Of a DNA stretch of 64,000 nucleotides, positions 1-64,000 are shown in pieces. This DNA comes from Microbaculum marinisediminis (lineage in GTDB: Bacteria; Pseudomonadota; Alphaproteobacteria; Rhizobiales; Tepidamorphaceae). Numbering within the stretch: position 1 is the stretch's first letter; every line of letters starts with the position of its first letter. The stretch lies in assembly GCF_025397915.1 (NCBI RefSeq), contig NZ_JALIDZ010000008.1, positions 62,001 through 126,000 of the forward strand. The letters run 5' to 3'. Made by a program: the position numbers and the translations under genes. The notes under the pieces were generated by a model. That model saw only the letters and a program-made list of their open reading frames with translations. It did no database searches and was not told where the DNA came from.

Positions 1-234
1 GTGATGCACCACCTCGGGCGATACCCCGGTCTCGGCCGCCGCGCGGGAGGCGGCGAGCTCGTTGAAGCGCATCACCTGGTGCACCGGGATGTCGTCGCCG
101 ATGCGCACGACGTATTTCTCTTCCCCGTCCGCGACGACGAAGTTGGTGTTGGTGATGCCGCCGCCGAGCGGGACCGGATCCACGGGTCCGGACCACAGGG
201 ACAGCGAGGCGGCTTTGGTGCGGGCGTCCGTCAT
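1..234 (-). CDS. Choline-kinase-like phosphotransferase, N-terminal part (cut by window edge)
   Basis: Reading from the ATG at 234 gives 78 residues open to the window edge. The start MTDARTKAAS is followed by GGGITNTNFVV and then YVVRIGDDIP. This is the glycine-rich nucleotide loop and following strand typical of the choline/ethanolamine kinase (APH-fold) family, which moves the ATP gamma-phosphate to a small alcohol in the cytoplasm. The catalytic HxDxxxxN segment would lie beyond the window. It begins 8 bases after the permease stop and is probably the last or next gene of the betaine/choline-type ABC operon, so choline or a related amino alcohol is a reasonable substrate. That link is an inference from context. 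Confidence 0.7.
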   Translation of the reverse strand, partial: MTDARTKAASLSLWSGPVDPVPLGGGITNTNFVVADGEEKYVVRIGDDIPVHQVMRFNELAASRAAAETGVSPEVVHH

Positions 235-242
235 CGTCGTCC

Positions 243-2273
243 TCACGCCAGTCCGAGCCGGTGCCGGGTGCGCCGGGCGCCGGCGGAAACCAGCCGGTCG
301 GCGACGATGGCGATGAAGGCGACGGCAAGCCCCGCGACGATGCCGCGGCCGGTATCGGCCTTGGTCAGCGCGATATAGACCTCCTGGCCGAGGTCGCGGG
401 TGCCGACGAGCGCGGTGATGACCACCATCGAGATCGCCAGCATGATCGTCTGGTTGATGCCGAGCATGATCTCCGGCAGGGCCAGCGGCAACTTGATCTT
501 GGAGAGAAGCTGGCGCCGGGTGCAGCCGGACACGACGCCGGCCTCGACCAGCTGCGGGTCGATCTGGCGGATGCCGTGCGCGGTATAGCGGATCGCCGGC
601 GCGAGCGCGTAGAGAATGACGGCGATCATCGCGGAGAAGTCGCCGACCCGGAACAGCATGACCACGGGGATCAGGTAGACGAAGCTCGGCAGCGTCTGCA
701 GGGTGTCGACCAGTCCGCCGAGGATACGGCCCGCGCGCTCGTTCTCGGCGGCGACGATACCCAGCGGGATGCCGATCAGCGAGGCGATGACGACCGAGAT
801 GCCGCACAGATAGACCGTGATCATCGCCTTTTCCCACTGGCCGGTGACGACGATGAACATGGCGAGCGCCACGGCGGCGAGCGCCAGACGCCAGCCGCCG
901 AGCTGCCAGCCGGCGATCCCGACGAGGCCGACCGTCCAGATCCACGGCAGCTCGGTGAGGAAGCGCTTCACCGGCACGAGGAAATTGACCAGCATCACGG
1001 TCTTCACCGCCTCGAGCTGGTCGTAGAAATTGACGTTGATGTATTTGACGAGGCCTTCCCAGAAGGAGCCCGTCGAGATCTCCATCGCCTCGGGATAGCT
1101 CTGGGCCGGCGGGAAGACGAGGCCGACCAGCGCGGTGCCGAGGATCACCACGATCACGGTCGTCGTCCACGGATGCCGCCTCACATGGCCGGCCGGCAGG
1201 CCGCCGTGGGCCGGCGGCGGCCGGTTGGCGAAGGCCTGGCTCAGCCTGTCGAGCGCGATCGCCAGGACGACGATGGCGACGCCGGCCTCGATGCCGCCGC
1301 CGATATCGAGCCGCCGCAGCGAGGTCAGCACGTCGTAGCCCAGGCCGCCGGCGCCGATCATCGAGGCGATGATCACCATGTTGAGGGAGAGCATGATCAC
1401 CTGGTTGACCCCGACCATCAGGCCGTCGCGGGCCGAAGGCACCAGCACCTTCCAGGTCATCTGGCGGCGCGTGCAGCCCGCCATGCGGCCGAAGTCGCGG
1501 ATCTCCTCGGGCACGCCGCGCAGCGACAGCATGGTGACGCGCACCATCGGCGGCATCGCGTAGACGATCGTGGCGATCATCGCGGCGACGGGGCCGAAGC
1601 CGAACAGGAACAGGATCGGCACCAGATAGGCGAAGACCGGCACGGTCTGCATGATGTCGAGCACCGGCGACAGGGCCCGCTCGACCCAGGCCGACCGGTA
1701 GCCGGCGATGCCCAGCAGCAGACCGCCGGCGACGCCGAACGGCACCGCGATGACGATCGAGGACAGCGTCACCATGGCGCTGTCCCACTGGCCGAAGACG
1801 GCGAGATAGAGGAAGCAGGCGCCGACGAAGGCGGCGAGCTTCCAGCCGCGCGCGTAATGCCCCATCGCCACGACGACGGCGATCACCGCGATCCACGACA
1901 GGGCCGGCAGCACCTGCACCGCGTCGGAGCCCTGCCCGCGCAGGAAGCCGGTGGACAGCAGGCTCGTGGCGATCGTCAGCGGGATGTCGAGCAGCCAGGA
2001 CAGAAACCGTGTGAGCTCGAGGAAGGTGAACAGCCCGAAGGTGGCATCGTCGATCAGCCACGACATAAACGCGGAGATCCACCTGGCGAGCGGCACCGTC
2101 CAGGCGCGCGGCCAGTCGTAGGCCCAGGCGATGTCGAGGGCCCGCGTGACGTCCTTGCCCCACGAGGCCGCGAACAGCGACAGGACCAGGACGGCGAGCC
2201 AGAACAGGCCCGTCGGGCCGATCCAGGCAGACCGCATCGCGGGTGTCGCCAGGGCGGAAGACCGCGCCGTCAT
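243..2273 (-). CDS. proW: Glycine betaine/choline-type ABC transporter permease, tandem-domain ProW
   Basis: A 676-residue membrane protein with two complete binding-protein-dependent permease halves. Each half has its own EAA-type loop ahead of a GxGGLG or GTRDLG region (around residues 270-310 and 585-625). Each half is preceded by its own set of hydrophobic helices, so one polypeptide may supply the whole membrane channel that usually needs two ProW copies. The ATG at 2273 has GGGAGG just upstream. An in-frame GTG at 2297 would overlap proV and is less likely. The gene starts 13 bases after proV. The osmolyte-type family is clear; betaine versus choline cannot be told from sequence. Confidence 0.9.
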   Translation of the reverse strand: MTARSSALATPAMRSAWIGPTGLFWLAVLVLSLFAASWGKDVTRALDIAWAYDWPRAWTVPLARWISAFMSWLIDDATFGLFTFLELTRFLSWLLDIPLTIATSLLSTGFLRGQGSDAVQVLPALSWIAVIAVVVAMGHYARGWKLAAFVGACFLYLAVFGQWDSAMVTLSSIVIAVPFGVAGGLLLGIAGYRSAWVERALSPVLDIMQTVPVFAYLVPILFLFGFGPVAAMIATIVYAMPPMVRVTMLSLRGVPEEIRDFGRMAGCTRRQMTWKVLVPSARDGLMVGVNQVIMLSLNMVIIASMIGAGGLGYDVLTSLRRLDIGGGIEAGVAIVVLAIALDRLSQAFANRPPPAHGGLPAGHVRRHPWTTTVIVVILGTALVGLVFPPAQSYPEAMEISTGSFWEGLVKYINVNFYDQLEAVKTVMLVNFLVPVKRFLTELPWIWTVGLVGIAGWQLGGWRLALAAVALAMFIVVTGQWEKAMITVYLCGISVVIASLIGIPLGIVAAENERAGRILGGLVDTLQTLPSFVYLIPVVMLFRVGDFSAMIAVILYALAPAIRYTAHGIRQIDPQLVEAGVVSGCTRRQLLSKIKLPLALPEIMLGINQTIMLAISMVVITALVGTRDLGQEVYIALTKADTGRGIVAGLAVAFIAIVADRLVSAGARRTRHRLGLA

Positions 2274-2286
2274 GCGTCCTCCCGTC

Positions 2287-3342
2287 TCATGCGTCACCCC
2301 CCGCCGCCGGGTTGTGCCCGGTGCGGCCGACCAGCACGTCGACCACCGCCCGCGCGTCGATCAGCCCCGCCTGGCGGCCGTCCGCGTCGAGAACGGCGAA
2401 GGGACGGTCCGCCGCCTCCACCTTGTCGGCGATATCGCCGATCCGCTCGCCCGCCCCGACCGCGCCGGCGACCTCGGCGCCGTCGCGCCAGGCCGTCATC
2501 ACCGAGCGCGCGGTCATCACCTTGGCGCGGGGAATGTGGCGGGTGAACTCGGCGACGTAGTCGGTCGCCGGCGCCAGCACCAGCGCCTCCGGCGTGCCGG
2601 TCTGGATGATAGCGCCGTCCTTCATGATGGCGATGCGGTCGGCCAGCCGGATCGCCTCGTCGAAATCGTGGGTGATGAAGACGATAGTCTTCCTGAGCTT
2701 GTTCTGCAGGCGGATGAACTCGTCCTGCATCTCGCGCCGGATTAGCGGATCGAGCGCGGAGAACGGCTCGTCCAGGAACCACAGCTCCGGCTCCACCGCG
2801 AGCGAGCGGGCGATGCCGACGCGCTGCTGCTGGCCGCCTGACAGCTCGCGCGGATAGTAGGTCTCCCGGCCCTCCAGGCCGACCAGCTCGACCACCCGCC
2901 GCGCCCGCAGTTCGCGCGTCTTGCGGTCGATGCCCTGCACCTCCAGCGGAAAGGCGACGTTGCCGAGCACGGTGAGGTGCGGCAGCAGCGCGAAGTGCTG
3001 GAACACCATGCCCATGCGGTGGCGGCGGATCTCGATCATCTCGCGCTCGCGCGCCCGCAGCAGGTCGCGCCCCTCGAAGATGATCTCGCCGGCCGTCGGC
3101 TCGATCAGCCGCGACAGGCAGCGCACCAGCGTCGACTTGCCCGACCCCGACAGGCCCATGATGACGAAGATCTCGCCCTGGCGGACGTCGAGATTGGCGT
3201 CCCGCACAGCGCCGATCAGGCCCGCGGCCCTGATGTCCTCGAGGCTCGGGGGCGCCGACCTGGACGCCAGAAAGGCTTCGGGATCGCTGCCGAACAGCTT
3301 CCACACGCCCCGGCAGGACAGCTTTGTTTCGGAGTCGGACAT
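2287..3342 (-). CDS. proV: Glycine betaine/proline-type ABC transporter ATP-binding protein
   Basis: A 351-residue cytoplasmic ATPase that powers the tandem permease next to it. Walker A GLSGSGKST lies at about residues 63-71. The LSGGQQQRVG signature, the Walker B region ending FLDEPFSALD and the switch histidine in FITHDFDEA are all intact. A single CBS-like stretch follows at the C terminus (about 285-340), as in ProV proteins, where it contributes to osmotic or ionic gating. The ATG at 3342 has GGAGG nine bases upstream, so I prefer it to the longer open frame that reaches 3597. The gene lies between proX and proW in the same operon. Confidence 0.93.
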   Translation of the reverse strand: MSDSETKLSCRGVWKLFGSDPEAFLASRSAPPSLEDIRAAGLIGAVRDANLDVRQGEIFVIMGLSGSGKSTLVRCLSRLIEPTAGEIIFEGRDLLRAREREMIEIRRHRMGMVFQHFALLPHLTVLGNVAFPLEVQGIDRKTRELRARRVVELVGLEGRETYYPRELSGGQQQRVGIARSLAVEPELWFLDEPFSALDPLIRREMQDEFIRLQNKLRKTIVFITHDFDEAIRLADRIAIMKDGAIIQTGTPEALVLAPATDYVAEFTRHIPRAKVMTARSVMTAWRDGAEVAGAVGAGERIGDIADKVEAADRPFAVLDADGRQAGLIDARAVVDVLVGRTGHNPAAGGDA

Positions 3343-3415
3343 CGTGGCTTGCCTCCGGATGGCGGCGGATCGCACCGCCCCGTCCGGACGAGGATCAGGG
3401 TCGGAAGGTCGGGAT

Positions 3416-3449
3416 GGTCCGCTCGGTAACACTATCGTTCGAGCGGACC
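3416..3449 (-). repeat. Stem-loop between proX and proV
   Basis: Perfect 10-bp inverted repeat (GGTCCGCTCG / CGAGCGGACC) with a 14-base loop, about 66 bases downstream of the proX stop. There is no T-run after it, so it is more likely an mRNA-stabilising or partially terminating hairpin inside the operon than a full terminator. It would favour more binding protein than membrane complex. Confidence 0.6.
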
Positions 3450-3514
3450 GGCCGGGGAAGGACGCAGCCCAAGGGAGCAGCGGGCCCGCGCCCGCCCCCC
3501 GGCAAGCGGAAACG

Positions 3515-4474
3515 TCAGTTCCCGATCCAGGTCTTCCAGCGGTCTTCGTTGCTGGCCATCCAGTTGGCGACGACGTCCTCGACCGACTTTCCGTCAAGGT
3601 CGACGTCGGCGACCATCTGGCCCATCTCCTCGTTGGTCACGTTGAACGCCTTGATGGCGGCGTGGGCGCCCGGCCACTTGTCCTTGATGCCGACCCAGCC
3701 GGCCTTCCAGATCGGGCCGCGCGGCTTGCCGCAATCGTAGGCCATGTCCTTGTTGGAGCCCCAGCTCGGATCCTCGTAGCAGGCCGCCTCGTATTTCGGG
3801 AAATCGACCCACTCGCCCTTGTACTTGATCGGCGCCCAGTGCGGCGCGTAGACCCACAGCAGGACCGGCGCCTGCCGCTGGTAGGCGGACTCCAGCTCGG
3901 CGAACAGGGCGGCGTCCGTGCCCGCGTGGATCACCTCGAAGGGAAGGTCCAGCGCCTCGACGCGTTCGTCGTCGAACCCGCCCCAGGTCACGGGTCCGCC
4001 GAGATACCGGCCCTTCGGCGCGGTTTCAGGGGTCGAGAACGCCTCGGCGCAGGCTTCGTCCTTCAGCGCTTCCCAGTTCGGCAGGCCGGGGCACTTTTCC
4101 TTCATGTACTCGGGGTACCACCACTCCTCGATGGCGAGCATGCCGGTCTCGCCGAGGTTCTCGACGTTGCCCGTGCCGACCGCCTCGTCGAGCGCCTCGC
4201 GACCGGTGGTCTCCCAGATCTCCATGGCCAGGTGCAGGTCGCCGGTCTTCAGGCCCGCGAATTGGGCCAGGTAGTCGGCCTGCACGTAGTCGACGTTGTA
4301 CCCCGCCTGCTTCAGCACCTCGCCCATGATCTGGGTCGTGATGAGCTGACCGGTCCAGTCGTGCAGGGTCAGTTTGATCGGATCCTTGGATTCCGCCTCG
4401 GCAAGCGCGGGCGCGCTGACCGTGGCGAGCAATGCGGCACCCGCGAGCGCTGCGGCGATGCGTGGAAATGTCAT
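3515..4474 (-). CDS. proX: Glycine betaine/choline-type substrate-binding protein
   Basis: A 319-residue periplasmic binding protein. It has a cleavable signal peptide (MTFPRIAAALAGAALLATVSAPALA) and then an OpuAC/ProX-type domain. Tryptophan-rich stretches such as EIWETTGRE, EEWWYPEYM and LLWVYAPHWAPI supply the aromatic side chains that ProX proteins use to cage a quaternary ammonium group. The ATG at 4474 is preceded by GGAGGTGAG. It is the first gene of the minus-strand transporter operon and faces the DeoR regulator gene. The exact ligand (betaine, choline, proline betaine) is not decided by sequence. Confidence 0.9.
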   Translation of the reverse strand: MTFPRIAAALAGAALLATVSAPALAEAESKDPIKLTLHDWTGQLITTQIMGEVLKQAGYNVDYVQADYLAQFAGLKTGDLHLAMEIWETTGREALDEAVGTGNVENLGETGMLAIEEWWYPEYMKEKCPGLPNWEALKDEACAEAFSTPETAPKGRYLGGPVTWGGFDDERVEALDLPFEVIHAGTDAALFAELESAYQRQAPVLLWVYAPHWAPIKYKGEWVDFPKYEAACYEDPSWGSNKDMAYDCGKPRGPIWKAGWVGIKDKWPGAHAAIKAFNVTNEEMGQMVADVDLDGKSVEDVVANWMASNEDRWKTWIGN

Positions 4475-4752
4475 GGTCGCTCACCTCCGTTCTGTTTTCG
4501 TAAGAGCGCGTAGCCTGTTCCCCTGGTGCCGGGACATACGCAGACGGAAAGCCCGACCCAACGGAATGATCCGGCGATAATCGGGCCCACGTCAACAGGA
4601 AATCACACAATTTGTGGAATTGATGTTGAATTGGCGCTTAGATTTTTGGAATTGGATGGATATGCTCTACGCACAGGCGCGGCGCAGAAGCAGGCAAGCG
4701 AGAGCAGGCAACCGACCCGCGCACCGGAAACGAACGCTCAAGGGGCTCAAGG
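4475..4752. promoter_or_regulatory. Divergent control region between proX and the DeoR-type regulator
   Basis: A 278-base region without a convincing gene. It is markedly AT-richer than its surroundings between about 4580 and 4670. It holds a 5-1-5 inverted repeat CACAA-T-TTGTG (4606-4616) and three direct copies of GAATTG (described separately). Both divergent genes must be transcribed from here. Individual -35/-10 elements are not clear enough to place. Confidence 0.5.
4616..4655. repeat. Three helically phased GAATTG repeats, candidate DeoR-family operator
   Basis: GAATTG occurs at 4617, 4628 and 4649, so the copies are 11 and 21 bases apart, about one and two helical turns. All lie on the same strand and face of the helix, upstream of the DeoR-type gene and in the proX divergent promoter. 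DeoR/GlpR-type repressors often bind short direct repeats near their own promoters. Assigning this site to the neighbouring regulator is an inference. Confidence 0.4.
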
Positions 4753-5514
4753 GTGCACCGGACCCAGCGACAGACGGAGATTTTGCGGCTGGTTCAGCTT
4801 CGCGGTGCCTGCTCGATCGGCGACCTGGCCGAGCGCCTAGAGGTATCGGACGAAACGATCCGCCGAACGGTGAAGCCCCTCGTCTCCGAGGGACTTCTAG
4901 CCAAGGTGCATGGCGGCATCACCCTTCCCGACGCCGGCCGCGAGCCACCGTTCCAGAACCGCATGCTCGAGAACGCCGAGGCCAAGCGCCGCATCGCCGA
5001 GCGGGTCGCCAGTCTCGTCTCGAACGGCGACAGCCTCATGCTCGACTGCGGGTCCACCACCGCCTTCGTCGCCCGGGCGCTGAGCCAGCACTCCAGCCTG
5101 ACCGTCGTGACCAACTCGGCGGAGATCGCGCGCACGCTGGCCACGAACACGTCGAACCGCGTCTTCATGGCCGGCGGCGAGCTGCGGTCCGACGATACCG
5201 CGGCACTGGGACCGGAAGCCCTGACCTTCGCCCGCCAGTTCCGCGTGCGCCACGCCATCCTGTCGATCGGCGCGATGGAGATCGACGGCTCGCTGATGGT
5301 CTACCATCTGGCCGAGGCCGAGTTTTCCCGCTCCGTCATCGACCAGGCCGAGCAGGTGATCGTCGCCGCCGACGCGTCGAAGTTCGGCCGGCCGAGCCTG
5401 GTGCGCATCTGCGGCCCGGAACGCATGGACGTGCTGGTGACCGACCGCAGGCCGCCGGCCGCCCTCGCGGACTCGCTGACCGCGGCCGGCGCGCGGATCG
5501 AGGTGGCCGACTAG
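4753..5514 (+). CDS. DeoR/GlpR-family transcriptional regulator
   Basis: A 253-residue repressor-type protein. The N-terminal winged helix-turn-helix (about residues 6-57) contains RLEVSDETIRRTVKPL, close to the DeoR signature. The C-terminal DeoRC sensor domain has the sugar-phosphate-isomerase-like motif LDCGSTT near residue 96 and the AADASKFGR motif near residue 203. The GTG at 4753 has AAGGGG seven bases upstream. It is divergent from the osmolyte/choline transporter operon and probably controls it, although most DeoR regulators answer to phosphorylated sugars. A phosphorylated product of the downstream kinase could be the effector; that is speculation. Confidence 0.85.
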   Translation: MHRTQRQTEILRLVQLRGACSIGDLAERLEVSDETIRRTVKPLVSEGLLAKVHGGITLPDAGREPPFQNRMLENAEAKRRIAERVASLVSNGDSLMLDCGSTTAFVARALSQHSSLTVVTNSAEIARTLATNTSNRVFMAGGELRSDDTAALGPEALTFARQFRVRHAILSIGAMEIDGSLMVYHLAEAEFSRSVIDQAEQVIVAADASKFGRPSLVRICGPERMDVLVTDRRPPAALADSLTAAGARIEVAD

Positions 5515-5527
5515 AGACTGGAGGCTC

Positions 5528-6733
5528 TCACGCTCCGCGACGGCGGACCAGGAGCGGGCCGTAAACGAGCGAGAAGCCGGCGAACGCGCCGATCCAGGCC
5601 ACGGCCGAAACCGAGAGCAGCCAGTCCATGCCAGAGGGGAAGACGGCCGCGCCGATCCGGGTGAGCGCAGCCAGGACCACGAGGCCATAGATCGCCACGG
5701 TGGCCGCGCCGGCGGTCAATGTCCGGCCGGTATGACCGAGCGTGGCGCGGGTCATGACTGCGAGGGTCATCGTCCCGATCGCCCCGGCGGTCCAGGCGTG
5801 TATAGCCGCGGTGTTCGGCACGGCGCTTTCGGATGCGGCGGCGACAGCGGCCAGGAGGAAGCCGAGCGGAACGAACAGATAGGCGACATGCAGGATCGTC
5901 ACCAGCGGCTCGGCGAAGGTGCGCAGCGGCCGCCACCGCGCCTGGCGGACGAGCTGCAGGATCCCGGCCAGAAGCAGGAGCGGGGCCGCCGCGATCGCGA
6001 CGCCTTCGAAGGACGGCGCGACGATCCACGCCGCAAGCGCAACCACGCTGACCGCGATAACGATGGCATCGAACCGCGAGAACGGGACTGGCATCGTCTG
6101 GCCGCCGCGCTGCCTGAGCCAATTGCCGGTGAAACTGGGAACGATGCGCCCGCCGATCAGCACGATCAGCGTGATCGTCGTGGCAATCGCCAGACGGGCG
6201 CCGTAGACGCTGTGGCCATCGTTGAGCACCTCCCACTGGAACAGCGCCTGGGCCGCGAACAGCATCACGACGATGATGAGCACCTTGAGGTTCTTCCAGT
6301 TGCGCCCGGCGAGGATCTCCCGGCCGATAACCGCGCCGAGGCCGGCCAGGAACGACAACGTCGCGATCGCCGTCAGGGCGGCACCGAACCAGTCCGACGT
6401 CGCGATGGCGAACCGCCCGAGAAGCCAGAACGCGAACAATCCGGCGAGCGGCCAGCCGACCACCGGAAGCCGTCCCGTCCAGTTCGGCACCGCGGTCAGC
6501 AGGAATCCGGCGACGACCGCCGGGACATAGCCGAACAGCAACTCATGCGCATGCCAGGCGATCGGCGGCCAATCGGTCGGCAGGGTGACGGCGCCTAGAT
6601 ACCACGGCACCCAGACGCCGACCGCGATCGCGGCGTAGAGCGCGCCGGCGAGGAAGAAGGGGCGGAAGCCGTAACTGAACAGCGCCGGTCCGGTCCATTG
6701 CCTGGCGCGCTGCGCGGAAGTGGTGGCGTTCAT
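5528..6733 (-). CDS. nnrS: NnrS family membrane protein (NO tolerance)
   Basis: A 401-residue polytopic membrane protein of about 12 hydrophobic helices. It has the family N terminus SYGFRPFFL (about 20-28) and AWHAHELLFGY (about 59-69), whose histidines are likely heme/copper ligands. NnrS proteins occur with denitrification genes and protect against nitric oxide-derived iron complexes; the mechanism is not fully known. It is the last gene of the minus-strand nar run, 49 bases after the hemerythrin gene and convergent with the DeoR gene. In most denitrifiers nnrS is controlled by NnrR/Dnr; here it has no obvious box of its own and probably relies on read-through. Confidence 0.92.
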   Translation of the reverse strand: MNATTSAQRARQWTGPALFSYGFRPFFLAGALYAAIAVGVWVPWYLGAVTLPTDWPPIAWHAHELLFGYVPAVVAGFLLTAVPNWTGRLPVVGWPLAGLFAFWLLGRFAIATSDWFGAALTAIATLSFLAGLGAVIGREILAGRNWKNLKVLIIVVMLFAAQALFQWEVLNDGHSVYGARLAIATTITLIVLIGGRIVPSFTGNWLRQRGGQTMPVPFSRFDAIVIAVSVVALAAWIVAPSFEGVAIAAAPLLLLAGILQLVRQARWRPLRTFAEPLVTILHVAYLFVPLGFLLAAVAAASESAVPNTAAIHAWTAGAIGTMTLAVMTRATLGHTGRTLTAGAATVAIYGLVVLAALTRIGAAVFPSGMDWLLSVSAVAWIGAFAGFSLVYGPLLVRRRGA

Positions 6734-6782
6734 CGGATTATCGAGGTCTCCATCGGGAAGTCCGTGCGAAACAGGGTCCGCA

Positions 6783-7358
6783 CTAGGGGTCGTCGCGCGG
6801 CGTATCCGACCGCCTGGCGGCGCGCGCCTGCCGACGCGCCGTCATCCGCCCGGCGAGATCGGCCCGGTCCTGCGCCGACAGCCTGACCTTCGCCAGCGGA
6901 ATGACGATCGCGTTCTCGATCGCCAGGTGCCGCCGTTCGCAGACGGCAAACGACCGCAGCGTCCGCCTCAGCCCCGCCGACATCGGAATCTCCGGGTGCG
7001 CGATCCGCCGTCGCAGGCCGTTGACGATCCTGGCGGCAAGCCTTTCGTCCTCCGCATGATCTTCGGTCAGTTGCTCGAGCACCCGGCCGATCTCGTCCTC
7101 GCGTTTGGCGCGGCGCTTCAACAGCGGAAACAGGTCCTGCTCCTCGTCGGCGATGTGGGCGGCATGCTCGGTCTCGATATGATCGGCGATCGCCCCGGCG
7201 AGATCGGGATCGAAGGCCTCGTCCTCGGCCAGCTTCTCGCACAGATGGCACAGCACCCTGTGTCGATGGTGGTCGGCGACGATGAAATCGAGCGGTTGGG
7301 CGAGGAGGCGCGCCGGAAGCGGCTCTAGCGACTGCTTCCGATTGCCGGGGGAGGTCAC
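6783..7358 (-). CDS. Hemerythrin-like diiron/cation-binding domain protein
   Basis: A 191-residue soluble four-helix protein rich in correctly spaced ligands: ADHHRHR (about 29-34), EHAAHIADEEQDLFPLL (about 64-80), EDHAEDE (about 99-105) and ERRHLAIENAIVIPL (about 141-155). This is the HHE/hemerythrin pattern for a non-heme diiron site that binds O2 or NO, or repairs nitrosylated iron centres. I chose the GTG at 7358, which overlaps the previous stop as GTGA and has GGGAGG eight bases upstream. Longer upstream starts are out of register with the operon. Its place after narI and next to nnrS suggests nitrosative protection of the nitrate reductase region. Confidence 0.85.
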   Translation of the reverse strand: MTSPGNRKQSLEPLPARLLAQPLDFIVADHHRHRVLCHLCEKLAEDEAFDPDLAGAIADHIETEHAAHIADEEQDLFPLLKRRAKREDEIGRVLEQLTEDHAEDERLAARIVNGLRRRIAHPEIPMSAGLRRTLRSFAVCERRHLAIENAIVIPLAKVRLSAQDRADLAGRMTARRQARAARRSDTPRDDP

Positions 7359-7645
7359 GCGACCGCCTCCCGTGCGTCGGCGACAGCGCGTCGGAGGATC
7401 GTCGACAGCGCGTCCAGCCCCGGCGTTTCGCTGCGCCCCATGACGCCGACGAGATGCAGCCACGCATCGTCGTCGGCCCGTTCCACGAACCGTCGAACGG
7501 CGAGCGAGGCGAACGCGTCGGCCTCCATATCGAGCGATCGCGCGGCCTCGCGAACTTCGGCCAGGAGAGCGAGCTCGCCCGCCTCGATGAGGACCGCCTC
7601 GGCCGTCCCCTTATCCCCCAACCGCGCTATGATATCGCCGAGCAT
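7355..7645 (-). CDS. Small conserved-looking hypothetical protein of the nar operon
   Basis: A 96-residue acidic, alanine-rich, probably all-helical soluble protein with no signal peptide or membrane segment. It starts at an ATG with GGGAGGGAG upstream, 20 bases after the isomerase gene, and its stop overlaps the hemerythrin start. Those features argue that it is translated as part of the nar operon. I do not recognise a family. The sequence has no cysteines and only one histidine, so direct metal binding is unlikely. A chaperone or assembly role for the nitrate reductase is possible but unsupported. Confidence 0.75.
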   Translation of the reverse strand: MLGDIIARLGDKGTAEAVLIEAGELALLAEVREAARSLDMEADAFASLAVRRFVERADDDAWLHLVGVMGRSETPGLDALSTILRRAVADAREAVA

Positions 7646-7665
7646 GGCTCCCTCCCGCCGCCCGC

Positions 7666-8505
7666 CTACTGCACGAGCCCGCCTTCCGCCCGCTTCAGAT
7701 CGATTCCCTCGATCTCGGCACGACCCGCGAGGATCGCGATGTACTGGTGCACCGCGCGATGGAACACGGCGTCGGCGAGATAGTCGGCGATTTCCCTGCC
7801 GACCACCTCGAACGGCAGCGTCTGGCCAGCGATCTTGCGGTCGAGGCGCACCACATGCACGCCGTAGGGCGTGTGCACCGGCTCCGGCGAAATCACGCCG
7901 GCGTCCATGGCGGCGAGCGCGGCCTCGAACTCCGGCGTCGTCTGGCCGGTCGAGATCTGTCCGAGATTGCCCCCGGTCTTGCCCGAGGGACAGGCCGACA
8001 GGTCGGCCGCCATCGCGGCGAACCGGTTCGGGGCGGCCTTAAGCCTGTCGATCGCCTCGCGCGCCGCGCTGTCCGCGGCGGCATAGGCATCGTCGTCCTC
8101 GCGCGGCGCGGCGAACAGGATATGCGCCGCTTCGTAGATGTCTGCGCTGCGGAACCGCTCGGCATTGGTGTCGTAGAAGCGGCGACACTCCGCCTCGGTC
8201 GGGCTCGGCACGGCGACATCGGCCTCGATCAGCGCGCGGACCAGCGCCTCCTCGTCCGCCTCGGTCCTTCCGGTCTCGTCGGTTCGGGCCTCCGCAGCGA
8301 TGCCGCGGCGGCGCGCCTCCTGCAGCAGCAGCTCGCGAACCGCGAGCGCCCGGGCGGCCTCCTCGCGGGCCGCGCCCGGCGTGTCTGCCGGATGGTTCTG
8401 GATCTCCCGGGCGATCGCCGCTCGGGAGATCTCGACCCCGTTGATCCGGACCGCCGGAGCCGGCTCGGCGACGGCCTTGCGATCGTTGACGTCGAACAGA
8501 CGCAT
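7666..8505 (-). CDS. Parvulin-type peptidyl-prolyl isomerase (NifM/PpiC-like) of the nar operon
   Basis: A 279-residue protein with a SurA/NifM-like helical N-terminal half (about 20-120) and a C-terminal rotamase domain (about 120-235). The C-terminal domain shows AAHILFA, SACPSGKTGGNLGQIS and TPYGVHVVRLD, the core parvulin strands. No signal peptide is visible, so it should act in the cytoplasm, probably on folding or cofactor loading of the nitrate reductase. Such isomerases follow narI in a number of alphaproteobacterial nar operons. It starts 4 bases after narI, with a GGAGTAGGG ribosome site. Confidence 0.88.
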   Translation of the reverse strand: MRLFDVNDRKAVAEPAPAVRINGVEISRAAIAREIQNHPADTPGAAREEAARALAVRELLLQEARRRGIAAEARTDETGRTEADEEALVRALIEADVAVPSPTEAECRRFYDTNAERFRSADIYEAAHILFAAPREDDDAYAAADSAAREAIDRLKAAPNRFAAMAADLSACPSGKTGGNLGQISTGQTTPEFEAALAAMDAGVISPEPVHTPYGVHVVRLDRKIAGQTLPFEVVGREIADYLADAVFHRAVHQYIAILAGRAEIEGIDLKRAEGGLVQ

Positions 8506-8509
8506 GGCC

Positions 8510-9217
8510 CTACTCCGCTGGATGGACGCCGCGCCGCGTGGTGCGGACGATCTGGTAGCCCTGCCGGCCCAGATACCAGACCGGCGCGCTCCAGATGTGC
8601 ACGAGGCGAGTGAACGGGAAGACGAGGAAGATCGTCAGGCCGAGGAACAGGTGCGCCCGGAAGATCGGCGCGGCATCGGCGACATATTGCGAGGCCGAGG
8701 GCTGCAGCGTCAGGATTCCCTGGGCCCAGCGCATGAACTTCACCATCTCCTCGCCGTCGAGGTGCTGCAGCGACACGGTGATCGTCAGCAGTCCCAGGAT
8801 CAGCTGCGCGTAGAGCAGGATCAGGACAGCGATGTCGCCGAAGCTGGAGGTGCGGCGGATGCGCGGATCGAACAGCCGGCGATGCAGCAGCATGCTCAGG
8901 CCGACGAAGCAGACGATGCCCGCCACGCCACCGACCACGATCGCCATAACCTGCTTGGCGCCGTGGCTGATGCCGATCGCGTCAAACACCCAGATCGGCG
9001 TCAGCAGGCCGAAGAAATGGCCTAGGAAGATGACCAGGATGCCGACATGGAAAAGGTTCGAGCCCCACATGAGCTGCCGGCGGCGCAGCAGCTGGCTGGA
9101 GCCGGAGCGCCACGAATACTGCTCGCGGTCGAAGCGCACGAGGCTGCCGAGCAGGAACACCGTGAGGGCGAGATAGGGATACCAGCCGAACACGGCGTAG
9201 TTGATGTAGTCCAGCAT
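8510..9217 (-). CDS. narI: Respiratory nitrate reductase gamma subunit (cytochrome b)
   Basis: A 235-residue integral membrane cytochrome b of five predicted helices that oxidises quinol and passes electrons to NarH. The start YINYAVFGWYPYLAL is typical. Heme-ligand histidines are expected in GSNLFHVGILVIFLGHFFG (about 53-71) and near the C terminus in IFRAHLFLGLTIFLVFPFTRLVHIW. Full family length. It follows narJ by 15 bases and precedes the isomerase. Confidence 0.97.
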   Translation of the reverse strand: MLDYINYAVFGWYPYLALTVFLLGSLVRFDREQYSWRSGSSQLLRRRQLMWGSNLFHVGILVIFLGHFFGLLTPIWVFDAIGISHGAKQVMAIVVGGVAGIVCFVGLSMLLHRRLFDPRIRRTSSFGDIAVLILLYAQLILGLLTITVSLQHLDGEEMVKFMRWAQGILTLQPSASQYVADAAPIFRAHLFLGLTIFLVFPFTRLVHIWSAPVWYLGRQGYQIVRTTRRGVHPAE

Positions 9218-9232
9218 CGTTCTCGGTCCTTC

Positions 9233-9988
9233 TCAGATCTTGCCTTGTCCGACAACGTTGCGGGCCGCCGCGCGAAGCCGCGTCGCCAGCCGCGGCGTCC
9301 CGCAGGCGCCCGCCATCGGATCGCCGGGGCCGAAGGTGACGGCCGTCTCCTCCCACGCCTCGTCGAGCGCCTCGAGATCCTCCGGGTCGTCGTCGTCTTC
9401 GTCCCAGGCGACGTCGGCTTCGTCGGCCCATCCGACATCACCGCCGCCGACGGCGCGCCGGGCGATCTCAGCCGCGCTGAACTTTCCCCGCGCCAGCGCC
9501 CTCAAGACGCGGAACACGGCGGCGTAGCTGGCCTTGCGCCGTTTCAGCCGCTCGTCGAGCGCGGCGAGGATGTGGGCGGCCTCGTCGAGCAGGTCCCGCG
9601 CCTCCGCCGCCGGCAGCAGCGACAGGAACTCCAGGAACATCGGCAGGTAGTCGGGCAATTCGTTCGCCGCGACGTGGAAGCCGTGCTGCTCGTAGAGCTG
9701 GGCGAGGTCCAGCATCGCCTGGCCGCGGTCGCGGCTTTCCCCGTGCACGTGCTCGAAGAGATGCAGCGACAGCGAGCGCGAGCGGTCGAACAGCAGCGTG
9801 TAGCGCTCCTGCAGATCGTAGAGGTCGCGCGTGGCGATCTCCTCGATCAGCGTGTCGAGCGCGGCGCGGTCGCGGGGCGGCACGAGCCCCTCCTCCGCGA
9901 TCGCCTGGCGGATCTCTTCGCCCGCCCGCTGCAGCTCCGCCGTCGGATAGGTCAACAGCGCCGACAGGGCCTTGTATGTCTTGGCCAT
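9233..9988 (-). CDS. narJ: Nitrate reductase assembly chaperone (delta subunit)
   Basis: A 251-residue cytoplasmic chaperone needed for molybdenum cofactor and FeS insertion into NarGH before membrane attachment. The conserved helical core (YKALSALLTYPTAELQ, then SLHLFEHVHGESRDRGQAM near 80-98) is intact. A long acidic C-terminal tail of Asp and Glu residues (about 190-220) follows. The ATG at 9988 overlaps the narH stop by one base (TGATG), indicating coupled translation. The open frame extends far upstream, but that part is a narH shadow. Confidence 0.96.
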   Translation of the reverse strand: MAKTYKALSALLTYPTAELQRAGEEIRQAIAEEGLVPPRDRAALDTLIEEIATRDLYDLQERYTLLFDRSRSLSLHLFEHVHGESRDRGQAMLDLAQLYEQHGFHVAANELPDYLPMFLEFLSLLPAAEARDLLDEAAHILAALDERLKRRKASYAAVFRVLRALARGKFSAAEIARRAVGGGDVGWADEADVAWDEDDDDPEDLEALDEAWEETAVTFGPGDPMAGACGTPRLATRLRAAARNVVGQGKI

Positions 9989-11514
9989 CACGCGACCTCC
10001 ATCGGATTGCGGGCCTTGCCCTTCTTGCGGGCGCCGAACAGGCCGACCTCGCTGATGCCGTCCGAGCAGCCGTTGCCGAACGAGAAGCCGCACGACCCGC
10101 GCAGGTCGTAGGTATCCTCGCCCGCCTCGCGATGCGCGGTCGGGATGACGAAGCGGTCCTCGTAGTTGGCGATCGCCATGAGCTGGTACATGTCCTCGAT
10201 GTCCTGCCCCGTGAGCCCGACCCGGGCGGCGATCTCCTCGTCGATGACGCCGTCGACGGTCTTCGCCCGCATGTAGGCACGCATCGCCAGCATGCGCTCG
10301 AGGCCTTTGGCGATCGGCTCCTCGTCGCCGGCGGTCAGCAGGTTGGCGAGATACTTCAGCGGGATGCGCAGGCTGCGCACGTCCGGCATGTCGCGGTCGA
10401 TGCCCATCTTGCCGGCCTCCGCCGCCGACTGGATCGGCGACAGCGGCGGCACGTACCAGACCATCGGCATGGTGCGGTACTCCGGATGCAGCGGGAAGGC
10501 GACCTTCCAGTCCATCGCCATCTTCCAGATCGGCGAGCGCTGGGCGCCCTCGATCCAGGCGTCGGGCACGCCGTCGGCCCTGGCCTGGGCGACGACCTCC
10601 GGGTCGTTGGGATCGAGGAACAGCTTGAGCTGCTCCTCGTACAGCTGCTTGTCGTCCGGCGCCGAGGCGGCCTTCTCGATGCCGTCGGCGTCGTACAGGA
10701 TGACGCCGAGATAGCGGATGCGGCCGACGCAGGTCTCCGAGCACACAGTCGGCTGGCCGGACTCGATGCGCGGGAAGCAGAAGATGCACTTCTCCGACTT
10801 ACCCGACGACCAGTTGTAGTAGATCTTCTTGTAGGGGCAGCCGGAGACGCACATGCGCCAGCCCCGGCACTTGTCCTGGTCGATGAGCACGATGCCGTCG
10901 TCCTCACGCTTGTAGATCGCGCCGGACGGACAGGCGGCGACGCAGGCCGGGTTGAGGCAATGCTCGCACAGCCGCGGCAGATACATCATGAAGGTGTTCT
11001 CGAACTGCCCGAAGATGTCCTTCTGGACGCCCTCGAAGTTCACGTCCTTCGAGCGCTTCGAGAATTCGCCGCCGAGGATCTCCTCCCAGTTCGGCCCCCA
11101 CTCGATCTTCTCCATCCGCTCGCCGGTGATCTGCGAGCGCGGCCGCGCGGTCGGGAAGGCCTCGCTCTCCTTCGCCGTCTGCAGGTGCTCGTAGTCGAAG
11201 GTGAACGGCTCGTAGTAGTCGTCGATCTCGGGCAGGTCGGGATTGGCGAAGATCTTCGCCAGGATCCGCCACTTCGAGCCCATCTTCGGCTGGATCTTGC
11301 CGCCGGGCGTGCGCACCCAGCCGCCGTTCCACTTCTTCTGGTTCTCCCATTCCTTGGGATAGCCGATGCCGGGCTTCGTCTCGACGTTGTTGAACCACGC
11401 GTATTCCATGCCTTCGCGGTTCGTCCAGACGTTCTTGCAGGTCACCGAGCAGGTGTGACACCCGATGCACTTGTCGAGGTTCAGCACCATCGCGATCTGG
11501 GCGCGGATCTTCAT
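9988..11514 (-). CDS. narH: Respiratory nitrate reductase beta subunit (FeS)
   Basis: A 508-residue iron-sulfur subunit carrying electrons from NarI heme to NarG. Four cysteine groups are visible. The first is C16-C19-C22-C26 (KCIGCHTCSVTC). Others appear in CEHCLNPACVAACP and in CRGWRMCVSGCPYKK, where a tryptophan replaces one cysteine as expected for the [3Fe-4S] cluster. The ATG at 11514 overlaps the narG stop as ATGA, so I prefer it to the longer frame beginning at 11559. Length and motifs match NarH. Confidence 0.97.
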   Translation of the reverse strand: MKIRAQIAMVLNLDKCIGCHTCSVTCKNVWTNREGMEYAWFNNVETKPGIGYPKEWENQKKWNGGWVRTPGGKIQPKMGSKWRILAKIFANPDLPEIDDYYEPFTFDYEHLQTAKESEAFPTARPRSQITGERMEKIEWGPNWEEILGGEFSKRSKDVNFEGVQKDIFGQFENTFMMYLPRLCEHCLNPACVAACPSGAIYKREDDGIVLIDQDKCRGWRMCVSGCPYKKIYYNWSSGKSEKCIFCFPRIESGQPTVCSETCVGRIRYLGVILYDADGIEKAASAPDDKQLYEEQLKLFLDPNDPEVVAQARADGVPDAWIEGAQRSPIWKMAMDWKVAFPLHPEYRTMPMVWYVPPLSPIQSAAEAGKMGIDRDMPDVRSLRIPLKYLANLLTAGDEEPIAKGLERMLAMRAYMRAKTVDGVIDEEIAARVGLTGQDIEDMYQLMAIANYEDRFVIPTAHREAGEDTYDLRGSCGFSFGNGCSDGISEVGLFGARKKGKARNPMEVA

Positions 11515-14500
11515 TCTGCGGCCTCCTTCTTGCGGTCGGAGTATGGCCGCTCGAGCCAATCGACCGTGTTCATCTTGCGGACGATGACGAATTCGTCGCG
11601 GTTCGAGCCGACGGTTCCGTAGTAGTTGAAGCCGTAGGCCTGCTGGGCGTAGCCGCCGATCATGTGGGTTGGCTTGATCGTCGCGCGCGTCACCGAGTTG
11701 TGGATGCCGCCGCGGTTACCGGTGATCTCCGACCCCGGCGTGTTCACGATCTTCTCCTGGGCGTGGTACATCAGGACCATCCCCGGATTGACCCGCTGGG
11801 AGACAACCGCGCGCGCCGTCAGCGCGCCGTTGAGGTTGTAGACCTCGACCCAGTCGTTATCGACGATGCCCGCCTGCTGGGCGTCGGTCTCGCTGAGCCA
11901 CACCACGGGTCCGCCGCGGTTCAGCGTCAGCATCAGCAGGTTGTCCGAATAGGTAGAGTGGATGCCCCACTTCTGGTGCGGCGTGATGAAGTTCAGCACC
12001 ACCTCGCCGTTGCCGTTCGGGTGCTTGCCCCGGATCTTGGCGACGGTCTTCAGGTCGACCGGCGGCTTCCAGGTGCAGAAGCCCTCGCCGAAGGCCAGCA
12101 TCCACTTGTGATCCTGGTAGAGCTGCTGGCGACCGGTCAGCGTGCGCCAGGGGATCAGTTCGTGCACGTTGGTGTAGCCGGCGTTGTAGCAGACCTTCTC
12201 GGATTCCAGGCCCGACCAGGTCGGAGACGAGATGATCTTGCGCGGCTGGGCGGCCACGTCGCGGAAGCGGATCTTCTCGTCCTCCTTCGGGATCGCCAGA
12301 TGGGCGTGGTCGCGGCCGGTGGCCTTGGACAGCGCGTCCCAGGCCTTGACCGCCACCTCACCGTTGGTCTCCGGCGCGAGCATCAGGATCACTTCGCTGG
12401 CGTCGATGTCGGTTTCGATCCTGGCCAGCCCCTTGGACGCGCCGTCCTCGGTGACGACGCCGTTGAGGGCGCGCAGGTTCTCCACCTCGTGCTCGGTCTT
12501 CCAGGAAATGCCCTTGCCGCCGTTGCCGACGTTCTCCATCAGCGGGCCGAGCGAGGTGAAGCGCTTGTAGGTGTTCGGATAGTCGCGCTCGACCACCACC
12601 ACCTGCGCCATGGTCTTGCCGGGGATCGGCTCGACCTCGCCTTTCTTCCAGTCCTTCACGTCATAGGGCTGGGCGATCTCGGCCGGCGTGTCGTGCTGGA
12701 TCGGAACCAGCACCACGTCCTTCTCGACGCCGAGTACCTCGGGGGCCACCTCGGAGAACGCCTTGGCGATCCCCTTGTAGATGTCCCAGTCGCTGCGCGC
12801 CTCCCAGGCCGGATCCACCGCCGCGGTGAGCGGATGGATGAAGGGGTGCATGTCGGACGTGTTGAGGTCGTTCTTCTCGTACCAGGTGGCCGTCGGCAGG
12901 ACGATGTCGGAATAGACGCAGGTGGTCGACATCCGGAAGTCGAGCGTGACCAGCAGGTCGAGCTTTCCTTCCGGCGCCTTGTCGTGCCACGTCACCTCCT
13001 TCGAATGCTGCGCGCCCTCCTCGCCCAGATCCTTGCCGAGCACCCCGTGCGTGGTGCCAAGCAGGTGCTTGAGGAAATACTCGTGGCCCTTGCCCGACGA
13101 GCCGAGCAGGTTGGAGCGCCAGACGAACAGGTTGCGCGGCCAGTTGGCCGGATCGTCCGGGTCCTCGCAGGACAGGTCCAGCTCGCCGTCCTTCAGCGCC
13201 TTCGGGATATAGTCCTTCGGCTCCATGCCCGCCTTCTCCGCCTTTTCAGCGATCGTCAGCGGGTTCTGCTTGAGCTGCGGCGTCGACGGCAGCCAGCCCA
13301 TGCGCTCGGCGCGGATGTTGTAGTCGATCAGCGTGCCCGACCAGTCGCCGTCGGGCGCCGTCGGCGACAGGATCTCGTCGACGTTCAGCGCCTCGTAGCG
13401 CCACTGGTCGGAATGGGCGTACCAGAAGCTCGTCGAGTTCTGCTGGCGTGGTGGCCGGCTCCAGTCGAGCCCGAAGGCGAGCGGCAGCCAGCCGGTCTGC
13501 GGACGCAGCTTCTCCTGTCCCACATAGTGCGACCAGCCGCCGCCCGACTGGCCGATGCACCCGCACATGACCAGGAGATTGATGATCCCCCGGTAGTTCA
13601 TGTCCATGTGGTACCAGTGGTTCAGGCCGGCGCCGAGGATCACCATCGACCGGCCGTTGGTCTTTTCGGCGTTGGTGGCGAACTCGCGGGCGACGGTGAT
13701 GATCTTGTCGCGGTCGAGCCCGGTCACGCGCTCAGCCCAGGCAGGCGTGAACGGCTCGTCCTCGTCGTATGACTTGGCCACGTTCTTGCCGCCGAAGCCG
13801 CGGTCGAGGCCGTAGTTGGCGCAGAACAGGTCGAACACGGTGCAGACGAGCGCCTTCCCGTCGGCCAGCGTCACCGCCTTGGCCGGCAGGTTGCGCTCCA
13901 GCACCTCGCCGTGCTCGGTCGCCACGAAGTTCTCCGTCGCGCGGCCGCCGAAATAGGGGAAGCCGACGCTGACGATCTCGTCGTGGTCCTCGGCAAGCGT
14001 CAGCCGGAGCTTCGTCTCGCGGCCCTTGCCGTCCTTCTCCTCCAGGTTCCACTTGCCGGTCTCGCCCCAGCGATAGCCGACGGAGCCATGCGGGGCGACG
14101 AGGTCGCCGGTCTCCTCGTCGAAGGCGACCGTCTTCCAGTCCGGATTGTTGGTCTCGCCGAGACCGTCCTTGAACTCACCGGCGCGCAGGAGCCGGCCTG
14201 GGACATAGCTGTCCCCTTTCTTCTCCAGCCGCACCAGCATCGGGAAGTCGGAGTACTGGCGGACGTAGTCCTCGAAATACGCGGCCTTCCGGTCGAGGTG
14301 GTACTCGCGCAGGATCACGTGGCCCATGGCCAGCGCCAGCGCCGCGTCCGTGCCCTGCTTCGGGTTGAGCCACAGGTCGGCGAACTTGGTCGCCTCGGCA
14401 TAGTCGGGCGAGACGACGACCGACTTCGTGCCCTTGTATCGGACTTCCGTATAGAAATGCGCGTCCGGCGTCCGCGTCTGGGGCACGTTCGAGCCCCAGA

Positions 14501-15251
14501 TCATCAGGAAGCCCGCGTTGTACCAGTCGGCCGATTCCGGAACGTCGGTCTGCTCGCCCCAGGTCTGCGGGCTCGCCGGCGGCAGGTCGCAGTACCAGTC
14601 GTAGAACGAGCCGCAGGCGCCGCCGATCAGCGACAGGTAGCGCGCGCCCGCCGCGTAGGAGACCATCGACATCGCCGGGATCGGCGAGAAGCCGAAGATG
14701 CGGTCCGGGCCGTGGGCCTTGGCGGTATAGGCGTTCGCCGAGGCGATCAGCTCGTTGACCTCGTCCCAGGTCGACCGGACGAACCCGCCGTGCCCGCGCA
14801 CCTTGATGTAGTCGGCCCGCTTCTCGGGATCCTCGACGATCGAGGCCCAGGCGGCGACCGGCGTCCGCGTGGTGCGCGCCTGCCGCCACAGCTTGATCAG
14901 CCGCGAGCGCACCAGCGGATACTTCAGCCGGGCGCCGGAATAGAGGTACCAGCTGTAGCTCGCCCCGCGCGAGCAGCCGCGCGGCTCGTGGTTGGGCAGA
15001 TCCGGCCGCGTGCGGGGATAGTCCGTCTGCTGGGTTTCCCAGGTGACGATCCCGCCCTTGACGTAGATCTTCCACGAGCACGACCCGGTGCAGTTCACCC
15101 CGTGCGTGGAGCGCACGATCTTGTCGTGCTGCCAGCGCTGGCGGTAGCCCTCCTCCCAGCTGCGATCCTCGCGGGTGGTGACGCCGTGCCCGTCCGCGAA
15201 CGTATCGACGTTCTTCTCCAGGAATGTCAGGCGGTCGAGAAAGTGGGACAT
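11511..15251 (-). CDS. narG: Respiratory nitrate reductase alpha subunit (molybdopterin)
   Basis: A 1246-residue catalytic subunit that reduces nitrate to nitrite on the cytoplasmic face of the membrane. The FS0 [4Fe-4S] cluster ligands are visible as H50-x3-C54-x3-C58 and C93. Molybdopterin-oxidoreductase motifs continue to the C terminus, and the length is normal for NarG (about 1,240). The ATG at 15251 has AAAGGAATT upstream; the longer open frame to 15311 lacks a site. It follows narK by 16 bases and runs into narH by ATGA overlap. Confidence 0.98.
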   Translation of the reverse strand: MSHFLDRLTFLEKNVDTFADGHGVTTREDRSWEEGYRQRWQHDKIVRSTHGVNCTGSCSWKIYVKGGIVTWETQQTDYPRTRPDLPNHEPRGCSRGASYSWYLYSGARLKYPLVRSRLIKLWRQARTTRTPVAAWASIVEDPEKRADYIKVRGHGGFVRSTWDEVNELIASANAYTAKAHGPDRIFGFSPIPAMSMVSYAAGARYLSLIGGACGSFYDWYCDLPPASPQTWGEQTDVPESADWYNAGFLMIWGSNVPQTRTPDAHFYTEVRYKGTKSVVVSPDYAEATKFADLWLNPKQGTDAALALAMGHVILREYHLDRKAAYFEDYVRQYSDFPMLVRLEKKGDSYVPGRLLRAGEFKDGLGETNNPDWKTVAFDEETGDLVAPHGSVGYRWGETGKWNLEEKDGKGRETKLRLTLAEDHDEIVSVGFPYFGGRATENFVATEHGEVLERNLPAKAVTLADGKALVCTVFDLFCANYGLDRGFGGKNVAKSYDEDEPFTPAWAERVTGLDRDKIITVAREFATNAEKTNGRSMVILGAGLNHWYHMDMNYRGIINLLVMCGCIGQSGGGWSHYVGQEKLRPQTGWLPLAFGLDWSRPPRQQNSTSFWYAHSDQWRYEALNVDEILSPTAPDGDWSGTLIDYNIRAERMGWLPSTPQLKQNPLTIAEKAEKAGMEPKDYIPKALKDGELDLSCEDPDDPANWPRNLFVWRSNLLGSSGKGHEYFLKHLLGTTHGVLGKDLGEEGAQHSKEVTWHDKAPEGKLDLLVTLDFRMSTTCVYSDIVLPTATWYEKNDLNTSDMHPFIHPLTAAVDPAWEARSDWDIYKGIAKAFSEVAPEVLGVEKDVVLVPIQHDTPAEIAQPYDVKDWKKGEVEPIPGKTMAQVVVVERDYPNTYKRFTSLGPLMENVGNGGKGISWKTEHEVENLRALNGVVTEDGASKGLARIETDIDASEVILMLAPETNGEVAVKAWDALSKATGRDHAHLAIPKEDEKIRFRDVAAQPRKIISSPTWSGLESEKVCYNAGYTNVHELIPWRTLTGRQQLYQDHKWMLAFGEGFCTWKPPVDLKTVAKIRGKHPNGNGEVVLNFITPHQKWGIHSTYSDNLLMLTLNRGGPVVWLSETDAQQAGIVDNDWVEVYNLNGALTARAVVSQRVNPGMVLMYHAQEKIVNTPGSEITGNRGGIHNSVTRATIKPTHMIGGYAQQAYGFNYYGTVGSNRDEFVIVRKMNTVDWLERPYSDRKKEAAE

Positions 15252-15267
15252 CGTTGAATTCCTTTCT

Positions 15268-18003
15268 TTACGCGGCGGGCGCGGGCCGGGCGGCGGGGCT
15301 GGTTCCCCCACGCTCGATGTCGTGCAGGAAGCCGCCCTTGCGCGTGTAGAACCACCACGTGACGACGGCGCAGGTGACGTAGAAGATCAGGAAGCCCCAC
15401 AGCGCCGCAGACGCACCGCCGGTCATCGCGATCGAGGTGCCGTAGCTCTTGGGGATGAAGAAGGCGCCGTAGGCCGCGATCGCCGAGGTGAAGCCGATGA
15501 TCGCCGCGGATTCCTTCTCCGCCTGCCGCACCCGGTCCTTGGCCAGGGCGTCCGGCATCAGCCGATCCATGTCCTTGCGCATGATCACGGGGATCATCTG
15601 GAAGGTCGACGCGTTGCCCACGCCCGTTGCCAGGAACAGGACCATGAACATCGCGAAGAAGCCCCAGAACGCGCCCGGCTGGTCCTTGATGGCGATGAAG
15701 TACAGGACCCCGCCGACCGCCGCGATCATCAGGATGAACGTCCAGAACGTCACCCGGCCGCCGCCGTACTTGTCCGAGACCCAGCCGGTGGCCGCGCGCG
15801 ACAGGGCGCCGACGAGCGGACCGAGGAAGACGTATTGCAGCGAATTCACCTCGGGGAACTGCGTCTTCGCGAGCAGCGGGAAGCCGGCCGAATAGCCGAT
15901 GAACGAACCGAAGGTGCCGGTGTAGAGCCAGCACATCACCCAGTTGTGCATCCGGCCGAGGATGATCGACTGCTCGCGGAACGACGCCTTGGCCGAGGCG
16001 ATGTCGTTCATGCCGAACCAGGCCGCGATCGTCGCGACGATCAGGAACGGAACCCAGATGAAGCCGGCGTTCTGCAGCCACAGCAGCGTTCCGTCGCTGG
16101 TCGACTGAGGCTCGCCGCCGAGCATGCCGAACACGCCGGCGGTGATGACGATCGGCACCAGGAACTGCATCACGCTGACGCCGGCATTGCCCAGCCCGGC
16201 GTTGAGCGCCAGGGCGTTGCCCTTCTGGTTCTTGGGGAAGAAGAAGCTGATATTGGCCATCGACGAGGCGAAGTTGCCGCCGCCAAGGCCGCACAGCAGG
16301 GCCAGCACCAGGAAGATCAGGTAGGGCGTGTCCGGGTTCTGCACGGCGTAGCCGATGCCGAAGGCCGGGACGAGCAGCGACGCGGTCGTCAGCGTCGTCC
16401 ACAGCCGGCCGCCGAAGATCGGCACCATGAAGGAGTAGAAGATGCGCAGCGTCGCGCCGGACAATCCTGGCAGCGCCGCCAGCCAGAACAGCTGGCCGGT
16501 GGTGTAGTCGAAACCGATCGCGGGCAGTTTCGCGACCACCACGCTCCACACCAGCCAGACCGAGAAGGCGAGCAGCAGGCAGGGGATCGAGATCCAGAGG
16601 TTGCGCTGCGCGATCCGCCGGCCGGTCTTCTCCCAGAAGGTCGGGTCGTCGGGCGCCCATTCCTCCAGCACATGCGAGCGCATGGCCGTCTCGGGGGTAT
16701 GGATCTCCTGCATCTCGGGGAATTCGGGCAGCGCGCCGAGCTCCGTTTCCAGCGCGCCGCGCTCCATCCTGCGGATCGCGAAGTGCATCCACAGCAGGGA
16801 GACGCCGACGATCGCGAACAGCAGCATGAAAGAGCTCGTCCACACGCCGGTGACGTCGTTCATCACGCCGAACGCGATCGGCAGGACAAAGCCGCCAAGG
16901 CCACCGATCATGCCGACGAGGCCGCCGACCGCACCGACGTGATCGGGATAGTAGACCGGGATGTGCTTGTAGACGGCGGCCTTGCCCAGCGACATGAAGA
17001 AGCCGAGCACGAAGATCGCCACCACGAACGGCACCAGTCCCATGCTGGTCGAGAACGTGATCGGGCCATTGATGCCGTGAATGACGTAGTCGGTGTTCGG
17101 ATAGGACAGCATGAACGTCAGCAGCAGCGACACGCCGAACGTCCAGTACATCACCGCGCGGGCGCCGAACTTGTCGGAGAGGTGGCCGCCATAGGCGCGG
17201 AACAGGCTGGCGGGAACCGAGTAGGCGGCCGCCAGCATGCCGGCCGTCTTGATGTCGAGGCCGTAGACGCCGATCAGGTAGCGCGGCAGCCACAGCGCCA
17301 GCGCGACGAAGGCGCCGAACACGAAGAAGTAGTAGAGCGCGAAGCGCCAGACCTGCAGATTGCGCAGCGGGGCCAGTTCCAGCAGCGTGCTTCGCGGCTT
17401 CTGGCCGGTCTTGCGCCGCTGCACGATCACCGGATCTTCCTTCGTCGTCAGATAGAAGATGATCGCCGTGATGACGAGCACGATCGCATAGACCTGCGCT
17501 GTCCGTTCCCAGCCGACCGCGACGAGGACGAACGGCGCGGCGAAGTTGGTGACGGCGGCGCCGACATTGCCGACGCCGAAGATTCCGAGCGCCGTGCCCT
17601 GCAGCTCGCGCGGATACCATCGCGAGATGTACGCGACGCCGACCGCGAACGACCCGCCGGCGAGGCCGACGCCGAGCGCGGCCACCAGGAACATCGGATA
17701 GGTGGAAACCGTGGACAGCAGCCACGCCGCCACCGCGGAGGCGAGCATGACCAGCGTGAAGACGCGGCGGCCGCCATACTGGTCGGTCCAGATGCCGAGG
17801 AAGATCCGGCTGAGCGACCCGGTGAGGATGGGCGTTGCGACCAGCAGACCGAACTGGCTGTCGTTCAGCCCCAGGTCGGCCTTGATGCGGACGCCGATGA
17901 TCGAAAAGATGGTCCAGACGGCGAAACAGACGGCAAAAGCGAACGTGCTCATGCCAAGGATCTGGGTCTGCTGGCTGCGGCTCACGCCTTCGAGATGGTG
18001 CAT
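15268..18003 (-). CDS. narK: Fused nitrate/nitrite transporter NarK1-NarK2
   Basis: A 911-residue MFS protein with about 24 hydrophobic helices, twice the usual size. Two NarK-type modules are joined head to tail: the first about residues 1-430, the second about 455-890. Each carries the nitrate signature region rich in glycines (GGNFASSMANISFFFPK in the second half). In Paracoccus-type fusions, NarK1 is a proton-linked nitrate importer and NarK2 a nitrate/nitrite antiporter. The ATG at 18003 has GGGGA upstream. It is the first gene of the nar operon and carries an Fnr-type box about 100 bases ahead. Confidence 0.95.
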   Translation of the reverse strand: MHHLEGVSRSQQTQILGMSTFAFAVCFAVWTIFSIIGVRIKADLGLNDSQFGLLVATPILTGSLSRIFLGIWTDQYGGRRVFTLVMLASAVAAWLLSTVSTYPMFLVAALGVGLAGGSFAVGVAYISRWYPRELQGTALGIFGVGNVGAAVTNFAAPFVLVAVGWERTAQVYAIVLVITAIIFYLTTKEDPVIVQRRKTGQKPRSTLLELAPLRNLQVWRFALYYFFVFGAFVALALWLPRYLIGVYGLDIKTAGMLAAAYSVPASLFRAYGGHLSDKFGARAVMYWTFGVSLLLTFMLSYPNTDYVIHGINGPITFSTSMGLVPFVVAIFVLGFFMSLGKAAVYKHIPVYYPDHVGAVGGLVGMIGGLGGFVLPIAFGVMNDVTGVWTSSFMLLFAIVGVSLLWMHFAIRRMERGALETELGALPEFPEMQEIHTPETAMRSHVLEEWAPDDPTFWEKTGRRIAQRNLWISIPCLLLAFSVWLVWSVVVAKLPAIGFDYTTGQLFWLAALPGLSGATLRIFYSFMVPIFGGRLWTTLTTASLLVPAFGIGYAVQNPDTPYLIFLVLALLCGLGGGNFASSMANISFFFPKNQKGNALALNAGLGNAGVSVMQFLVPIVITAGVFGMLGGEPQSTSDGTLLWLQNAGFIWVPFLIVATIAAWFGMNDIASAKASFREQSIILGRMHNWVMCWLYTGTFGSFIGYSAGFPLLAKTQFPEVNSLQYVFLGPLVGALSRAATGWVSDKYGGGRVTFWTFILMIAAVGGVLYFIAIKDQPGAFWGFFAMFMVLFLATGVGNASTFQMIPVIMRKDMDRLMPDALAKDRVRQAEKESAAIIGFTSAIAAYGAFFIPKSYGTSIAMTGGASAALWGFLIFYVTCAVVTWWFYTRKGGFLHDIERGGTSPAARPAPAA

Positions 18004-18099
18004 CGTTTCAGTCCCCGTTCTTGACGGTTCATCGACGGCCGCGGGACACGACCGCGCGGGTACGCGGATACACGACGCTACGTTTGGAGTGAGTTGAAC

Positions 18100-18113
18100 T
18101 TGACGTATGTCAA
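18100..18113 (-). promoter_or_regulatory. Fnr/NarR-type box upstream of narK
   Basis: TTGACGTATGTCAA is a perfect 5-4-5 palindrome of the Fnr/Nnr class, centred about 103 bases ahead of the narK ATG. Activation from a -41.5 position would put the transcript start near 18065. The recognition helices of both Crp/Fnr genes nearby (NarR-like and Dnr-like) keep the E-x-x-S-R residues that read TTGA half-sites. Confidence 0.8.
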
Positions 18114-18213
18114 GTTTCAACCGCACAGGACTGAAATAAATACATGGAGTAGAAATTCGTTTATTCTGTTTGACGCAGAAGATGCGCGATTTTGATGCAA
18201 TATTCCTTCCCAA

Positions 18214-18227
18214 TTGACATTTATCAA
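18214..18227 (+). promoter_or_regulatory. Second Fnr-type box, upstream of the narR-like gene
   Basis: TTGACATTTATCAA matches the TTGAT-N4-ATCAA consensus with one changed base. Its centre is about 55 bases ahead of the ATG at 18276, compatible with a -41.5 activation site and a short leader. It could allow autoregulation or control by a separate Fnr/FixK protein. Confidence 0.75.
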
Positions 18228-18275
18228 TAAGTATTTCAAGATCAGGAAAACCGAATTGGGGGCGGGGCGACAGGG

Positions 18276-18974
18276 ATGCGACTCGAGGACACCGACGAAA
18301 TCCGCAGGCTGGCGCTTTTCCGGGACTGCGGCGACGACACCTTCGACACATTGATCCGGGCCGGTTTCCTCCAGCGATTCCCGCCCGGCGTCGTTCTGAT
18401 CCACGAGAACGATCCGGCCGATTTCCTCTATATCGTCGTCGAAGGCATGGTCGAGATGTTCGCCACCCAGGCCGGCCGCGAGACGACGATCGGCTTCATC
18501 GAGCCGATAGGGACCTTCATCCTTGCCGCCGTCCTGAAGGATCAGGTCTACCTGCAGTCGGCCCGAACGCTCGAGAAGTCCCGGGTCCTGATGATCCCGG
18601 CGGAAAACGTGCGCGCGGCGATGCGCGACGACACCGCCTTCATGAACGCGATCGTGACCGAACTCGCGACCTGCTATCGCAGCGTCGTCAAGGACCTGAA
18701 ATGCCAGAAGCTGCGGACGGGGACCGAACGCCTCGCCAACTGGCTGCTGCGCGCCGACCGCGCCGACGGCGCGTCCGGAACGGTCGAACTCAGGGTCGGC
18801 AAGCGCGTGCTTGCCTCCCGCCTCGGCATGACCCCGGAAAACCTGTCGCGCGCCTTCGCCACCCTGGGCGCCTACGGCGTCGAGGTCGACGGCCCGACAA
18901 TCCACCTGCGCGACGTGGACGACCTGACGAAGTTCGCCAAACCGAGCCCGCTGATCGACGACTATTCGACCTGA
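18276..18974 (+). CDS. narR: Crp/Fnr-family regulator divergent from narK (NarR-like)
   Basis: A 232-residue regulator. A cyclic-nucleotide-binding-type beta roll spans about 15-125 and a winged helix-turn-helix about 160-215. The recognition helix SRLGMTPENLSRAFATL keeps Glu and Ser-Arg as in Fnr. There is no N-terminal cysteine cluster, so it cannot carry an Fnr-type FeS sensor. Its position, divergent from narKGHJI, is that of NarR in Paracoccus, a nitrate/nitrite-responsive activator of narK. The NarR name rests on this synteny; a NO-sensing Dnr-type role is the main alternative. Confidence 0.72.
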   Translation: MRLEDTDEIRRLALFRDCGDDTFDTLIRAGFLQRFPPGVVLIHENDPADFLYIVVEGMVEMFATQAGRETTIGFIEPIGTFILAAVLKDQVYLQSARTLEKSRVLMIPAENVRAAMRDDTAFMNAIVTELATCYRSVVKDLKCQKLRTGTERLANWLLRADRADGASGTVELRVGKRVLASRLGMTPENLSRAFATLGAYGVEVDGPTIHLRDVDDLTKFAKPSPLIDDYST

Positions 18975-19411
18975 GACGGCCGTCCCGCGACCGGTCGGGA
19001 TAAGCCCCGCGACGAGACGTCGCGCATTGCGCGCATCGGTGGCGACCGGATCGCCACCGCCGGGACCGGCGACAACGGTGGTGCCGTAAAGCCCTGCCGC
19101 ATCGCGGCCGCGCGGGATCGTCACGTGTGAAGCCTTGATGGCCCGTATCGCATCGCCGCTTGGGCCGGGTACGTGGCGCTTCGAACGAACTCACCGCCGC
19201 CAATCGGACAACCGCCACCCCTCGGCGTCCGCCGGCCCCCGGGGTCGACAATCGCCGTCCACATGCCCTCGCGACACCGAAACCAGAGGTTGAAAATGGC
19301 AAAATCGCGCCATTCCACCACGCGCGACGACGTGCTACTGAATCGGCTTAGAAACGCCGCCTGGCAGTGTGCCCGGGTTTGGCGTCGCACCACTCGAGAG
19401 GATCTGCACCA
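18975..19411. other. Intergenic region between narR-like gene and dppA
   Basis: A 437-base stretch with no convincing coding sequence. Short open frames on both strands lack ribosome sites and recognisable products. A perfect 9-bp hairpin (CGGTGGCGA / TCGCCACCG, loop of 5) lies at 19037-19059, 63 bases after the narR stop, without a T-run. It may end the narR transcript weakly. The segment from about 19285 to 19411 should hold the dppA promoter; I cannot place its boxes with confidence. Confidence 0.5.
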
Positions 19412-21004
19412 ATGGGTATTGTGAGGACTCTGCTTGCCACCACCGCCATGGCCGCCCTGTTCGCGGGCGCCGCGCAGGCGAAAACGCTTGTCTACTGCTC
19501 CGAAGGCAGCCCCGAAGGCTTCGATCCGGCGCCGTATACCGCCGGCACGACGTTCGACGCCTCCTCCAAGCCGGTCTACAACCGCCTTGTCGAGTTCGAA
19601 GCCGGCAGCACCAAGGTCATTCCCGGTCTCGCCGAGAGCTGGGAGGTTTCCGAGGACGGCCTCGAGTACACCTTCCACCTGCGCAAAGGCGTGAAGTTTC
19701 ATACGACGAATTTCTTCACCCCGTCCCGCGACTTCAACGCCGACGACGTGATCTTCACCTTCACGCGTCAGATGGACGAGGGCAGCCCGTACTTCTCCTA
19801 TGCCGGCGGTACCTGGGAATATTTCAATGCCATGTCGATGCCCGACCTGGTCAAGTCGATCGACAAGGTCGACGACTATACGGTCAAGTTCGTGCTGAAC
19901 CGGCCGGAGGCACCGATGATCGCCAACCTGGCGATGGATTTCGCCTCGATCCTGTCGCAGGAGTATGCCGAGAAGCTCAACGCCGACGGCAATCTGGCGA
20001 TGCTGAACCAGGAGCCGATCGGCACCGGTCCGTTCCAGTTCGTGGCCTACCAGAAGGACGCCGTGATCCGCTTTGCCGCGAATCCGGACTACTGGGGCGG
20101 CAAGCAGCCGATCGACGACCTGGTCTTCGCCATCACCACCGACGCCGCGGTACGCCTGCAGAAGCTGAAGGCCGGCGAATGCCACGTCATGCCCTACCCG
20201 AACCCCGCCGACATCGCCGACATCGGGCAGGACGCGAACCTGCAGCTGATGGAACAGCCCGGACTCAACATCGGCTACCTCGCCTACAACACCATGCAGG
20301 CCCCCTTCGACAACCCGAAGGTCCGCAAGGCGCTCAACATGGCGATCAACAAGGACGCCATCCTCGAGGCGGTCTACCAGGGCGCCGGCACGAAGGCGAA
20401 GAATCCCATCCCGCCGACCATGTGGGGCTACAACGACGCCATCCAGGACGACCCCTACGATCCTGACGCGGCGAAGGCGATGCTCGACGAGGCCGGCGTG
20501 ACGGACCTCAAGATGAAGATCTGGGCGATGCCGGTGCAGCGGCCCTACAACCCGAACGCCCGCCGCATGGCCGAGCTGATCCAGGCCGATTTCGCCAAGG
20601 TCGGCGTGGGCGTCGAGATCGTCTCCTACGAGTGGGGCGAGTACCTGAACCTGTCGAAGGAGACGGACCGCGACGGCGCGGTTCTGCTTGGCTGGACCGG
20701 CGACAACGGCGATCCGGACAACTTCCTGGCCGTGCTGCTGGGTTGCGACGGCGTCGGCGGCGCCAATCGCGCCCACTGGTGCAACGAGGACTTCGACGCG
20801 CTGGTCCAGAAGGCCAAGATCATCAGCGACCAGGAAGCCCGCGCCAAGCTCTACGAGGACGCCCAGGTGGTGTTCAAGGAACAGGCGCCCTGGGCGACCA
20901 TTGCCCATTCGGTCGTGTTCATGCCGATGCGCAAGGAAGTCACCGGCTACAAGATGGATCCGCTCGGCAGCCATCGTTTCGACGGCGTCGATCTCGCCGA
21001 GTGA
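19412..21004 (+). CDS. dppA: Dipeptide-type ABC transporter substrate-binding protein
   Basis: A 530-residue family-5 periplasmic binding protein. The signal peptide ends near AAQA, followed by KTLVYCSEGSPEGFDPAPYTAG, a start very close to DppA. Family motifs such as SWEVSEDGLEYTFHLRKGVKFH (about 82-103) and GTGPFQF are present. Two cysteines (in LGCDGV and HWCNED) probably form the disulfide known in DppA. The ATG at 19412 has AGAGGA upstream; the frame opens earlier but without a signal sequence. It is followed by a strong hairpin and then dppBCDF. Dipeptides, or dipeptides plus heme/5-aminolevulinate, are the likely cargo. Confidence 0.9.
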   Translation: MGIVRTLLATTAMAALFAGAAQAKTLVYCSEGSPEGFDPAPYTAGTTFDASSKPVYNRLVEFEAGSTKVIPGLAESWEVSEDGLEYTFHLRKGVKFHTTNFFTPSRDFNADDVIFTFTRQMDEGSPYFSYAGGTWEYFNAMSMPDLVKSIDKVDDYTVKFVLNRPEAPMIANLAMDFASILSQEYAEKLNADGNLAMLNQEPIGTGPFQFVAYQKDAVIRFAANPDYWGGKQPIDDLVFAITTDAAVRLQKLKAGECHVMPYPNPADIADIGQDANLQLMEQPGLNIGYLAYNTMQAPFDNPKVRKALNMAINKDAILEAVYQGAGTKAKNPIPPTMWGYNDAIQDDPYDPDAAKAMLDEAGVTDLKMKIWAMPVQRPYNPNARRMAELIQADFAKVGVGVEIVSYEWGEYLNLSKETDRDGAVLLGWTGDNGDPDNFLAVLLGCDGVGGANRAHWCNEDFDALVQKAKIISDQEARAKLYEDAQVVFKEQAPWATIAHSVVFMPMRKEVTGYKMDPLGSHRFDGVDLAE

Positions 21005-21284
21005 CGACACCATTCGCGGGGCGCCGGGATGACCGGCGCCCCGATTTTCCGTCCGCCACCATGCGCCTGACCAACCGACCGGCCCGACCGAAGGCTGCGG
21101 ACAAGAGCGATGCGTCCCTCCGGTATTCGGTCGACAACGGCCGTGTCATCCGTTTCTATCTCATCGAAGGCCGGCACGACCGCGGCGGTGTTCAGGGCGA
21201 CGCAGATGCGCCGGACGCCTCCGGCGGGTGTCCCGGCCACGGTATGCCTATGATCCCGATGCCACGCGAGGCCGCCTGACCGCC
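21005..21284 (+). other. Long dppA-dppB spacer with a terminator-like hairpin
   Basis: A 280-base spacer inside an otherwise compact operon. At 21018-21042 a perfect 10-bp stem (GGGGCGCCGG / CCGGCGCCCC) with a 5-base loop is followed by GATTTTCC, a plausible partial terminator that would limit dppBCDF relative to dppA. A 72-codon open frame (21061-21279) ends 5 bases before the dppB ATG. It shows no recognisable family, so I do not call it a gene. Confidence 0.65.
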
Positions 21285-22295
21285 ATGCTGCGCTTCCTGA
21301 TCAACCGTATCGGCCTCCTGATCCCGACCTTCATCGGCGTGACGATCGTCGCGTTCCTGTTCATCCGCATGCTCCCGGGCGATCCGGTGCTTCTGCTCGC
21401 CGGCGAGCGCGGCATCACGCCGGACCGCTACGCCGAGCTGTTGCATTCCTACGGCTTCGACCGGCCCCTGTGGGAGCAGTACCTGTCCTATCTGAACCAG
21501 CTCCTGCACGGCGATCTCGGCACCTCGATCGTCACCAAGAAGCCGGTGCTCCAGGAATTCCTCACCCTGTTCCCCGCGACCGTCGAGTTGGCGCTGTGCG
21601 CCATGTTCCTGGCCACGCTCATCGGCCTTCCCGCCGGCATCGTCGCGGCCGTCAAGCGCGGTTCCGCCTTCGACCATTCGGTCATGTCGACGGCGCTGGT
21701 GGGCTATTCGATGCCGATCTTCTGGTGGGCGCTGCTGCTGATCATCGTCTTCTCCGGCTGGCTCGGCTGGACGCCGGTGTCGGGGCGCATCTCGTTGATC
21801 TATTTCTTCGAGCCGGTCACTGGCTTCATGCTGATCGACTCGCTGCTCTCCGGCCAGAAGGGCGCCTTCGCCTCGGCCGTGTCGCACCTGATTCTGCCCT
21901 CGATCGCGCTCGGCACGATCCCGCTTGCCGTCATCGCGCGGCAGACGCGCTCGGCGATGCTCGAGGTGCTGTCGGAGGACTACGTGCGCACCGCCCGGGC
22001 CAAGGGGCTGGCGCCGGCGCGGGTCATCGGCGTCCACGCCCTGCGCAATGCGCTGATCCCGGTCGTCACCGTCATCGGCCTGCAGACCAGCCTGTTGTTT
22101 GCCGGTGCGATCCTCACCGAGACGATCTTCTCCTGGCCCGGCGTCGGCAAGTGGATGGTCGATTCGATCTCGCGGCGCGACTATCCCTCCGTCCAGGGCG
22201 GCCTGCTGATGATCGCCGCGATCGTCATGATCGTGAACCTGATGGTCGATCTGCTCTACGGCCTGATCAACCCCCGTATCCGCTACGAGAGGTAG
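21285..22295 (+). CDS. dppB: Dipeptide-type ABC transporter permease DppB
   Basis: A 336-residue inner-membrane permease with six helices. It has the DppB/OppB start [34 protein letters not shown] split over TM1 and its periplasmic exit. The EAA loop ([30 protein letters not shown], about 225-255) contacts the ATPases. A longer frame begins at 21228, but the ATG at 21285 matches the family N terminus. Its ribosome site is weak, which together with the preceding hairpin may keep expression below that of dppA. It is 3 bases from dppC. Confidence 0.94.
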
Positions 22296-22298
22296 GCG

Positions 22299-23195
22299 AT
22301 GTCGGATATCACCCGAAACGGCCGCCGCGCGGAATTCGAGGTCCTCGCCGAGTTCTGGCATTACTTCAGCGAGAACCGCGGCGCGGTGATCGGCCTGTTC
22401 GTCGTCATCGCCCTCGTGCTGATGGCGGTCTTCGCGCCGCTGATCGCCCCCTTCAATCCGGACGAGCAGTTCCGCGACGCCTTCCTCAAGCCGCCGTTCT
22501 TTCAGGAAGGCTCCGACCCGCGGTTCATCCTCGGCACCGACGCCGTCGGCCGCGACCTTCTCTCGCGCCTGATCTACGGCGCCCGGTTCTCGCTGTTCAT
22601 CGGCACCTTCGTCGTCGCCCTGGCGCTGTCGGTCGGCATCGTGCTCGGCCTCGTCGCCGGCTTCATGCGCGGCGCGGTGGAGACGGTCATCATGCGCGTG
22701 ATGGACGTCATCCTCGCCTTCCCGAGCCTGCTTCTCGCCCTGGTGCTGGTGGCGATCCTCGGGCCGGGCCTGACCAACGCGATGATCGCGATCGCCGTCG
22801 TCCTGCAGCCGCACTTCGTCCGGCTGACCCGGGCCGCGGTCCTGAGCGAGCGCAACCGCGACTACGTCACCGCGACGCGCGTCGCCGGCGCCGGTCGCAT
22901 GCGGCTGATGTTCCGCACCATCCTGCCGAACTGCACCGCGCCGCTGATCGTGCAGGCGACGCTGTCCTTCTCGAACGCCATCCTCGACGCCGCCGCCCTG
23001 GGCTTCCTCGGCATGGGCGCCCAGCCGCCGACGCCGGAATGGGGCACCATGCTCGCCGAGGCACGCGAGTTCATCCTGCGCGCCTGGTGGGTCGTCACGT
23101 TCCCCGGCCTGATGATCCTGATCACCGTGCTCGCCATCAACCTGATGGGCGACGGCCTGCGCGACGCGCTCGACCCCAAGCTGAAGCGGAGCTGA
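22299..23195 (+). CDS. dppC: Dipeptide-type ABC transporter permease DppC
   Basis: A 298-residue permease, partner of DppB. It has an N-terminal OppC_N-type cytoplasmic segment and first helix ([29 protein letters not shown], broken by the membrane boundary). Then come the [20 protein letters not shown] motif near residue 80 and the EAA loop [20 protein letters not shown] near 187-206. The conserved [14 protein letters not shown] motif lies near 250. It is followed 5 bases later by dppD. Confidence 0.95.
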
Positions 23196-23200
23196 CCGAG

Positions 23201-24211
23201 ATGCCTCTGCTCGACATCCGCAACCTCACCGTGGAATTCAAGACCGCGGTCGGCACCTTCCGCGCCGTGGATTCCGTCGACATCACCGTCGACACCGGCG
23301 AGGTGCTGTCGATCGTCGGCGAATCCGGCTCCGGCAAGTCCGTGGCCATGCTCGCCGTCATGGGGCTGCTGCCGTGGACGGCGACCGTCACCGCCGACCG
23401 GATGGGCTTCGGCGACCACGATCTGCTGACGATCTCGCCGGCCCGGCGCCGCTCGATCGTCGGCAAGGACATCGCCATGATCTTCCAGGAGCCGATGACG
23501 AGCCTCAACCCGTGCTTCACGGTCGGCTTCCAGATCATGGAAACGCTGAGGGTGCATCTCGGCCTCAACCGGCAGGAGCGCCGCGCCCGCGCCGTGGAGC
23601 TCCTCAACGAGGTAGGCATCCCCGAGCCCGAGCGGCGGCTCGCCGCCTTTCCGCACCAGCTCTCCGGCGGCATGTCGCAGCGCGCCATGATCGCGATGGC
23701 GCTGGCCTGCCGGCCGAAGCTCCTGATCGCCGACGAGCCGACCACCGCGCTCGACGTCACCATTCAGGCGCAAATCCTCGACCTTCTCATCGGCCTGCAG
23801 CGCGACACCGGCATGGCGCTCGTCCTGATCACCCACGACATGGGCGTCGTCGCCGAGACCGCCGAGCGGGTCGTCGTCCAGTATGCCGGCCAACAGGTCG
23901 AGCAGCAGGGCGTCGAAGGCCTGTTCGAGGACCCGCACCATCCCTATACGGCCGCGCTGCTCGCCGCCCTGCCCGAACGCGCCACCGGCCGCCATCTGCC
24001 GTCGATCCCCGGCGTCGTGCCGGGACAGGGCGACCGGCCGAACGGCTGCCTGTTCAACCCGCGCTGCCGCTTCGCCACCGACCTATGCCGCACGACCGTT
24101 CCGCCGCACGCCGACGCGGCGCACGGTGCGGCCCTGTGTCACTATCCGCTCGAACACGGCGTCCCCCTCGGCCACCCGGCGCCGGGCGAGGTGAAGGAGG
24201 CGATGGCATGA
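23201..24211 (+). CDS. dppD: Dipeptide-type ABC transporter ATPase DppD
   Basis: A 336-residue ATPase with Walker A GESGSGKS near residue 40 and the phrase [10 protein letters not shown] characteristic of oligopeptide ATPases. The signature SGGMSQR and Walker B region [12 protein letters not shown] are intact. The C-terminal oligo_HPY domain carries cysteines ([14 protein letters not shown]) that can hold a [4Fe-4S] cluster in DppD-type proteins. The ATG at 23201 follows the dppC stop. The frame is open far upstream, but that part is a dppB/dppC shadow. It overlaps dppF by ATGA. Confidence 0.95.
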
Positions 24212-25173
24212 GCATGGCCGTCCTCGAAGCCCGCGACCTGCAGAAGAACTACACGGTCAGCGGCGGCATGTTCTCCAAGCCTGCCGAGGTCAAGGCCCTG
24301 CGCGGCGTCAGCTTCACGCTGGAACCGGGCAAGACCCTCGCCGTTGTCGGGGAATCCGGCTGCGGCAAGTCCACCCTCGCCCGCCTCGTCACCATGATCG
24401 AACAGCCGAGCGAAGGGATCCTGAAGATCGACGGCAAGGACGTGGACGAGGCCGGCGGCGCCCGCTCCGCCGAGCTGCGCCGCGCCGTGCAGATCGTCTT
24501 CCAGGACCCGTACGGGTCGCTCAACCCGCGCAAGAAGATCGGCGCGACGCTGGAGGAACCGCTCGAGATCAACACCAGCGACAACGCCGCCACCCGCCGG
24601 CAGAAGGCGCTCGACATGATCGCCAGGGTGGGCCTCAGGCCCGAGCACTACGGGCGCTACCCGCACATGTTCTCCGGCGGCCAGCGCCAGCGCATCGCCG
24701 TCGCCCGGGCGCTGATGCTCAGGCCCCGCATCCTGGTGCTGGACGAACCGGTGTCCGCGCTCGACGTGTCGATCCAGGCGCAGATTCTGAACCTGCTTGC
24801 CGAGCTGCAGGAGGAATTCGGCCTCGCCTACCTGTTCATCTCGCACGACCTGTCGGTCGTCCGCCATGTCGCCGACGACATCATGGTCATGTATCTCGGC
24901 CGGCCGGTCGAGGTCGGCCCGCGCGACGAGATCTTCGATCATCCGCGCCATCCGTATACGCGGGCGCTGCTGGCGGCGACCCCGGTCGCCGATCCCAAAC
25001 GCCGCAAGGAGCGCATCACGCTGAAGGGCGAGTTGCCCTCGCCGATCAACCCGCCGCCGGGCTGCTCGTTCAATCCCCGCTGCCCGCTCGCCTTCGATCG
25101 CTGCCGCGTCGAACGGCCTCTCCTGGAACCCCGAGGCCGGTCGCAGGTGGCCTGTTTCGCCGTGGAGTCCTGA
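24208..25173 (+). CDS. dppF: Dipeptide-type ABC transporter ATPase DppF
   Basis: A 321-residue second ATPase of the peptide importer. Walker A is GESGCGKST, then [11 protein letters not shown], signature FSGGQRQR, Walker [12 protein letters not shown] and H-loop [10 protein letters not shown]. The C-terminal HPY domain has two or more cysteines ([14 protein letters not shown]). The start overlaps the dppD stop, and a second in-frame ATG lies two codons later. It is the last gene of the dpp operon; a 229-base gap follows. Confidence 0.95.
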
Positions 25174-25402
25174 GGACCACGGGGTTTCCCGCCGATCCGG
25201 GAGGTCGGCCGGATCTCGCGGCGAAAGCCGCGCGGACTGAGCGGCACCGTCGGTTTCGGCGGCCTGACGGCGGCCCCGGGCGGCTGATCTCGCGGCGCGT
25301 TTCCGGGCGCGGTCCGAATATTGACCTTGCGCCCTATGCCCCGACCCGGTTTCGATAGGAACGGAGAAGACTAAAACGGTTAAACAAAGGGAGAGAGACG
25401 TC
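25174..25402 (+). promoter_or_regulatory. dppF-dctP intergenic region
   Basis: 229 bases with no gene. A GATCCGG / CCGGATC inverted repeat with an 8-base loop (25194-25215) sits 20 bases after dppF and may mark transcript end, although no T-run follows. The AT-richer stretch near 25350-25390 just ahead of the dctP ribosome site is the likely promoter area. Confidence 0.4.
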
Positions 25403-26377
25403 ATGAAAGCAGTGTGGACACTGATGGCGGCAACGGCCGTCACGATCGTCGGCGCCGGCGCGGCGACGGCCGAGAAATGGGATATGCCGATGGCCTACGC
25501 GGCCACGAACTTCCATTCCGAGATCGGCGCCGACTTCGCCAAATGCGTGACCGACGGCACCGGTGGCAAGCTCGAGATCGTGACCCATCCGTCCGGCTCG
25601 CTGTTCAAGGGCAACGAGATCAAGCGCGCGGTGCAGACCGGCCAGGCGCCGATCGGCGAGCGGCTACTTTCGGCGCATCAGAACGAGAACCCGCTCTACG
25701 GCGTCGATTCCATTCCCTTCCTGGTGTCGTCGTTCGACGAGCACGAGAAGCTCTGGAAAATCGCCGAACCGAAGATCACCGAAGCGCTGGCCGAGGACAA
25801 TCTGCACTACCTGTATTCGGTGCCGTGGCCGCCGCAGGGCCTTTACTTCAACAAGGCGATCGGCTCGGTCGCGGACATGAAGGGAACCAAGTTCCGCTCC
25901 TATTCGACCGCGACGGCCCGCATGGCGGCACTGACCGGGATGCTGCCCGTGCAGGTCGAGGCCGCGGAACTGTCGCAGGCGCTCGCGACCGGCGTGGCCG
26001 AAGCCTTCATCTCGTCCGGAGCGACCGGCTACGACCGCAAGGTCTGGGAGCATCTCAGCCATTTCTATGAGGTCGATGCGTGGCTGCCGCGCAATGCGGT
26101 CTTCGTCAACATGGATGCCTGGAACGGCCTGGACGACGCCACCAGGACGGTCGTGAGCAACTGCGCCGCCAAGGCCCAGACCAACGGCCTCGCGCGCTCC
26201 CAGGAATACACCCAGTTCACGGTCGACGGCCTGAAGGAAAATGGCATGACCGTCGAACGCGCCAACCCCGAGCTGGTCAAGGAACTGCAGGCGCTCGGCG
26301 AGATCATGACGAACGAATGGCTGGAAACCGCCGGCGATCAGGGCAAGGAGATCGTGGAAACCTACAAGTCCATGTGA
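25403..26377 (+). CDS. dctP: TRAP transporter solute-binding protein (DctP family)
   Basis: A 324-residue periplasmic binding protein. Its signal peptide MKAVWTLMAATAVTIVGAGA(ATA) is followed by EKWDMPMAYAATNFHSE, a DctP-type mature start. The arginine that clamps the ligand carboxylate is expected in MKGTKFRSYS (about 159-168), and KAIGSVADMKG is typical. The ribosome site GGGAGAGA precedes the ATG. The ligand is probably a carboxylate; its identity is not visible. It is followed by a strong stem-loop and then dctQM. Confidence 0.92.
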   Translation: MKAVWTLMAATAVTIVGAGAATAEKWDMPMAYAATNFHSEIGADFAKCVTDGTGGKLEIVTHPSGSLFKGNEIKRAVQTGQAPIGERLLSAHQNENPLYGVDSIPFLVSSFDEHEKLWKIAEPKITEALAEDNLHYLYSVPWPPQGLYFNKAIGSVADMKGTKFRSYSTATARMAALTGMLPVQVEAAELSQALATGVAEAFISSGATGYDRKVWEHLSHFYEVDAWLPRNAVFVNMDAWNGLDDATRTVVSNCAAKAQTNGLARSQEYTQFTVDGLKENGMTVERANPELVKELQALGEIMTNEWLETAGDQGKEIVETYKSM

Positions 26378-26384
26378 TCGCGCG

Positions 26385-26413
26385 GCCGGGACCGGGCACC
26401 GTCCGGTTCCGGC
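26385..26413 (+). repeat. Stem-loop between dctP and dctQ
   Basis: An 11-bp stem (GCCGGGACCGG / CCGGTTCCGGC, one G-U pair) with a 7-base loop, starting 8 bases after the dctP stop and followed by GCCTCTTTCC. The position and strength suit an mRNA 3'-protecting or attenuating hairpin that raises binding protein over the membrane subunits. Confidence 0.7.
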
Positions 26414-26441
26414 GCCTCTTTCCATCAGGGGGGATTTGGCC

Positions 26442-26975
26442 ATGCTGGCGACAGGGCGCATGTTGCGGCGCGTCCTCGACGCACTTTACCTCGCCGGGGG
26501 CGTCGTCGCGGCGCTGTTCACGGTCGGCATCCTGGTCCTGATCGTGCTGCAGATGCTGGCGCGGTGGACGGGGCAGGTGTTTCCCGGCGCCACCGACTAT
26601 GCCGGCTACTGCATGGCCGGGGCGTCCTTCTTCGCCTTCGCCTACGCGCTCAATCACGGCGCCCACATCCGGGTCTCGATCGTGCTGAACGCCCTGGGCA
26701 GACACCGCCGATGGCTGGAGATCTGGTGCTTCGCCATCGGAACGGCGGCCTCGACCTATTTCGCCTGGTACGCCGTCCGGGGAACGTACTGGTCCTGGAA
26801 GCTTCAGGATATCAGCCAGGGTCTCGACGCCACGCCGATCTGGATACCGCAATTGTCGATGGCGGCCGGCACGGTCTTGCTGGCGCTGTGCTTCTGGGAC
26901 CATCTCATCCGCCTGCTGGTGACCGGCTCGCACGGGATCAAGACCGATCTCATCGATCAGAGCCACGCGGAATAG
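26442..26975 (+). CDS. dctQ: TRAP transporter small membrane subunit (DctQ family)
   Basis: A 177-residue protein with four predicted membrane helices. It has the DctQ pattern of an early amphipathic helix, ARWTGQVFPGATDYAGYCMAGASFFAFAYAL in the TM2 region and HIRVSIVLNAL after it. The ATG at 26442 sits behind AGGGGGG; a TTG two codons upstream is less likely. It pairs with the DctM gene that starts 10 bases later and cannot transport alone. Confidence 0.9.
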   Translation: MLATGRMLRRVLDALYLAGGVVAALFTVGILVLIVLQMLARWTGQVFPGATDYAGYCMAGASFFAFAYALNHGAHIRVSIVLNALGRHRRWLEIWCFAIGTAASTYFAWYAVRGTYWSWKLQDISQGLDATPIWIPQLSMAAGTVLLALCFWDHLIRLLVTGSHGIKTDLIDQSHAE

Positions 26976-26985
26976 GAGCGGACCG

Positions 26986-28299
26986 ATGGAACAACTCGCT
27001 CCGATCGCGATCTTCTTGTTCGTCCTGTTCCTGCTTCTGGGGAGCGGTGTCTGGGTCGGGCTCGCACTTCTCGGCGTCGCCTATGTCGGCATGGAGCTCT
27101 TCACCACGCGGCCGGCCGGCGACGCGATGATCACGACGATCTGGACGTCGTCGTCGTCCTGGTCGCTGACCGCGCTTCCGCTGTTCATCTGGATGGGCGA
27201 GATCCTTTATCGAACACGCCTGTCGGAGGACATGTTCCGCGGCCTGTCGCCCTGGATGGCGCGGCTGCCGGGCGGGCTGGTCCACACCAATATCGTCGGC
27301 TGCACGGTGTTCGCCGCCGTCTCGGGGTCGTCGGCGGCGACGCTGACGACGGTCGGCAAGATGTCCGTTCCCGAATTGCGCAGGCGCGACTACCCGGAGC
27401 CGATGATCATCGGCACCCTGGCCGGCGCGGCGACGCTCGGCCTGATGATCCCGCCGTCTCTCACGCTGATCGTCTACGGCGTCACGATCAACGAGTCGAT
27501 CACCAAGCTTTTCATCGCCGGCATCGTTCCCGGCATCGTCCTTGCGGCGATGTTCATGGCCTATGTCGCGATCTATTCGAAGGTCTCGAAGAGCTATCAC
27601 CCCACGCCCGAGCCGGAGATGACGTTTATCGAGAAGGTGCGGAACTCGCGCTTCCTCATTCCCGTCATCTGCCTGATCCTCGTGGTGATCGGGTCGATGT
27701 ACCTGGGATTTGCGACCGCCACCGAAGCCGCGGCCTTCGGCGTCCTCGGCTCGCTGGCGCTCGCCGCGGGCCAGGGATCGCTGAACTTCGGCACCTTCGT
27801 CGAAAGCCTGATGGGGGCGGTGCGGACATCGGCCATGATCGCCCTGATCCTCGCCGGGGCCGCGTTCCTGTCGCTGTCGATGGGCTTCACCGGCCTGCCG
27901 CGGGGCCTGGCAACGCTGATCGACTCGCTCAACCTGACGCGCTTCGAACTGCTGATGGCGCTGCTCGTCTTCTACATCGTGCTCGGCTGTTTCCTGGACG
28001 GCATATCGTCGGTGGTGCTGACGATGGCGGTCGTCGAACCGATGATCCGGCAAGCCGGCATCGACATCATCTGGTTCGGCATATTCATCGTCGTGGTCGT
28101 CGAGATGGCGCAGATCACCCCGCCGATCGGCTTCAACCTCTTCGTCCTGCAGGGGATGACCGGTCACGAAATGAACTTCATCGCCCGCGCGGCGGTACCG
28201 ATGTTCCTGATCATGGTGCTGATGGTTTTCGTTCTGATCGCCTTCCCCGACCTGGCGACGTGGCTGCCCGAGAACATGCGCCAGCGTCCGGGAGGCTAG
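26986..28299 (+). CDS. dctM: TRAP transporter large permease (DctM family)
   Basis: A 437-residue permease of about 12 helices and the ion-coupled transport subunit of the TRAP system. Recognisable family regions include TALPLFIWMGEILYRT (about 63-78), the glycine/serine-rich FAAVSGSSAATLTTVGKM (about 107-124) and LMIPPSLTLIVYG (about 152-164). A C-terminal QITPPIGFNLFVLQG completes the second repeat. Length is typical. The binding-protein/DctQ/DctM order and short spacing indicate one transcription unit. Confidence 0.95.
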   Translation: MEQLAPIAIFLFVLFLLLGSGVWVGLALLGVAYVGMELFTTRPAGDAMITTIWTSSSSWSLTALPLFIWMGEILYRTRLSEDMFRGLSPWMARLPGGLVHTNIVGCTVFAAVSGSSAATLTTVGKMSVPELRRRDYPEPMIIGTLAGAATLGLMIPPSLTLIVYGVTINESITKLFIAGIVPGIVLAAMFMAYVAIYSKVSKSYHPTPEPEMTFIEKVRNSRFLIPVICLILVVIGSMYLGFATATEAAAFGVLGSLALAAGQGSLNFGTFVESLMGAVRTSAMIALILAGAAFLSLSMGFTGLPRGLATLIDSLNLTRFELLMALLVFYIVLGCFLDGISSVVLTMAVVEPMIRQAGIDIIWFGIFIVVVVEMAQITPPIGFNLFVLQGMTGHEMNFIARAAVPMFLIMVLMVFVLIAFPDLATWLPENMRQRPGG

Positions 28300-28415
28300 G
28301 CTTTGTCGGATACCGGCCTCGCGATGCTCAGGTCGCCGCCCCTGGCCCGCTATCGCTCCGCCTCGCTCGCGATCAGCGGCTCGGCCGCGGCGGTATTGAA
28401 CCCCAGAGGACTGAT

Positions 28416-29348
28416 GTGACGAGACTGGTATCGCTGCTGGGATACGCCGCCCGGCACGGGCGCATCCTTCTGATCGCCGGCCTCGTCGCCGGCATCGCCC
28501 TGCCGGGCACCGCCGTCGTCCTGAAGGCCTGGTTGCCCGAACTGGTCGCGTTCCTGCTGTTCATCGCCGCGCTTCGCATCGGCCCGCGCCAGGCATTGGG
28601 GGCAGTCCGCGACCTGTCGGTCACGGCGGGACTCACCGTGCTGTTCCAGTTCGCGATGCCGATCGCGGCCATCCTCGTCATGATGGCGGGCGGCTGGCTC
28701 GACCACCCGATCGCGCTGTCACTGGCCCTGATGCTGTCGGCGTCTTCCATATCGGGCAGCCCGAACCTGACGCTGCTGACCGGCAACGACCCGGCACCGG
28801 CCTTGCGGCTGCTGATCTTCGGGACCGCGGTTCTGCCGGCGACGGTGCTGGTTCCGCTCTGGCTCTTGCCCGAACTGGGGGCGGCCAGCGAGGTGTTGCG
28901 CGCCGCAGGACGCCTGCTGGGTGTCATCGCCATCGCCGGCGGGGTCGCCTTCCTGATCCGGGGTTTCCTGTTGCCGCAGCCGGCGCCCGAAACGCTGCGG
29001 GCAATCGACGGCCTTTCGGCCATCGCCATGGCGGTACTGGTGGTCGGCCTGATGTCCGCCGTCGGTCCGGCGATCGTCGAAACGCCCGCCACCTTCCTGT
29101 TCTGGCTGGCGGTCGCGTGCGCCGCCAATCTCGGGCTTCAGGTCTCCGTCGCCGTCGCGCTGCGCAATTCGGCACTGAAGGACAGCCGGGCCGCCTACAG
29201 CATCGTCGCCGGAAACCGGAACATGGCCCTGTTCCTGGTCGCCCTGCCCGCAAGCACGACCGATCCCCTGCTCCTCTTTATCGGCTGCTACCAGATCCCG
29301 ATGTATCTGACGCCGTTCCTGCTGCGCCGCCTCTACCAGCCGACTTGA
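28416..29348 (+). CDS. BASS-like (bile acid:sodium symporter superfamily) membrane transporter
   Basis: A 310-residue membrane protein with about ten helices. The N terminus has HGRILLIAGLVAGIALPG and KAWLPELVAFLLFIAALRIG. Mid-protein, LSASSISGSPNLTLLTGNDPAPALRL resembles the crossover region of the BASS/arsenite-permease fold, and NRNMALFLVALP lies near the C terminus. I chose the GTG at 28416, which has AGAGGA upstream; the frame opens earlier without a ribosome site. It lies 116 bases after dctM and may use the same transcript. The substrate (organic anion, pantothenate, other) is unknown. Confidence 0.65.
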   Translation: MTRLVSLLGYAARHGRILLIAGLVAGIALPGTAVVLKAWLPELVAFLLFIAALRIGPRQALGAVRDLSVTAGLTVLFQFAMPIAAILVMMAGGWLDHPIALSLALMLSASSISGSPNLTLLTGNDPAPALRLLIFGTAVLPATVLVPLWLLPELGAASEVLRAAGRLLGVIAIAGGVAFLIRGFLLPQPAPETLRAIDGLSAIAMAVLVVGLMSAVGPAIVETPATFLFWLAVACAANLGLQVSVAVALRNSALKDSRAAYSIVAGNRNMALFLVALPASTTDPLLLFIGCYQIPMYLTPFLLRRLYQPT

Positions 29349-29377
29349 TCGGCCGTGCCCTGCCCGGGGATTGTGAC

Positions 29378-29397
29378 GCCCCGTGAACGGACGGGGC
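29378..29397. terminator. Hairpin in the convergent gap (candidate bidirectional terminator)
   Basis: GCCCCGT / ACGGGGC stem with a 6-base loop, in the 60-base gap between two converging genes. An outer CCCTGCCC / GGGCAGGG pairing surrounds it. No T-run on either side, so efficiency is uncertain. Confidence 0.4.
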
Positions 29398-29408
29398 CGG
29401 TTCGGCCG

Positions 29409-29723
29409 TCAGGGCAGGGAGCGTTTCGTTCGCGCCGATCGCGGCAGGGGCCTGTCGCCGAAATCCAGCGTCGACTGCCGTACGATCCGGCCGTCCCGGT
29501 CGACGACGATCTGGCAGCGGCGGCTTTTGTGGAAGAACGTCAGGCGGTAGTGGCCGGCGTCCTCGTCGACGCCCCGCTCGCAAAGGCTTGTGATGGCCCC
29601 CTCGCGCATGCGCGTCAGCACGGTCGCCGGTTCCAGGCCGAGGCTCTTGCCGATCACGCGGGCATCGACGCTGATCTCGCCGTTCTCGAACTCAACCGCC
29701 AGGGCGTCGTCTCTCGGTCTCAT
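29409..29723 (-). CDS. DUF6522-like small protein
   Basis: A 104-residue soluble protein with the pattern VEFENGEISVDARVIGKSLGLEPATVLTRMREGAITSLCERG across residues 10-51 and then RLTFFHKSRRCQIVVD. This resembles the DUF6522 family, whose members are often near denitrification or NO-response genes; that family call is from memory and should be checked. Two cysteines (about 48 and 70) are present. The start overlaps the cyclo-ligase stop as ATGA, so the two are co-translated, third in the hemoglobin operon. Function unknown. Confidence 0.65.
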   Translation of the reverse strand: MRPRDDALAVEFENGEISVDARVIGKSLGLEPATVLTRMREGAITSLCERGVDEDAGHYRLTFFHKSRRCQIVVDRDGRIVRQSTLDFGDRPLPRSARTKRSLP

Positions 29724-30406
29724 GACGATGCCTCGGCCGCGGAGTACACGGCGCCCTCGGTGATCACCGCATCCATCGGGATGTCGTGGGGTTGCGGATG
29801 GATGGTCCGGATGGCGGCCTGTTCGTAGCCGACGCCGAACACGCGCGGCTTGCGCGGCAAGGCGGCCAGCGTGCGGTCGAAGAACCCGCCGCCATAGCCG
29901 AGCCGGTAGCAGGACGGATCGAATCCGACGACGGGGGCGATGACGATGTCCGGCAGCACGTCGGCGCCGTCGGCGGGTACGGGGATGTTCCAGATGCCCC
30001 GTTCCAGCCGGTCGCCCGAACGCCAGGTGCGAAATACCAGCGGCGCCGCCTTCTCGACCACGACCGGCAGGGCGCAGCGTGCGCCGAGGGACGTCATTCG
30101 CTCCATGAAGGGGCGCAGGTCCGGCTCGCCCCTGAACGGCCAGTAGGCGCTGATCGTCACCCCCGAGACGCCGCCGATCGCGGCTTCCAGCGCGGCCGCG
30201 ATCCGGCTCCCGTGTCCCGACCGCACCGCGTTCGGGACCGCCATCCTCTCGGCGATCAGCCTCTCGCGTTCCGCCTTGCGCCAGCGCTTGACGTCGGTTC
30301 GCAGGGGAATTGCGCCGCCGGCTGCCTCCGCGGGGCCGTCGTCGCCGGCCTCGTGCATGAAACAGGGCGGCGAAGCGTAGTTCGACGGCGGGTCGTCCGC
30401 GATCAT
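29720..30406 (-). CDS. 5-formyltetrahydrofolate cyclo-ligase
   Basis: A 228-residue enzyme that uses ATP to close 5-formyl-THF into 5,10-methenyl-THF, clearing an inhibitory folate. The fold motifs are visible: AYWPFRGEPDLRPFM (about 86-100), ALPVV near 112 and the substrate/Mg loop LGYGGGFFDRTLAAL (about 169-183). There is an extra N-terminal stretch of about 35 residues before DVKRWRKAERERL, so an internal start is possible. Its place between a truncated hemoglobin and a DUF6522-like gene is unusual for a folate enzyme and suggests a stress-linked copy. Confidence 0.9.
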   Translation of the reverse strand: MIADDPPSNYASPPCFMHEAGDDGPAEAAGGAIPLRTDVKRWRKAERERLIAERMAVPNAVRSGHGSRIAAALEAAIGGVSGVTISAYWPFRGEPDLRPFMERMTSLGARCALPVVVEKAAPLVFRTWRSGDRLERGIWNIPVPADGADVLPDIVIAPVVGFDPSCYRLGYGGGFFDRTLAALPRKPRVFGVGYEQAAIRTIHPQPHDIPMDAVITEGAVYSAAEASS

Positions 30407-30416
30407 GGCCTATCCC

Positions 30417-30896
30417 CTAGCTGCCGGCGCCCTGCGGCAGGGCGACGTCCGTGTCGGGCCGCACCAGCCGCTGCCCCTTCATGACCAGCATGCCATTGAA
30501 GGCCGCGATTCCGAGCTCGAGACTATCCGCGATCCGGCGCGCGCGCTCGATGAAATGGTCGGCGGCAACGTCGGTACAGATCTCCTGAGCTGTTTCCTCG
30601 AACAGGGCGAGCCAGCGATCGAAATGCCGCGCGTCGACCGGCAGGGGCTGATGCGCATCCATCGGCTGGCCGTGGTAGCGACCGCTCATCAACGCGACCG
30701 AAGACCAGAAGGCCCGCATCCGCTCCAGGTGAACGGGCCAGTCCGCGATGCGCGCCTCGAAAACCGGCCCAAGCAGGTCATCGTTGCGGACCTTCCCGTA
30801 GAACGTGTCGACGAGACGTCCGATCAGCGCTTCGTCGATGCCGGTCCGCTGTCTGATCTCTTCGGTTATCCGGGCGCGTCGTTCAGCATGTGTCAT
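30417..30896 (-). CDS. Group III truncated hemoglobin
   Basis: A 159-residue heme protein of the compact 2-on-2 globin class. TFYGKVRNDDLLGPVFEARI (about 31-50) carries the distal tyrosine, and FWSSVALMSGRYHGQPMDAHQPL lies over 63-85. H82 is the likely proximal ligand, and HFDRWLALFEET (about 91-102) is a group III signature. Such proteins bind O2 and NO and help with nitrosative stress. I chose the ATG at 30896. The frame opens at 30935, but those codons lie inside the palindrome described next. It is the first gene of a three-gene operon. Confidence 0.88.
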   Translation of the reverse strand: MTHAERRARITEEIRQRTGIDEALIGRLVDTFYGKVRNDDLLGPVFEARIADWPVHLERMRAFWSSVALMSGRYHGQPMDAHQPLPVDARHFDRWLALFEETAQEICTDVAADHFIERARRIADSLELGIAAFNGMLVMKGQRLVRPDTDVALPQGAGS

Positions 30897-30906
30897 GGCA
30901 TGTCCC

Positions 30907-30929
30907 AATAGGTATTTCAAATACCTATT
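30907..30929 (-). promoter_or_regulatory. Perfect 11-1-11 palindrome, NsrR-like operator
   Basis: Arms AATAGGTATTT and AAATACCTATT are exact reverse complements around a single C. The architecture (11-1-11 with an ATTT-N-AAAT core) is that of NsrR, the NO-sensing Rrf2-family repressor. It sits 11-33 bases upstream of the hemoglobin start, where a bound protein would block the promoter or leader. An AT-rich -10-like TGATAAAT overlaps its distal edge. No nsrR gene is in the window. Confidence 0.7.
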
Positions 30930-31174
30930 TATCATTTGACGCGCGGCATTGCCACCCCGAAATCCGATGCGGACGTGCCGGTGACGCCGGCTGCCGGCGC
31001 CAGCCCGCGTGCCGCGGTCCGGGCTATTGTGTCGCTCCCGATTGGACGGCTTCGGCTGGCGTTTGGCGCGACAAACCTGTATCCAAAATCAGGCTGCGAC
31101 ATCACTGGGACATCGCCGGATCGTCTTAGCCTGCACGATGCGTCACCGCGGGACCGAAAGGTAAAACGACGTCC
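30930..31174. other. Divergent intergenic region, hemoglobin operon / dnr
   Basis: 245 bases separating the divergent hemoglobin and dnr genes. Apart from the operator palindrome at its left edge, I see no second Fnr-type box. TTGGCGCGACAA near 31060 has only a 6-base spacer between TTG and CAA and does not fit. The dnr ribosome site GAAAGGTAAAA is near 31157. Confidence 0.5.
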
Positions 31175-31891
31175 ATGGGAATCACGTTGCAGGCCAATGA
31201 CTTGGCGGCTCTTCGAAACACCGCGCTGTTCAGCGGGCTCAACGACGAAACACTGGCCAAGCTCCTGAAGCACGCCAGGATCAACACGCATGCGCGCGGC
31301 GAAATGCTTTTCCTGCAGGATGAGCCCGTGCAGGCGTTCTACGTGGTCCTGGACGGCTGGGTGAAGATCTTCCGCACCACGCCGTCCGGCGACGAAGCGG
31401 TCATCGGCGTCTTTCACCGCGGCGAGAGCTTCGCCGAGGCGGCCGCGTTCGTGTCCGGAAAGTACCCGGCGACCGGGGAAACGGTGTCGGACGCCCGCCT
31501 CCTGCACATTCCGTCACGGCACCTGTTGGACCTGGTCATGGAGTCACCGGAGATCGGCCTGGCGATGCTCGCCTCGACTTCGCGCCACCTGCATATGCTG
31601 GTCAATCAGATCGAGGAGCTGAAGGCCCATACGGGCACGCAGCGCGTGGCCCGGTTCCTGTTGTCGCTGGCGCCCGTCCGGTCGGGGTCGTGCACGATCG
31701 CGATCCCGTACGACAAGGCATTGCTCGCCGGCAAACTCGGCATGAAGCCGGAGAGCCTGTCGCGGGCGTTTCAGCGCCTGAAAGCGTGCGGCCTGTCGAT
31801 CCGCCGCGACATGGCGATCGTGGACGACATCGCGCATCTGCAGCAGCTCGTGGAACAGGACCGCGCCGAGGTGTTTCGCTCGCGCGCCTGA
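31175..31891 (+). CDS. dnr: Dnr/NnrR-type Crp/Fnr regulator of denitrification
   Basis: A 238-residue regulator. The beta-roll sensor domain spans about 15-125, followed by a long dimer helix and a C-terminal winged helix around 165-225. The recognition helix LAGKLGMKPESLSRAFQRL keeps the Glu, Ser and Arg that read TTGA half-sites. It has no N-terminal cysteine motif, so NO sensing through heme (as in Dnr) fits better than FeS oxygen sensing. It lies between the NO-detoxifying hemoglobin operon and the nos operon, whose promoter carries a matching box, and ends 38 bases from nosX, convergent. Confidence 0.8.
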   Translation: MGITLQANDLAALRNTALFSGLNDETLAKLLKHARINTHARGEMLFLQDEPVQAFYVVLDGWVKIFRTTPSGDEAVIGVFHRGESFAEAAAFVSGKYPATGETVSDARLLHIPSRHLLDLVMESPEIGLAMLASTSRHLHMLVNQIEELKAHTGTQRVARFLLSLAPVRSGSCTIAIPYDKALLAGKLGMKPESLSRAFQRLKACGLSIRRDMAIVDDIAHLQQLVEQDRAEVFRSRA

Positions 31892-31929
31892 CCGCGCGCC
31901 CCGTTTGCCGCCCCGTTCGGCGCCCGTGC

Positions 31930-32910
31930 TCAGGCCGAAAGGTCCAGACGGACGCCCGCCGCGTCGACGCCGATCACCCGATAGCCCGGATACTGCTCCA
32001 GGCCCTCGCGGATGGCAGCTTGCGGCATCACCGCGAAGGCGGTCGACAGCCCGTCCGCGATCGCCGCCGAAGGCCCCAGCACGGAGACCCGTCGCCACAC
32101 CCCGCCGGGCCTGCTCGTGGCCGGATCGATGAGATGCGGGACGCGGCCGGCGGCATCCAGCACGGTTCCGCGCGGCGCCGTGGTGGCGAGCGCCGTTTCC
32201 GCGATATCCAGCCGTTCCTCGGCGGGGCCGTCCCCGTGCTCGGCCAGTCCGGCCTTCCACGGGCGGCCATCGGGATGGCAGCCGAGCGCCCGGATCTCGC
32301 CGACATTGACGAGGACGTTCCGCAGCCCTTCCGCGCGCAGGAGCTCGGCGACACGATCCGTGGCATAGCCTTGCGCGATGCCGTTCAGCGTCACGGCCAT
32401 GCCCGGCCTGGAAAAGCGTATCGTCGCGTCGTCGATCGCGAGGTTTTTCCAGCCCGTCCTTGCCCGCGCCGCCGCAACCGCCTGCGGGTCCGGCCCGCCG
32501 GGCGCCGCCCCGGGTTCGGCGAAATGGCGCGCGTAGAGCTGCCACAGCGGCTGGATCGTCGGATCGAACGCGCCCCCCGTCGCGCCGTGGATGCCGTCGG
32601 CAAGCGACAGCAGCGACAACAGATCGAACGGCGGAAGATCGACACGCCCCTCACGGTTCAGCCGGCTGACGACGCTGTCGTCCCGATAGAGACTGAAGAT
32701 CGCCTCCAGGCGCGCGATCTCGGCACGCGCCGTCTCGATGATCCGCTGCGCTTCAGCTTCGTCGGGGTGCGCCAGAACGATCGACGTCTGCGCCCCCATG
32801 GCGGTCCCGGTCCAGCGGGTCAGCCGCGCCGCGGCCGGCGCCCGGCCCGCCGCAAACGGAACGACGGCGGCAGCGGCGGAAATCTCGATCAAACGGCGTC
32901 TGGTAAGCAT
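31930..32910 (-). CDS. nosX: ApbE-type flavin transferase of the nos operon
   Basis: A 326-residue exported ApbE-family protein that attaches FMN covalently to NosR. A twin-arginine signal (MLTRRRLIEISAAAAVVPFA) is followed by the ApbE core: MGAQTSIVLAHP, SLYRDDSVVSRLNREG, TGGAFDPTIQPLW, NGIAQGYATDRV and NVGEIRALG. The ATG at 32910 has GGAGA upstream and gives the best Tat signal. ATGs at 32931 and 32943 (the latter overlapping the nosL stop) are alternatives. It is the last gene of nosRZDFYLX. Confidence 0.92.
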   Translation of the reverse strand: MLTRRRLIEISAAAAVVPFAAGRAPAAARLTRWTGTAMGAQTSIVLAHPDEAEAQRIIETARAEIARLEAIFSLYRDDSVVSRLNREGRVDLPPFDLLSLLSLADGIHGATGGAFDPTIQPLWQLYARHFAEPGAAPGGPDPQAVAAARARTGWKNLAIDDATIRFSRPGMAVTLNGIAQGYATDRVAELLRAEGLRNVLVNVGEIRALGCHPDGRPWKAGLAEHGDGPAEERLDIAETALATTAPRGTVLDAAGRVPHLIDPATSRPGGVWRRVSVLGPSAAIADGLSTAFAVMPQAAIREGLEQYPGYRVIGVDAAGVRLDLSA

Positions 32911-32939
32911 TGTCTTCTCCGCGCGGGTCATTGCGCCGG

Positions 32940-33473
32940 TCATTGTGCCGGGACGCCCGACTCCCCCGACGACACGGTGTCGACGGGTGAGAGCACATAG
33001 TCTTCGGGAATCTCGGCAAAGCGCACGATCTTGCCACCGTGCTGGCTCACGAAAGTCTCGGCGGCGCTTCGCACGCCAAAGGGAATCGTTTCCGGCACCC
33101 CCATTCCACCCGTCTGCCGGCTGTCGATGACGAAATAGGCCTCGTCGGCGTCCACCCAGTTGGCGTCGCCCGGCTCCGCCCAGCTCTCGGCCCGCCCCAT
33201 GTCGTTCACGTAGATCGCAGTGATCTCGGCGGTCTCCTCCGGCAACCGGGTGTAGACGACCGCGTCGCGCACCTGAGAGAACCACAGCGGCGCGAGAAGC
33301 CCGGCGAGATGGATCTGCGCCTTGGGACCTTCGTGCTCGAGCACGTTCATCTGGCAGTAATGCCCCACCGCCTCCGCCGTCATGGCGACGGGATCCGGCT
33401 TCTCGACCACCGCGTCCTCGAAGCAGCCGCCAACGGACAGGGACAGCATCGCGATCATCGCGGCCCGGATCAT
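32940..33473 (-). CDS. nosL: Copper-binding lipoprotein NosL
   Basis: A 177-residue lipoprotein with a short signal and lipobox ending LSVGGC at Cys17. The copper motif is in GHYCQMNVLEHEGPKAQIH (about 37-55), where Cys-x-Met and nearby residues bind Cu(I) for delivery to NosZ. The ATG overlaps the nosY stop (ATGA). Standard length, with a variable acidic C-terminal tail. Confidence 0.94.
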   Translation of the reverse strand: MIRAAMIAMLSLSVGGCFEDAVVEKPDPVAMTAEAVGHYCQMNVLEHEGPKAQIHLAGLLAPLWFSQVRDAVVYTRLPEETAEITAIYVNDMGRAESWAEPGDANWVDADEAYFVIDSRQTGGMGVPETIPFGVRSAAETFVSQHGGKIVRFAEIPEDYVLSPVDTVSSGESGVPAQ

Positions 33474-34300
33474 GGCTCGATCCTCCTGAACACGAACCAG
33501 GCGGCGGCGAACGCGGCCACCAGCCAGGCGATAAGGCTTGCCAGCGCGACGCCCGGCGGGAACGGCAGCGCCTCGGCGATACCCGCCATCCCGGTCAGCG
33601 TCTTCGCCGCGCCAAGCATCGCCAGATTGAACAGCCGGAACGCATCGCCCGGCGAGGCGACCAGAAGCCAGGGGAACAGCGTCGTCGCGAACACGCCTTC
33701 CCGCTCGACGACCACGATGGCAAGGAGGCCCAGATCGTAGAGCACGACCGCCACCAGCCACACGCCGACGGCAAGCGCGGCGGCCGTTCCGGTCTGGCGC
33801 ACCAGCGCGCTCGCCAGGTAGCCGATCGCGAGGAAGACCGCCCCCAGCAGGATCGATGTGGCGATGAGGCGGACAAGCACGCCGAGGCCGGCAAAGCCGC
33901 CGTCGCTGGTAAACGCGACCGCCGCGCCCGATACGCCGTAGCCGACGACCACGGCGATCGACAGAACCGCGAGGTGGCCGAGGAACTTGCCCGCGAGGAT
34001 CTCGAAGCGGGAGACGGGACAGGCAAGGACGAGCTGCAAGGTGCACCTGTCGATCTCCCCGGCCACCGTATCGAAAGCCAGCAGAAGCGCGATCAGCGGC
34101 ACGAGGTAGACCGACAGCGTCGCCAGGCTCGCCGCCGTCACCGTCAGGCGGTCGACTCCGACCGTCCCCGTCGGCGCCGAGCCGACCAACGCCAGGATCC
34201 CGGCGAACAGGGTCAGGATCAGGACGGACAGGATCACCCAGCGGTTGCGAATGCCGAGCTTGAGCTCGAGACGAGCGATGGCGAGAATGTTGACGATCAT
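33470..34300 (-). CDS. nosY: NosY membrane permease of the nos ABC transporter
   Basis: A 276-residue protein with about six membrane helices. It begins MIVNILAIARLELKLGIRNRWV, the ABC-2 type coupling helix seen in NosY, and includes the EIDRCTLQLVLACPVSRFEILAGKFLG segment (about 83-109). Together with NosF and NosD it forms the complex that matures the CuZ centre. It overlaps both nosF and nosL by ATGA. Confidence 0.94.
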   Translation of the reverse strand: MIVNILAIARLELKLGIRNRWVILSVLILTLFAGILALVGSAPTGTVGVDRLTVTAASLATLSVYLVPLIALLLAFDTVAGEIDRCTLQLVLACPVSRFEILAGKFLGHLAVLSIAVVVGYGVSGAAVAFTSDGGFAGLGVLVRLIATSILLGAVFLAIGYLASALVRQTGTAAALAVGVWLVAVVLYDLGLLAIVVVEREGVFATTLFPWLLVASPGDAFRLFNLAMLGAAKTLTGMAGIAEALPFPPGVALASLIAWLVAAFAAAWFVFRRIEP

Positions 34301-35205
34301 GACTGTTCCCCCTGATCCGTCTCGCCGGAGAAATGGCGGTAGACGTCATCGAGGCTCGGCGGGGTGACGTCGATGTCGGTGATGGCGGCGCCGAGCGCGC
34401 CGATGGCGTTCAGCCGCTCCACCTTCCGGTCGGCCGAGCACAGGATCTCGACCGCGCAGCCGTTGACGCGGCTGCCGCCGAGTTGCTTGGCCAGAGCATC
34501 CGTGTCAGCGAACGTCGCCTCGACGCGAATGCGGATCGGCAGCCCTGCCTCCGCCCGCAGTTTCGCCAGGGGCGCATCGGCGACGAGCCGGCCGGACCGC
34601 ATGATCGCGACCCTGTCGGTCTTCGCCTCCAGCTCGGTCAGGCTGTGCGAGGACAGGAAGACGGCGGTGCCGCGCGCAGCGATCTCGGTGACGATCTCGT
34701 AGAACTCCTGCCGCGAGATCGGATCGAGGCCGCTGGTCGGCTCGTCGAGCAGGAGCAGGCGCGGTGCGCCGATCAGCGCCTGGGCGAGCCCGAGCCGCTG
34801 CCGCATGCCCTTGGAATAGGTGCCGACGCGCCGATCGGCCGCCACCCCGAGGCCGACCCGGTCGAGCAGCGCCTCCGCCGCCGCCCGGTCGGCCCGCTTC
34901 AGCTTCGCGTAGAAGCGGATGATCTCGCGCCCCGTCAGGGACTTCTGGAAGGCCACGTTCTCCGGCAGATAGGAGACCGCCCGCCGCGCCGCCGCCGAAC
35001 CGGGCGGATGGCCGGCGACCAGGAGCGTGCCCTCCGACGGACGCAGGAAGCCGAGGATCATCTTGAACAGCGTGGTCTTGCCGGCGCCGTTGTGGCCGAG
35101 CAGGGCGACACGCTCGCCGGCCGAGACCAAAAGGCTCACCCGGTCGACGGCGCGATGGCGGCCGAAGTCCCGGCACACGGAGCGGGATTCGAGAATCGCG
35201 GTCAT
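34297..35205 (-). CDS. nosF: NosF ATPase of the nos ABC transporter
   Basis: A 302-residue ATP-binding protein with Walker A GHNGAGKTT at about 37-45. The signature is YSKGMRQRLGLAQ, Walker B LLLLDEPTSGLD, with H-loop LSSHSLTELE. A C-terminal regulatory extension (about 215-300) is normal for this type. The ATG at 35205 overlaps the nosD stop; the longer open frame upstream is a nosD shadow. It powers the NosDFY copper-site maturation complex. Confidence 0.95.
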   Translation of the reverse strand: MTAILESRSVCRDFGRHRAVDRVSLLVSAGERVALLGHNGAGKTTLFKMILGFLRPSEGTLLVAGHPPGSAAARRAVSYLPENVAFQKSLTGREIIRFYAKLKRADRAAAEALLDRVGLGVAADRRVGTYSKGMRQRLGLAQALIGAPRLLLLDEPTSGLDPISRQEFYEIVTEIAARGTAVFLSSHSLTELEAKTDRVAIMRSGRLVADAPLAKLRAEAGLPIRIRVEATFADTDALAKQLGGSRVNGCAVEILCSADRKVERLNAIGALGAAITDIDVTPPSLDDVYRHFSGETDQGEQS

Positions 35206-36470
35206 GACCGGCTTCCTTCGCCGGGCACCGGAATGTCCACCGGTGTCATGAGCGGCGCGCTGTCGACGACTCCGCCGGGCAGCAGCGCCGGGAACTGGGA
35301 TTGCGACCAGCGCACCAGCTGGACCGCCGGGCTGCCGAGCAGGAGCTTCGCCGCCGGCTGCGTCCACAGGACCTGGTCGATGATGTCGTTGGGGCGATAG
35401 GCGCTGTCGGCTATGCCGTCGCCGTTGACGTCGAAGGCGGCGTGATCGCTCCAGTAGTTGCCGCGGCCCGCCTCGCTCCATTCGAGATAGCGCGTGCCGA
35501 CATACTTCACCTGGGTCTGGTTGCCGATGAAGGCGTTGCCGACGATGGTGTTGCGGTCCGAGCCGGCGGTGAAATGGATGCCGATCTCGCACGCCTCGAA
35601 CCGGTTGTCGGCGAGCCGGTTCTTGTTGGCGTTGTACATGAACAGGCACTTCTCGGCCGCCGCGCGCACGTAATTGCCTTCGATCGTCGCGCCATTGGCA
35701 TAGTTGAGCATGATGCCGTAGTCGCGGTCGTCGATCGAAATGTTGTCGCGCACCGTCAGCCCGTCCGAGAACATCAGGGCGTAGCCGAGATGGTTGCCGA
35801 CCGAAACGTTGCCGACGATCTCGCCGTCGCCGGCATACATGTAGTGGACCGCGAAGCGCAGGTCCTGGAACCGGTTGTCGCGAATGACGTTGCGCGCGCT
35901 CGTGTTGACGAAGATCCCGTCGCGGCCCTGGCGGATCGTGTTGCCCTCGATGGCCGCGCCGGGCGCGTTCCACACGTAGATGCCATTGCCGCGTTCGTTC
36001 ATGCGGAAATCCGTGCGGCCGACCACGAGATTGCCCGCCACCCGGGCATCCCTGGCGCCGTGAATGTCGATCCCATAGAGGTTCCCGATCGATTCACTGT
36101 CCAGGACCACACCGCGATCGGCGGTCTTCGTCAGCTTGATGCCGGAATCGATCGACTGGTGCGACGACCCCGAGCCGGACACCCGCACCCGGGAGACGAC
36201 CACGTCCGGCGCCGTCACGGTAATCACCGTGCCGGTTCCCCCGCCCTGGATCTCGACGCCCTCCGCCCCTTCCACGGTGAGCGGCTTGTCGATCACGATG
36301 GCGCCGGAGTAGACGCCGGGGCGCAGCCGGAGGACATCCCCCGGCTGCGCATTGTCGATGGCCGCCTGCAACGCGCCCGGCGCCGGCGCCACGACGGTTT
36401 CGGCGGCCTGCGCCGAAACAGCCGCGAGCGTGGCAGCGAGCAACGAAGACAGTGTCAGGCGGCGCAGCAT
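35202..36470 (-). CDS. nosD: NosD periplasmic copper-maturation protein
   Basis: A 422-residue exported protein with a cleavable signal (LLAATLAAVSAQAAE). About a dozen repeats follow of the right-handed beta-helix (CASH) type, such as IEGNTIRQGRDGIF, NVIRDNRFQDLRFAVHYM and IVGNVSVGNHLGYALMF. NosD is the periplasmic arm of NosDFY and takes copper from NosL to NosZ. It begins 3 bases after the nosZ stop. Confidence 0.95.
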   Translation of the reverse strand: MLRRLTLSSLLAATLAAVSAQAAETVVAPAPGALQAAIDNAQPGDVLRLRPGVYSGAIVIDKPLTVEGAEGVEIQGGGTGTVITVTAPDVVVSRVRVSGSGSSHQSIDSGIKLTKTADRGVVLDSESIGNLYGIDIHGARDARVAGNLVVGRTDFRMNERGNGIYVWNAPGAAIEGNTIRQGRDGIFVNTSARNVIRDNRFQDLRFAVHYMYAGDGEIVGNVSVGNHLGYALMFSDGLTVRDNISIDDRDYGIMLNYANGATIEGNYVRAAAEKCLFMYNANKNRLADNRFEACEIGIHFTAGSDRNTIVGNAFIGNQTQVKYVGTRYLEWSEAGRGNYWSDHAAFDVNGDGIADSAYRPNDIIDQVLWTQPAAKLLLGSPAVQLVRWSQSQFPALLPGGVVDSAPLMTPVDIPVPGEGSRS

Positions 36471-36473
36471 GGG

Positions 36474-38408
36474 TCAGGCGCTCCGCGGCTCGACGAACAT
36501 GCGGCCGCGCATCTCCATGTGGAGAGCATGGCAGAACCACTGGCAGTAGAACCAGTGGACGCCCGGCCGTTCGGCGATGAAGGTGACCGAGGCCGTCGCC
36601 TGCGGCGCGACTTCCATCGCCACGCCGTAGTTGGACATGGTGAAGCCGTGCGTGAGGTCGTCGACGTCATCGATGTTCGTGACGTAGATCGTCACCTCGT
36701 CGCCCTGCTTGACGGTGAACGACTCCATCGAGAAGGTCGGCGCGGCCGAGTACATGTAGACGCGCACCTTGTTGCCGTCCCGGATCGGCTCGTCGGCCCC
36801 GTCTTCCAGGTCGACACCGTCGGCTTCCGCCTGCTTGCGCGCATCTTCCCATGTCGGGTCGTCGCGGTCCCAGACGATCTTCGGGTTCACCTTCGACGCA
36901 TGCACGATGATGCTGTCGTGCGGCTCGGCGAAGGTCGGACCGTCATGCACGATCTTCATGTCATCGGACGAGATGTCGATGAGCTGCTCGTTCTCCGGCT
37001 TCAGCGGGCCGACGTTGAGGAACCGGTCCTTGGAGAACTTGTTCATCGATATCAGCCACTTGCCGTCCGCTTCCGCGGTCTCGCCCATGCTGGTCGAGTT
37101 GTGGCCCGGCTGATAGTGGACATCGACCTTGGAGATGATCGGGTCGACATCTTCGCCGGCATAGGCGCGAACGGCCTTCTCGATGTCCCACTTCACGACC
37201 TGGCTGTCGAGGAAGAGCGTCGTGAAGGCGTTGCCCTTGCCATCGAAGGCGGTGTGTAGCGGTCCAAGGCCCAGTTCCGGCTCGGCGACGATGCACGAAC
37301 GCGGATCCGCGTCGCTGTCGAACAGGGCATCGACCTTCTCGACATCGATCACCGAGCAGGTCGGCGACAGCTTGCCGTTGATGACGACGTGCTTCTTGTC
37401 CGGCGCCGTGTTGCAGCCGTGCGGGCTGTTCGGAATCGGCACGTAGCGGGTGTACTTCTTGTTCTTGCCCTTGCGCCCGTCGATGACCTTGACGCCCTGC
37501 AGCTCCTGATAGTCGCCCTCGGCGATGCCCTTCTCGATCTCCTTGATATTGAAGATCACGACGTGGTCCATCTCGTTCGCGGTCATCTCGGCGAGGTTCA
37601 TCCCCATCTCCGAGTTGTAGCTGGTCGAGAAGGCGTACTTGCCCTGGTAATCGCAGTCGGTGTTGTCGAGGTTGCCGCTGACGATCACCTGCCAGGCGAT
37701 TTCCATGGTGTCGCCGTCGATCGCCGTGAAGATGTTCACGTACTGCGACGGATCGTCGAGGATCTTGCCGTCGTTGACCAGCGGCGCCTCATGTTCGCCG
37801 TTGGCGAAGATGTAGCCGGTCCGCGGATATTTCTGCGGCCGCATGCCGTGGATGTCGTTGGCGTTGGGGATCTCGATGATCTTGTCGCAGCGCATGACGT
37901 CGCAGCGCACGCGCGCGACACGGGTATTGGCCTTGTCCTGCATGAACAGGTAACGGCCGTCATAGGTGCCGTCGGTGAACGACATGTGCGGGTGGTGCAG
38001 GTCTCCGTTCTGATAGGTCTGGAGTCCGTGCGCGGCGAGGAACGCCTTGGTTTCCGGCAGAAGACCTTCGGTGAGGATCTTCAGCGACTCGTTGGTCTGC
38101 CCCCAGCCGGTGGCCGAGCAACGGTTGAACACCGGAACCCGCATCAGCTCGCGCATCGAGGGAACGCCTACGATGCGCAATTCGCCCGTCTGCCCGCTCG
38201 ACCAGAAGCCGTAGTACTCGTCGAGCTCGCCCGGCGACAGCGCGTACTTGGGCGTGCTGCCCTGGGCCACGGCGGGTGTGACCGATGTCGTCGACAAGAG
38301 CGCGCCGGTTCCACCAACAGCCGCGCCGCCGGCGACGAAGGCCGTAGTCGCGGTACCAGACAAGAGGGTCCGTCTGGAGATCCCCTCTTTGTTGTGTTCA
38401 TCCGTCAT
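36474..38408 (-). CDS. nosZ: Nitrous-oxide reductase, Tat-exported (clade I)
   Basis: A 644-residue periplasmic copper enzyme that reduces N2O to N2. The Tat signal ([19 protein letters not shown]) marks clade I. CuZ histidines begin with DLHHPHMSF (near 136-144). The C-terminal CuA cupredoxin domain has C622-x-W-x-C626-H-x2-H630-M631. No key ligand appears lost, so the enzyme should be active. It lies 36 bases after nosR in the normal order. Confidence 0.98.
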
Positions 38409-38444
38409 TTCCCGTCTCCTTCTTCTGGAACGTGGGTGCAGTCT

Positions 38445-40649
38445 TCATCCGGCGGCGGCAGGCGCCTCTTTGGCGGGTTTTGCCGTCGGCTTGGCGATAC
38501 CGGTGCGCTCCTCGAAGCGCCTGCGCTTGGCGAGCTTCGCGATGACGACCGGGCATTTCTTCTCGTGCTGGTACAGCACCTGGCAATGCAGGCACTGGAG
38601 GCATTCGTTGGGGTTGATGTGGCCTTCCGGATGGATGGCCTGGACCATGCACTCGTTGGCGCAACGGGCGCAGGGATTGCCGCATTCGCGGTAGCGCTTC
38701 AGCCAGTCGAACATGCGCAGCCGCGCGGGAATGGCGAGCGCCGCCCCCAGCGGGCACAGATAGCGGCAATAGAACCGCTCGACGAACAGGCCAACCGCCA
38801 GGATCCCGACCGCGAACAGCACGAACGGCCAGGCGCGCATGAACTTAAGGATGATCGCCGTCTTGAAGGGCTCGACCTCCGCGTAGTGCTCGGCAAGCTC
38901 AAGCGAGTACAGCGACATCCCGAACAGCCCGAGGAAGATCAGGTACTTCACCGGCCACAGGCGCTCGTGCAGGCCCCATGGCACCGCGTATTGCGGGATC
39001 CGGATCAGCTTGGCGATCCGGTTAGTCAGCTCCTGCAGGGCCCCGAACGGACAGAGCCAGCCGCAATAGGCGCCGCGCCCCCAGAACAGAAGGGCGGCCG
39101 CCACCGAGAACCACAGGATGAAGACGAGCGGGTCCATCAGGAACGCGCTCCAGGAGAAGTCGTGAACGAGGGCGTTGAAGAACGCCAGCACGTTGACCAC
39201 GGAGAGCTGCGCGTTCGCGTACCAGCCCAGGAAGAAGAGCGTCACCGTCAGGTAGCCGATGCGGAACCAGAACGTCAGGCGCTCGTAGCGCGTGAGCTGC
39301 ATCTGGAAGAAGAACCCGCCCGTCAGCACCAGCAGCATCGCCGCCAGGACAATGACCTCGACACGCTTGGTCACCCAGATCCGGCGCCACAATTCGTTCG
39401 ATTCCGAAGCCTCCGCCTGGGCGAGCGGCGCCGTCTCCGGCTGCGGCTGCGCGGCGATGGGCTTCAGATAGGTCGCCGGCGTCTGGTATCCGAGATCGAA
39501 GGTCAGGAACAGTTTCTCGATCGCCCCGACCGGTCGCTGGGCCAGGAGCTGCAGACGGAACGGCTTTGCCGGATCGAACCCGATCCCGGCCGGGATCTTG
39601 AAGATGTCGAGCTCGGAGAACGTCGGCGCGTCGTCCGTCGCCAGCGTGCCCAGCCGCCGGTGCTGGCGGTCGAAGAAGCGCGCCGAGACGTCGCCCTGGA
39701 TGAGCTGGATGCGATCGAAGATGCCGCCGCGGACATAGCCCGAGCCCTTGAACGAATACCGGCCGCGGCCAAGGACGAGGATCGCCTGCTCGCCCTCCTC
39801 GAGCCAGGCTTCGAGGTTGCGATACTCCGCCTCGCCGAGGAGGCTGCGGCCAATGGTCGGCACGCTCACCAGCGCGACATAGAGGTCGATGAAGCTGTCC
39901 TCGGGCGCGCCCTTCTCGGGATGCTTGCGGGCGCGGGCATCGCCGTGCCGGGCGAAGGCCTCGTTGATCTGGCCGATGTCGAGCGACATACGCCGGACCG
40001 AGCCGTCGCCGACAAGCGTCTGCCAGTCCAGCACCTCGACGGGCTTGTCCATGTCGATGGCCTTGGTCGGCCCTGCGGCCGCGGTGCCGCCGCTCAGGCC
40101 GCCGAGGCCCAGCGCGCGGGCCACCTTCAGCCCCGCCCGGACGATCGAGTCGTCGATCACCATGATCGTGACGGTCGCGCCCGAGACGATATCCAGGTCG
40201 TGCGCCGACCCGCCGGCCGCCGCTTCCTTCTTGAGATCGAGGCCGGCGTAGCCCTCGGTGACCGCCTTGATGCGGGAATCGGGAATGCCGATCAGCACGA
40301 TCGGCTCGGAATGCTTGACGAGCCGGACGCCGGTCAGCACCGCGTCCGTGTCGATGCCGACCAAGGTGTGGATCGGCTTGCCCGAATAACCCGTCGTCTC
40401 GACGAAGTCCGACGTGAGGAAGACGTAGCCGATCGTCTCGCCGTCGCGGAGCGCCGGAACGACCGGGATCGTCTCATCGACCGGGCCGTAATCATCGGCA
40501 CCGGGCACAAGCTCGCCGACCGGCACTTCGGTCGTGAAGGTGGTGACGATCGGCGCACTGTGCCCCGCGGTGGACGCCAACAGCGTCAGCGCGACGAACA
40601 TCGCCGCGATTGCCCAGAGTCCCGAAAATCGCGGCGATAATTGGAGCAT
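38445..40649 (-). CDS. nosR: NosR, flavo-iron-sulfur membrane regulator/electron donor for N2O reduction
   Basis: A 734-residue protein. A signal anchor leads to a periplasmic FMN-binding domain with the covalent-flavin motif IVSGATVT (about 164-171). Five or six membrane helices follow, then cytoplasmic ferredoxin-like clusters: AYCGWLCPFGALQE, CRYLCPLGAALAIP, CGNPCARCANECM and CLQCLHCQVLYQHEKKCP. NosR is required for nosZ expression and in vivo electron supply. It is the first gene of the operon; the regulatory box lies 120 bases upstream. Confidence 0.96.
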   Translation of the reverse strand: MLQLSPRFSGLWAIAAMFVALTLLASTAGHSAPIVTTFTTEVPVGELVPGADDYGPVDETIPVVPALRDGETIGYVFLTSDFVETTGYSGKPIHTLVGIDTDAVLTGVRLVKHSEPIVLIGIPDSRIKAVTEGYAGLDLKKEAAAGGSAHDLDIVSGATVTIMVIDDSIVRAGLKVARALGLGGLSGGTAAAGPTKAIDMDKPVEVLDWQTLVGDGSVRRMSLDIGQINEAFARHGDARARKHPEKGAPEDSFIDLYVALVSVPTIGRSLLGEAEYRNLEAWLEEGEQAILVLGRGRYSFKGSGYVRGGIFDRIQLIQGDVSARFFDRQHRRLGTLATDDAPTFSELDIFKIPAGIGFDPAKPFRLQLLAQRPVGAIEKLFLTFDLGYQTPATYLKPIAAQPQPETAPLAQAEASESNELWRRIWVTKRVEVIVLAAMLLVLTGGFFFQMQLTRYERLTFWFRIGYLTVTLFFLGWYANAQLSVVNVLAFFNALVHDFSWSAFLMDPLVFILWFSVAAALLFWGRGAYCGWLCPFGALQELTNRIAKLIRIPQYAVPWGLHERLWPVKYLIFLGLFGMSLYSLELAEHYAEVEPFKTAIILKFMRAWPFVLFAVGILAVGLFVERFYCRYLCPLGAALAIPARLRMFDWLKRYRECGNPCARCANECMVQAIHPEGHINPNECLQCLHCQVLYQHEKKCPVVIAKLAKRRRFEERTGIAKPTAKPAKEAPAAAG

Positions 40650-41249
40650 CTAATCAGCCTTGGCCCGACAGTGTGGTGCGGATCGCGGATCGATCAGCGA
40701 CATCCCACGCGGTCTGAATTTCGACCGCGCCGACCGGACTCCAATAGGATGGAGGGGGGCCGGATGCCTTGACTTTGGTTAAGTATTTTCGCAGGGCAGA
40801 ACTCTGCTGATCGACGCGGATGGAGAAGCATTCGGTGCCGTTTGGGCCCGAATGAAACGGGACGCGAAATTCGGGAGAAGCCAGGCGAACACGGCGGGAA
40901 TGACGCGGCGCCGGGGGGCCGCGCTAAGGGTATCGAAGGAAGGCCCATACAGTCGAACCACGTACCGCGTCACCGTTTAGCCAGATGTCCGGCCCGTGGC
41001 CGGGATACCTTTTCTCAATCCGATCACATTTCCCGAGGTTAGTGAATATACTTTGAGCAACCTGGCGCCCACTTTGCGAGCAATCTGCGCATCGGATAGG
41101 CAGACATCATTTGACAAAGCCTGCGTATGGTCACGGCCGAAAGCCCCGGTTGACCAAACGGGATCCGGACGGGGAGAAGAGCGGGATTGGCGATGCAGGA
41201 TGTCGCGCGAGCCCTCGCTCCGCCATCGCCGAGATCGCCCTGCCTACGA
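40650..41249. other. 600-base non-coding stretch upstream of nosR
   Basis: No convincing gene. The left part is the nosR leader and promoter with an Fnr/Dnr box. The right part contains the 3' region of the stress operon. A short CCGGCC / GGCCGG hairpin at 40989-41003 followed by GATACCTTTTC is the only other structure I see. An open frame from 40996 rightwards is the shadow of a minus-strand gene. Confidence 0.5.
40769..40782 (-). promoter_or_regulatory. Fnr/Dnr-type box upstream of nosR
   Basis: On the minus strand TTAACCAAAGTCAA, a TTAAC-N4-GTCAA palindrome with one mismatch. The centre is about 126 bases before the nosR ATG, so activation at -41.5 would give a leader of roughly 85 bases. 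The neighbouring dnr gene is the likely activator. Confidence 0.75.
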
Positions 41250-41486
41250 TCACAGCGTGTCGAGGGCGCGCTCGATCTCCGCGAGATTTGCGTTCTCACC
41301 ACCCGACATGCCCTCGCCGGACGCACGCTTGAGGGCCCGGGCATCCTCAGCCCATTCCGTCAGGATCCGGCGCTTTTCGACCTTGGTGAGCCCGGTATCG
41401 CCGACGACGTCCATCGGGTGGGCATAGGCGCCCCACGCGGCGTTGCCGGGCGTGTCGATCGGTGTCTGCGGCAGGCGGTCGATCAT
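41250..41486 (-). CDS. Small stress-operon protein (hypothetical)
   Basis: A 78-residue soluble protein: PQTPIDTPGNAAWGAYAHPMDVVGD, then a helical half GLTKVEKRRILTEWAEDARALKR across residues 33-55. Proteins of this pattern are common in Rhizobiales but have no assigned function that I know. The ATG at 41486 has AGGGAG six bases upstream; the ATG two codons earlier lies too close to that site. It is the last of four tightly spaced genes led by dps and therefore likely under the EcfG promoter. Confidence 0.8.
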   Translation of the reverse strand: MIDRLPQTPIDTPGNAAWGAYAHPMDVVGDTGLTKVEKRRILTEWAEDARALKRASGEGMSGGENANLAEIERALDTL

Positions 41487-41496
41487 GGTCATCTCC

Positions 41497-41697
41497 CTAT
41501 GTCGATACGGGCCGGGCCGGCCTGGAGGGGCCAAGCAGCAGCCACAGGATGAACCCGACCACCGGCAGGACGAGGATCAGCAGGATCCAAAGCACCTTGG
41601 ATCCGGTGGAGGCACCCGACCCCACGGTCTTCACGATCGCGTAGATGTCGAGCACCAGAACGACGAGGCCGAACAGGCCACCAACTTCAACGCCCAT
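41497..41697 (-). CDS. Small PLDc_N-type two-helix membrane protein
   Basis: A 66-residue protein with two membrane helices: GLFGLVVLVLDIYAIVK (about 7-23) and VLWILLILVLPVVGFILWLLLGPSR (about 35-59). This is the phospholipase D nuclease N-terminal (PLDc_N) pattern, here without a nuclease, as in many small stress-induced membrane proteins. GGAGGA precedes the ATG at 41697. It lies 13 bases after the previous gene and 10 bases before the next in the dps operon. Function is unknown, possibly envelope stress. Confidence 0.78.
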   Translation of the reverse strand: MGVEVGGLFGLVVLVLDIYAIVKTVGSGASTGSKVLWILLILVLPVVGFILWLLLGPSRPARPVST

Positions 41698-41710
41698 CTG
41701 CCTGTCCTCC

Positions 41711-41911
41711 TCAATTCTGCGCCGAACGCGGGTTTCCCTTGTAGACGGCCTGGTCGCCAATGCCGGTCTGATCGACCCGGGCGTGAACGCGCGCGATCGC
41801 CTTGGCCACCTCGTCGCTGTGCCCGGGCCCGTTCCGGCGCTGCGCCGCCACCGCATCCGCCCCATATCGGGCCGTGCCTCGCGGTGCGTGAACTGGTGAT
41901 TTCTGTCCCAT
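41711..41911 (-). CDS. Small hypothetical protein of the dps operon
   Basis: A 66-residue basic, hydrophilic protein beginning MGQKSPVHAPRGTARYGADA, with a short helix DEVAKAIARVHARV near 33-46. There is no signal, membrane segment or cysteine. The ATG at 41911 has GAGAGGAG at good spacing and lies 49 bases after dps, with no promoter between them. I do not recognise a family. The ribosome site, operon position and lack of overlap support a real gene. Confidence 0.65.
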   Translation of the reverse strand: MGQKSPVHAPRGTARYGADAVAAQRRNGPGHSDEVAKAIARVHARVDQTGIGDQAVYKGNPRSAQN

Positions 41912-41960
41912 GTCGTCGTCTCCTCTCTGTCCTGAATCGATGTCGGTCGGGTTGGGCGGC

Positions 41961-42473
41961 TCAGTCCGCGATGATCGCGCGCAGCATCCAGACAGCCTTC
42001 TCGTGGTAGGTCAGGCGTCCGGTAAGAAGATCGTGGCTGACGAAGTCGCCCTTCTGCTCGGCCGTCTCGGCGGCCTCGCGCATCTTGCGGCACAGGCCCT
42101 CGTGGTCGGCGATCAGGTCCTTGATCATCTCGCCGGCCGTCGGCGCCGTCTTGTCGATGCGGATGGCACTGTCGCCGAGTACCTGGCGGTCCGTCAGGGG
42201 TGCCGTATGCCCCAGCGCGCGAATCCGCTCGGCGAGGTCGTCGCAGGCCTCGAACAGGTTCTGGTAGTGGTCTTCGGTCATCTCGTGCAGCGGCTGGAAC
42301 AGCGGGCCGACCACGTTCCAGTGATAGACGTGCGACTTGATGACGAGCACATACGTATCGGCAAGGATGCCGGAGATCGCCTCGGCGATCGTCTTGCGAT
42401 CCGCCGCGGGGATACCCGTGTGCACGTCTTCCCTGTGTGGCTTGACCTTCAGAACGTTACTGGCGCGGGTCAT
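41961..42473 (-). CDS. dps: Dps-type DNA-binding ferritin
   Basis: A 170-residue miniferritin that stores iron and shields DNA during starvation and oxidative stress. Ferroxidase residues are visible as H51 and H63 from one chain and E67, D78 and E82 (HEMTEDHY...CDDLAERI), matching the E. coli Dps pattern. The ATG at 42473 has GGGAGA upstream. The gene is led by a perfect EcfG-type promoter and heads a four-gene operon of small proteins. Confidence 0.93.
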   Translation of the reverse strand: MTRASNVLKVKPHREDVHTGIPAADRKTIAEAISGILADTYVLVIKSHVYHWNVVGPLFQPLHEMTEDHYQNLFEACDDLAERIRALGHTAPLTDRQVLGDSAIRIDKTAPTAGEMIKDLIADHEGLCRKMREAAETAEQKGDFVSHDLLTGRLTYHEKAVWMLRAIIAD

Positions 42474-42554
42474 TGTTCTTCTCCCTGTTGGTGCCTTGAG
42501 GTGGGGCATCGAATTTCGCGTCCCGCGACGAACCGCGAGGCGCCACACCCGACC

Positions 42555-42579
42555 AACGCGCGCGATCGCCGTTGGTTCC
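42555..42579 (-). promoter_or_regulatory. EcfG-type promoter of dps
   Basis: On the minus strand GGAAC, 16 bases, CGTT: the consensus of the alphaproteobacterial general-stress sigma factor. It ends 82 bases before the dps ATG. Confidence 0.85.
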
Positions 42580-42616
42580 TCCCGGTCGGCCCGCAGATCA
42601 CTGGGCACGACCGCGG

Positions 42617-42656
42617 AAACAAAAGGGGCCGGCCGCGGTTTCCGGCGGCCAGCCCC
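42617..42656 (-). terminator. Intrinsic terminator after the DUF1328 gene
   Basis: On the minus strand a 12-bp GC stem (GGGGCTGGCCGC / GCGGCCGGCCCC, one T-G pair) with an 8-base loop, then TTTTGTTT. It lies 24 bases after the stop of the small membrane protein gene and just before the dps promoter. Confidence 0.85.
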
Positions 42657-42679
42657 CTTGTCGGAAGGGTCTTATCGCG

Positions 42680-42844
42680 TCATGCCCGACGGGCGAGATG
42701 CATCACCACCGACACCGCCAGGGCCACGAGGAAGATGAAGAAGAGGATCTGCGCAATACCTGCGGACGTACCCGCGATTCCGCCGAACCCCAGCGCACCG
42801 GCGATCAGTGCGACAACGAGAAAGACCAAGGCCCAGTAAAGCAT
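42680..42844 (-). CDS. DUF1328-family small membrane protein
   Basis: A 54-residue protein with two membrane helices: [24 protein letters not shown] leading from helix 1, then [21 protein letters not shown]. This is the YtjA/DUF1328 pattern. Members are widespread, often induced by stress, and of unknown function. The ATG at 42844 has AAAGGAG upstream. A mismatched EcfG-type promoter precedes it and an intrinsic terminator follows, so it is a monocistronic unit inside the stress island. Confidence 0.85.
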
Positions 42845-42886
42845 CCTGCTCTCCTTTCTATCGATTGTATGCCGTGCTGAGAATTG

Positions 42887-42911
42887 AACGCCGGAGCGCG
42901 GAAATGGTTTC
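42887..42911 (-). promoter_or_regulatory. Near-consensus EcfG-type promoter of the DUF1328 gene
   Basis: On the minus strand GAAAC, 16 bases, CGTT. The -35 differs from GGAAC at one base, while spacing and -10 are as in the neighbouring perfect copies. It lies 43 bases upstream of the ATG. Confidence 0.6.
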
Positions 42912-42931
42912 CGCCCGATCGTCAGCGACAA

Positions 42932-42956
42932 CAAAAAACGGGCGCCGAGGCGCCCG
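42932..42956 (-). terminator. Intrinsic terminator after phyR
   Basis: On the minus strand CGGGCGCC / GGCGCCCG with a minimal loop, followed by TTTTTTG. It starts 34 bases after the phyR stop and separates phyR from the DUF1328 unit. Confidence 0.85.
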
Positions 42957-42989
42957 CTGATCGAAGTCCGGAAGTTTGCGCTGGAAGTC

Positions 42990-43790
42990 TCAGCCGTTGG
43001 CCACCGCTTGCGGCTCCGAACCCGCGCGCGTGTCGAAGAACAGCGCCTGACTGATCACCGCCTTCACGGTGTCGGTCTGGAACGGCTTCGTGATCAGGAA
43101 GGCAGGCTCCGGCCTTTCGCCGGTGAGGAGACGTTCGGGATAGGCGGTGATGAAGATCACCGGCACGTCGATCTCCGTCAGCATCTCGTTCACCGCGTCG
43201 ATGCCCGAGCTGCCGTCGGCGAGCTGGATATCGGCGAGCACCAGCCCGGGACGTCGGTCGCGCGCTGCGGTGATCGCCTCGCGATGCGTCCGCGCAAGGC
43301 CGGACACCTCGTGACCGAGCCCCGTGACCAGCGCCTCGAGATCCATGGCGATCATCGCCTCGTCCTCGATGATGAGCACGTTGGTGGACACCTGGGCGGC
43401 GATTTCGCGCCCGGCTTCGTCGATGAGCGAGCGGACGCCGTCTTCGTCGCTGTTCAGGATGGTGGCCGCCTGCGGCAGCGAGAAGTCCTCCACGGTCGTC
43501 AATAGGAACGCCTGGCGTGCCCGCGGCATGATCGCATCGAGGTTGCGCTCGAACGGCGTCGCCGGCCCGTCGCCCTGGTGGTTGATGTCGATCGTGTCCC
43601 AGATCCCGACCAGCACCTTGTAGAGCGCGACGCGCGGTTCTAGCGCGGTATCGAACAGGTCCTGATCGGCGATGATCGCTTCCAGGCAGGCCGCGACGTA
43701 GGCGTCGCCGCCCGCCTGCGTGCCCGTCAACGCACGGGCAAACCGCCGCAAATACGGAAGATGCGGCGCAATCGTCATGGCGATCGACAT
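42990..43790 (-). CDS. phyR: PhyR anti-anti-sigma response regulator
   Basis: A 266-residue master switch of the general stress response. The N-terminal sigma-like domain (about 1-130) mimics EcfG to capture NepR. The C-terminal receiver (about 136-255) has the acid pair E142-D143, phosphoacceptor D187 in [15 protein letters not shown] and ITKPF. Phosphorylation exposes the sigma-like part, which frees EcfG. The ATG at 43790 has GGGAG upstream; a second ATG lies four codons on. It is divergent from nepR-ecfG and has its own EcfG promoter, giving positive feedback. Confidence 0.97.
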
Positions 43791-43828
43791 ATGGACTCCC
43801 TCTGAAAACCCCTGACTATTGTTCTCTA

Positions 43829-43853
43829 AACGCGGAATTCGGCCTCTGGTTCC
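43829..43853 (-). promoter_or_regulatory. EcfG-type promoter of phyR
   Basis: GGAAC, 16 bases, CGTT on the minus strand, 39 bases before the phyR ATG. Perfect consensus, consistent with autoregulation of the cascade. Confidence 0.9.
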
Positions 43854-43882
43854 CGCCGATCCGGTTATTTTCTCGGAGCCTT

Positions 43883-43907
43883 GGAACCATTTTGTGGCGA
43901 TCGCGTT
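43883..43907 (+). promoter_or_regulatory. EcfG-type promoter of nepR-ecfG
   Basis: GGAAC, 16 bases, CGTT, 58 bases before the nepR ATG. It is back to back with the phyR promoter, 29 bases apart, so one short region drives both arms. Confidence 0.9.
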
Positions 43908-43964
43908 TCGTCTTCGGGAGTGGCAGCCGCCTGACCATCGATCCGGCAGCCTTGGGGAGCACCT

Positions 43965-44243
43965 ATGTCCAGTAACGACGAAAGCAAGCGCGAAGTGACC
44001 GAGCCAGAACCGCAGACCGAAGCGAATGCCGCTCTGGACGAGCGTCTGCAGGCCCATATCGGCGTGCAGCTCAAGTCCATGTACGACTCCTACCTGAACG
44101 AACCGATCCCCGACCGGCTCGTCGACTTGCTCGAACAGCTCGACCGGGTTTCCCGGGACCCCGGCCCGGACGAGCACCCGGACAGCCGCCATGACAGTCG
44201 CCGGCGCCGGCCCGAAGAGTCACGCGGAGGGTCTGACGAATGA
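43965..44243 (+). CDS. nepR: NepR anti-sigma factor
   Basis: A 92-residue protein that holds EcfG inactive until phosphorylated PhyR takes it away. The two-helix NepR core HIGVQLKSMYDSYLNEPIPDRLVDLLEQL, read over residues 31-59, is intact, flanked by acidic or basic disordered tails. The stop overlaps the ecfG start by ATGA, which keeps the two proteins in ratio. The position between divergent EcfG promoters and ecfG is the standard arrangement. Confidence 0.95.
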   Translation: MSSNDESKREVTEPEPQTEANAALDERLQAHIGVQLKSMYDSYLNEPIPDRLVDLLEQLDRVSRDPGPDEHPDSRHDSRRRRPEESRGGSDE

Positions 44244-44791
44244 ACCCGCGCAAGGAACTCCTCGAGCACATCCCCAATCTCCGCGCCTTCGCGATGTCGC
44301 TGTGCGGCAGCCCCGACCGCGCCGACGATCTGGTGCAGGAAGCCCTGGTGAAGGCCTGGAGCAAACTCGACAGCTTCGAGGAAGGCACCAACATGCGCGC
44401 CTGGCTGTTCACCATTCTGCGCAACGGCTTCTATTCCGAGCTGCGCAAACGGCGTCGTGAAGTCGAGGATGCCGATGGCGCCATGGCCGCCCAGCTCGCC
44501 ACCCATCCCGCCCAGTCCGGCCATATGGACTTCAAGGATTTCCGGGTGGCGCTCGAACAGCTTCCCGCCGATCAGCGCGAGGCGCTGATCCTTATCGGTG
44601 CATCGGGCATGTCCTACGACGAGGCTGCGGAAATCTGCGAATGCGCGGTCGGCACGGTCAAGAGCAGGGTGAACCGGGCGCGTCAGAAACTGGCTGAAAT
44701 TCTTGCCGTGGAATCGGTGGCGGAATTCGGCCCCGACGAAACATCGCAGCCGATCGTCACCCCATCATCCACGACCCGGTCCGTGGCTTGA
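44240..44791 (+). CDS. ecfG: EcfG general-stress ECF sigma factor
   Basis: A 183-residue group ECF15 sigma factor. Region 2 (about 12-80) contains GSPDRADDLVQEALVKAW and NMRAWLFTILRN. Region 4 (about 105-160) has LPADQREALILIGASGMSYDEAA and GTVKSRVNRARQKL. It recognises GGAAC/CGTT promoters, copies of which stand ahead of several genes nearby. A C-terminal tail of about 20 residues is unremarkable. Co-translated with nepR. Confidence 0.96.
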   Translation: MNPRKELLEHIPNLRAFAMSLCGSPDRADDLVQEALVKAWSKLDSFEEGTNMRAWLFTILRNGFYSELRKRRREVEDADGAMAAQLATHPAQSGHMDFKDFRVALEQLPADQREALILIGASGMSYDEAAEICECAVGTVKSRVNRARQKLAEILAVESVAEFGPDETSQPIVTPSSTTRSVA

Positions 44792-44834
44792 ACAATCGCC
44801 ACGCCTGCATCCGCCGCGAAATGATGCCCGATGC

Positions 44835-44859
44835 GGAACCTTTCGCGGCGTCGCGCGTT
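44835..44859 (+). promoter_or_regulatory. EcfG-type promoter of the CHASE sensor kinase
   Basis: GGAAC, 16 bases, CGTT, 27 bases before the kinase ATG and 43 bases after the ecfG stop. It lets the kinase-regulator-DUF2254 unit respond to EcfG separately from read-through. Confidence 0.85.
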
Positions 44860-44885
44860 TGCGGCGAGGGTATGGGTGTGTTCGC

Positions 44886-46874
44886 ATGACAGCCGCGCAA
44901 AGTCGCCTTGCAGCCTTCGCAATCGTGGCGATAGCGATCGCCGCGTCGGCGTTCGCCTATATGTCGTGGCGCCAGAGCCAGGTATCCGCGTTCGCGGCCT
45001 CGGCCAAGGCGGCCCTTGCGAATGTCGATCTGGTCCTCGATCGCGCGCTGCTGACGGTGCGCGCCGCCCAGGGCCTCTACGCCAGCCGGCCGGAGGCCAG
45101 CGAAGGCGACCTCACCCGTTTCGTGGAGGGCATGGGGCCGGTCCTTGGCCTGCGCTCGCTGGTCTATCATCCGCGCGTGACGGCCGAGGGTCGCGCCGCG
45201 TTCGAGGTCGGTCTGCAGCGCAGCGGCAAGAGCACGTCCGGAATCTGGACACTCGAGGACGGCCGGCGCGTCCCCGCCGGTGACAATCCCGTCTACTATC
45301 CCGTGGCCGCATCCTACTTCTTCCCCGACGTGGCACCGGTCTACGGGTTCGACATCCGCTCCCATCCCCAACGCCGGTTCGCCGTCGATATGGCCGCCCA
45401 GTACGGTCTTGGCACGTCGACCGAGGTCGTGACCTTCGTCACCAGCGGCGAAGAACCTGTGCGTGGGGTCATTTTCTACAAGCCCGTGGTCGTCGGCGGA
45501 GAGGTCGTCGGCATCGTCAGCGGCAGCATCGAGCTCGACCAGCTCATCACCATCGCCAGGTCCACATCCCCCGACATTCGCGACGTCGAGGTCGAGATCG
45601 GCCCGCTGGAACTCGCCGGCGGCGCGCCGGTGGATTCTCCGAACGTGACCGACGATTCCGAACCATTTCTCGTCGTCGACCAGCAGAACCATTCGGGCCG
45701 GCTGTGGCAGATCAGGGTCAGCGGTGGCCCCCGCATAACCGACTATGCCCGCGGCTACGCGCTGATGACACTGGTGCTGTTGGCCGGCTTGGGCGCCGCC
45801 GCCGCCGTCATCGGATATTCGACGGCGGCGCGGCGCGGCCGCGACCTGCTGTCCGCCGAAACGCGGTTGCGCCGGACCCTCGATGGCCTGGTGCCGCTGG
45901 TGTTCATGACGGACCCGCGCGGCCGGGTCATCACCGCGAACCGCACCGCGCTGGATCACGCCGCGAACGGCGAGGCCGATCTCGTCGACAAGACCATCGA
46001 CGAGCTGCCGCTGTGGGACAGCGATCCGGCCAACAAGGACGCCTTGCATCTGGCGATCGCCCGCGCCGCCGAAGGAGAGGAAAGGCGCCTCGACGTTCTG
46101 TCCACGGAAACGGAGTCGGGACAGTCCGTGTACGACGTCTCGGTCAGGCCCATCGCCGCGGTCAACGGCGAGATCACCCACCTCGTCGTGTCCGCCCTCG
46201 ATGTCACCGAACGTGTCGAGGCCGCCGAAACCGAACGCCTGCTGATGCGCGAACTCGACCATCGCATGAAGAACACCTTGCAGGTCGTCCAGGGTGTCGT
46301 CCGGCGCACCGCACGCAGCCACGAAACGGTCGACGCCTTCGAGACGTCTCTGCTCGGGCGGATCACGACCATGGCGCGCGCCCACGACCTGCTCGCCCGC
46401 GAGCGCTGGCTCGGCGCCGATCTCAGAACCGTCGTCCTGCAGGAGATCCAGCCCTTCGAGGAAGGTCGCTCGATAACGGTCACAGGCGCCCCGATCCGGA
46501 TCAATCCGAAGGGCGCTCTCGCTTTCGCGCTGGCCATGCACGAACTCGGCACCAACGCGATCAAGTATGGCGCCCTTTCTGTGGCGGAGGGACGGCTCGA
46601 TATCGACTGGTCGCTCGAAGGCGACGATGACGATCGCAAGCTGATTTTTCACTGGCGCGAGAGCGACGGACCGAAGGTCCGGGTCCCGGAGCGGCGGGGC
46701 TTCGGGTCGCTGCTGCTCGAGCGTAGCATCACCTACGATCTCGACGGCAGCACCTATCTCGAATTCGCGCCGGAAGGCGTGAATTGCCGTATAGAGATTC
46801 CGTGGGACCGGATCAGGCCGATGACCGCGAGCGTCCATTTCCGCGAACGCCTCGCCAAGGGGGCAATGGCATGA
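44886..46874 (+). CDS. CHASE-PAS-HWE/HisKA_2-type membrane sensor histidine kinase
   Basis: A 662-residue kinase. TM1 is at about 8-28. A periplasmic CHASE-like domain follows (about 40-285, with LRSLVYHPRVTAEGR and VYGFDIRSHPQRR). TM2 is at about 292-312 and a PAS domain at about 328-445. The transmitter has phosphoacceptor H459 in ELDHRMKNTLQVV, an N-box HELGTNAIKYGALS and a short RRGFGSLLLE lid. This HWE/HisKA_2 group typically feeds PhyR. The ribosome site at 44886 is weak. It overlaps the next regulator gene by ATGA. Confidence 0.92.
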   Translation: MTAAQSRLAAFAIVAIAIAASAFAYMSWRQSQVSAFAASAKAALANVDLVLDRALLTVRAAQGLYASRPEASEGDLTRFVEGMGPVLGLRSLVYHPRVTAEGRAAFEVGLQRSGKSTSGIWTLEDGRRVPAGDNPVYYPVAASYFFPDVAPVYGFDIRSHPQRRFAVDMAAQYGLGTSTEVVTFVTSGEEPVRGVIFYKPVVVGGEVVGIVSGSIELDQLITIARSTSPDIRDVEVEIGPLELAGGAPVDSPNVTDDSEPFLVVDQQNHSGRLWQIRVSGGPRITDYARGYALMTLVLLAGLGAAAAVIGYSTAARRGRDLLSAETRLRRTLDGLVPLVFMTDPRGRVITANRTALDHAANGEADLVDKTIDELPLWDSDPANKDALHLAIARAAEGEERRLDVLSTETESGQSVYDVSVRPIAAVNGEITHLVVSALDVTERVEAAETERLLMRELDHRMKNTLQVVQGVVRRTARSHETVDAFETSLLGRITTMARAHDLLARERWLGADLRTVVLQEIQPFEEGRSITVTGAPIRINPKGALAFALAMHELGTNAIKYGALSVAEGRLDIDWSLEGDDDDRKLIFHWRESDGPKVRVPERRGFGSLLLERSITYDLDGSTYLEFAPEGVNCRIEIPWDRIRPMTASVHFRERLAKGAMA

Positions 46875-47239
46875 ACGAGCCGGCGCGCATCCTCATTCTC
46901 GAGGACGAGTTCATGATCGCGATGGAGTTCGAGACGGTACTGCTCGACGCCGGGTATGGCGTCGTCGGCCCGGCGGCGGATGTCGGCACGGCGATGGGCC
47001 TGATCGATACCGAGTGTCCGGACGCAGGGGTTCTCGACGTCAACCTCGGGCGCGGCGAAACCAGCGCGGCGGTCGCGCAACGACTGGGCAATCTTTCCGT
47101 CCCCTTCGTCCTGTGTACCGGCTACCAGACCTCCGAACTCGTCCAGCGCTATGGCGATACCGTACCGATCCTGCAAAAGCCGGTGGACGCGGTGAAGCTC
47201 GTCGAGGTGCTGCGATGCCTGATGTCTCCGTCTCCCTGA
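46871..47239 (+). CDS. Single-domain response regulator
   Basis: A 122-residue stand-alone receiver: acid pair E11-D12, phosphoacceptor D56 in GVLDVNLG, T84-type switch residue in VLCTGY and lysine in ILQKPVD. Without an output domain it is likely a phosphate relay or sink for the kinase it overlaps, as with single-domain regulators that tune PhyR phosphorylation in other alphaproteobacteria. Its last 25 bases overlap the DUF2254 start. Confidence 0.93.
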   Translation: MNEPARILILEDEFMIAMEFETVLLDAGYGVVGPAADVGTAMGLIDTECPDAGVLDVNLGRGETSAAVAQRLGNLSVPFVLCTGYQTSELVQRYGDTVPILQKPVDAVKLVEVLRCLMSPSP

Positions 47240-48528
47240 CCGGGCTTCTGCGCCCCTGGGTCCGTCTGGCCCGCAGCTTCGTGGCCGTGCCTGCCTTCTT
47301 TGCGCTGCTGGCGGTTCTGCTGGCCGTTGGCATGCTGCAGCTCCATCTCGGCAGTGACCATGTGTCGGGCACGATCGACCGCGTGCTGCCGCCGCTCAAT
47401 CCGGACACCGCCAGGACGCTGCTGTCGGTCATTGCCGGCTCGATGATGACGGTGTTGAGCCTCGTCTACTCGCTCACCCTGATCGTCTTCACCCTGGCCG
47501 CCGGCAATATCGGCCCGCGCCTGATCGAACGCTTCACCAACGACCGCACCACCCAGGTGACCGCCGGCCTTCTCGTCGGCACCTTCGGCTACACCGTGAT
47601 TGTCCTGAGCCGCATCGACGCCGAGACCGTGCCGCGCGGCGCCACCTTCGGCGCGCTCCTGTTGACCGGCGTGACGCTGGCGTCCCTCATCGTCTTCATC
47701 CGCTCGGTCGCGGAACGGGTCTCGATCGACAACGAGATCGGTCGGGTGTCCGCCCAACTCATCGAAGAGCTGGAGAAAATAGGGGCCCGCGAAACCGCTG
47801 ACGACCCGGCGCTCGAAGAGCTGCGAGGGGACGGCGGGGCCATTGCCGTCTCCAGCACCGCGGACGGCTATGTGACCGCGCTCGACGCCTACGCCATCAC
47901 CGCTGCGGCGCGCGAGACCGACGCCTTCGTCGAAATGAAGGTCCGGCAAGGCGACTTCGTGATTGCGGGACAGGAAATCGCCGTCGTCACCGGGGCGGAG
48001 GATCTTGAGGGCCTCGACGATGTCATCCGCTCGGCGATGTTCCTCGAGCGCCGGCGAACATCGGAGTCCGACGCGGAGTTCTCCGTGCACCTCCTTGTCG
48101 AGATCGCGATGCGCGCCCTCTCGCCCGGGATCAACGACAGCTATACCGCGATCGCCTGCATAGACCAGCTTTCGGCGGCCCTGGCCCTGCCGGTGCGCGG
48201 CTACGCACCGCCGCCGCTGACCAAGGACAGCGAAGGCACGCCGAGGCTCTGGTTCGACGGGGTCTCGGTCGAGACCCTGGTCGGCACCGCTCTGCATCCG
48301 CTGCGCCGCGCGTCGGCCGGCAACGTGACCGTGACGCTGCGCCTGATCCGCGCCATCGGCCGCCTGGCGGGCGTCGCACATGCCTCGCACCATGGCCTCC
48401 TGGAGAAGCATATCGCGCTGATCCTCGAGGACGCCCGTCGCGAGATCGGCAACGAGGCCGATTTGAACGAGGTCGAGACGGCCGCGGCCGCGGCGCTGGA
48501 AGATCTCAACGCCGCGCCGGCGGATTGA
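47215..48528 (+). CDS. DUF2254 family membrane protein
   Basis: A 437-residue protein. Four N-terminal helices lie within about residues 20-160 (FVAVPAFFALLAVLLAVGML, SVIAGSMMTVLSLVYSLTLIVFTLA with a family-typical SxxYS segment, and FGYTVIVL). A large cytoplasmic domain follows (about 170-437) with HLLVEIAMRALSPGINDSYTA, a strong DUF2254 signature. Function unknown. The start inside the receiver gene (25-base overlap, GAGG site) gives translational coupling. It converges with the next kinase gene and overlaps it by 23 bases. Confidence 0.9.
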   Translation: MPDVSVSLTGLLRPWVRLARSFVAVPAFFALLAVLLAVGMLQLHLGSDHVSGTIDRVLPPLNPDTARTLLSVIAGSMMTVLSLVYSLTLIVFTLAAGNIGPRLIERFTNDRTTQVTAGLLVGTFGYTVIVLSRIDAETVPRGATFGALLLTGVTLASLIVFIRSVAERVSIDNEIGRVSAQLIEELEKIGARETADDPALEELRGDGGAIAVSSTADGYVTALDAYAITAAARETDAFVEMKVRQGDFVIAGQEIAVVTGAEDLEGLDDVIRSAMFLERRRTSESDAEFSVHLLVEIAMRALSPGINDSYTAIACIDQLSAALALPVRGYAPPPLTKDSEGTPRLWFDGVSVETLVGTALHPLRRASAGNVTVTLRLIRAIGRLAGVAHASHHGLLEKHIALILEDARREIGNEADLNEVETAAAAALEDLNAAPAD

Positions 48529-50365
48529 GCTGCTCTAGCGGAATGACGAACGTCGCCCGTACCCCCTGCTGGGGGAACTGCAGGTCGACATGGGCGTCCA
48601 GCGAACGCGCCACGTTCTGCTCGACGACGATCCGCCCGAAGCCGCGGCGCGTCGGCGGCTCCACCGGCGGCCCGCCGGTTTCCTGCCAATCGAAACGCAA
48701 GGCGACGTCGTCATCCGCGACCTCAAGCCGCCACGTGACCGTTACGATGCCCGCGTCGTTCGACAGCGCCCCGTACTTCGCGGCGTTGGTGGCGAGTTCG
48801 TGCAGCGCCAGCGCGAGCACCTGCGTCGCCTCGGGCGTCAGTGTCACCTCCGGCCCCTCGACGACGACGCGCGAGCGGTCCTGCGGCATGTAGTGGCCGA
48901 TCTGGCCGCGAATGACCTGTTCCAGGCGGACACCCGACCAGTTCTCGGCGACCAGCAGGTCCTGCGCGCCGGCAAGCGCCCGCAGCCGTTCCCCGAATCC
49001 GTCGACGAACTCCCCGACCGTGCCGGCCTGCTGCGCCGTTTGCCGCGCGATCGCCTGCACCACGGCGAGCAGGTTCTTGGAGCGGTGGGTCAGCTCGCGC
49101 ATGACGAGGCGCATCTGCTCTTCGCTGCGCTTTGCATCGGTGATGTCTATCGCCGCGCAGGTGACGCCGGTGACGACCCCGTCGACGGCAACGGTCGGCT
49201 CGACGAAAAGATCGAACCAGCGAACCGCGTCACCGCCGTCGACCCGGATCTCGCCCGAGCGCGGCTCTTTCGCAGCCATCGCTTCGGTCTTCAGCGCCAC
49301 GATCGGCGTCAGGTCGGGCTCCTTGTGGAGGTCGGCGTCAGTCTTGCCGACGACCGGCCGGAGCACGGTATCGTTTCTGTTCGTCCAGATGTAGCGAAGA
49401 TCGGTGTCCTGCGAGAAGACGACAATGTCGCCCGATCTGAGCGCAACGTTGAAGCGCTGCACCGATTCCGACAGACGCCGGCTGAGATCGGCGCGCATTT
49501 CCTCCAGTCGCTTCGACCCGGTGATATCGATGGCGGTGCAGGCGATCCCCGTGACGCCCCCCTCGCCGTCGGTCAGCGGCGTGACATCGATGCGGAACCA
49601 GGAGGAGGCATCGCCGTTCGGGATCTCCACCTCGAAGGTATCGGGCCTGCTCGCTTCGATCGCGCGCCGCTTGTGGGCCACGATCGTCGCGCATGCCAGC
49701 TCGGGGAACAGCGCATCGTCCGCCTTGCCGACGACATCGCTCTCGCGCATGCCGAGCCAGGGATTGTGGATCCAGGTGTAGCGCAGGTCCCGGTCCTGGG
49801 AGGACACCGTGATCTGCGCGCCGCGCGTGGCCGCCTCGAACAGCTGCCGCACCTCGGCCAGTTCCCGCGTCCGCTCGGCAACCTGCCGCTCCAGGTCGCG
49901 CCGGGCCGCCTCCAGGTCGCCATAGGCGCGGTCGCGCGCCGCAGCCTCCTCCACGAGCCGCTGGTTGATCACCTCGATCTGGCGCGGCGAGGCAATGGCC
50001 ACGAGCCGCGGCAACATCCGCCACACGACGATCGCGGTCAGGATCGACACGAAGGCGGTCGCCGCCTTGGCCATCCCGTCGAGACCGTAATACGGATACC
50101 AGAGCGTCAAGAGACCGCCGAGATGGGTGATGCCGCACAGGACGATGAAGGCCGAGAACAGGATCGCGATCTGCCTGGCCTCCCCCGTGATGTCGCCCCT
50201 GCGCCTGGCGAAGACCACGATGGCCAGCGGAATGGCGAAATAGGCGGCCGCGATGCCGGCATCGGATACTGCATGCAGCGCCACGAGGTCCGGCCGCCAC
50301 GTCAGGCAATAACCGTGCGGCACGAAGTTTGCCGCGCCGAAGACATACTCAACGATCTGGTCCAT
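48506..50365 (-). CDS. HWE-type sensor kinase with ethylene-receptor-like membrane domain and two PAS domains
   Basis: A 619-residue kinase. The N-terminal three-helix membrane domain (about 15-125) reads close to the plant ETR1 ethylene-binding domain: HAVSDAGIAAAYFAIPL and FIVLCGITHL keep D35, Y42, P46, I74, C77 and H81 at ETR1 spacing, including the copper-ligand Cys and His. The equivalent of ETR1 Glu38 is Ala48. A coiled coil (about 130-175) leads to PAS domains at about 172-285 and 301-410, then the transmitter with H427 in RELTHRSKNLLAVV and N-box HELATNAAKYGALS. Lacking an output domain, it must signal to a separate receiver. Confidence 0.9.
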   Translation of the reverse strand: MDQIVEYVFGAANFVPHGYCLTWRPDLVALHAVSDAGIAAAYFAIPLAIVVFARRRGDITGEARQIAILFSAFIVLCGITHLGGLLTLWYPYYGLDGMAKAATAFVSILTAIVVWRMLPRLVAIASPRQIEVINQRLVEEAAARDRAYGDLEAARRDLERQVAERTRELAEVRQLFEAATRGAQITVSSQDRDLRYTWIHNPWLGMRESDVVGKADDALFPELACATIVAHKRRAIEASRPDTFEVEIPNGDASSWFRIDVTPLTDGEGGVTGIACTAIDITGSKRLEEMRADLSRRLSESVQRFNVALRSGDIVVFSQDTDLRYIWTNRNDTVLRPVVGKTDADLHKEPDLTPIVALKTEAMAAKEPRSGEIRVDGGDAVRWFDLFVEPTVAVDGVVTGVTCAAIDITDAKRSEEQMRLVMRELTHRSKNLLAVVQAIARQTAQQAGTVGEFVDGFGERLRALAGAQDLLVAENWSGVRLEQVIRGQIGHYMPQDRSRVVVEGPEVTLTPEATQVLALALHELATNAAKYGALSNDAGIVTVTWRLEVADDDVALRFDWQETGGPPVEPPTRRGFGRIVVEQNVARSLDAHVDLQFPQQGVRATFVIPLEQLNPPARR

Positions 50366-50445
50366 TACCGGCCCCTGAAGAACGGAGACAAACGGCGGTC
50401 GGGACTGGCTCCGATACCTCTATCGGGCCTGATGCCGCCGCATCG

Positions 50446-50471
50446 GGAACGCGAATCCGGGAGAATTCGTT
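50446..50471 (+). promoter_or_regulatory. Possible EcfG-type promoter reading rightward
   Basis: GGAAC, 17 bases, CGTT in the 114-base gap between two minus-strand genes. It would fire antisense to the receiver-like gene and only after about 525 bases reach the plus-strand regulator. About one chance match per window is expected for this motif, so it may be accidental. Confidence 0.3.
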
Positions 50472-50479
50472 GCAGTCCA

Positions 50480-50899
50480 CTATTGGACTTGCGAAGGAAA
50501 GCCATGCGGACGCGAAGCGTCACCGCCTCCTAAGGCATAGACGTGCAACGCGGTTTTCAGCACGTCCGGGTCCAGCGGATGGACAAGCCGGGTGAGAAGG
50601 TCTCTGGGGGAGCGGTCGACGGGGTCGGCCGTGTCGCGATCCGCAGTCGCGACGAGGATCGTCGGCGTACCGAGATCGTGCAGGCCGGCGAGCAGGTCGT
50701 CGATCGCCTCGGTGGCTCCGGGAACCAGGACGGCGACATCAACGGGTCCGGTCAGCAAGGCGGCCCTGGCGGAGTCGACGGCCCGGGTCAGCATGACCAT
50801 CCATTCGGCCCCGCCGGCGCGCAAGACGCCCTCCAGTTCCAGAGCCAGCGCGTCGCTGTCCATCAGAAAAAGCGCCGCGCGGGATCGCGAAGCCGCCAC
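50480..50899 (-). CDS. Degenerate receiver-like protein lacking the phosphoacceptor Asp
   Basis: A 139-residue protein with the receiver alternation of strands and helices: ALFLMDSDALALELEGVL (about 9-26), PVDVAVLVPG, PTILVATADRD and LVHPLDPDVLKTAL. Compared with the true receiver encoded at 46871-47239, the phosphoacceptor position is V59 and the conserved lysine is H107; D14 and T85 remain. It therefore cannot be phosphorylated normally. I chose the GTG at 50899 (AGGAGG seven bases upstream) over the ATG at 50920. It is read toward the ethylene-receptor-like kinase gene 114 bases on. Family fold assignment is mine, from pattern only. Confidence 0.65.
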   Translation of the reverse strand: MAASRSRAALFLMDSDALALELEGVLRAGGAEWMVMLTRAVDSARAALLTGPVDVAVLVPGATEAIDDLLAGLHDLGTPTILVATADRDTADPVDRSPRDLLTRLVHPLDPDVLKTALHVYALGGGDASRPHGFPSQVQ

Positions 50900-50995
50900 G
50901 TCCCTACCTCCTGCCACCATTTGCCAGCCATCATCCGTGCGGCGAGCACCGCCGGAAGGCTGTTTTATTGGCTATGATGGAACCGAGGCGGGACT

Positions 50996-51784
50996 TTGTC
51001 ATTGAAAAAAGACACATCCGAAAGAGGGCGCAAGGTGGCCGCAAGCGATATCGCGATAAAGGTTCGATGCGGGCAATGCCCGCTCCGAAAACACGACTGC
51101 TTCCGTGCGTTCACGGACGAGGAACTCGGGTTCATGGAGGAGTTCAAGCAGGGCGAACTGACCATCGCCCCCGGCGCGCCGATCGTACTCGAGGAATCCA
51201 ACAGCCCGCACCTCTACACGGTGCTGGAGGGCTGGGCCTTCCGGTACAAGACCCTGCCCGACGGCCGTCGCCAGATCCTCAATTACGCCATGCCCGGCGA
51301 TCTCGTCGGCCTGCAGAGTTCGGTGTTCGAGGTCATGAGCCATGGCGTAGAGGCGCTGACCGACATGCTTCTGTGCGTATTCCCGCGCGACAAGCTGTGG
51401 AACCTCTATACGCGCCATCCCGGGCTCGCCTTCGACGTGACGTGGCTCGCCTCACGGGAGGAGCGGCTTCTGGACGAGAACCTGCTGACGGTCGGTCGCC
51501 GCACCGCGCTCGAGCGCATCGCCTTCCTGATCTGGCATCTCTACAAACGTGCCCGGAGCGTGGGGCTGACCAAAGGCGGCAGGCTGGACCTTCCGATCAC
51601 CCAGCAGCATCTTGCCGATACGCTCGGCCTGTCCCTTGTCCACACCAACAAGACCCTGAAGAAGCTCAAGGCGCGGGGATGCATTTCCTGGGAAGAGCGG
51701 ACCCTGGAGATTCGCGACAAGGCGGGCCTTCTCGAGATCGCCCAGGTCGAGGATACAGACGAGGCTCCACGCCCGTTTCTCTGA
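50996..51784 (+). CDS. Crp/Fnr-family regulator with N-terminal cysteine motif
   Basis: A 262-residue regulator from TTG at 50996. A GTG at 51035 with AGAGGG six bases upstream is an equally good start and would give 249 residues. The N terminus has C25-x2-C28-x6-C35, and C127 lies in the beta roll, a set resembling Fnr-type cluster ligands. The C-terminal winged helix (about 200-245) has LADTLGLSLVHTNKTLKKL, which lacks the Glu and Ser-Arg of Fnr, so it should not read TTGAT sites. It is divergent from the degenerate receiver gene. Redox sensing is plausible but unproven. Confidence 0.8.
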   Translation: MSLKKDTSERGRKVAASDIAIKVRCGQCPLRKHDCFRAFTDEELGFMEEFKQGELTIAPGAPIVLEESNSPHLYTVLEGWAFRYKTLPDGRRQILNYAMPGDLVGLQSSVFEVMSHGVEALTDMLLCVFPRDKLWNLYTRHPGLAFDVTWLASREERLLDENLLTVGRRTALERIAFLIWHLYKRARSVGLTKGGRLDLPITQQHLADTLGLSLVHTNKTLKKLKARGCISWEERTLEIRDKAGLLEIAQVEDTDEAPRPFL

Positions 51785-52041
51785 TCCCGATCGGATGGAA
51801 AACCGCACCAGGACCTGAAAGACGAGAAAACTCGCGGGACCGGAGGTCCGCGAGCTTCGTCGATGGCCGGATACATCCTTGCCGGGGCCGAGAAAGCAGC
51901 CCAGGCGATCATCCCGAAACAGATGGCGACGACTTCGGGCGCGGCAGACTGGCGCCGCCGCCCGAAGTCCCACGATCACGTTTCACTGCGAGCTCCTGTA
52001 TCTGGGTACGAATTGGAGCCTCGCCGCAGGAAACCGCGTCG
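51785..52041. other. Convergent gap with a long hairpin
   Basis: 257 bases between converging genes. An 11-bp inverted repeat GACTTCGGGCG / CGCCCGAAGTC (51931-51941 and 51959-51969) could end transcription from both sides, though no T-run follows. A second imperfect repeat CTCGCGGGACC / GGTCCGCGAG lies near 51830-51855. A short open frame from 51863 shows no family features. Confidence 0.45.
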
Positions 52042-52239
52042 TCAGTGGCGGTTGAGCCAGCGGTCGACCTGCCGTTCGGCATCTTCCTTCGCCACTCCGT
52101 AGCGCTCCTGGATCCGGCCGACGAGCTGCTGGCGATTGCCGTCGATCACATCGAGATCGCGGTCCGTCAGCTTGCCCCATTCGGTTTGCACCTTGCCGGT
52201 GAACTGCTTCCACTGGCCTTCGATCTGATCCCAGTTCAT
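52042..52239 (-). CDS. CsbD-family stress protein
   Basis: A 65-residue hydrophilic protein with the CsbD pattern MNWDQIEGQWKQFTGKVQ, then WGKLTDRDLDVIDGNRQQL and a helical end KEDAERQVDRWLNRH. CsbD proteins are abundant under general stress (sigma-B in Bacillus, EcfG in alphaproteobacteria), with unknown molecular role. The ATG at 52239 has AAAGGAG upstream. A consensus EcfG-type promoter lies about 140 bases upstream. Confidence 0.92.
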   Translation of the reverse strand: MNWDQIEGQWKQFTGKVQTEWGKLTDRDLDVIDGNRQQLVGRIQERYGVAKEDAERQVDRWLNRH

Positions 52240-52377
52240 GGGTCTCCTTTCCGACGCGCGGGCCGGGCGCCGCGGGGACGGCGTCTTCGTGTCGCGACAC
52301 GCGCGGCTGCGTGTTGCCGTTGATGGCTTTCCGGTCCGGTCAGCGACGATTTCGCTGTCGGACCGGCCTGCCGGGAA

Positions 52378-52402
52378 AACGGCGAACCGGCCGGATGGTT
52401 CC
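52378..52402 (-). promoter_or_regulatory. EcfG-type promoter of the csbD-like gene
   Basis: GGAAC, 16 bases, CGTT on the minus strand, 139 bases before the ATG, so the leader would be about 130 bases. It is back to back with the plus-strand copy 57 bases away. Confidence 0.75.
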
Positions 52403-52458
52403 GACAAACATCGCAATTCGCGGTCTGCGTGATCGTTTCGAAATGTCCCCGTGCGACC

Positions 52459-52484
52459 GGAACCAGTTAGCCGGCTTGCGCGTT
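52459..52484 (+). promoter_or_regulatory. EcfG-type promoter of the AI-2E-family gene
   Basis: GGAAC, 17 bases, CGTT, ending 27 bases before the ATG at 52512. It overlaps upstream in-frame codons, which argues against any earlier start for that gene. Confidence 0.8.
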
Positions 52485-52511
52485 AATATCGATCATCGTT
52501 TCGAGGCGACC

Positions 52512-53678
52512 ATGACCCAATCACCCGCGCCGGAAGCACCGGCGGACATCCCACGTGACTCCGCAGGATCCGACGTTGTTCAACTGTCCGGGCCCGTGCG
52601 CGCATCCCTGTTCATCATCGCCGGCGCGGCCGTCCTGTTCGGCATGTATTTCGGCCGGGGGCTGTTCATGCCGATCGCGATCGCCCTGGTGCTGTCGCTG
52701 ACCCTGAGCCCGATCGTCCGCACGGCAAGCCGCCGGGGCCTTCCCGCAGGACTGACGGCCAGCGTCCTCGTGGTCGGCCTGGCGACGACGCTGCTGGTCG
52801 GATCGCTGACCCTGACCCAGCCGATCATGGATTGGATCGACGACGCGCCCAGTATCGGGCGGCAACTGCGCGATCGGCTCGAAAGCATACGGAAACCGGT
52901 GGAAGCGGTGAACGAAGCAGGAAAGGAGGTCCAGAAGATCGCCGAATCTGAGGATCCGACCGTTCAGGAAGTCAGCGTCCGCCAGCCTGGCCTTCTAAAC
53001 CGCGCGGCGAACCACGTTGCCGGAATCGGGGCGACGATCCTCGTCACTTTCGGTCTGACGCTCTACATGCTGGCCTACAGCTCGACCTTCTACGAAAAGG
53101 TCGTTCGCGTCCTGCCCCGGCTGAGCGACAAGAAGCGCGCGCTGCGGATTGCCTATGACGTCGAACGGATTGTCTCCCGCTATCTGCTGACGGTTGCCTC
53201 GATCAACGTGGTCCTCGGGATAATCATCGGCATCTCGATGTGGCTTGCGGGCATGCCCAACCCGATCCTGTGGGGGCTTGCGGCGATGCTGTTGAACTTT
53301 CTCCCCTATATCGGCGCCGCCGTCGGCGTCCTGGTGTCCGCCGCCGTCGCGCTCGTCACCTTCGATTCCATTCTCCAGGCACTCGTTGCGCCGCTCGTCT
53401 ATCTCTGCGTCACCGCGCTCGAAGGCAACTTCATCACCCCGGCGATCCTGGGACGTCGGCTGGAACTCAATCCCGTGGCCATCCTGCTGTCGGTCCTGCT
53501 GTGGGGTTTCGTATGGGGCGTCATCGGTATCCTGATCGCCGTCCCCCTGCTCGTCGTCCTCAAGGTTTTCTGCGATCACGTGGACGGGTTGCATGGGCTC
53601 GGCGAGTTTCTGTCCGGCGCTCGCCCGCCCCCCGACGAACCGGAGGAACCCGTCGCGACGCCCCGCACGGCCGGCTGA
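52512..53678 (+). CDS. AI-2E family transporter (TqsA/PerM-like permease)
   Basis: A 388-residue membrane protein of about seven or eight helices with the family plan. Two or three N-terminal helices come first (SLFIIAGAAVLFGMYF, GLFMPIAIALVLSLTLSPIV). A soluble amphipathic region follows (about 100-175). The C-terminal core has INVVLGIIIGISMWLAGMPNPILWG and LNFLPYIGAAVGV, then ALEGNFITPAILGRRLELNPVAI. Members export autoinducer-2 or act as Na+/H+ exchangers; which applies here is unknown. The EcfG promoter just upstream places it in the stress regulon. Confidence 0.88.
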   Translation: MTQSPAPEAPADIPRDSAGSDVVQLSGPVRASLFIIAGAAVLFGMYFGRGLFMPIAIALVLSLTLSPIVRTASRRGLPAGLTASVLVVGLATTLLVGSLTLTQPIMDWIDDAPSIGRQLRDRLESIRKPVEAVNEAGKEVQKIAESEDPTVQEVSVRQPGLLNRAANHVAGIGATILVTFGLTLYMLAYSSTFYEKVVRVLPRLSDKKRALRIAYDVERIVSRYLLTVASINVVLGIIIGISMWLAGMPNPILWGLAAMLLNFLPYIGAAVGVLVSAAVALVTFDSILQALVAPLVYLCVTALEGNFITPAILGRRLELNPVAILLSVLLWGFVWGVIGILIAVPLLVVLKVFCDHVDGLHGLGEFLSGARPPPDEPEEPVATPRTAG

Positions 53679-53717
53679 CCCGGTACGCGCCCCGCGACCA
53701 AGCATCGGGCTCTGCGC

Positions 53718-55127
53718 CTAACTCGCTCCCCGGACCCGATCGGCGGCGGCTCGGCCCGCGATCGAACCCAGCGCGACGGCCGTCAGCAGGCCGTTGCCGG
53801 ACAGATATCCCTCGATCCGGCTTCCGGAGACGCCGCATGCCGCGCCGCCGCCGGCGAACAGATTGGCGATCGGCGTGCCGTCATTCTTTCGAACGCGTGC
53901 GGATCCGTCGACGACAAGACCGCCCTGCGTGTGGAACAGCGCGCCGGTGACCCGGACCGCATGGTAGGGCGGCTTCAGCCCCGGTTGCCGGCTGAAATCC
54001 CGGCCGAAAGGATCGGGTTGCGCGCCGCGGCGAAACCGCTCGACGTCGGCAAGTGTATTTTCCAGTGCCTCGGCGGGCACCTTCATCAGCGCGGCCAGCC
54101 CGGCAACCGTGTCGGCGCTGAGGATGGCCCCGGCACTGTCGGCGTCCCGGTAATCCGGAAAAGCGAGACCGAGTTCGTGCAGTCGCCCGTCATAGACGTC
54201 CCAGGCGATGCCGCCGGGCTGCTCCAGGACGCGGGTCGCCTGCTCCGAATAGCCCTGATGCTCGTTGGAGAAGCGCGCACCGTCCACGTTGACCTGGATA
54301 CCGCCTTCCATCATCAGCGCCCAGGTGATCAGCACGCCGTGCGGATGCGCGAGCGAGCCGTGGCCCTGGCACGCGCCCAGGTGGCGCGTCGCCGCCCCGA
54401 GCGCTTCGCCCCACAGCACCGCGTCGCCTTTGTTGCCCGGATGGCCGTAGTAAGGCGCGTCCGCCATCACCGGGATGTACTGCCGAACCAGGTCGCGGTT
54501 GCCGCCGTAGCCGTTGCAGGCAAGCACCAGCGCGCCGCAACCGATCCTTTCCGCCCCGCCGTCCGGGCGCACGATCTCGAGTCCGGCGACCGTCCCGTCC
54601 GGCTCGGCGAACAGCGTGGTCACGTGCGCGTCCGTGACGATCGGGATGGCCGCCGCCTCGGCCGCCGCGAGAAGCCGGGCCATCAGCCCGGCGCCGGTCT
54701 TTTCGGGAACCGCGTGCATGCGATGGACCGAGTGACCGGGATACAGGAAGTCGTCGAGCACCAGCCAGTCTAGGCCGTGGCTGTCGGCAAGCCATTCGAG
54801 CGTCGGCCCGATCTCGCGGGTCACGGCCGCGACGATTGCCGGGTCGGCCTCGTTGCCGGCCTTCCTCTGGATATCCGCGGAAAACCGTTCGGCGGAATCG
54901 ACGATGCCGAGCGCCGCCTGGAACCGCGTCGCAGCCGCCGGAATGAACCCCGACGACATGGAGGTCGATCCGGTCGGACTGTGGTCGCGCTCGACGACGA
55001 TGACGTCGGCCCCGGCATCGGCCGCCCGCAGGGCCGCCACCAGCCCGCAGGCGCCCGCGCCGATCACCAGCACATCGCAGCGCGTCTCGAAGGCGACGTT
55101 CGCCGCTGGCGCGATGCGCGGGCTCAT
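53718..55127 (-). CDS. FAD-dependent oxidoreductase (fumarate-reductase flavoprotein type)
   Basis: A 469-residue flavoprotein. The N-terminal dinucleotide fold CDVLVIGAGACGLVAALRAADAG (about 17-39) is followed by the acidic end VVERD. SMSSGFIPAA (about 56-65) and the C-terminal GLVVDGSARVRKNDGTPIANLFAGGGAACGVSG also fit FAD_binding_2 proteins, including 3-ketosteroid dehydrogenases and fumarate reductase-like enzymes. There is no signal peptide, so it is cytoplasmic. It is the last gene of the ten-gene operon and starts 4 bases after the hydrolase. Likely a desaturase or reductase on the pathway substrate; specifics unknown. Confidence 0.85.
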   Translation of the reverse strand: MSPRIAPAANVAFETRCDVLVIGAGACGLVAALRAADAGADVIVVERDHSPTGSTSMSSGFIPAAATRFQAALGIVDSAERFSADIQRKAGNEADPAIVAAVTREIGPTLEWLADSHGLDWLVLDDFLYPGHSVHRMHAVPEKTGAGLMARLLAAAEAAAIPIVTDAHVTTLFAEPDGTVAGLEIVRPDGGAERIGCGALVLACNGYGGNRDLVRQYIPVMADAPYYGHPGNKGDAVLWGEALGAATRHLGACQGHGSLAHPHGVLITWALMMEGGIQVNVDGARFSNEHQGYSEQATRVLEQPGGIAWDVYDGRLHELGLAFPDYRDADSAGAILSADTVAGLAALMKVPAEALENTLADVERFRRGAQPDPFGRDFSRQPGLKPPYHAVRVTGALFHTQGGLVVDGSARVRKNDGTPIANLFAGGGAACGVSGSRIEGYLSGNGLLTAVALGSIAGRAAADRVRGAS

Positions 55128-55131
55128 GATC

Positions 55132-55746
55132 TCAAGCCGCCTCGATCAACTGCATGGCCTGAGCGCAGGTGCGCACCGATACGATGCTCGAAAGATCGGC
55201 CAGCGCGGTCTCGTGCACGTCGCTGCGGAACGCGGCGCAGCCGTCGGACAGCACCGTGACGCCGAAGTCGCGGACATGGGCGTCCCGCACGGTGGAGGCG
55301 ACGCCGCCATTCGTCACGATGCCGCAGACGATGAGGCTGTCGATGCCGGCGCGCCGCAGCACATATTCGAGCCGGCTCATGAAGAAGGCGGAATAGGCGA
55401 CCTTCTCGACCGTCAGGTCGGCCGGCTGCAAGGTGTCGACGAGTTGGTGGCCCCATGCGCCCGGTTCGAAGTCGCCCCTGGCGAGGAACGGGCGCAGCGT
55501 CTTCAGGTGCGGCGAGATGAAGGGCTCACCGCCCTTGCCGGGCACCAGCGTGAATTGCGTCGAGACGATCCAGCCGCCCTTCGCGCGCAAGGCATCGGCA
55601 AGCGGTTTGATCCGCTCGGGCAATGCCGCGATGTCCGCCGCCGACTGGCCAGCGCGACCATATGCGCCGTCGGAATGCAGGAAGTCGTTCTGCAGATCGA
55701 CGATGAGCAGCCCCGTGCGCGCAATATCGAAACCGGCCTCACGCAT
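55132..55746 (-). CDS. Isochorismatase-fold hydrolase lacking the usual nucleophile Cys
   Basis: A 204-residue protein with the family strands: LLIVDLQNDFLH (about 13-24, catalytic Asp), VSTQFTLVPGKGG and VEKVAYSAFF (catalytic Lys region near 114). The loop GIVTNGGVASTVRDAHVRDFG lies near 142-162. In cysteine hydrolases (nicotinamidase, N-carbamoylsarcosine amidohydrolase, biuret hydrolase) the last loop reads TNxCV; here glycine replaces the cysteine, as in true isochorismatases. An amidase reaction through Cys is therefore doubtful. It overlaps hyuA by 8 bases. Confidence 0.8.
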   Translation of the reverse strand: MREAGFDIARTGLLIVDLQNDFLHSDGAYGRAGQSAADIAALPERIKPLADALRAKGGWIVSTQFTLVPGKGGEPFISPHLKTLRPFLARGDFEPGAWGHQLVDTLQPADLTVEKVAYSAFFMSRLEYVLRRAGIDSLIVCGIVTNGGVASTVRDAHVRDFGVTVLSDGCAAFRSDVHETALADLSSIVSVRTCAQAMQLIEAA

Positions 55747-57805
55747 CGTCCGCCCTCACCTGCCGGGTGATCACCACATTGCCGAAACGGTCGACGCGCC
55801 CGACTAGGCCGGGATCGATGAAGATCGTGGTGTCGGGCTGTTCGAGGATCGCCGGCCCCGCGATCTCGGTCCCTTCCGACAGATCGAGCCGCTCGTAGAC
55901 CGGCGTGTCGATATCGACGCCGTCGACGCGCACGCGCCGGGAACCGACGCGGCAGTCCTCGAGCCCCCGATCGGAGGACGGGGCGAACACGGTCATGTCG
56001 AAGGCAGGCCGCCGGCCGATCACCGCGACACGGTAGTTCATCACCCGCACCGGAATGCCGGCGAGGAGGCGCCCGAACGCACGGCGATAGGCGGTTTCGA
56101 ACGCCGCGCGGATCGCCTCCACCGTCAGGCCGCCGGACGGGATCTCGACCGGCGCCGTGACCGTATGGGTCTGGCCGAGATAGAGCATGTCGAGCTCGAA
56201 CACCCGGTCGATCCGCTCGAAGGCGACACCGGCGCGCGCCAGCAGCATTTCCGTCTCCGCGGCGACCGCCTGCATTTCCTTGCCGAGAGCGGGCGCGTCG
56301 ACCTCGTCGAGCAGCCGGTTGACGGTCTGCACGCGATCATGGCGCATGTCGGCGACGACACAGCCGAGCGCCGAGGTGACCCCGGGATAGCGCGGCACCA
56401 GCGCCGAGCGCAGGCCGACATCCTTGAGGAGCGCGCCGGTGTGCAGCGCGCCGCCGCCGCCGAACGGCATGGCCGCGAACTTGTCGGGATCGTAGCCGCG
56501 TTCGATCGACACCAGCCGGATCGCGCCGGCCATCTTGGCGTTGGCGACCTTGAGGATCGCCTCCGCCGCTTCCATCGCGTCGATGCCGAGCGGCGCGGCG
56601 ATCTCGCGCGCGATCGCCGCGCGCGCCGCTTCGACATCGAGCGCGTCGAGCTTGCCGCCGATCGGCCGGGCGGCGTTGATGCGCCCCAGCACGAGATTGG
56701 CGTCCGTGACGGTCGGGCGATCGTTGCCAAGGCCATAGCAGACCGGCCCCGGGTTGGAGCCGGCCGATTCCGGGCCTACCTGCAGGAGACCGCCCTCGTC
56801 GACATGGGCGATCGATCCCCCGCCGGCGCCGATCGTCGTGATCTCGATCATCGGCGTGCGCACGACCATGCCGAAGTCGATCGCCGTCTGCGCGGCGAGC
56901 GCCGCCTCGCCGCCCGCGATGAGCGAGACGTCGAAGGACGTTCCCCCCATGTCGCACGTGATCACGTTGGGAAACCCGGCCGCCGCCGAGATCGCCTTCG
57001 CCGCGATGACACCGGCCGCCGGGCCGGACAGCGCGGTGCGCACCGGATAGCGCTTGGCCGTTTCCACCGACATGACGCCGCCGTTCGACTGGACGATCAG
57101 CACGTCGCCGGAGAAATCGCGGTCGTCCAGTGCCGTTTCCAGGCGGTCGAGATAGCTGGAGACGACCGGCTGCAGGTAGGCATTGAGCGTTGCCGTCGAC
57201 AGCCGTTCGAACTCGCGGATCTCGGGGATGATCTCGGTCGCCGCCGTCACGTAGTCGTTCGGCCAGATCGACCGCACCGCCTCGACGGCGATCGCCTCGT
57301 TGTCGTTGTTGGCGTAACCGTTGATGAAGAAAACGCAGACCGACTCGCAGCCGGCCGCCCGCAGGGCCTCGGCGCGTTCGGCGACCTCGCCCGGATCGAC
57401 CGTCTGCAGAACGTTGCCGTCGGCCAGCACCCGCTCGCGGACCTCAACGCGGCGGTCGCGCGGCACGATCGGCGTGAACGTGCCCCACAGCCCCCAGGTC
57501 GTCGGCCGGTCGCGCCGCCGCATTTCCAGAACGTCGCGGAAGCCCTCGGTCGTGATGATCCCGGTTGGCGCCCCCTTGCGTTCCAGCAGCGCGTTGGTGC
57601 CCACCGTCGTGCCGTGCACCACCGTCGCGATATCGGCGAAGTCGTCAGCGACGGCCGAAATCCCCTCGACGAAGCCGATCGACTGGTCGCCGCGCGTCGA
57701 CGGCACCTTCGCCGTGGTGACACGCCCCGTCGCCTCGTCCCACAGGAAGATGTCGGTGAAGGTTCCGCCGACGTCGACCCCAATCGCGTAGCGCCGCCCG
57801 CTCAT
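55739..57805 (-). CDS. hyuA: Hydantoinase/oxoprolinase alpha-type subunit (HyuA family)
   Basis: A 688-residue ATPase-fold protein. The N terminus is YAIGVDVGGTFTDIFLWDEATG (phosphate-1 loop of the actin-like fold). VHGTTVGTNALLERKG (about 63-78) and ALSGPAAGVIAAK (about 260-272) follow, then CDMGGTSFDVSLI (about 284-296). With HyuB it makes an ATP-dependent cyclic-amide hydrolase (5-oxoprolinase, N-methylhydantoinase) or an acetone-carboxylase-related enzyme. The specific substrate is not visible. Start and hyuB stop overlap by ATGA. Confidence 0.92.
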   Translation of the reverse strand: MSGRRYAIGVDVGGTFTDIFLWDEATGRVTTAKVPSTRGDQSIGFVEGISAVADDFADIATVVHGTTVGTNALLERKGAPTGIITTEGFRDVLEMRRRDRPTTWGLWGTFTPIVPRDRRVEVRERVLADGNVLQTVDPGEVAERAEALRAAGCESVCVFFINGYANNDNEAIAVEAVRSIWPNDYVTAATEIIPEIREFERLSTATLNAYLQPVVSSYLDRLETALDDRDFSGDVLIVQSNGGVMSVETAKRYPVRTALSGPAAGVIAAKAISAAAGFPNVITCDMGGTSFDVSLIAGGEAALAAQTAIDFGMVVRTPMIEITTIGAGGGSIAHVDEGGLLQVGPESAGSNPGPVCYGLGNDRPTVTDANLVLGRINAARPIGGKLDALDVEAARAAIAREIAAPLGIDAMEAAEAILKVANAKMAGAIRLVSIERGYDPDKFAAMPFGGGGALHTGALLKDVGLRSALVPRYPGVTSALGCVVADMRHDRVQTVNRLLDEVDAPALGKEMQAVAAETEMLLARAGVAFERIDRVFELDMLYLGQTHTVTAPVEIPSGGLTVEAIRAAFETAYRRAFGRLLAGIPVRVMNYRVAVIGRRPAFDMTVFAPSSDRGLEDCRVGSRRVRVDGVDIDTPVYERLDLSEGTEIAGPAILEQPDTTIFIDPGLVGRVDRFGNVVITRQVRADDA

Positions 57806-59538
57806 GCCGCCGCACTCGCCTGGCGAAGCGCACGCGTCGCGGCTTCGTCGACCTTGCCGTCACCGTCGATCACGACGCCATAGTCGGCCTCGGCCGCTTC
57901 CCGCGACACGAAGCCGAGGCCGACGTCGCGCGCGACCGCATCCGGCTGCCGCGTCATCGGATCGCCGTAGCCGCCGCCACCCGGCGTCTCGAGCCGTACG
58001 TGCTGGCCGCGTGCCAGCTTCACACCCACCATCTTGGACGTCATCGCAGGCGACTTCTCTCCCTCGTTGGTGTCGTAGACGAACCGGTTCAAAGCGGCCG
58101 GCTTGCCGCCGACGACGCCGGGCGGCGCGAAGCGGCCGCGCTCGCCGAACAGGAACGCGTCGGCGCTCTCCTCGATAAGCTCGATTTCGTAGACGGCGCC
58201 GAGACCGCCGCGATGATTGCCTGGGCCGCCCGAATCCGGCCTGAGCGCCCATTGGGTGAACCGGACGGGATAGGCCGCTTCGAGGATTTCCAGCGGCGGG
58301 ATCGTCGCCGTCGAGATCGGCGCGTTGCCGTGGTTGAGGCCGTCGCCTTTGGGATGGCCGCCGTGGCCGCCGCCGAAGAAGGAAAACATGACCCAGCGCC
58401 GCCCGTCGCCGCGGTGTCCGGCAAGCGACAGCGCGTTGATCGTGCCGTAGGCGCATCCGTTCGACCGCTCCGGCGCGATCGTCGCCACGGCCTGGAAGAC
58501 GACGTCGATCAGCCGCAGGATCGTCTCGGTGTAGCCTCCGACGGGCTTCGGGGCGTCGACCGCCAGGATCGAGCCCTCCGGGATGTCGAAATCGACCGGT
58601 TCGAGCACGCCCGCATTCGCCGGCACGTCGCCGAAGACGTGCTTGAGCGCGACGTAGCAGGCGGCGACCGTGGTCGCCCGCGAGATGTTCAGGGGCCCGC
58701 TGCAGGCAACCGCCGAGCGCGAGAAATCCATGCGCATCCGCTCGCCCTCGATGGTGAGGTCGAGCGCGATCTTCAACGGTTCGTCGACGATGCCGTCATT
58801 GTCGAGAAAATCCTCCGCCGACACGGTGCCGTCGGGCAGGTCCCGGATCTGCGCCCGCATCAGCCGGGCGGCGCGAACCTTGAGTTCGCCCAGGGCCTCG
58901 GCCACGGTCTCCGCACCGTATTCGCCGAGCAGTTCCTGCATGCGGCGGACGCCGAGATCGAGCGCGTTGATCTGGCCGTTCAGGTCGCCGTAGAGCGATG
59001 TCGGCAGCCGCGAGTTCGCCGACAGGATGTCGATCACGTCCTGGCGCAGCGCGCCCTGGTCGAACAGCTTCACCGGCGGGATCAGCATGCCTTCCTGGAA
59101 GCACTCGGTGGCGACCGGGTTGTAGTTGCCGGGCACGTTGCCGCCGACGTCGTGCCAGTGGCCGACCGAGGCCAGGTAGCAGAACACCTCGCCGTTCGCG
59201 AACAGGGGCCGCACGAGCCGGAAGTCGGACAGGTGCGTGCCGCCGGCATAGGGATCGTTGAAGATCCAGACGTCGCCATCGCGCGGGCCGCCTTGCGCCG
59301 CGGCCTTCTCGATCACCGCCTTCACCGCGAAGGCCATGACGCCGACGAAGATCGGCAGCCCGGACTTGCCCTGCACCAGCGTGTCGCCGTTCGCCGCATC
59401 ATAGATGCCGTGCGAGGCGTCGTGCGCTTCGGCAATGATCGGGTTGAAGGCCGAGCGGAACAGCGTCGCGTCCATCTCGTCGGCGATCTGCTCGAGCCGG
59501 CCCTTGAGGATCGCCAGCGTGATCGGATCGATCGCCAT
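57802..59538 (-). CDS. hyuB: Hydantoinase/oxoprolinase beta-type subunit (HyuB family)
   Basis: A 578-residue partner of HyuA. It begins MAIDPITLAILKGRLEQIADEMDATLFRSAFNPIIAEAHDAS in pattern, with PYAGGTHLSDFRLVRPLF (about 95-112), DVGGNVPGNYN and the C-terminal TPGGGGYGDP hydantoinase_B motif. The ATG at 59538 overlaps the lyase stop by one base and has GAGGAG eight bases upstream; a GTG one codon earlier is possible. HyuB carries part of the active site, so the pair is needed together. Confidence 0.92.
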   Translation of the reverse strand: MAIDPITLAILKGRLEQIADEMDATLFRSAFNPIIAEAHDASHGIYDAANGDTLVQGKSGLPIFVGVMAFAVKAVIEKAAAQGGPRDGDVWIFNDPYAGGTHLSDFRLVRPLFANGEVFCYLASVGHWHDVGGNVPGNYNPVATECFQEGMLIPPVKLFDQGALRQDVIDILSANSRLPTSLYGDLNGQINALDLGVRRMQELLGEYGAETVAEALGELKVRAARLMRAQIRDLPDGTVSAEDFLDNDGIVDEPLKIALDLTIEGERMRMDFSRSAVACSGPLNISRATTVAACYVALKHVFGDVPANAGVLEPVDFDIPEGSILAVDAPKPVGGYTETILRLIDVVFQAVATIAPERSNGCAYGTINALSLAGHRGDGRRWVMFSFFGGGHGGHPKGDGLNHGNAPISTATIPPLEILEAAYPVRFTQWALRPDSGGPGNHRGGLGAVYEIELIEESADAFLFGERGRFAPPGVVGGKPAALNRFVYDTNEGEKSPAMTSKMVGVKLARGQHVRLETPGGGGYGDPMTRQPDAVARDVGLGFVSREAAEADYGVVIDGDGKVDEAATRALRQASAAA

Positions 59539-60407
59539 CACTGCTGCTCCTCGTCGTAGCGGCGCGCTTCCTCCAGCAGTTCCGGCGTGCCGACGATTCG
59601 GTTGATCCCTTCGAAATCGACCATGTTCTTGCGGAACGGCTCGTTGCTGCCATGGGCGACGAGGCTCGAATAGTAGCCCTCCAGCGTCGCCGCGATCGCG
59701 CGCACGGCCCCGCCCGGGAAGATGACGAGCGCGAAGCCGAGTGCCTCCAGATCGGCCGCCGTCATCGCCGGCGTCTTGCCGCCTTCGACCATGTTGGCCA
59801 TAAGCGGCGTCCCGTCGCCGAGGCCGGCGACGATTTCGGTCATGTCCTCGACGCTCTTCGGCGCCTCGACGAAAAGCACGTCGGCGCCCGCCTCCGCGTA
59901 GGCCGCTGCGCGGTCTATGCCCGCCGAAAGCCCGTCCACGGCCACCGCGTCGGTGCGGGCGATGATCAGCGTGTCCTCACCCGAGCGGGCGTCGAGGGCG
60001 GCCTTGATCTTGCCGACCATCTCGCCGACCGACACCAGGGTCTTGCCGTCGAGATGGCCGCAGCGCTTCGGCAGGGTCTGGTCTTCGAGCTGTATCGCGC
60101 TCGCGCCGACCCGCTCGAACTGGCGCACGGTCCGCTTGACGTTGATGGCGTTGCCGAAGCCGGTATCGGCGTCGACGACGATCGGGGTCGAGATCCGGTC
60201 GCGGATGGCCGCGATCGTGTCGGCGACCTCACTCATCGACACGAGGCCGACATCGGGGCGGCCGAAGCGCGTATAGGCGATACTGGCGCCGGACAAATAG
60301 ACGGCTTCCGCCCCCGCCCGCTCCGCCACGAGGCCCGACAGGCCGTCGTAGATGCCGGGTGCGACAAGGATCTTGCCGTTGCCGAGGCGCGTCTTGAGAC
60401 GCGTCAT
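59538..60407 (-). CDS. PEP mutase/isocitrate lyase superfamily enzyme (2-methylisocitrate or dimethylmalate lyase type)
   Basis: A 289-residue TIM-barrel lyase. The Mg-binding strand reads VVDADTGFGNAINV (about 77-90, D79 and D81), QLEDQ is at about 106-110, and the catalytic loop P113-K-R-C-G-H118 keeps C116. YLSGASIAYTRFGRPDVG (about 37-54) is typical of the methylisocitrate/2,3-dimethylmalate lyase group, which cleaves a 2-hydroxy dicarboxylate into pyruvate and a short acid. Next to aconitase-type subunits, a hydrate-then-cleave sequence is likely. Overlaps both neighbours by start/stop fusion. Confidence 0.88.
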   Translation of the reverse strand: MTRLKTRLGNGKILVAPGIYDGLSGLVAERAGAEAVYLSGASIAYTRFGRPDVGLVSMSEVADTIAAIRDRISTPIVVDADTGFGNAINVKRTVRQFERVGASAIQLEDQTLPKRCGHLDGKTLVSVGEMVGKIKAALDARSGEDTLIIARTDAVAVDGLSAGIDRAAAYAEAGADVLFVEAPKSVEDMTEIVAGLGDGTPLMANMVEGGKTPAMTAADLEALGFALVIFPGGAVRAIAATLEGYYSSLVAHGSNEPFRKNMVDFEGINRIVGTPELLEEARRYDEEQQ

Positions 60408-60928
60408 ACGCGGGACTCCTTCTGTACACGTGCGTCCGCCCTGGTCTTGGCGAACCGCTTCTCGAGGTGCGGGACGAGGCCGCCGTCATTGATCAGTTCG
60501 AGCAGGAACGCCGGCAGCGGATCGAGATCGATCGTGCCCCCCCGCGTCTCGTTGACGAGACAGGCGCCGGCGACGTCGAGCTTCACCGCGTCGCCGGCGG
60601 CGATCGGGCCCCCCACATCCGCCGTGAACACCGGCAAACCGACATTGATCGCGTTGCGGTGGAAAATCCCGGCGAAGGATCGTGCGACGATTCCGGCGAC
60701 ACCGAGCGCCTTCAACGCCTGCGCCGCCTGTTCCCGCGACGAGCCCATGCCGAAGTTCCGGCCCGCGACGATCACGTCGCCCGGCCCGACCGTGCTCGCG
60801 AATGCAGGGTCGACGGCTTCGAGGCAATGGGCGGCGAGCGTCTCGATCGGCGCGGCCATGTACTGTCCCGGCGCAAGCTGGTCGGTATCGATATCGTCGC
60901 CATAGACGAAGGCGCGTCCCGTCGTCAT
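60404..60928 (-). CDS. Aconitase-superfamily hydratase small subunit (LeuD-like)
   Basis: A 174-residue swivel-domain protein: GRAFVYGDDIDTDQLAPGQYM (about 4-24), VIVAGRNFGMGSSREQAAQALKALGV (about 52-77) and GIVARSFAGIFHRNAINVGLPV (about 79-100). These are the LeuD/DmdB substrate-loop motifs. It needs the large subunit encoded just upstream. The ATG at 60928 overlaps that gene's stop (ATGA). The family includes isopropylmalate isomerase, homoaconitase, citraconase and dimethylmaleate hydratase; operon context favours a catabolic member rather than leucine biosynthesis. Confidence 0.88.
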   Translation of the reverse strand: MTTGRAFVYGDDIDTDQLAPGQYMAAPIETLAAHCLEAVDPAFASTVGPGDVIVAGRNFGMGSSREQAAQALKALGVAGIVARSFAGIFHRNAINVGLPVFTADVGGPIAAGDAVKLDVAGACLVNETRGGTIDLDPLPAFLLELINDGGLVPHLEKRFAKTRADARVQKESRV

Positions 60929-62202
60929 GCCGGACCTCCCTCGGCGAGCATTGGCCGCGGATCGGCGATACGCCCGGCGACGGCCGAGGCGGCGACCGTG
61001 AACGGCGAGGCGAGATAGACCCGAGACGACGCGGCGCCCATGCGGCCCTTGAAGTTGCGGGCAGTCGAGGAGATGCAGGTGATGTCCTCGCCGAGCCGCG
61101 CATTGCCGTAGCCGGCGCAGATGCCGCATGCGTTCGTCAGGACCTTGGCGCCGGCCTCCTCGAACACGGCCATGATGCCGTCCGCTGCGGCGCGCTCCTG
61201 GTCGCGCCGGGAGGCGGGCGCGACGAGCAACTGCACGCCCGACGCGACCTTGCGTCCGCGCAGGATCCGCGCCGCCCGTTCCAGGTCCACGTATTTCGCG
61301 CCGGTGCAGGCGCCGATATAGGCGACGTCGACCGGGGTGTCGGGATAGGCGTCGACATCGGCGGCGTTCGCCGGCGAGTGCGGCGCCGCGACCTGCGGCT
61401 GCAGCGCCGCAGCGTCTAAGACGTGATGCTCGGCGATCGCCGCGTCCGCATCGCCCTGCCAGTCCGAGATGTCGCCGGGTTCGCCGCCGGCCTCTCGAAT
61501 GTACGCGGCGGTCGTCGCATCGGGGGCGATCAGACCGGTCTGGCCGCCAAGCTCGGCCGCCATGTTCGACAGCGTCATCCGCTCCTGCATGCCGAGGCTT
61601 TCGATCGCTTCGCCAGTATATTGCACGGCCTGGTACCGGCCGCCGTCCATGCCGAGCCGGCCGCACAGGGCGAGCATGATGTCCTTGGCCGCGATGCCGT
61701 CGCCGAGCCGTCCGCGCCACTCGATCAAGATCGTCTCGGGCACCCGGATCCAGATCTCGCCGGTCGCCAGAACGCCCGCCATCTCGGTCGCGCCGACGCC
61801 GAACATGTAGGCGCCGAAGGCTCCGCCGGTCGGCGAATGGCTGTCGCCGCCGACGACGAACATGCCCGGCTTCAGGTGGCCGCGCTCCGGCAGCACCACA
61901 TGGCAGATCCCCACGCCGTCATAGAAGGCAACCTGCTTCTCCGCCGCCCAGCGGCGCGTCAGGTCCAGGATCTCGCGCCCGGCCTCGTCGTCACCGGGCA
62001 CGAAATGATCGGAGATCAGCACCACCTTCGAGCGGTCGAACAACCCCACGCCGAGCCGCTTGAGGATCGGCTCGACGCGACGCGGGCCGCCCGAATCGTG
62101 GATCATCGCGAGATCCACCCTGGCGGTCACGATCTCGCCGGGGCTGACCGCGGACCGGCCCGAGGCGCGAGCGATGATCTTTTCGGCGAGCGTCATCGGC
62201 AT
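60925..62202 (-). CDS. Aconitase-superfamily hydratase large subunit (LeuC-like)
   Basis: A 425-residue protein with the [4Fe-4S] ligands in YIGACTGAKYVDL (about 298-310) and TNACGICAGYGN (about 358-369). Substrate regions VGGDSHSPTGGAFGAYMFGVGATEM (about 117-141) and CHVVLPERGHLKPG are intact. The length fits the short LeuC/DmdA class found in archaea and bacteria. It starts 3 bases after livF and is co-translated with the small subunit. It should move or add water on a substituted dicarboxylate. Confidence 0.88.
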   Translation of the reverse strand: MPMTLAEKIIARASGRSAVSPGEIVTARVDLAMIHDSGGPRRVEPILKRLGVGLFDRSKVVLISDHFVPGDDEAGREILDLTRRWAAEKQVAFYDGVGICHVVLPERGHLKPGMFVVGGDSHSPTGGAFGAYMFGVGATEMAGVLATGEIWIRVPETILIEWRGRLGDGIAAKDIMLALCGRLGMDGGRYQAVQYTGEAIESLGMQERMTLSNMAAELGGQTGLIAPDATTAAYIREAGGEPGDISDWQGDADAAIAEHHVLDAAALQPQVAAPHSPANAADVDAYPDTPVDVAYIGACTGAKYVDLERAARILRGRKVASGVQLLVAPASRRDQERAAADGIMAVFEEAGAKVLTNACGICAGYGNARLGEDITCISSTARNFKGRMGAASSRVYLASPFTVAASAVAGRIADPRPMLAEGGPA

Positions 62203-62205
62203 GGT

Positions 62206-62907
62206 TCAGATTCCCAGATACGAGCGCTGCAGCTGCGGATCGCGCATCAGGTCGTCGGCCGGGCCGGACAGGCCGATCGCGCCGTTCTCCATGACGAAGG
62301 CCCGCGTCGCGATGTCCAGCGACTGGCGCACGTTCTGCTCGACCAGCAGGATCGTCAGGCCTTCCTCGTTCAGTTTGCCGATCAGCGCGAACATCTCTTC
62401 CACCAGCATCGGAGACAGGCCGAGCGACGGCTCGTCGAGAACGAGCAGTTTGGGCTCCGACATCATGCCGCGTCCGATGGCGAGCATCTGCTGCTCGCCA
62501 CCCGATAGCGTGCCCGCCTTCTGCGCCATGCGCTCCCGCAGGCGCGGGAAGATCGTCAGCACGCGCTCGATATTGTGGCTGCGCCGTTCGCGCCCGCGGC
62601 GGTAGCCGCCGAGTTCGAGGTTTTCCTTGACCGACAGGTTGGGAAAGACATGGCGCCCTTCCGGGACCTGGACAAGGCCGGCCTTGACGATCGTCGCCGG
62701 ATCGGACCCGGCGATGTCGGCGCCGTCGAAGCGGATCCGCCCGGCCGACGGGCGAATGAGGCCGGACAGGACGGCATTGAAGGTGGTCTTGCCGGCGCCG
62801 TTCGATCCCAAAAGGGCGACGATTTCGGAGTCCGCGATCGCCAGGTCGATGCCGCGCAGGATCTCGGTCTCGCCATAGCCGGCACGCAGCCCCGCAACCT
62901 CAAGCAT
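62206..62907 (-). CDS. livF: Branched-chain amino acid-type ABC transporter ATPase LivF
   Basis: A 233-residue ATPase: LRAGYGETEILRGIDLAI, Walker A LGSNGAGKTT (about 33-42), VPEGRHVFPNLSVKENLELGG, signature LSGGEQQMLAIGR, Walker B LVLDEPSLGLSP and C-terminal RSYLGI. All are LivF hallmarks. It overlaps livG by 8 bases and leads directly into the hydratase genes, which links uptake to the catabolic enzymes. Confidence 0.95.
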   Translation of the reverse strand: MLEVAGLRAGYGETEILRGIDLAIADSEIVALLGSNGAGKTTFNAVLSGLIRPSAGRIRFDGADIAGSDPATIVKAGLVQVPEGRHVFPNLSVKENLELGGYRRGRERRSHNIERVLTIFPRLRERMAQKAGTLSGGEQQMLAIGRGMMSEPKLLVLDEPSLGLSPMLVEEMFALIGKLNEEGLTILLVEQNVRQSLDIATRAFVMENGAIGLSGPADDLMRDPQLQRSYLGI

Positions 62908-63646
62908 GGCCCGTCCCCTCGGCGATCCGGGCAGCCATGCCGTGCCCGAGATAGGCTTCGATGACCGCCGGGTCCCTGGCTATCTCGGCTGGCGGCCCAT
63001 TGGCGATGATCTCGCCCTGATTGAGCACCCACGAGTGCTCCGAGAGGCTCATCACCGCCTGCATAACGTGCTCGATCAGCACGATGGTAACGCCATTGTC
63101 GCGAATCCGCGTGATGATCGGGATGACATCGCGCACCTCGGTCGGATTGAGGCCGGCCATCACCTCGTCGAGCAGGATCAGTTTCGGATCGGTCGCCAGC
63201 GCCTTGGCGACCTCGAGCCGTTTGCGCCCGGCCACCGTCAGCGACGCGGCGTCCTGGTCGAGCCGGTCGGCGAGTCCGACCTGTCGCGCGACGTCTTCGG
63301 CCTTCGCCAGCGCCTCCCGTCGCGAGGCGCGGTGCAGATGCGCGCCGACGGCGATATTGTCGCGCACGGTCTGTCCGGCGAAGGGCTGTACGATCTGGAA
63401 GGTGCGCACCATGCCGAGCGTGGCGATCCGTTCCGGTGCCTCGCCGGTGATGTCGGCGCCGTTGAACAGGACGACGCCCGCATCGGGTTTGTGGAAGCCC
63501 GTGATCAGCGCGAACAGCGTCGTCTTGCCGGCCCCGTTCGGCCCGATCAGCGACACGATCCGGCCCTCTTCGACATCCAGGCTCGCGTCCCGCACCGCCT
63601 GAAGTCCGCCGAAGGATTTCGACACACCTTGGACCGACAGGATCAT
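62900..63646 (-). CDS. livG: Branched-chain amino acid-type ABC transporter ATPase LivG
   Basis: A 248-residue ATPase: VSKSFGGLQAVRDASLDVEEG, Walker A IGPNGAGKTTLF (about 34-45), VRTFQIVQPFAGQTVRDN, a degenerate signature LTVAGRKRLEVAKAL where LSxG is usual, Walker B LILLDEVMAGLNP and IEHVMQAVM. The LivG-type FQ and Q-loop are normal. The T-V-A-G variant of the signature is common in LivG relatives. The ATG at 63646 overlaps the livM stop; the longer frame beyond is a livM shadow. Confidence 0.94.
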   Translation of the reverse strand: MILSVQGVSKSFGGLQAVRDASLDVEEGRIVSLIGPNGAGKTTLFALITGFHKPDAGVVLFNGADITGEAPERIATLGMVRTFQIVQPFAGQTVRDNIAVGAHLHRASRREALAKAEDVARQVGLADRLDQDAASLTVAGRKRLEVAKALATDPKLILLDEVMAGLNPTEVRDVIPIITRIRDNGVTIVLIEHVMQAVMSLSEHSWVLNQGEIIANGPPAEIARDPAVIEAYLGHGMAARIAEGTGHA

Positions 63647-64000
63647 GCGGCCCTCGCACGCAGGAGCTTGCGGACGGAGACGCGACCGAGACCGGCAAGG
63701 CCGCGCGGCAGGAACATCACGATGAAGACCAGCAGCGCGCCATAGATGACGAGCGAGATACCCGGCGCGTCGCCGACGAAGTCGCGGGTGATCTCCGACA
63801 GCGCGTGCAGGAAGACGGCGCCGAGCAGGGGCCCGAACAGCGTTCCCAGCCCGCCGACGATCGGCACCAGCAGCGACTCGACCGAGATGGCGGGGCCATA
63901 GGCGATGCTTGGATCGAGATAAAGGAAGTACTGGGCGTAGAACACGCCGGCGAGACCGGAGAAGCAACCCGACAGGACGATGCCGCCAAGCTTGACGCGC
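63643..64000 (-). CDS. livM: Branched-chain amino acid-type ABC permease LivM, C-terminal part (cut by window edge)
   Basis: The last 118 residues of a permease whose N terminus lies outside the window. RVKLGGIVLSGCFSGLAGVFYAQYF is the visible beginning in pieces, followed by LLVPIVGGLGTLFGPLLGAVFLHAL (the conserved LivM GGxGTxxGPxxGA motif) and two final helices. The basic tail SVRKLLRARAA is cytoplasmic. It is co-translated with livG. Genes for the binding protein and LivH are expected just outside to the right. Confidence 0.92.
   Translation of the reverse strand, partial: RVKLGGIVLSGCFSGLAGVFYAQYFLYLDPSIAYGPAISVESLLVPIVGGLGTLFGPLLGAVFLHALSEITRDFVGDAPGISLVIYGALLVFIVMFLPRGLAGLGRVSVRKLLRARAA

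Follow-up and report, generated by a model that had tools for sequence, protein, structure and literature searches.

An ethylene-receptor-type sensor domain on an HWE kinase at the general stress response locus of Microbaculum marinisediminis

Introduction

Which cues reach the general stress response (GSR) of Alphaproteobacteria? PhyR, NepR and EcfG form the core of this response, and to our knowledge its inputs are mostly unknown. HWE/HisKA2 kinases phosphorylate and activate PhyR in Alphaproteobacteria, and PhyR then removes NepR from EcfG (PMC12148442). Few microbes have been shown to sense ethylene through a defined receptor (PMC11819568). In a stretch of 64,000 nucleotides from Microbaculum marinisediminis (contig NZ_JALIDZ010000008.1, positions 62,001 to 126,000; hereafter the window), a sensor histidine kinase with an ethylene-receptor-type domain sits in a GSR locus together with PhyR, NepR, EcfG and a CHASE-HWE kinase. 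This setting suggests that the GSR may receive a gas or copper signal by way of the kinase. An intact ethylene-type site in a kinase of a phyR locus offers a direct, testable candidate cue for the response.

Results

The kinase joins an ETR1_N domain to an HWE kinase

The kinase gene (48506..50365, minus strand) runs from an ATG at 50365 to its stop-inclusive end at 48506 and encodes 619 amino acids, which the reading frame and Pfam together resolve into the order ETR1_N - PAS - PAS - HWE. The earlier note, made from the sequence alone, had pointed to ETR1-type residues and spacing in this protein and proposed a profile search against ethylene-receptor domains. That search found the ETR1_N domain (Pfam PF25487) at residues 27-123 (49997..50287, minus strand) with an E value of 2.5e-33. 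At 114.6 bits, where the curated cut-off is 27, the likeness is far from chance. Two PAS_4 stretches follow, and then the HWE_HK domain at residues 424-506 (48848..49096, minus strand; Pfam PF07536, E 1.4e-25), which scores 90.3 bits against a cut-off of 22.8. HRSKN, starting at residue 427, HELATN at 522 and WQE at 560 correspond to the H-box, HExxxN and WxE motifs of HWE kinases, and we take HRSKN as the putative phosphoacceptor site. The kinase is the sole ETR1_N protein in the M. marinisediminis genome, and none of 14 control genomes had a match. A search of a collection of genome contigs (genome_contigs) with the whole kinase protein returned two loci, both matching outside the sensor domain only.

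Alignment confirmed the residues that had been noticed by eye. D35, Y42, I45, P46, I74, C77 and H81 of the kinase align with D25, Y32, I35, P36, I62, C65 and H69 of ETR1, so that the seven ethylene-binding positions read DYIPICH and all seven are present. Asp25, Cys65 and His69 make up the copper site of ETR1 (PMC12643061). For a member of the ethylene-receptor family in which none of the seven residues is missing, a Cu(I)/ethylene-type site, as the earlier note had proposed, would be the natural expectation.

Ala48 of the kinase aligns with Glu38 of ETR1, an exchange that had been read as pointing to another ligand or to altered signalling. Across the 88 ETR1_N loci surveyed (described below), all seven residues are kept in 48, the window's own counted, and at the Glu38 position these carry Ala (29), Val (5), Gly (4), Phe (4) and Thr (2), with Met, Ser, Trp and Ile once each and Glu in 0 of 48. 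The domain of Azospirillum brasilense Sp7 (L177) has the same seven letters as the kinase and likewise Ala at this position. We take L177 to be AzoEtr1 because one such gene is reported for Sp7 (PMC11819568), and AzoEtr1 of this strain binds ethylene (PMC11819568). By these alignments Ala is the norm among loci with all seven residues. We therefore rejected the view that the exchange marks another ligand: no intact locus has Glu, and the ethylene-binding AzoEtr1 has Ala.

Structure predictions were made for residues 1-130. A single-sequence model (pLDDT 62.6, pTM 0.40) gave two long helices and short ones, whereas in a three-sequence model of modest confidence (pLDDT 68.2, pTM 0.58) residues 25-56, 62-89 and 93-122 each form a long helix. 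A PDB sequence search with these residues returned no match at E 10, and a PDB fold search with the three-sequence model returned nothing at E 0.001 (best E 0.61).

The kinase lies in a general stress response locus

The anti-anti-sigma factor PhyR, with its sigma-like domains and receiver, is encoded at 42990..43790 on the minus strand (PF22029, PF22233, PF00072) and is the only PF22233 match in the genome. On the plus strand follow the anti-sigma factor NepR (43965..44243; PF18557, 1.2e-15) and an ECF sigma factor (44240..44791; Sigma70_r2, Sigma70_r4_2 and a PhyR_sigma2 match) that, from its position and family, is probably EcfG. A CHASE - PAS - HWE kinase (44886..46874; PF03924, PF08448, PF07536), the second HWE kinase of the locus, a single-domain response regulator (46871..47239; PF00072, 3.3e-8) and a DUF2254 protein (47215..48528; PF10011, 5.6e-91) are encoded on the same strand, the last convergent with the kinase. 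Two of the three HWE_HK matches in the genome thus lie in the GSR locus, a count outside which the HisKA_2 kinases fall. The CHASE-HWE kinase is closer to phyR than the ETR1_N-HWE kinase, with 4.3 kb and several genes intervening, and it may be the main kinase of PhyR.

In the same-genus relative L103, synteny keeps the DUF2254 protein next to the kinase, within a conserved order of Dps, PhyR, NepR, EcfG, CHASE-HWE kinase, regulator, DUF2254, kinase, Crp, CsbD and PerM; for Dps, CsbD and PerM the names are our assumption from the sequences. A further ORF of 146 amino acids (ORF146; 50480-50920), on the minus strand like the kinase and upstream of it, is without a Pfam match. It has a weak relative (29 bits) at the equivalent place in L115 and none seen in L103, and it possibly represents a receiver domain that has degenerated. 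The HWE type of the kinase and its GSR address, which the earlier note had missed, are the strongest clue to its output.

EcfG-type promoter motifs mark the locus. With GGAAC-N16/17-CGTT, which we take to be the EcfG promoter consensus, the window holds 10 motifs against 0.82 expected. One lies 39 bases upstream of phyR (43829..43853, minus strand), one upstream of nepR-ecfG (43883..43907, plus strand), one upstream of the CHASE-HWE kinase (44835..44859, plus strand) and one in the gap before the ETR1_N-HWE kinase, directed away from it (50446..50471, plus strand). The motif is likewise dense in the 28 phyR-linked regions of the survey, with 125 in 497,557 bases (2.51 per 10 kb), against 28 in 1,056,778 bases (0.26 per 10 kb) in the 60 other regions. 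The 400 bases that precede the ETR1_N domain hold a strict motif on the kinase's own strand in 0 of the 28 phyR-linked loci, the window included, so the kinase, as far as its upstream sequence indicates, does not look like a member of the EcfG regulon. Nine of the 28 have a motif in this stretch that points away from the kinase. Further motifs at 42555-42579 (minus), 52378-52402 (minus) and 52459-52484 (plus) stand upstream of genes resembling Dps, CsbD and a PerM-type permease; the locus may thus be surrounded by a block of genes of the stress regulon.

ETR1_N-HWE kinases are repeatedly linked to phyR

Among sampled genomes, which overlap between the samples, ETR1_N occurs in 64 of 397 from the order, 28 of 385 from the class and 23 of 299 from the phylum. 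For comparison, 88 ETR1_N regions were drawn from the order and class samples: 57 of the 67 places in the order (the 10 weakest left out) and 31 of the 35 in the class (two already included, two of one genome left out). PhyR was present in 27 of the 36 loci whose ETR1_N ORF includes an HWE kinase, the window counted, and in 2 of the 52 where it does not; regions extend at most about 10 kb per side and are shorter at contig ends (for example L104 and L111), so that some phyR neighbours may be missed. Fisher's test gave a p value of 8e-13, which serves as a guide only, the loci being related within families. The two non-HWE loci with phyR are L090, a HisKA kinase with a receiver, and L126, a 134-amino-acid ETR1_N ORF. 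The latter, without a kinase in frame, is counted as non-HWE in this comparison and is included among the 28 phyR-linked rows used for residues below. Together with L126, the 27 linked loci fall under 10 family codes (f1, f15, f17, f27, f31, f41, f45, f87, f131 and f200), and kinase and phyR are 84 bases apart in L124 and 87 bases apart in L137. L105 has only a weaker paralogue of PhyR beside the kinase (41.8 bits to PF22233), in a region where EcfG was not seen.

Pfam searches with ten survey proteins gave ETR1_N above the cut-off with PAS and HWE in eight. L141 has PAS and HWE likewise, with ETR1_N just below the cut-off (26.8 against 27), and L090 combines ETR1_N with HisKA.

Proximity to phyR as a general rule for HWE kinases was rejected: in 12 genomes, 7 of 37 HWE rows without ETR1_N had a PhyR row at a distance of 10 kb or less, one gene apparently being split into two of these rows. 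As the 12 genomes were chosen for having an ETR1_N-HWE kinase, which is near phyR in 10 of them, this 37-row baseline is their only informative count.

Most phyR-linked relatives have lost the metal ligands

The Cys65/His69 pair is gone in 19 of the 28 phyR-linked domains (L117, L118, L122, L124-L128, L130, L136-L138, L141-L144, L173, L175 and L176), and the pair and all seven residues are kept in the same nine (L102, L103, L105, L106, L107, L109, L110, L113 and the window; family codes f1, f15, f17 and f41). All seven residues are present in 6 of the 9 ETR1_N-HWE kinases away from phyR and in 33 of the 51 other ETR1_N proteins. With the pair lost in 19 of 28, ETR1_N, judged by these ligands, cannot be an ETR1-type Cu/ethylene site in most of the surveyed phyR-linked GSR loci. 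Since only nine of the 28 keep Cys and His, the ETR1_N-HWE architecture at phyR would often work without a metal. No other result counts as strongly against a simple role in ethylene sensing as this loss.

The same loss gives its weight to a different reading, namely that the kinase is a general membrane or envelope sensor in which the ETR1_N fold is a structural module and the metal site a relic or optional: the 19 relatives lack Cys and His yet have ETR1_N beside phyR, and where Pfam was consulted they share the ETR1_N - PAS - HWE architecture. We hold this to be unlikely, and what argues against it is the kinase's own branch, where the metal site is mostly kept. In a tree of 109 rows and 113 columns, which includes the places from the phylum survey as short loci only, less 3 of them that were repeats, and leaves out rows below 50 bits, phyR-linked rows cluster (9 changes against a shuffled mean of 25.0); the tree does not show a single origin for them. 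The window's branch has 11 rows (support 81, from few columns), and nine of these carry the seven residues: L102, L103, L105, L107, L109, L110, L113, L115 and the window. The exceptions are L117, without Cys and His, and L174, which has Asn for Asp25 and is a long branch of unsure placement. A separate 30-row alignment was picked for intact residues, and its invariant columns were not counted as evidence. ETR1_N relatives with Cys and His kept are also encoded on two IMG/VR contigs of 278,859 and 41,280 bases (L178 and L179).

The copper context is weak evidence for the cue

The denitrification setting described by the earlier note was borne out: genes that serve to reduce nitrous oxide, namely nosR, nosZ (of the TAT-dependent type) and nosD, lie at 35202-40649 on the minus strand. 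As a hint of the cue, this copper-rich neighbourhood proved weak. NosR was matched in the window's own region only and in 0 of 11 other regions examined, among them that of the same-genus contig, which breaks off a short way from there. On this ground we set aside the proximity of the nos genes as evidence. The genome has no ACC deaminase match and thus gives no added sign of an ethylene-related plant life.

The nos genes bear on the possibility that the kinase is a Cu(I) or redox sensor, whose Cys/His site would track the supply of copper or the presence of copper-bound small molecules, not ethylene, and relay it to the stress response. The intact metal site, the copper enzymes of denitrification encoded nearby and the finding that Cu(I) alone stiffens ETR1 (PMC12643061) are consistent with it. 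Against it stand, besides the count for NosR, the seven ethylene-binding residues, which are more than metal ligands alone need, and the tested relative AzoEtr1, which binds ethylene (PMC11819568). We consider a copper or redox cue in place of ethylene rather improbable.

Discussion

An ETR1_N domain with intact residues, an HWE kinase and a position in a GSR locus come together in one protein of M. marinisediminis, and the linkage of this architecture to phyR recurs. The reading we prefer, which we put at slightly short of an even chance, is that the kinase is a Cu(I)-dependent sensor of ethylene or another pi-ligand that acts on PhyR. We infer its metal, ligand, direction of effect and phosphotransfer partner as follows. 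In the ETR1_N domain, with its three predicted helices, Cys77 and His81 would coordinate Cu(I) close to Asp35, at a site on helices 1 and 2, and this site would bind ethylene or a similar small pi-ligand. Binding may then alter the activity of the HWE kinase through the two PAS domains. The kinase would control phosphorylation of PhyR, either directly or via the single-domain regulator of the locus, and phosphorylated PhyR would take NepR off EcfG and so switch on the general stress regulon.

A further reading is that an ethylene or copper sensor of this kind signals not to PhyR but, for example, to the single-domain regulator encoded in the locus or to an unlinked one, and that its GSR neighbourhood is due to chance or shared history. 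This seems distinctly unlikely to us: 9 of the 36 ETR1_N-HWE kinases have no phyR in their region and AzoEtr1 adjoins a single-domain regulator of its own (PMC11819568), but the phyR linkage spans 10 family codes and phyR is an immediate neighbour in several loci, L124 and L137 among them.

Applied beyond this genome, the preferred reading of a Cu(I)-dependent sensor acting on PhyR would mean that in several alphaproteobacterial families an ethylene-receptor-type Cu(I) sensor was wired to the GSR by an HWE kinase at phyR, that stress resistance is thereby governed by ethylene or a similar gas, and that other lineages lost the metal site and took another cue. We offer this wider picture tentatively, as possible rather than probable. 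The relatives without the metal site are its natural controls.

Bacterial ethylene receptors are already known (PMC11819568; PMC7700396). Among open-licence papers we found none that ties them to HWE kinases, PhyR, EcfG or the GSR, which is no proof of absence, and the terms general stress, EcfG and PhyR are absent from the text of the AzoEtr1 paper (PMC11819568).

AzoEtr1 of A. brasilense Sp7 resembles the kinase in being alphaproteobacterial and in having an N-terminal seven-residue domain with Ala at Glu38, PAS and a histidine kinase. It differs in its 525 amino acids, its one PAS domain and its own adjoining single-domain regulator (PMC11819568), whereas two PAS stretches, an HWE kinase and a GSR locus are found on the side of the M. 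marinisediminis protein. Over the domain, the kinase is 45% identical to the AzoEtr1-type domain of strain MTCC4038.

Plant ETR1 and SynEtr1 (slr1212) of Synechocystis have an ethylene-binding domain of the same kind, and ETR1 carries the seven residues with Glu at position 38. Their kinase is of the HisKA type instead of HWE, and their outputs differ from the setting of the kinase described here. Between sensor and kinase they have a GAF domain (PMC7700396, PMC12643061), in contrast to the PAS domains of the M. marinisediminis protein. In Brucella ovis, an HWE kinase likewise adjoins phyR in a GSR locus; it is described as cytoplasmic with a PAS domain, in passages that mention no ETR1_N (PMC10592609). 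Set beside these systems, the GSR address of the kinase is the new, testable point.
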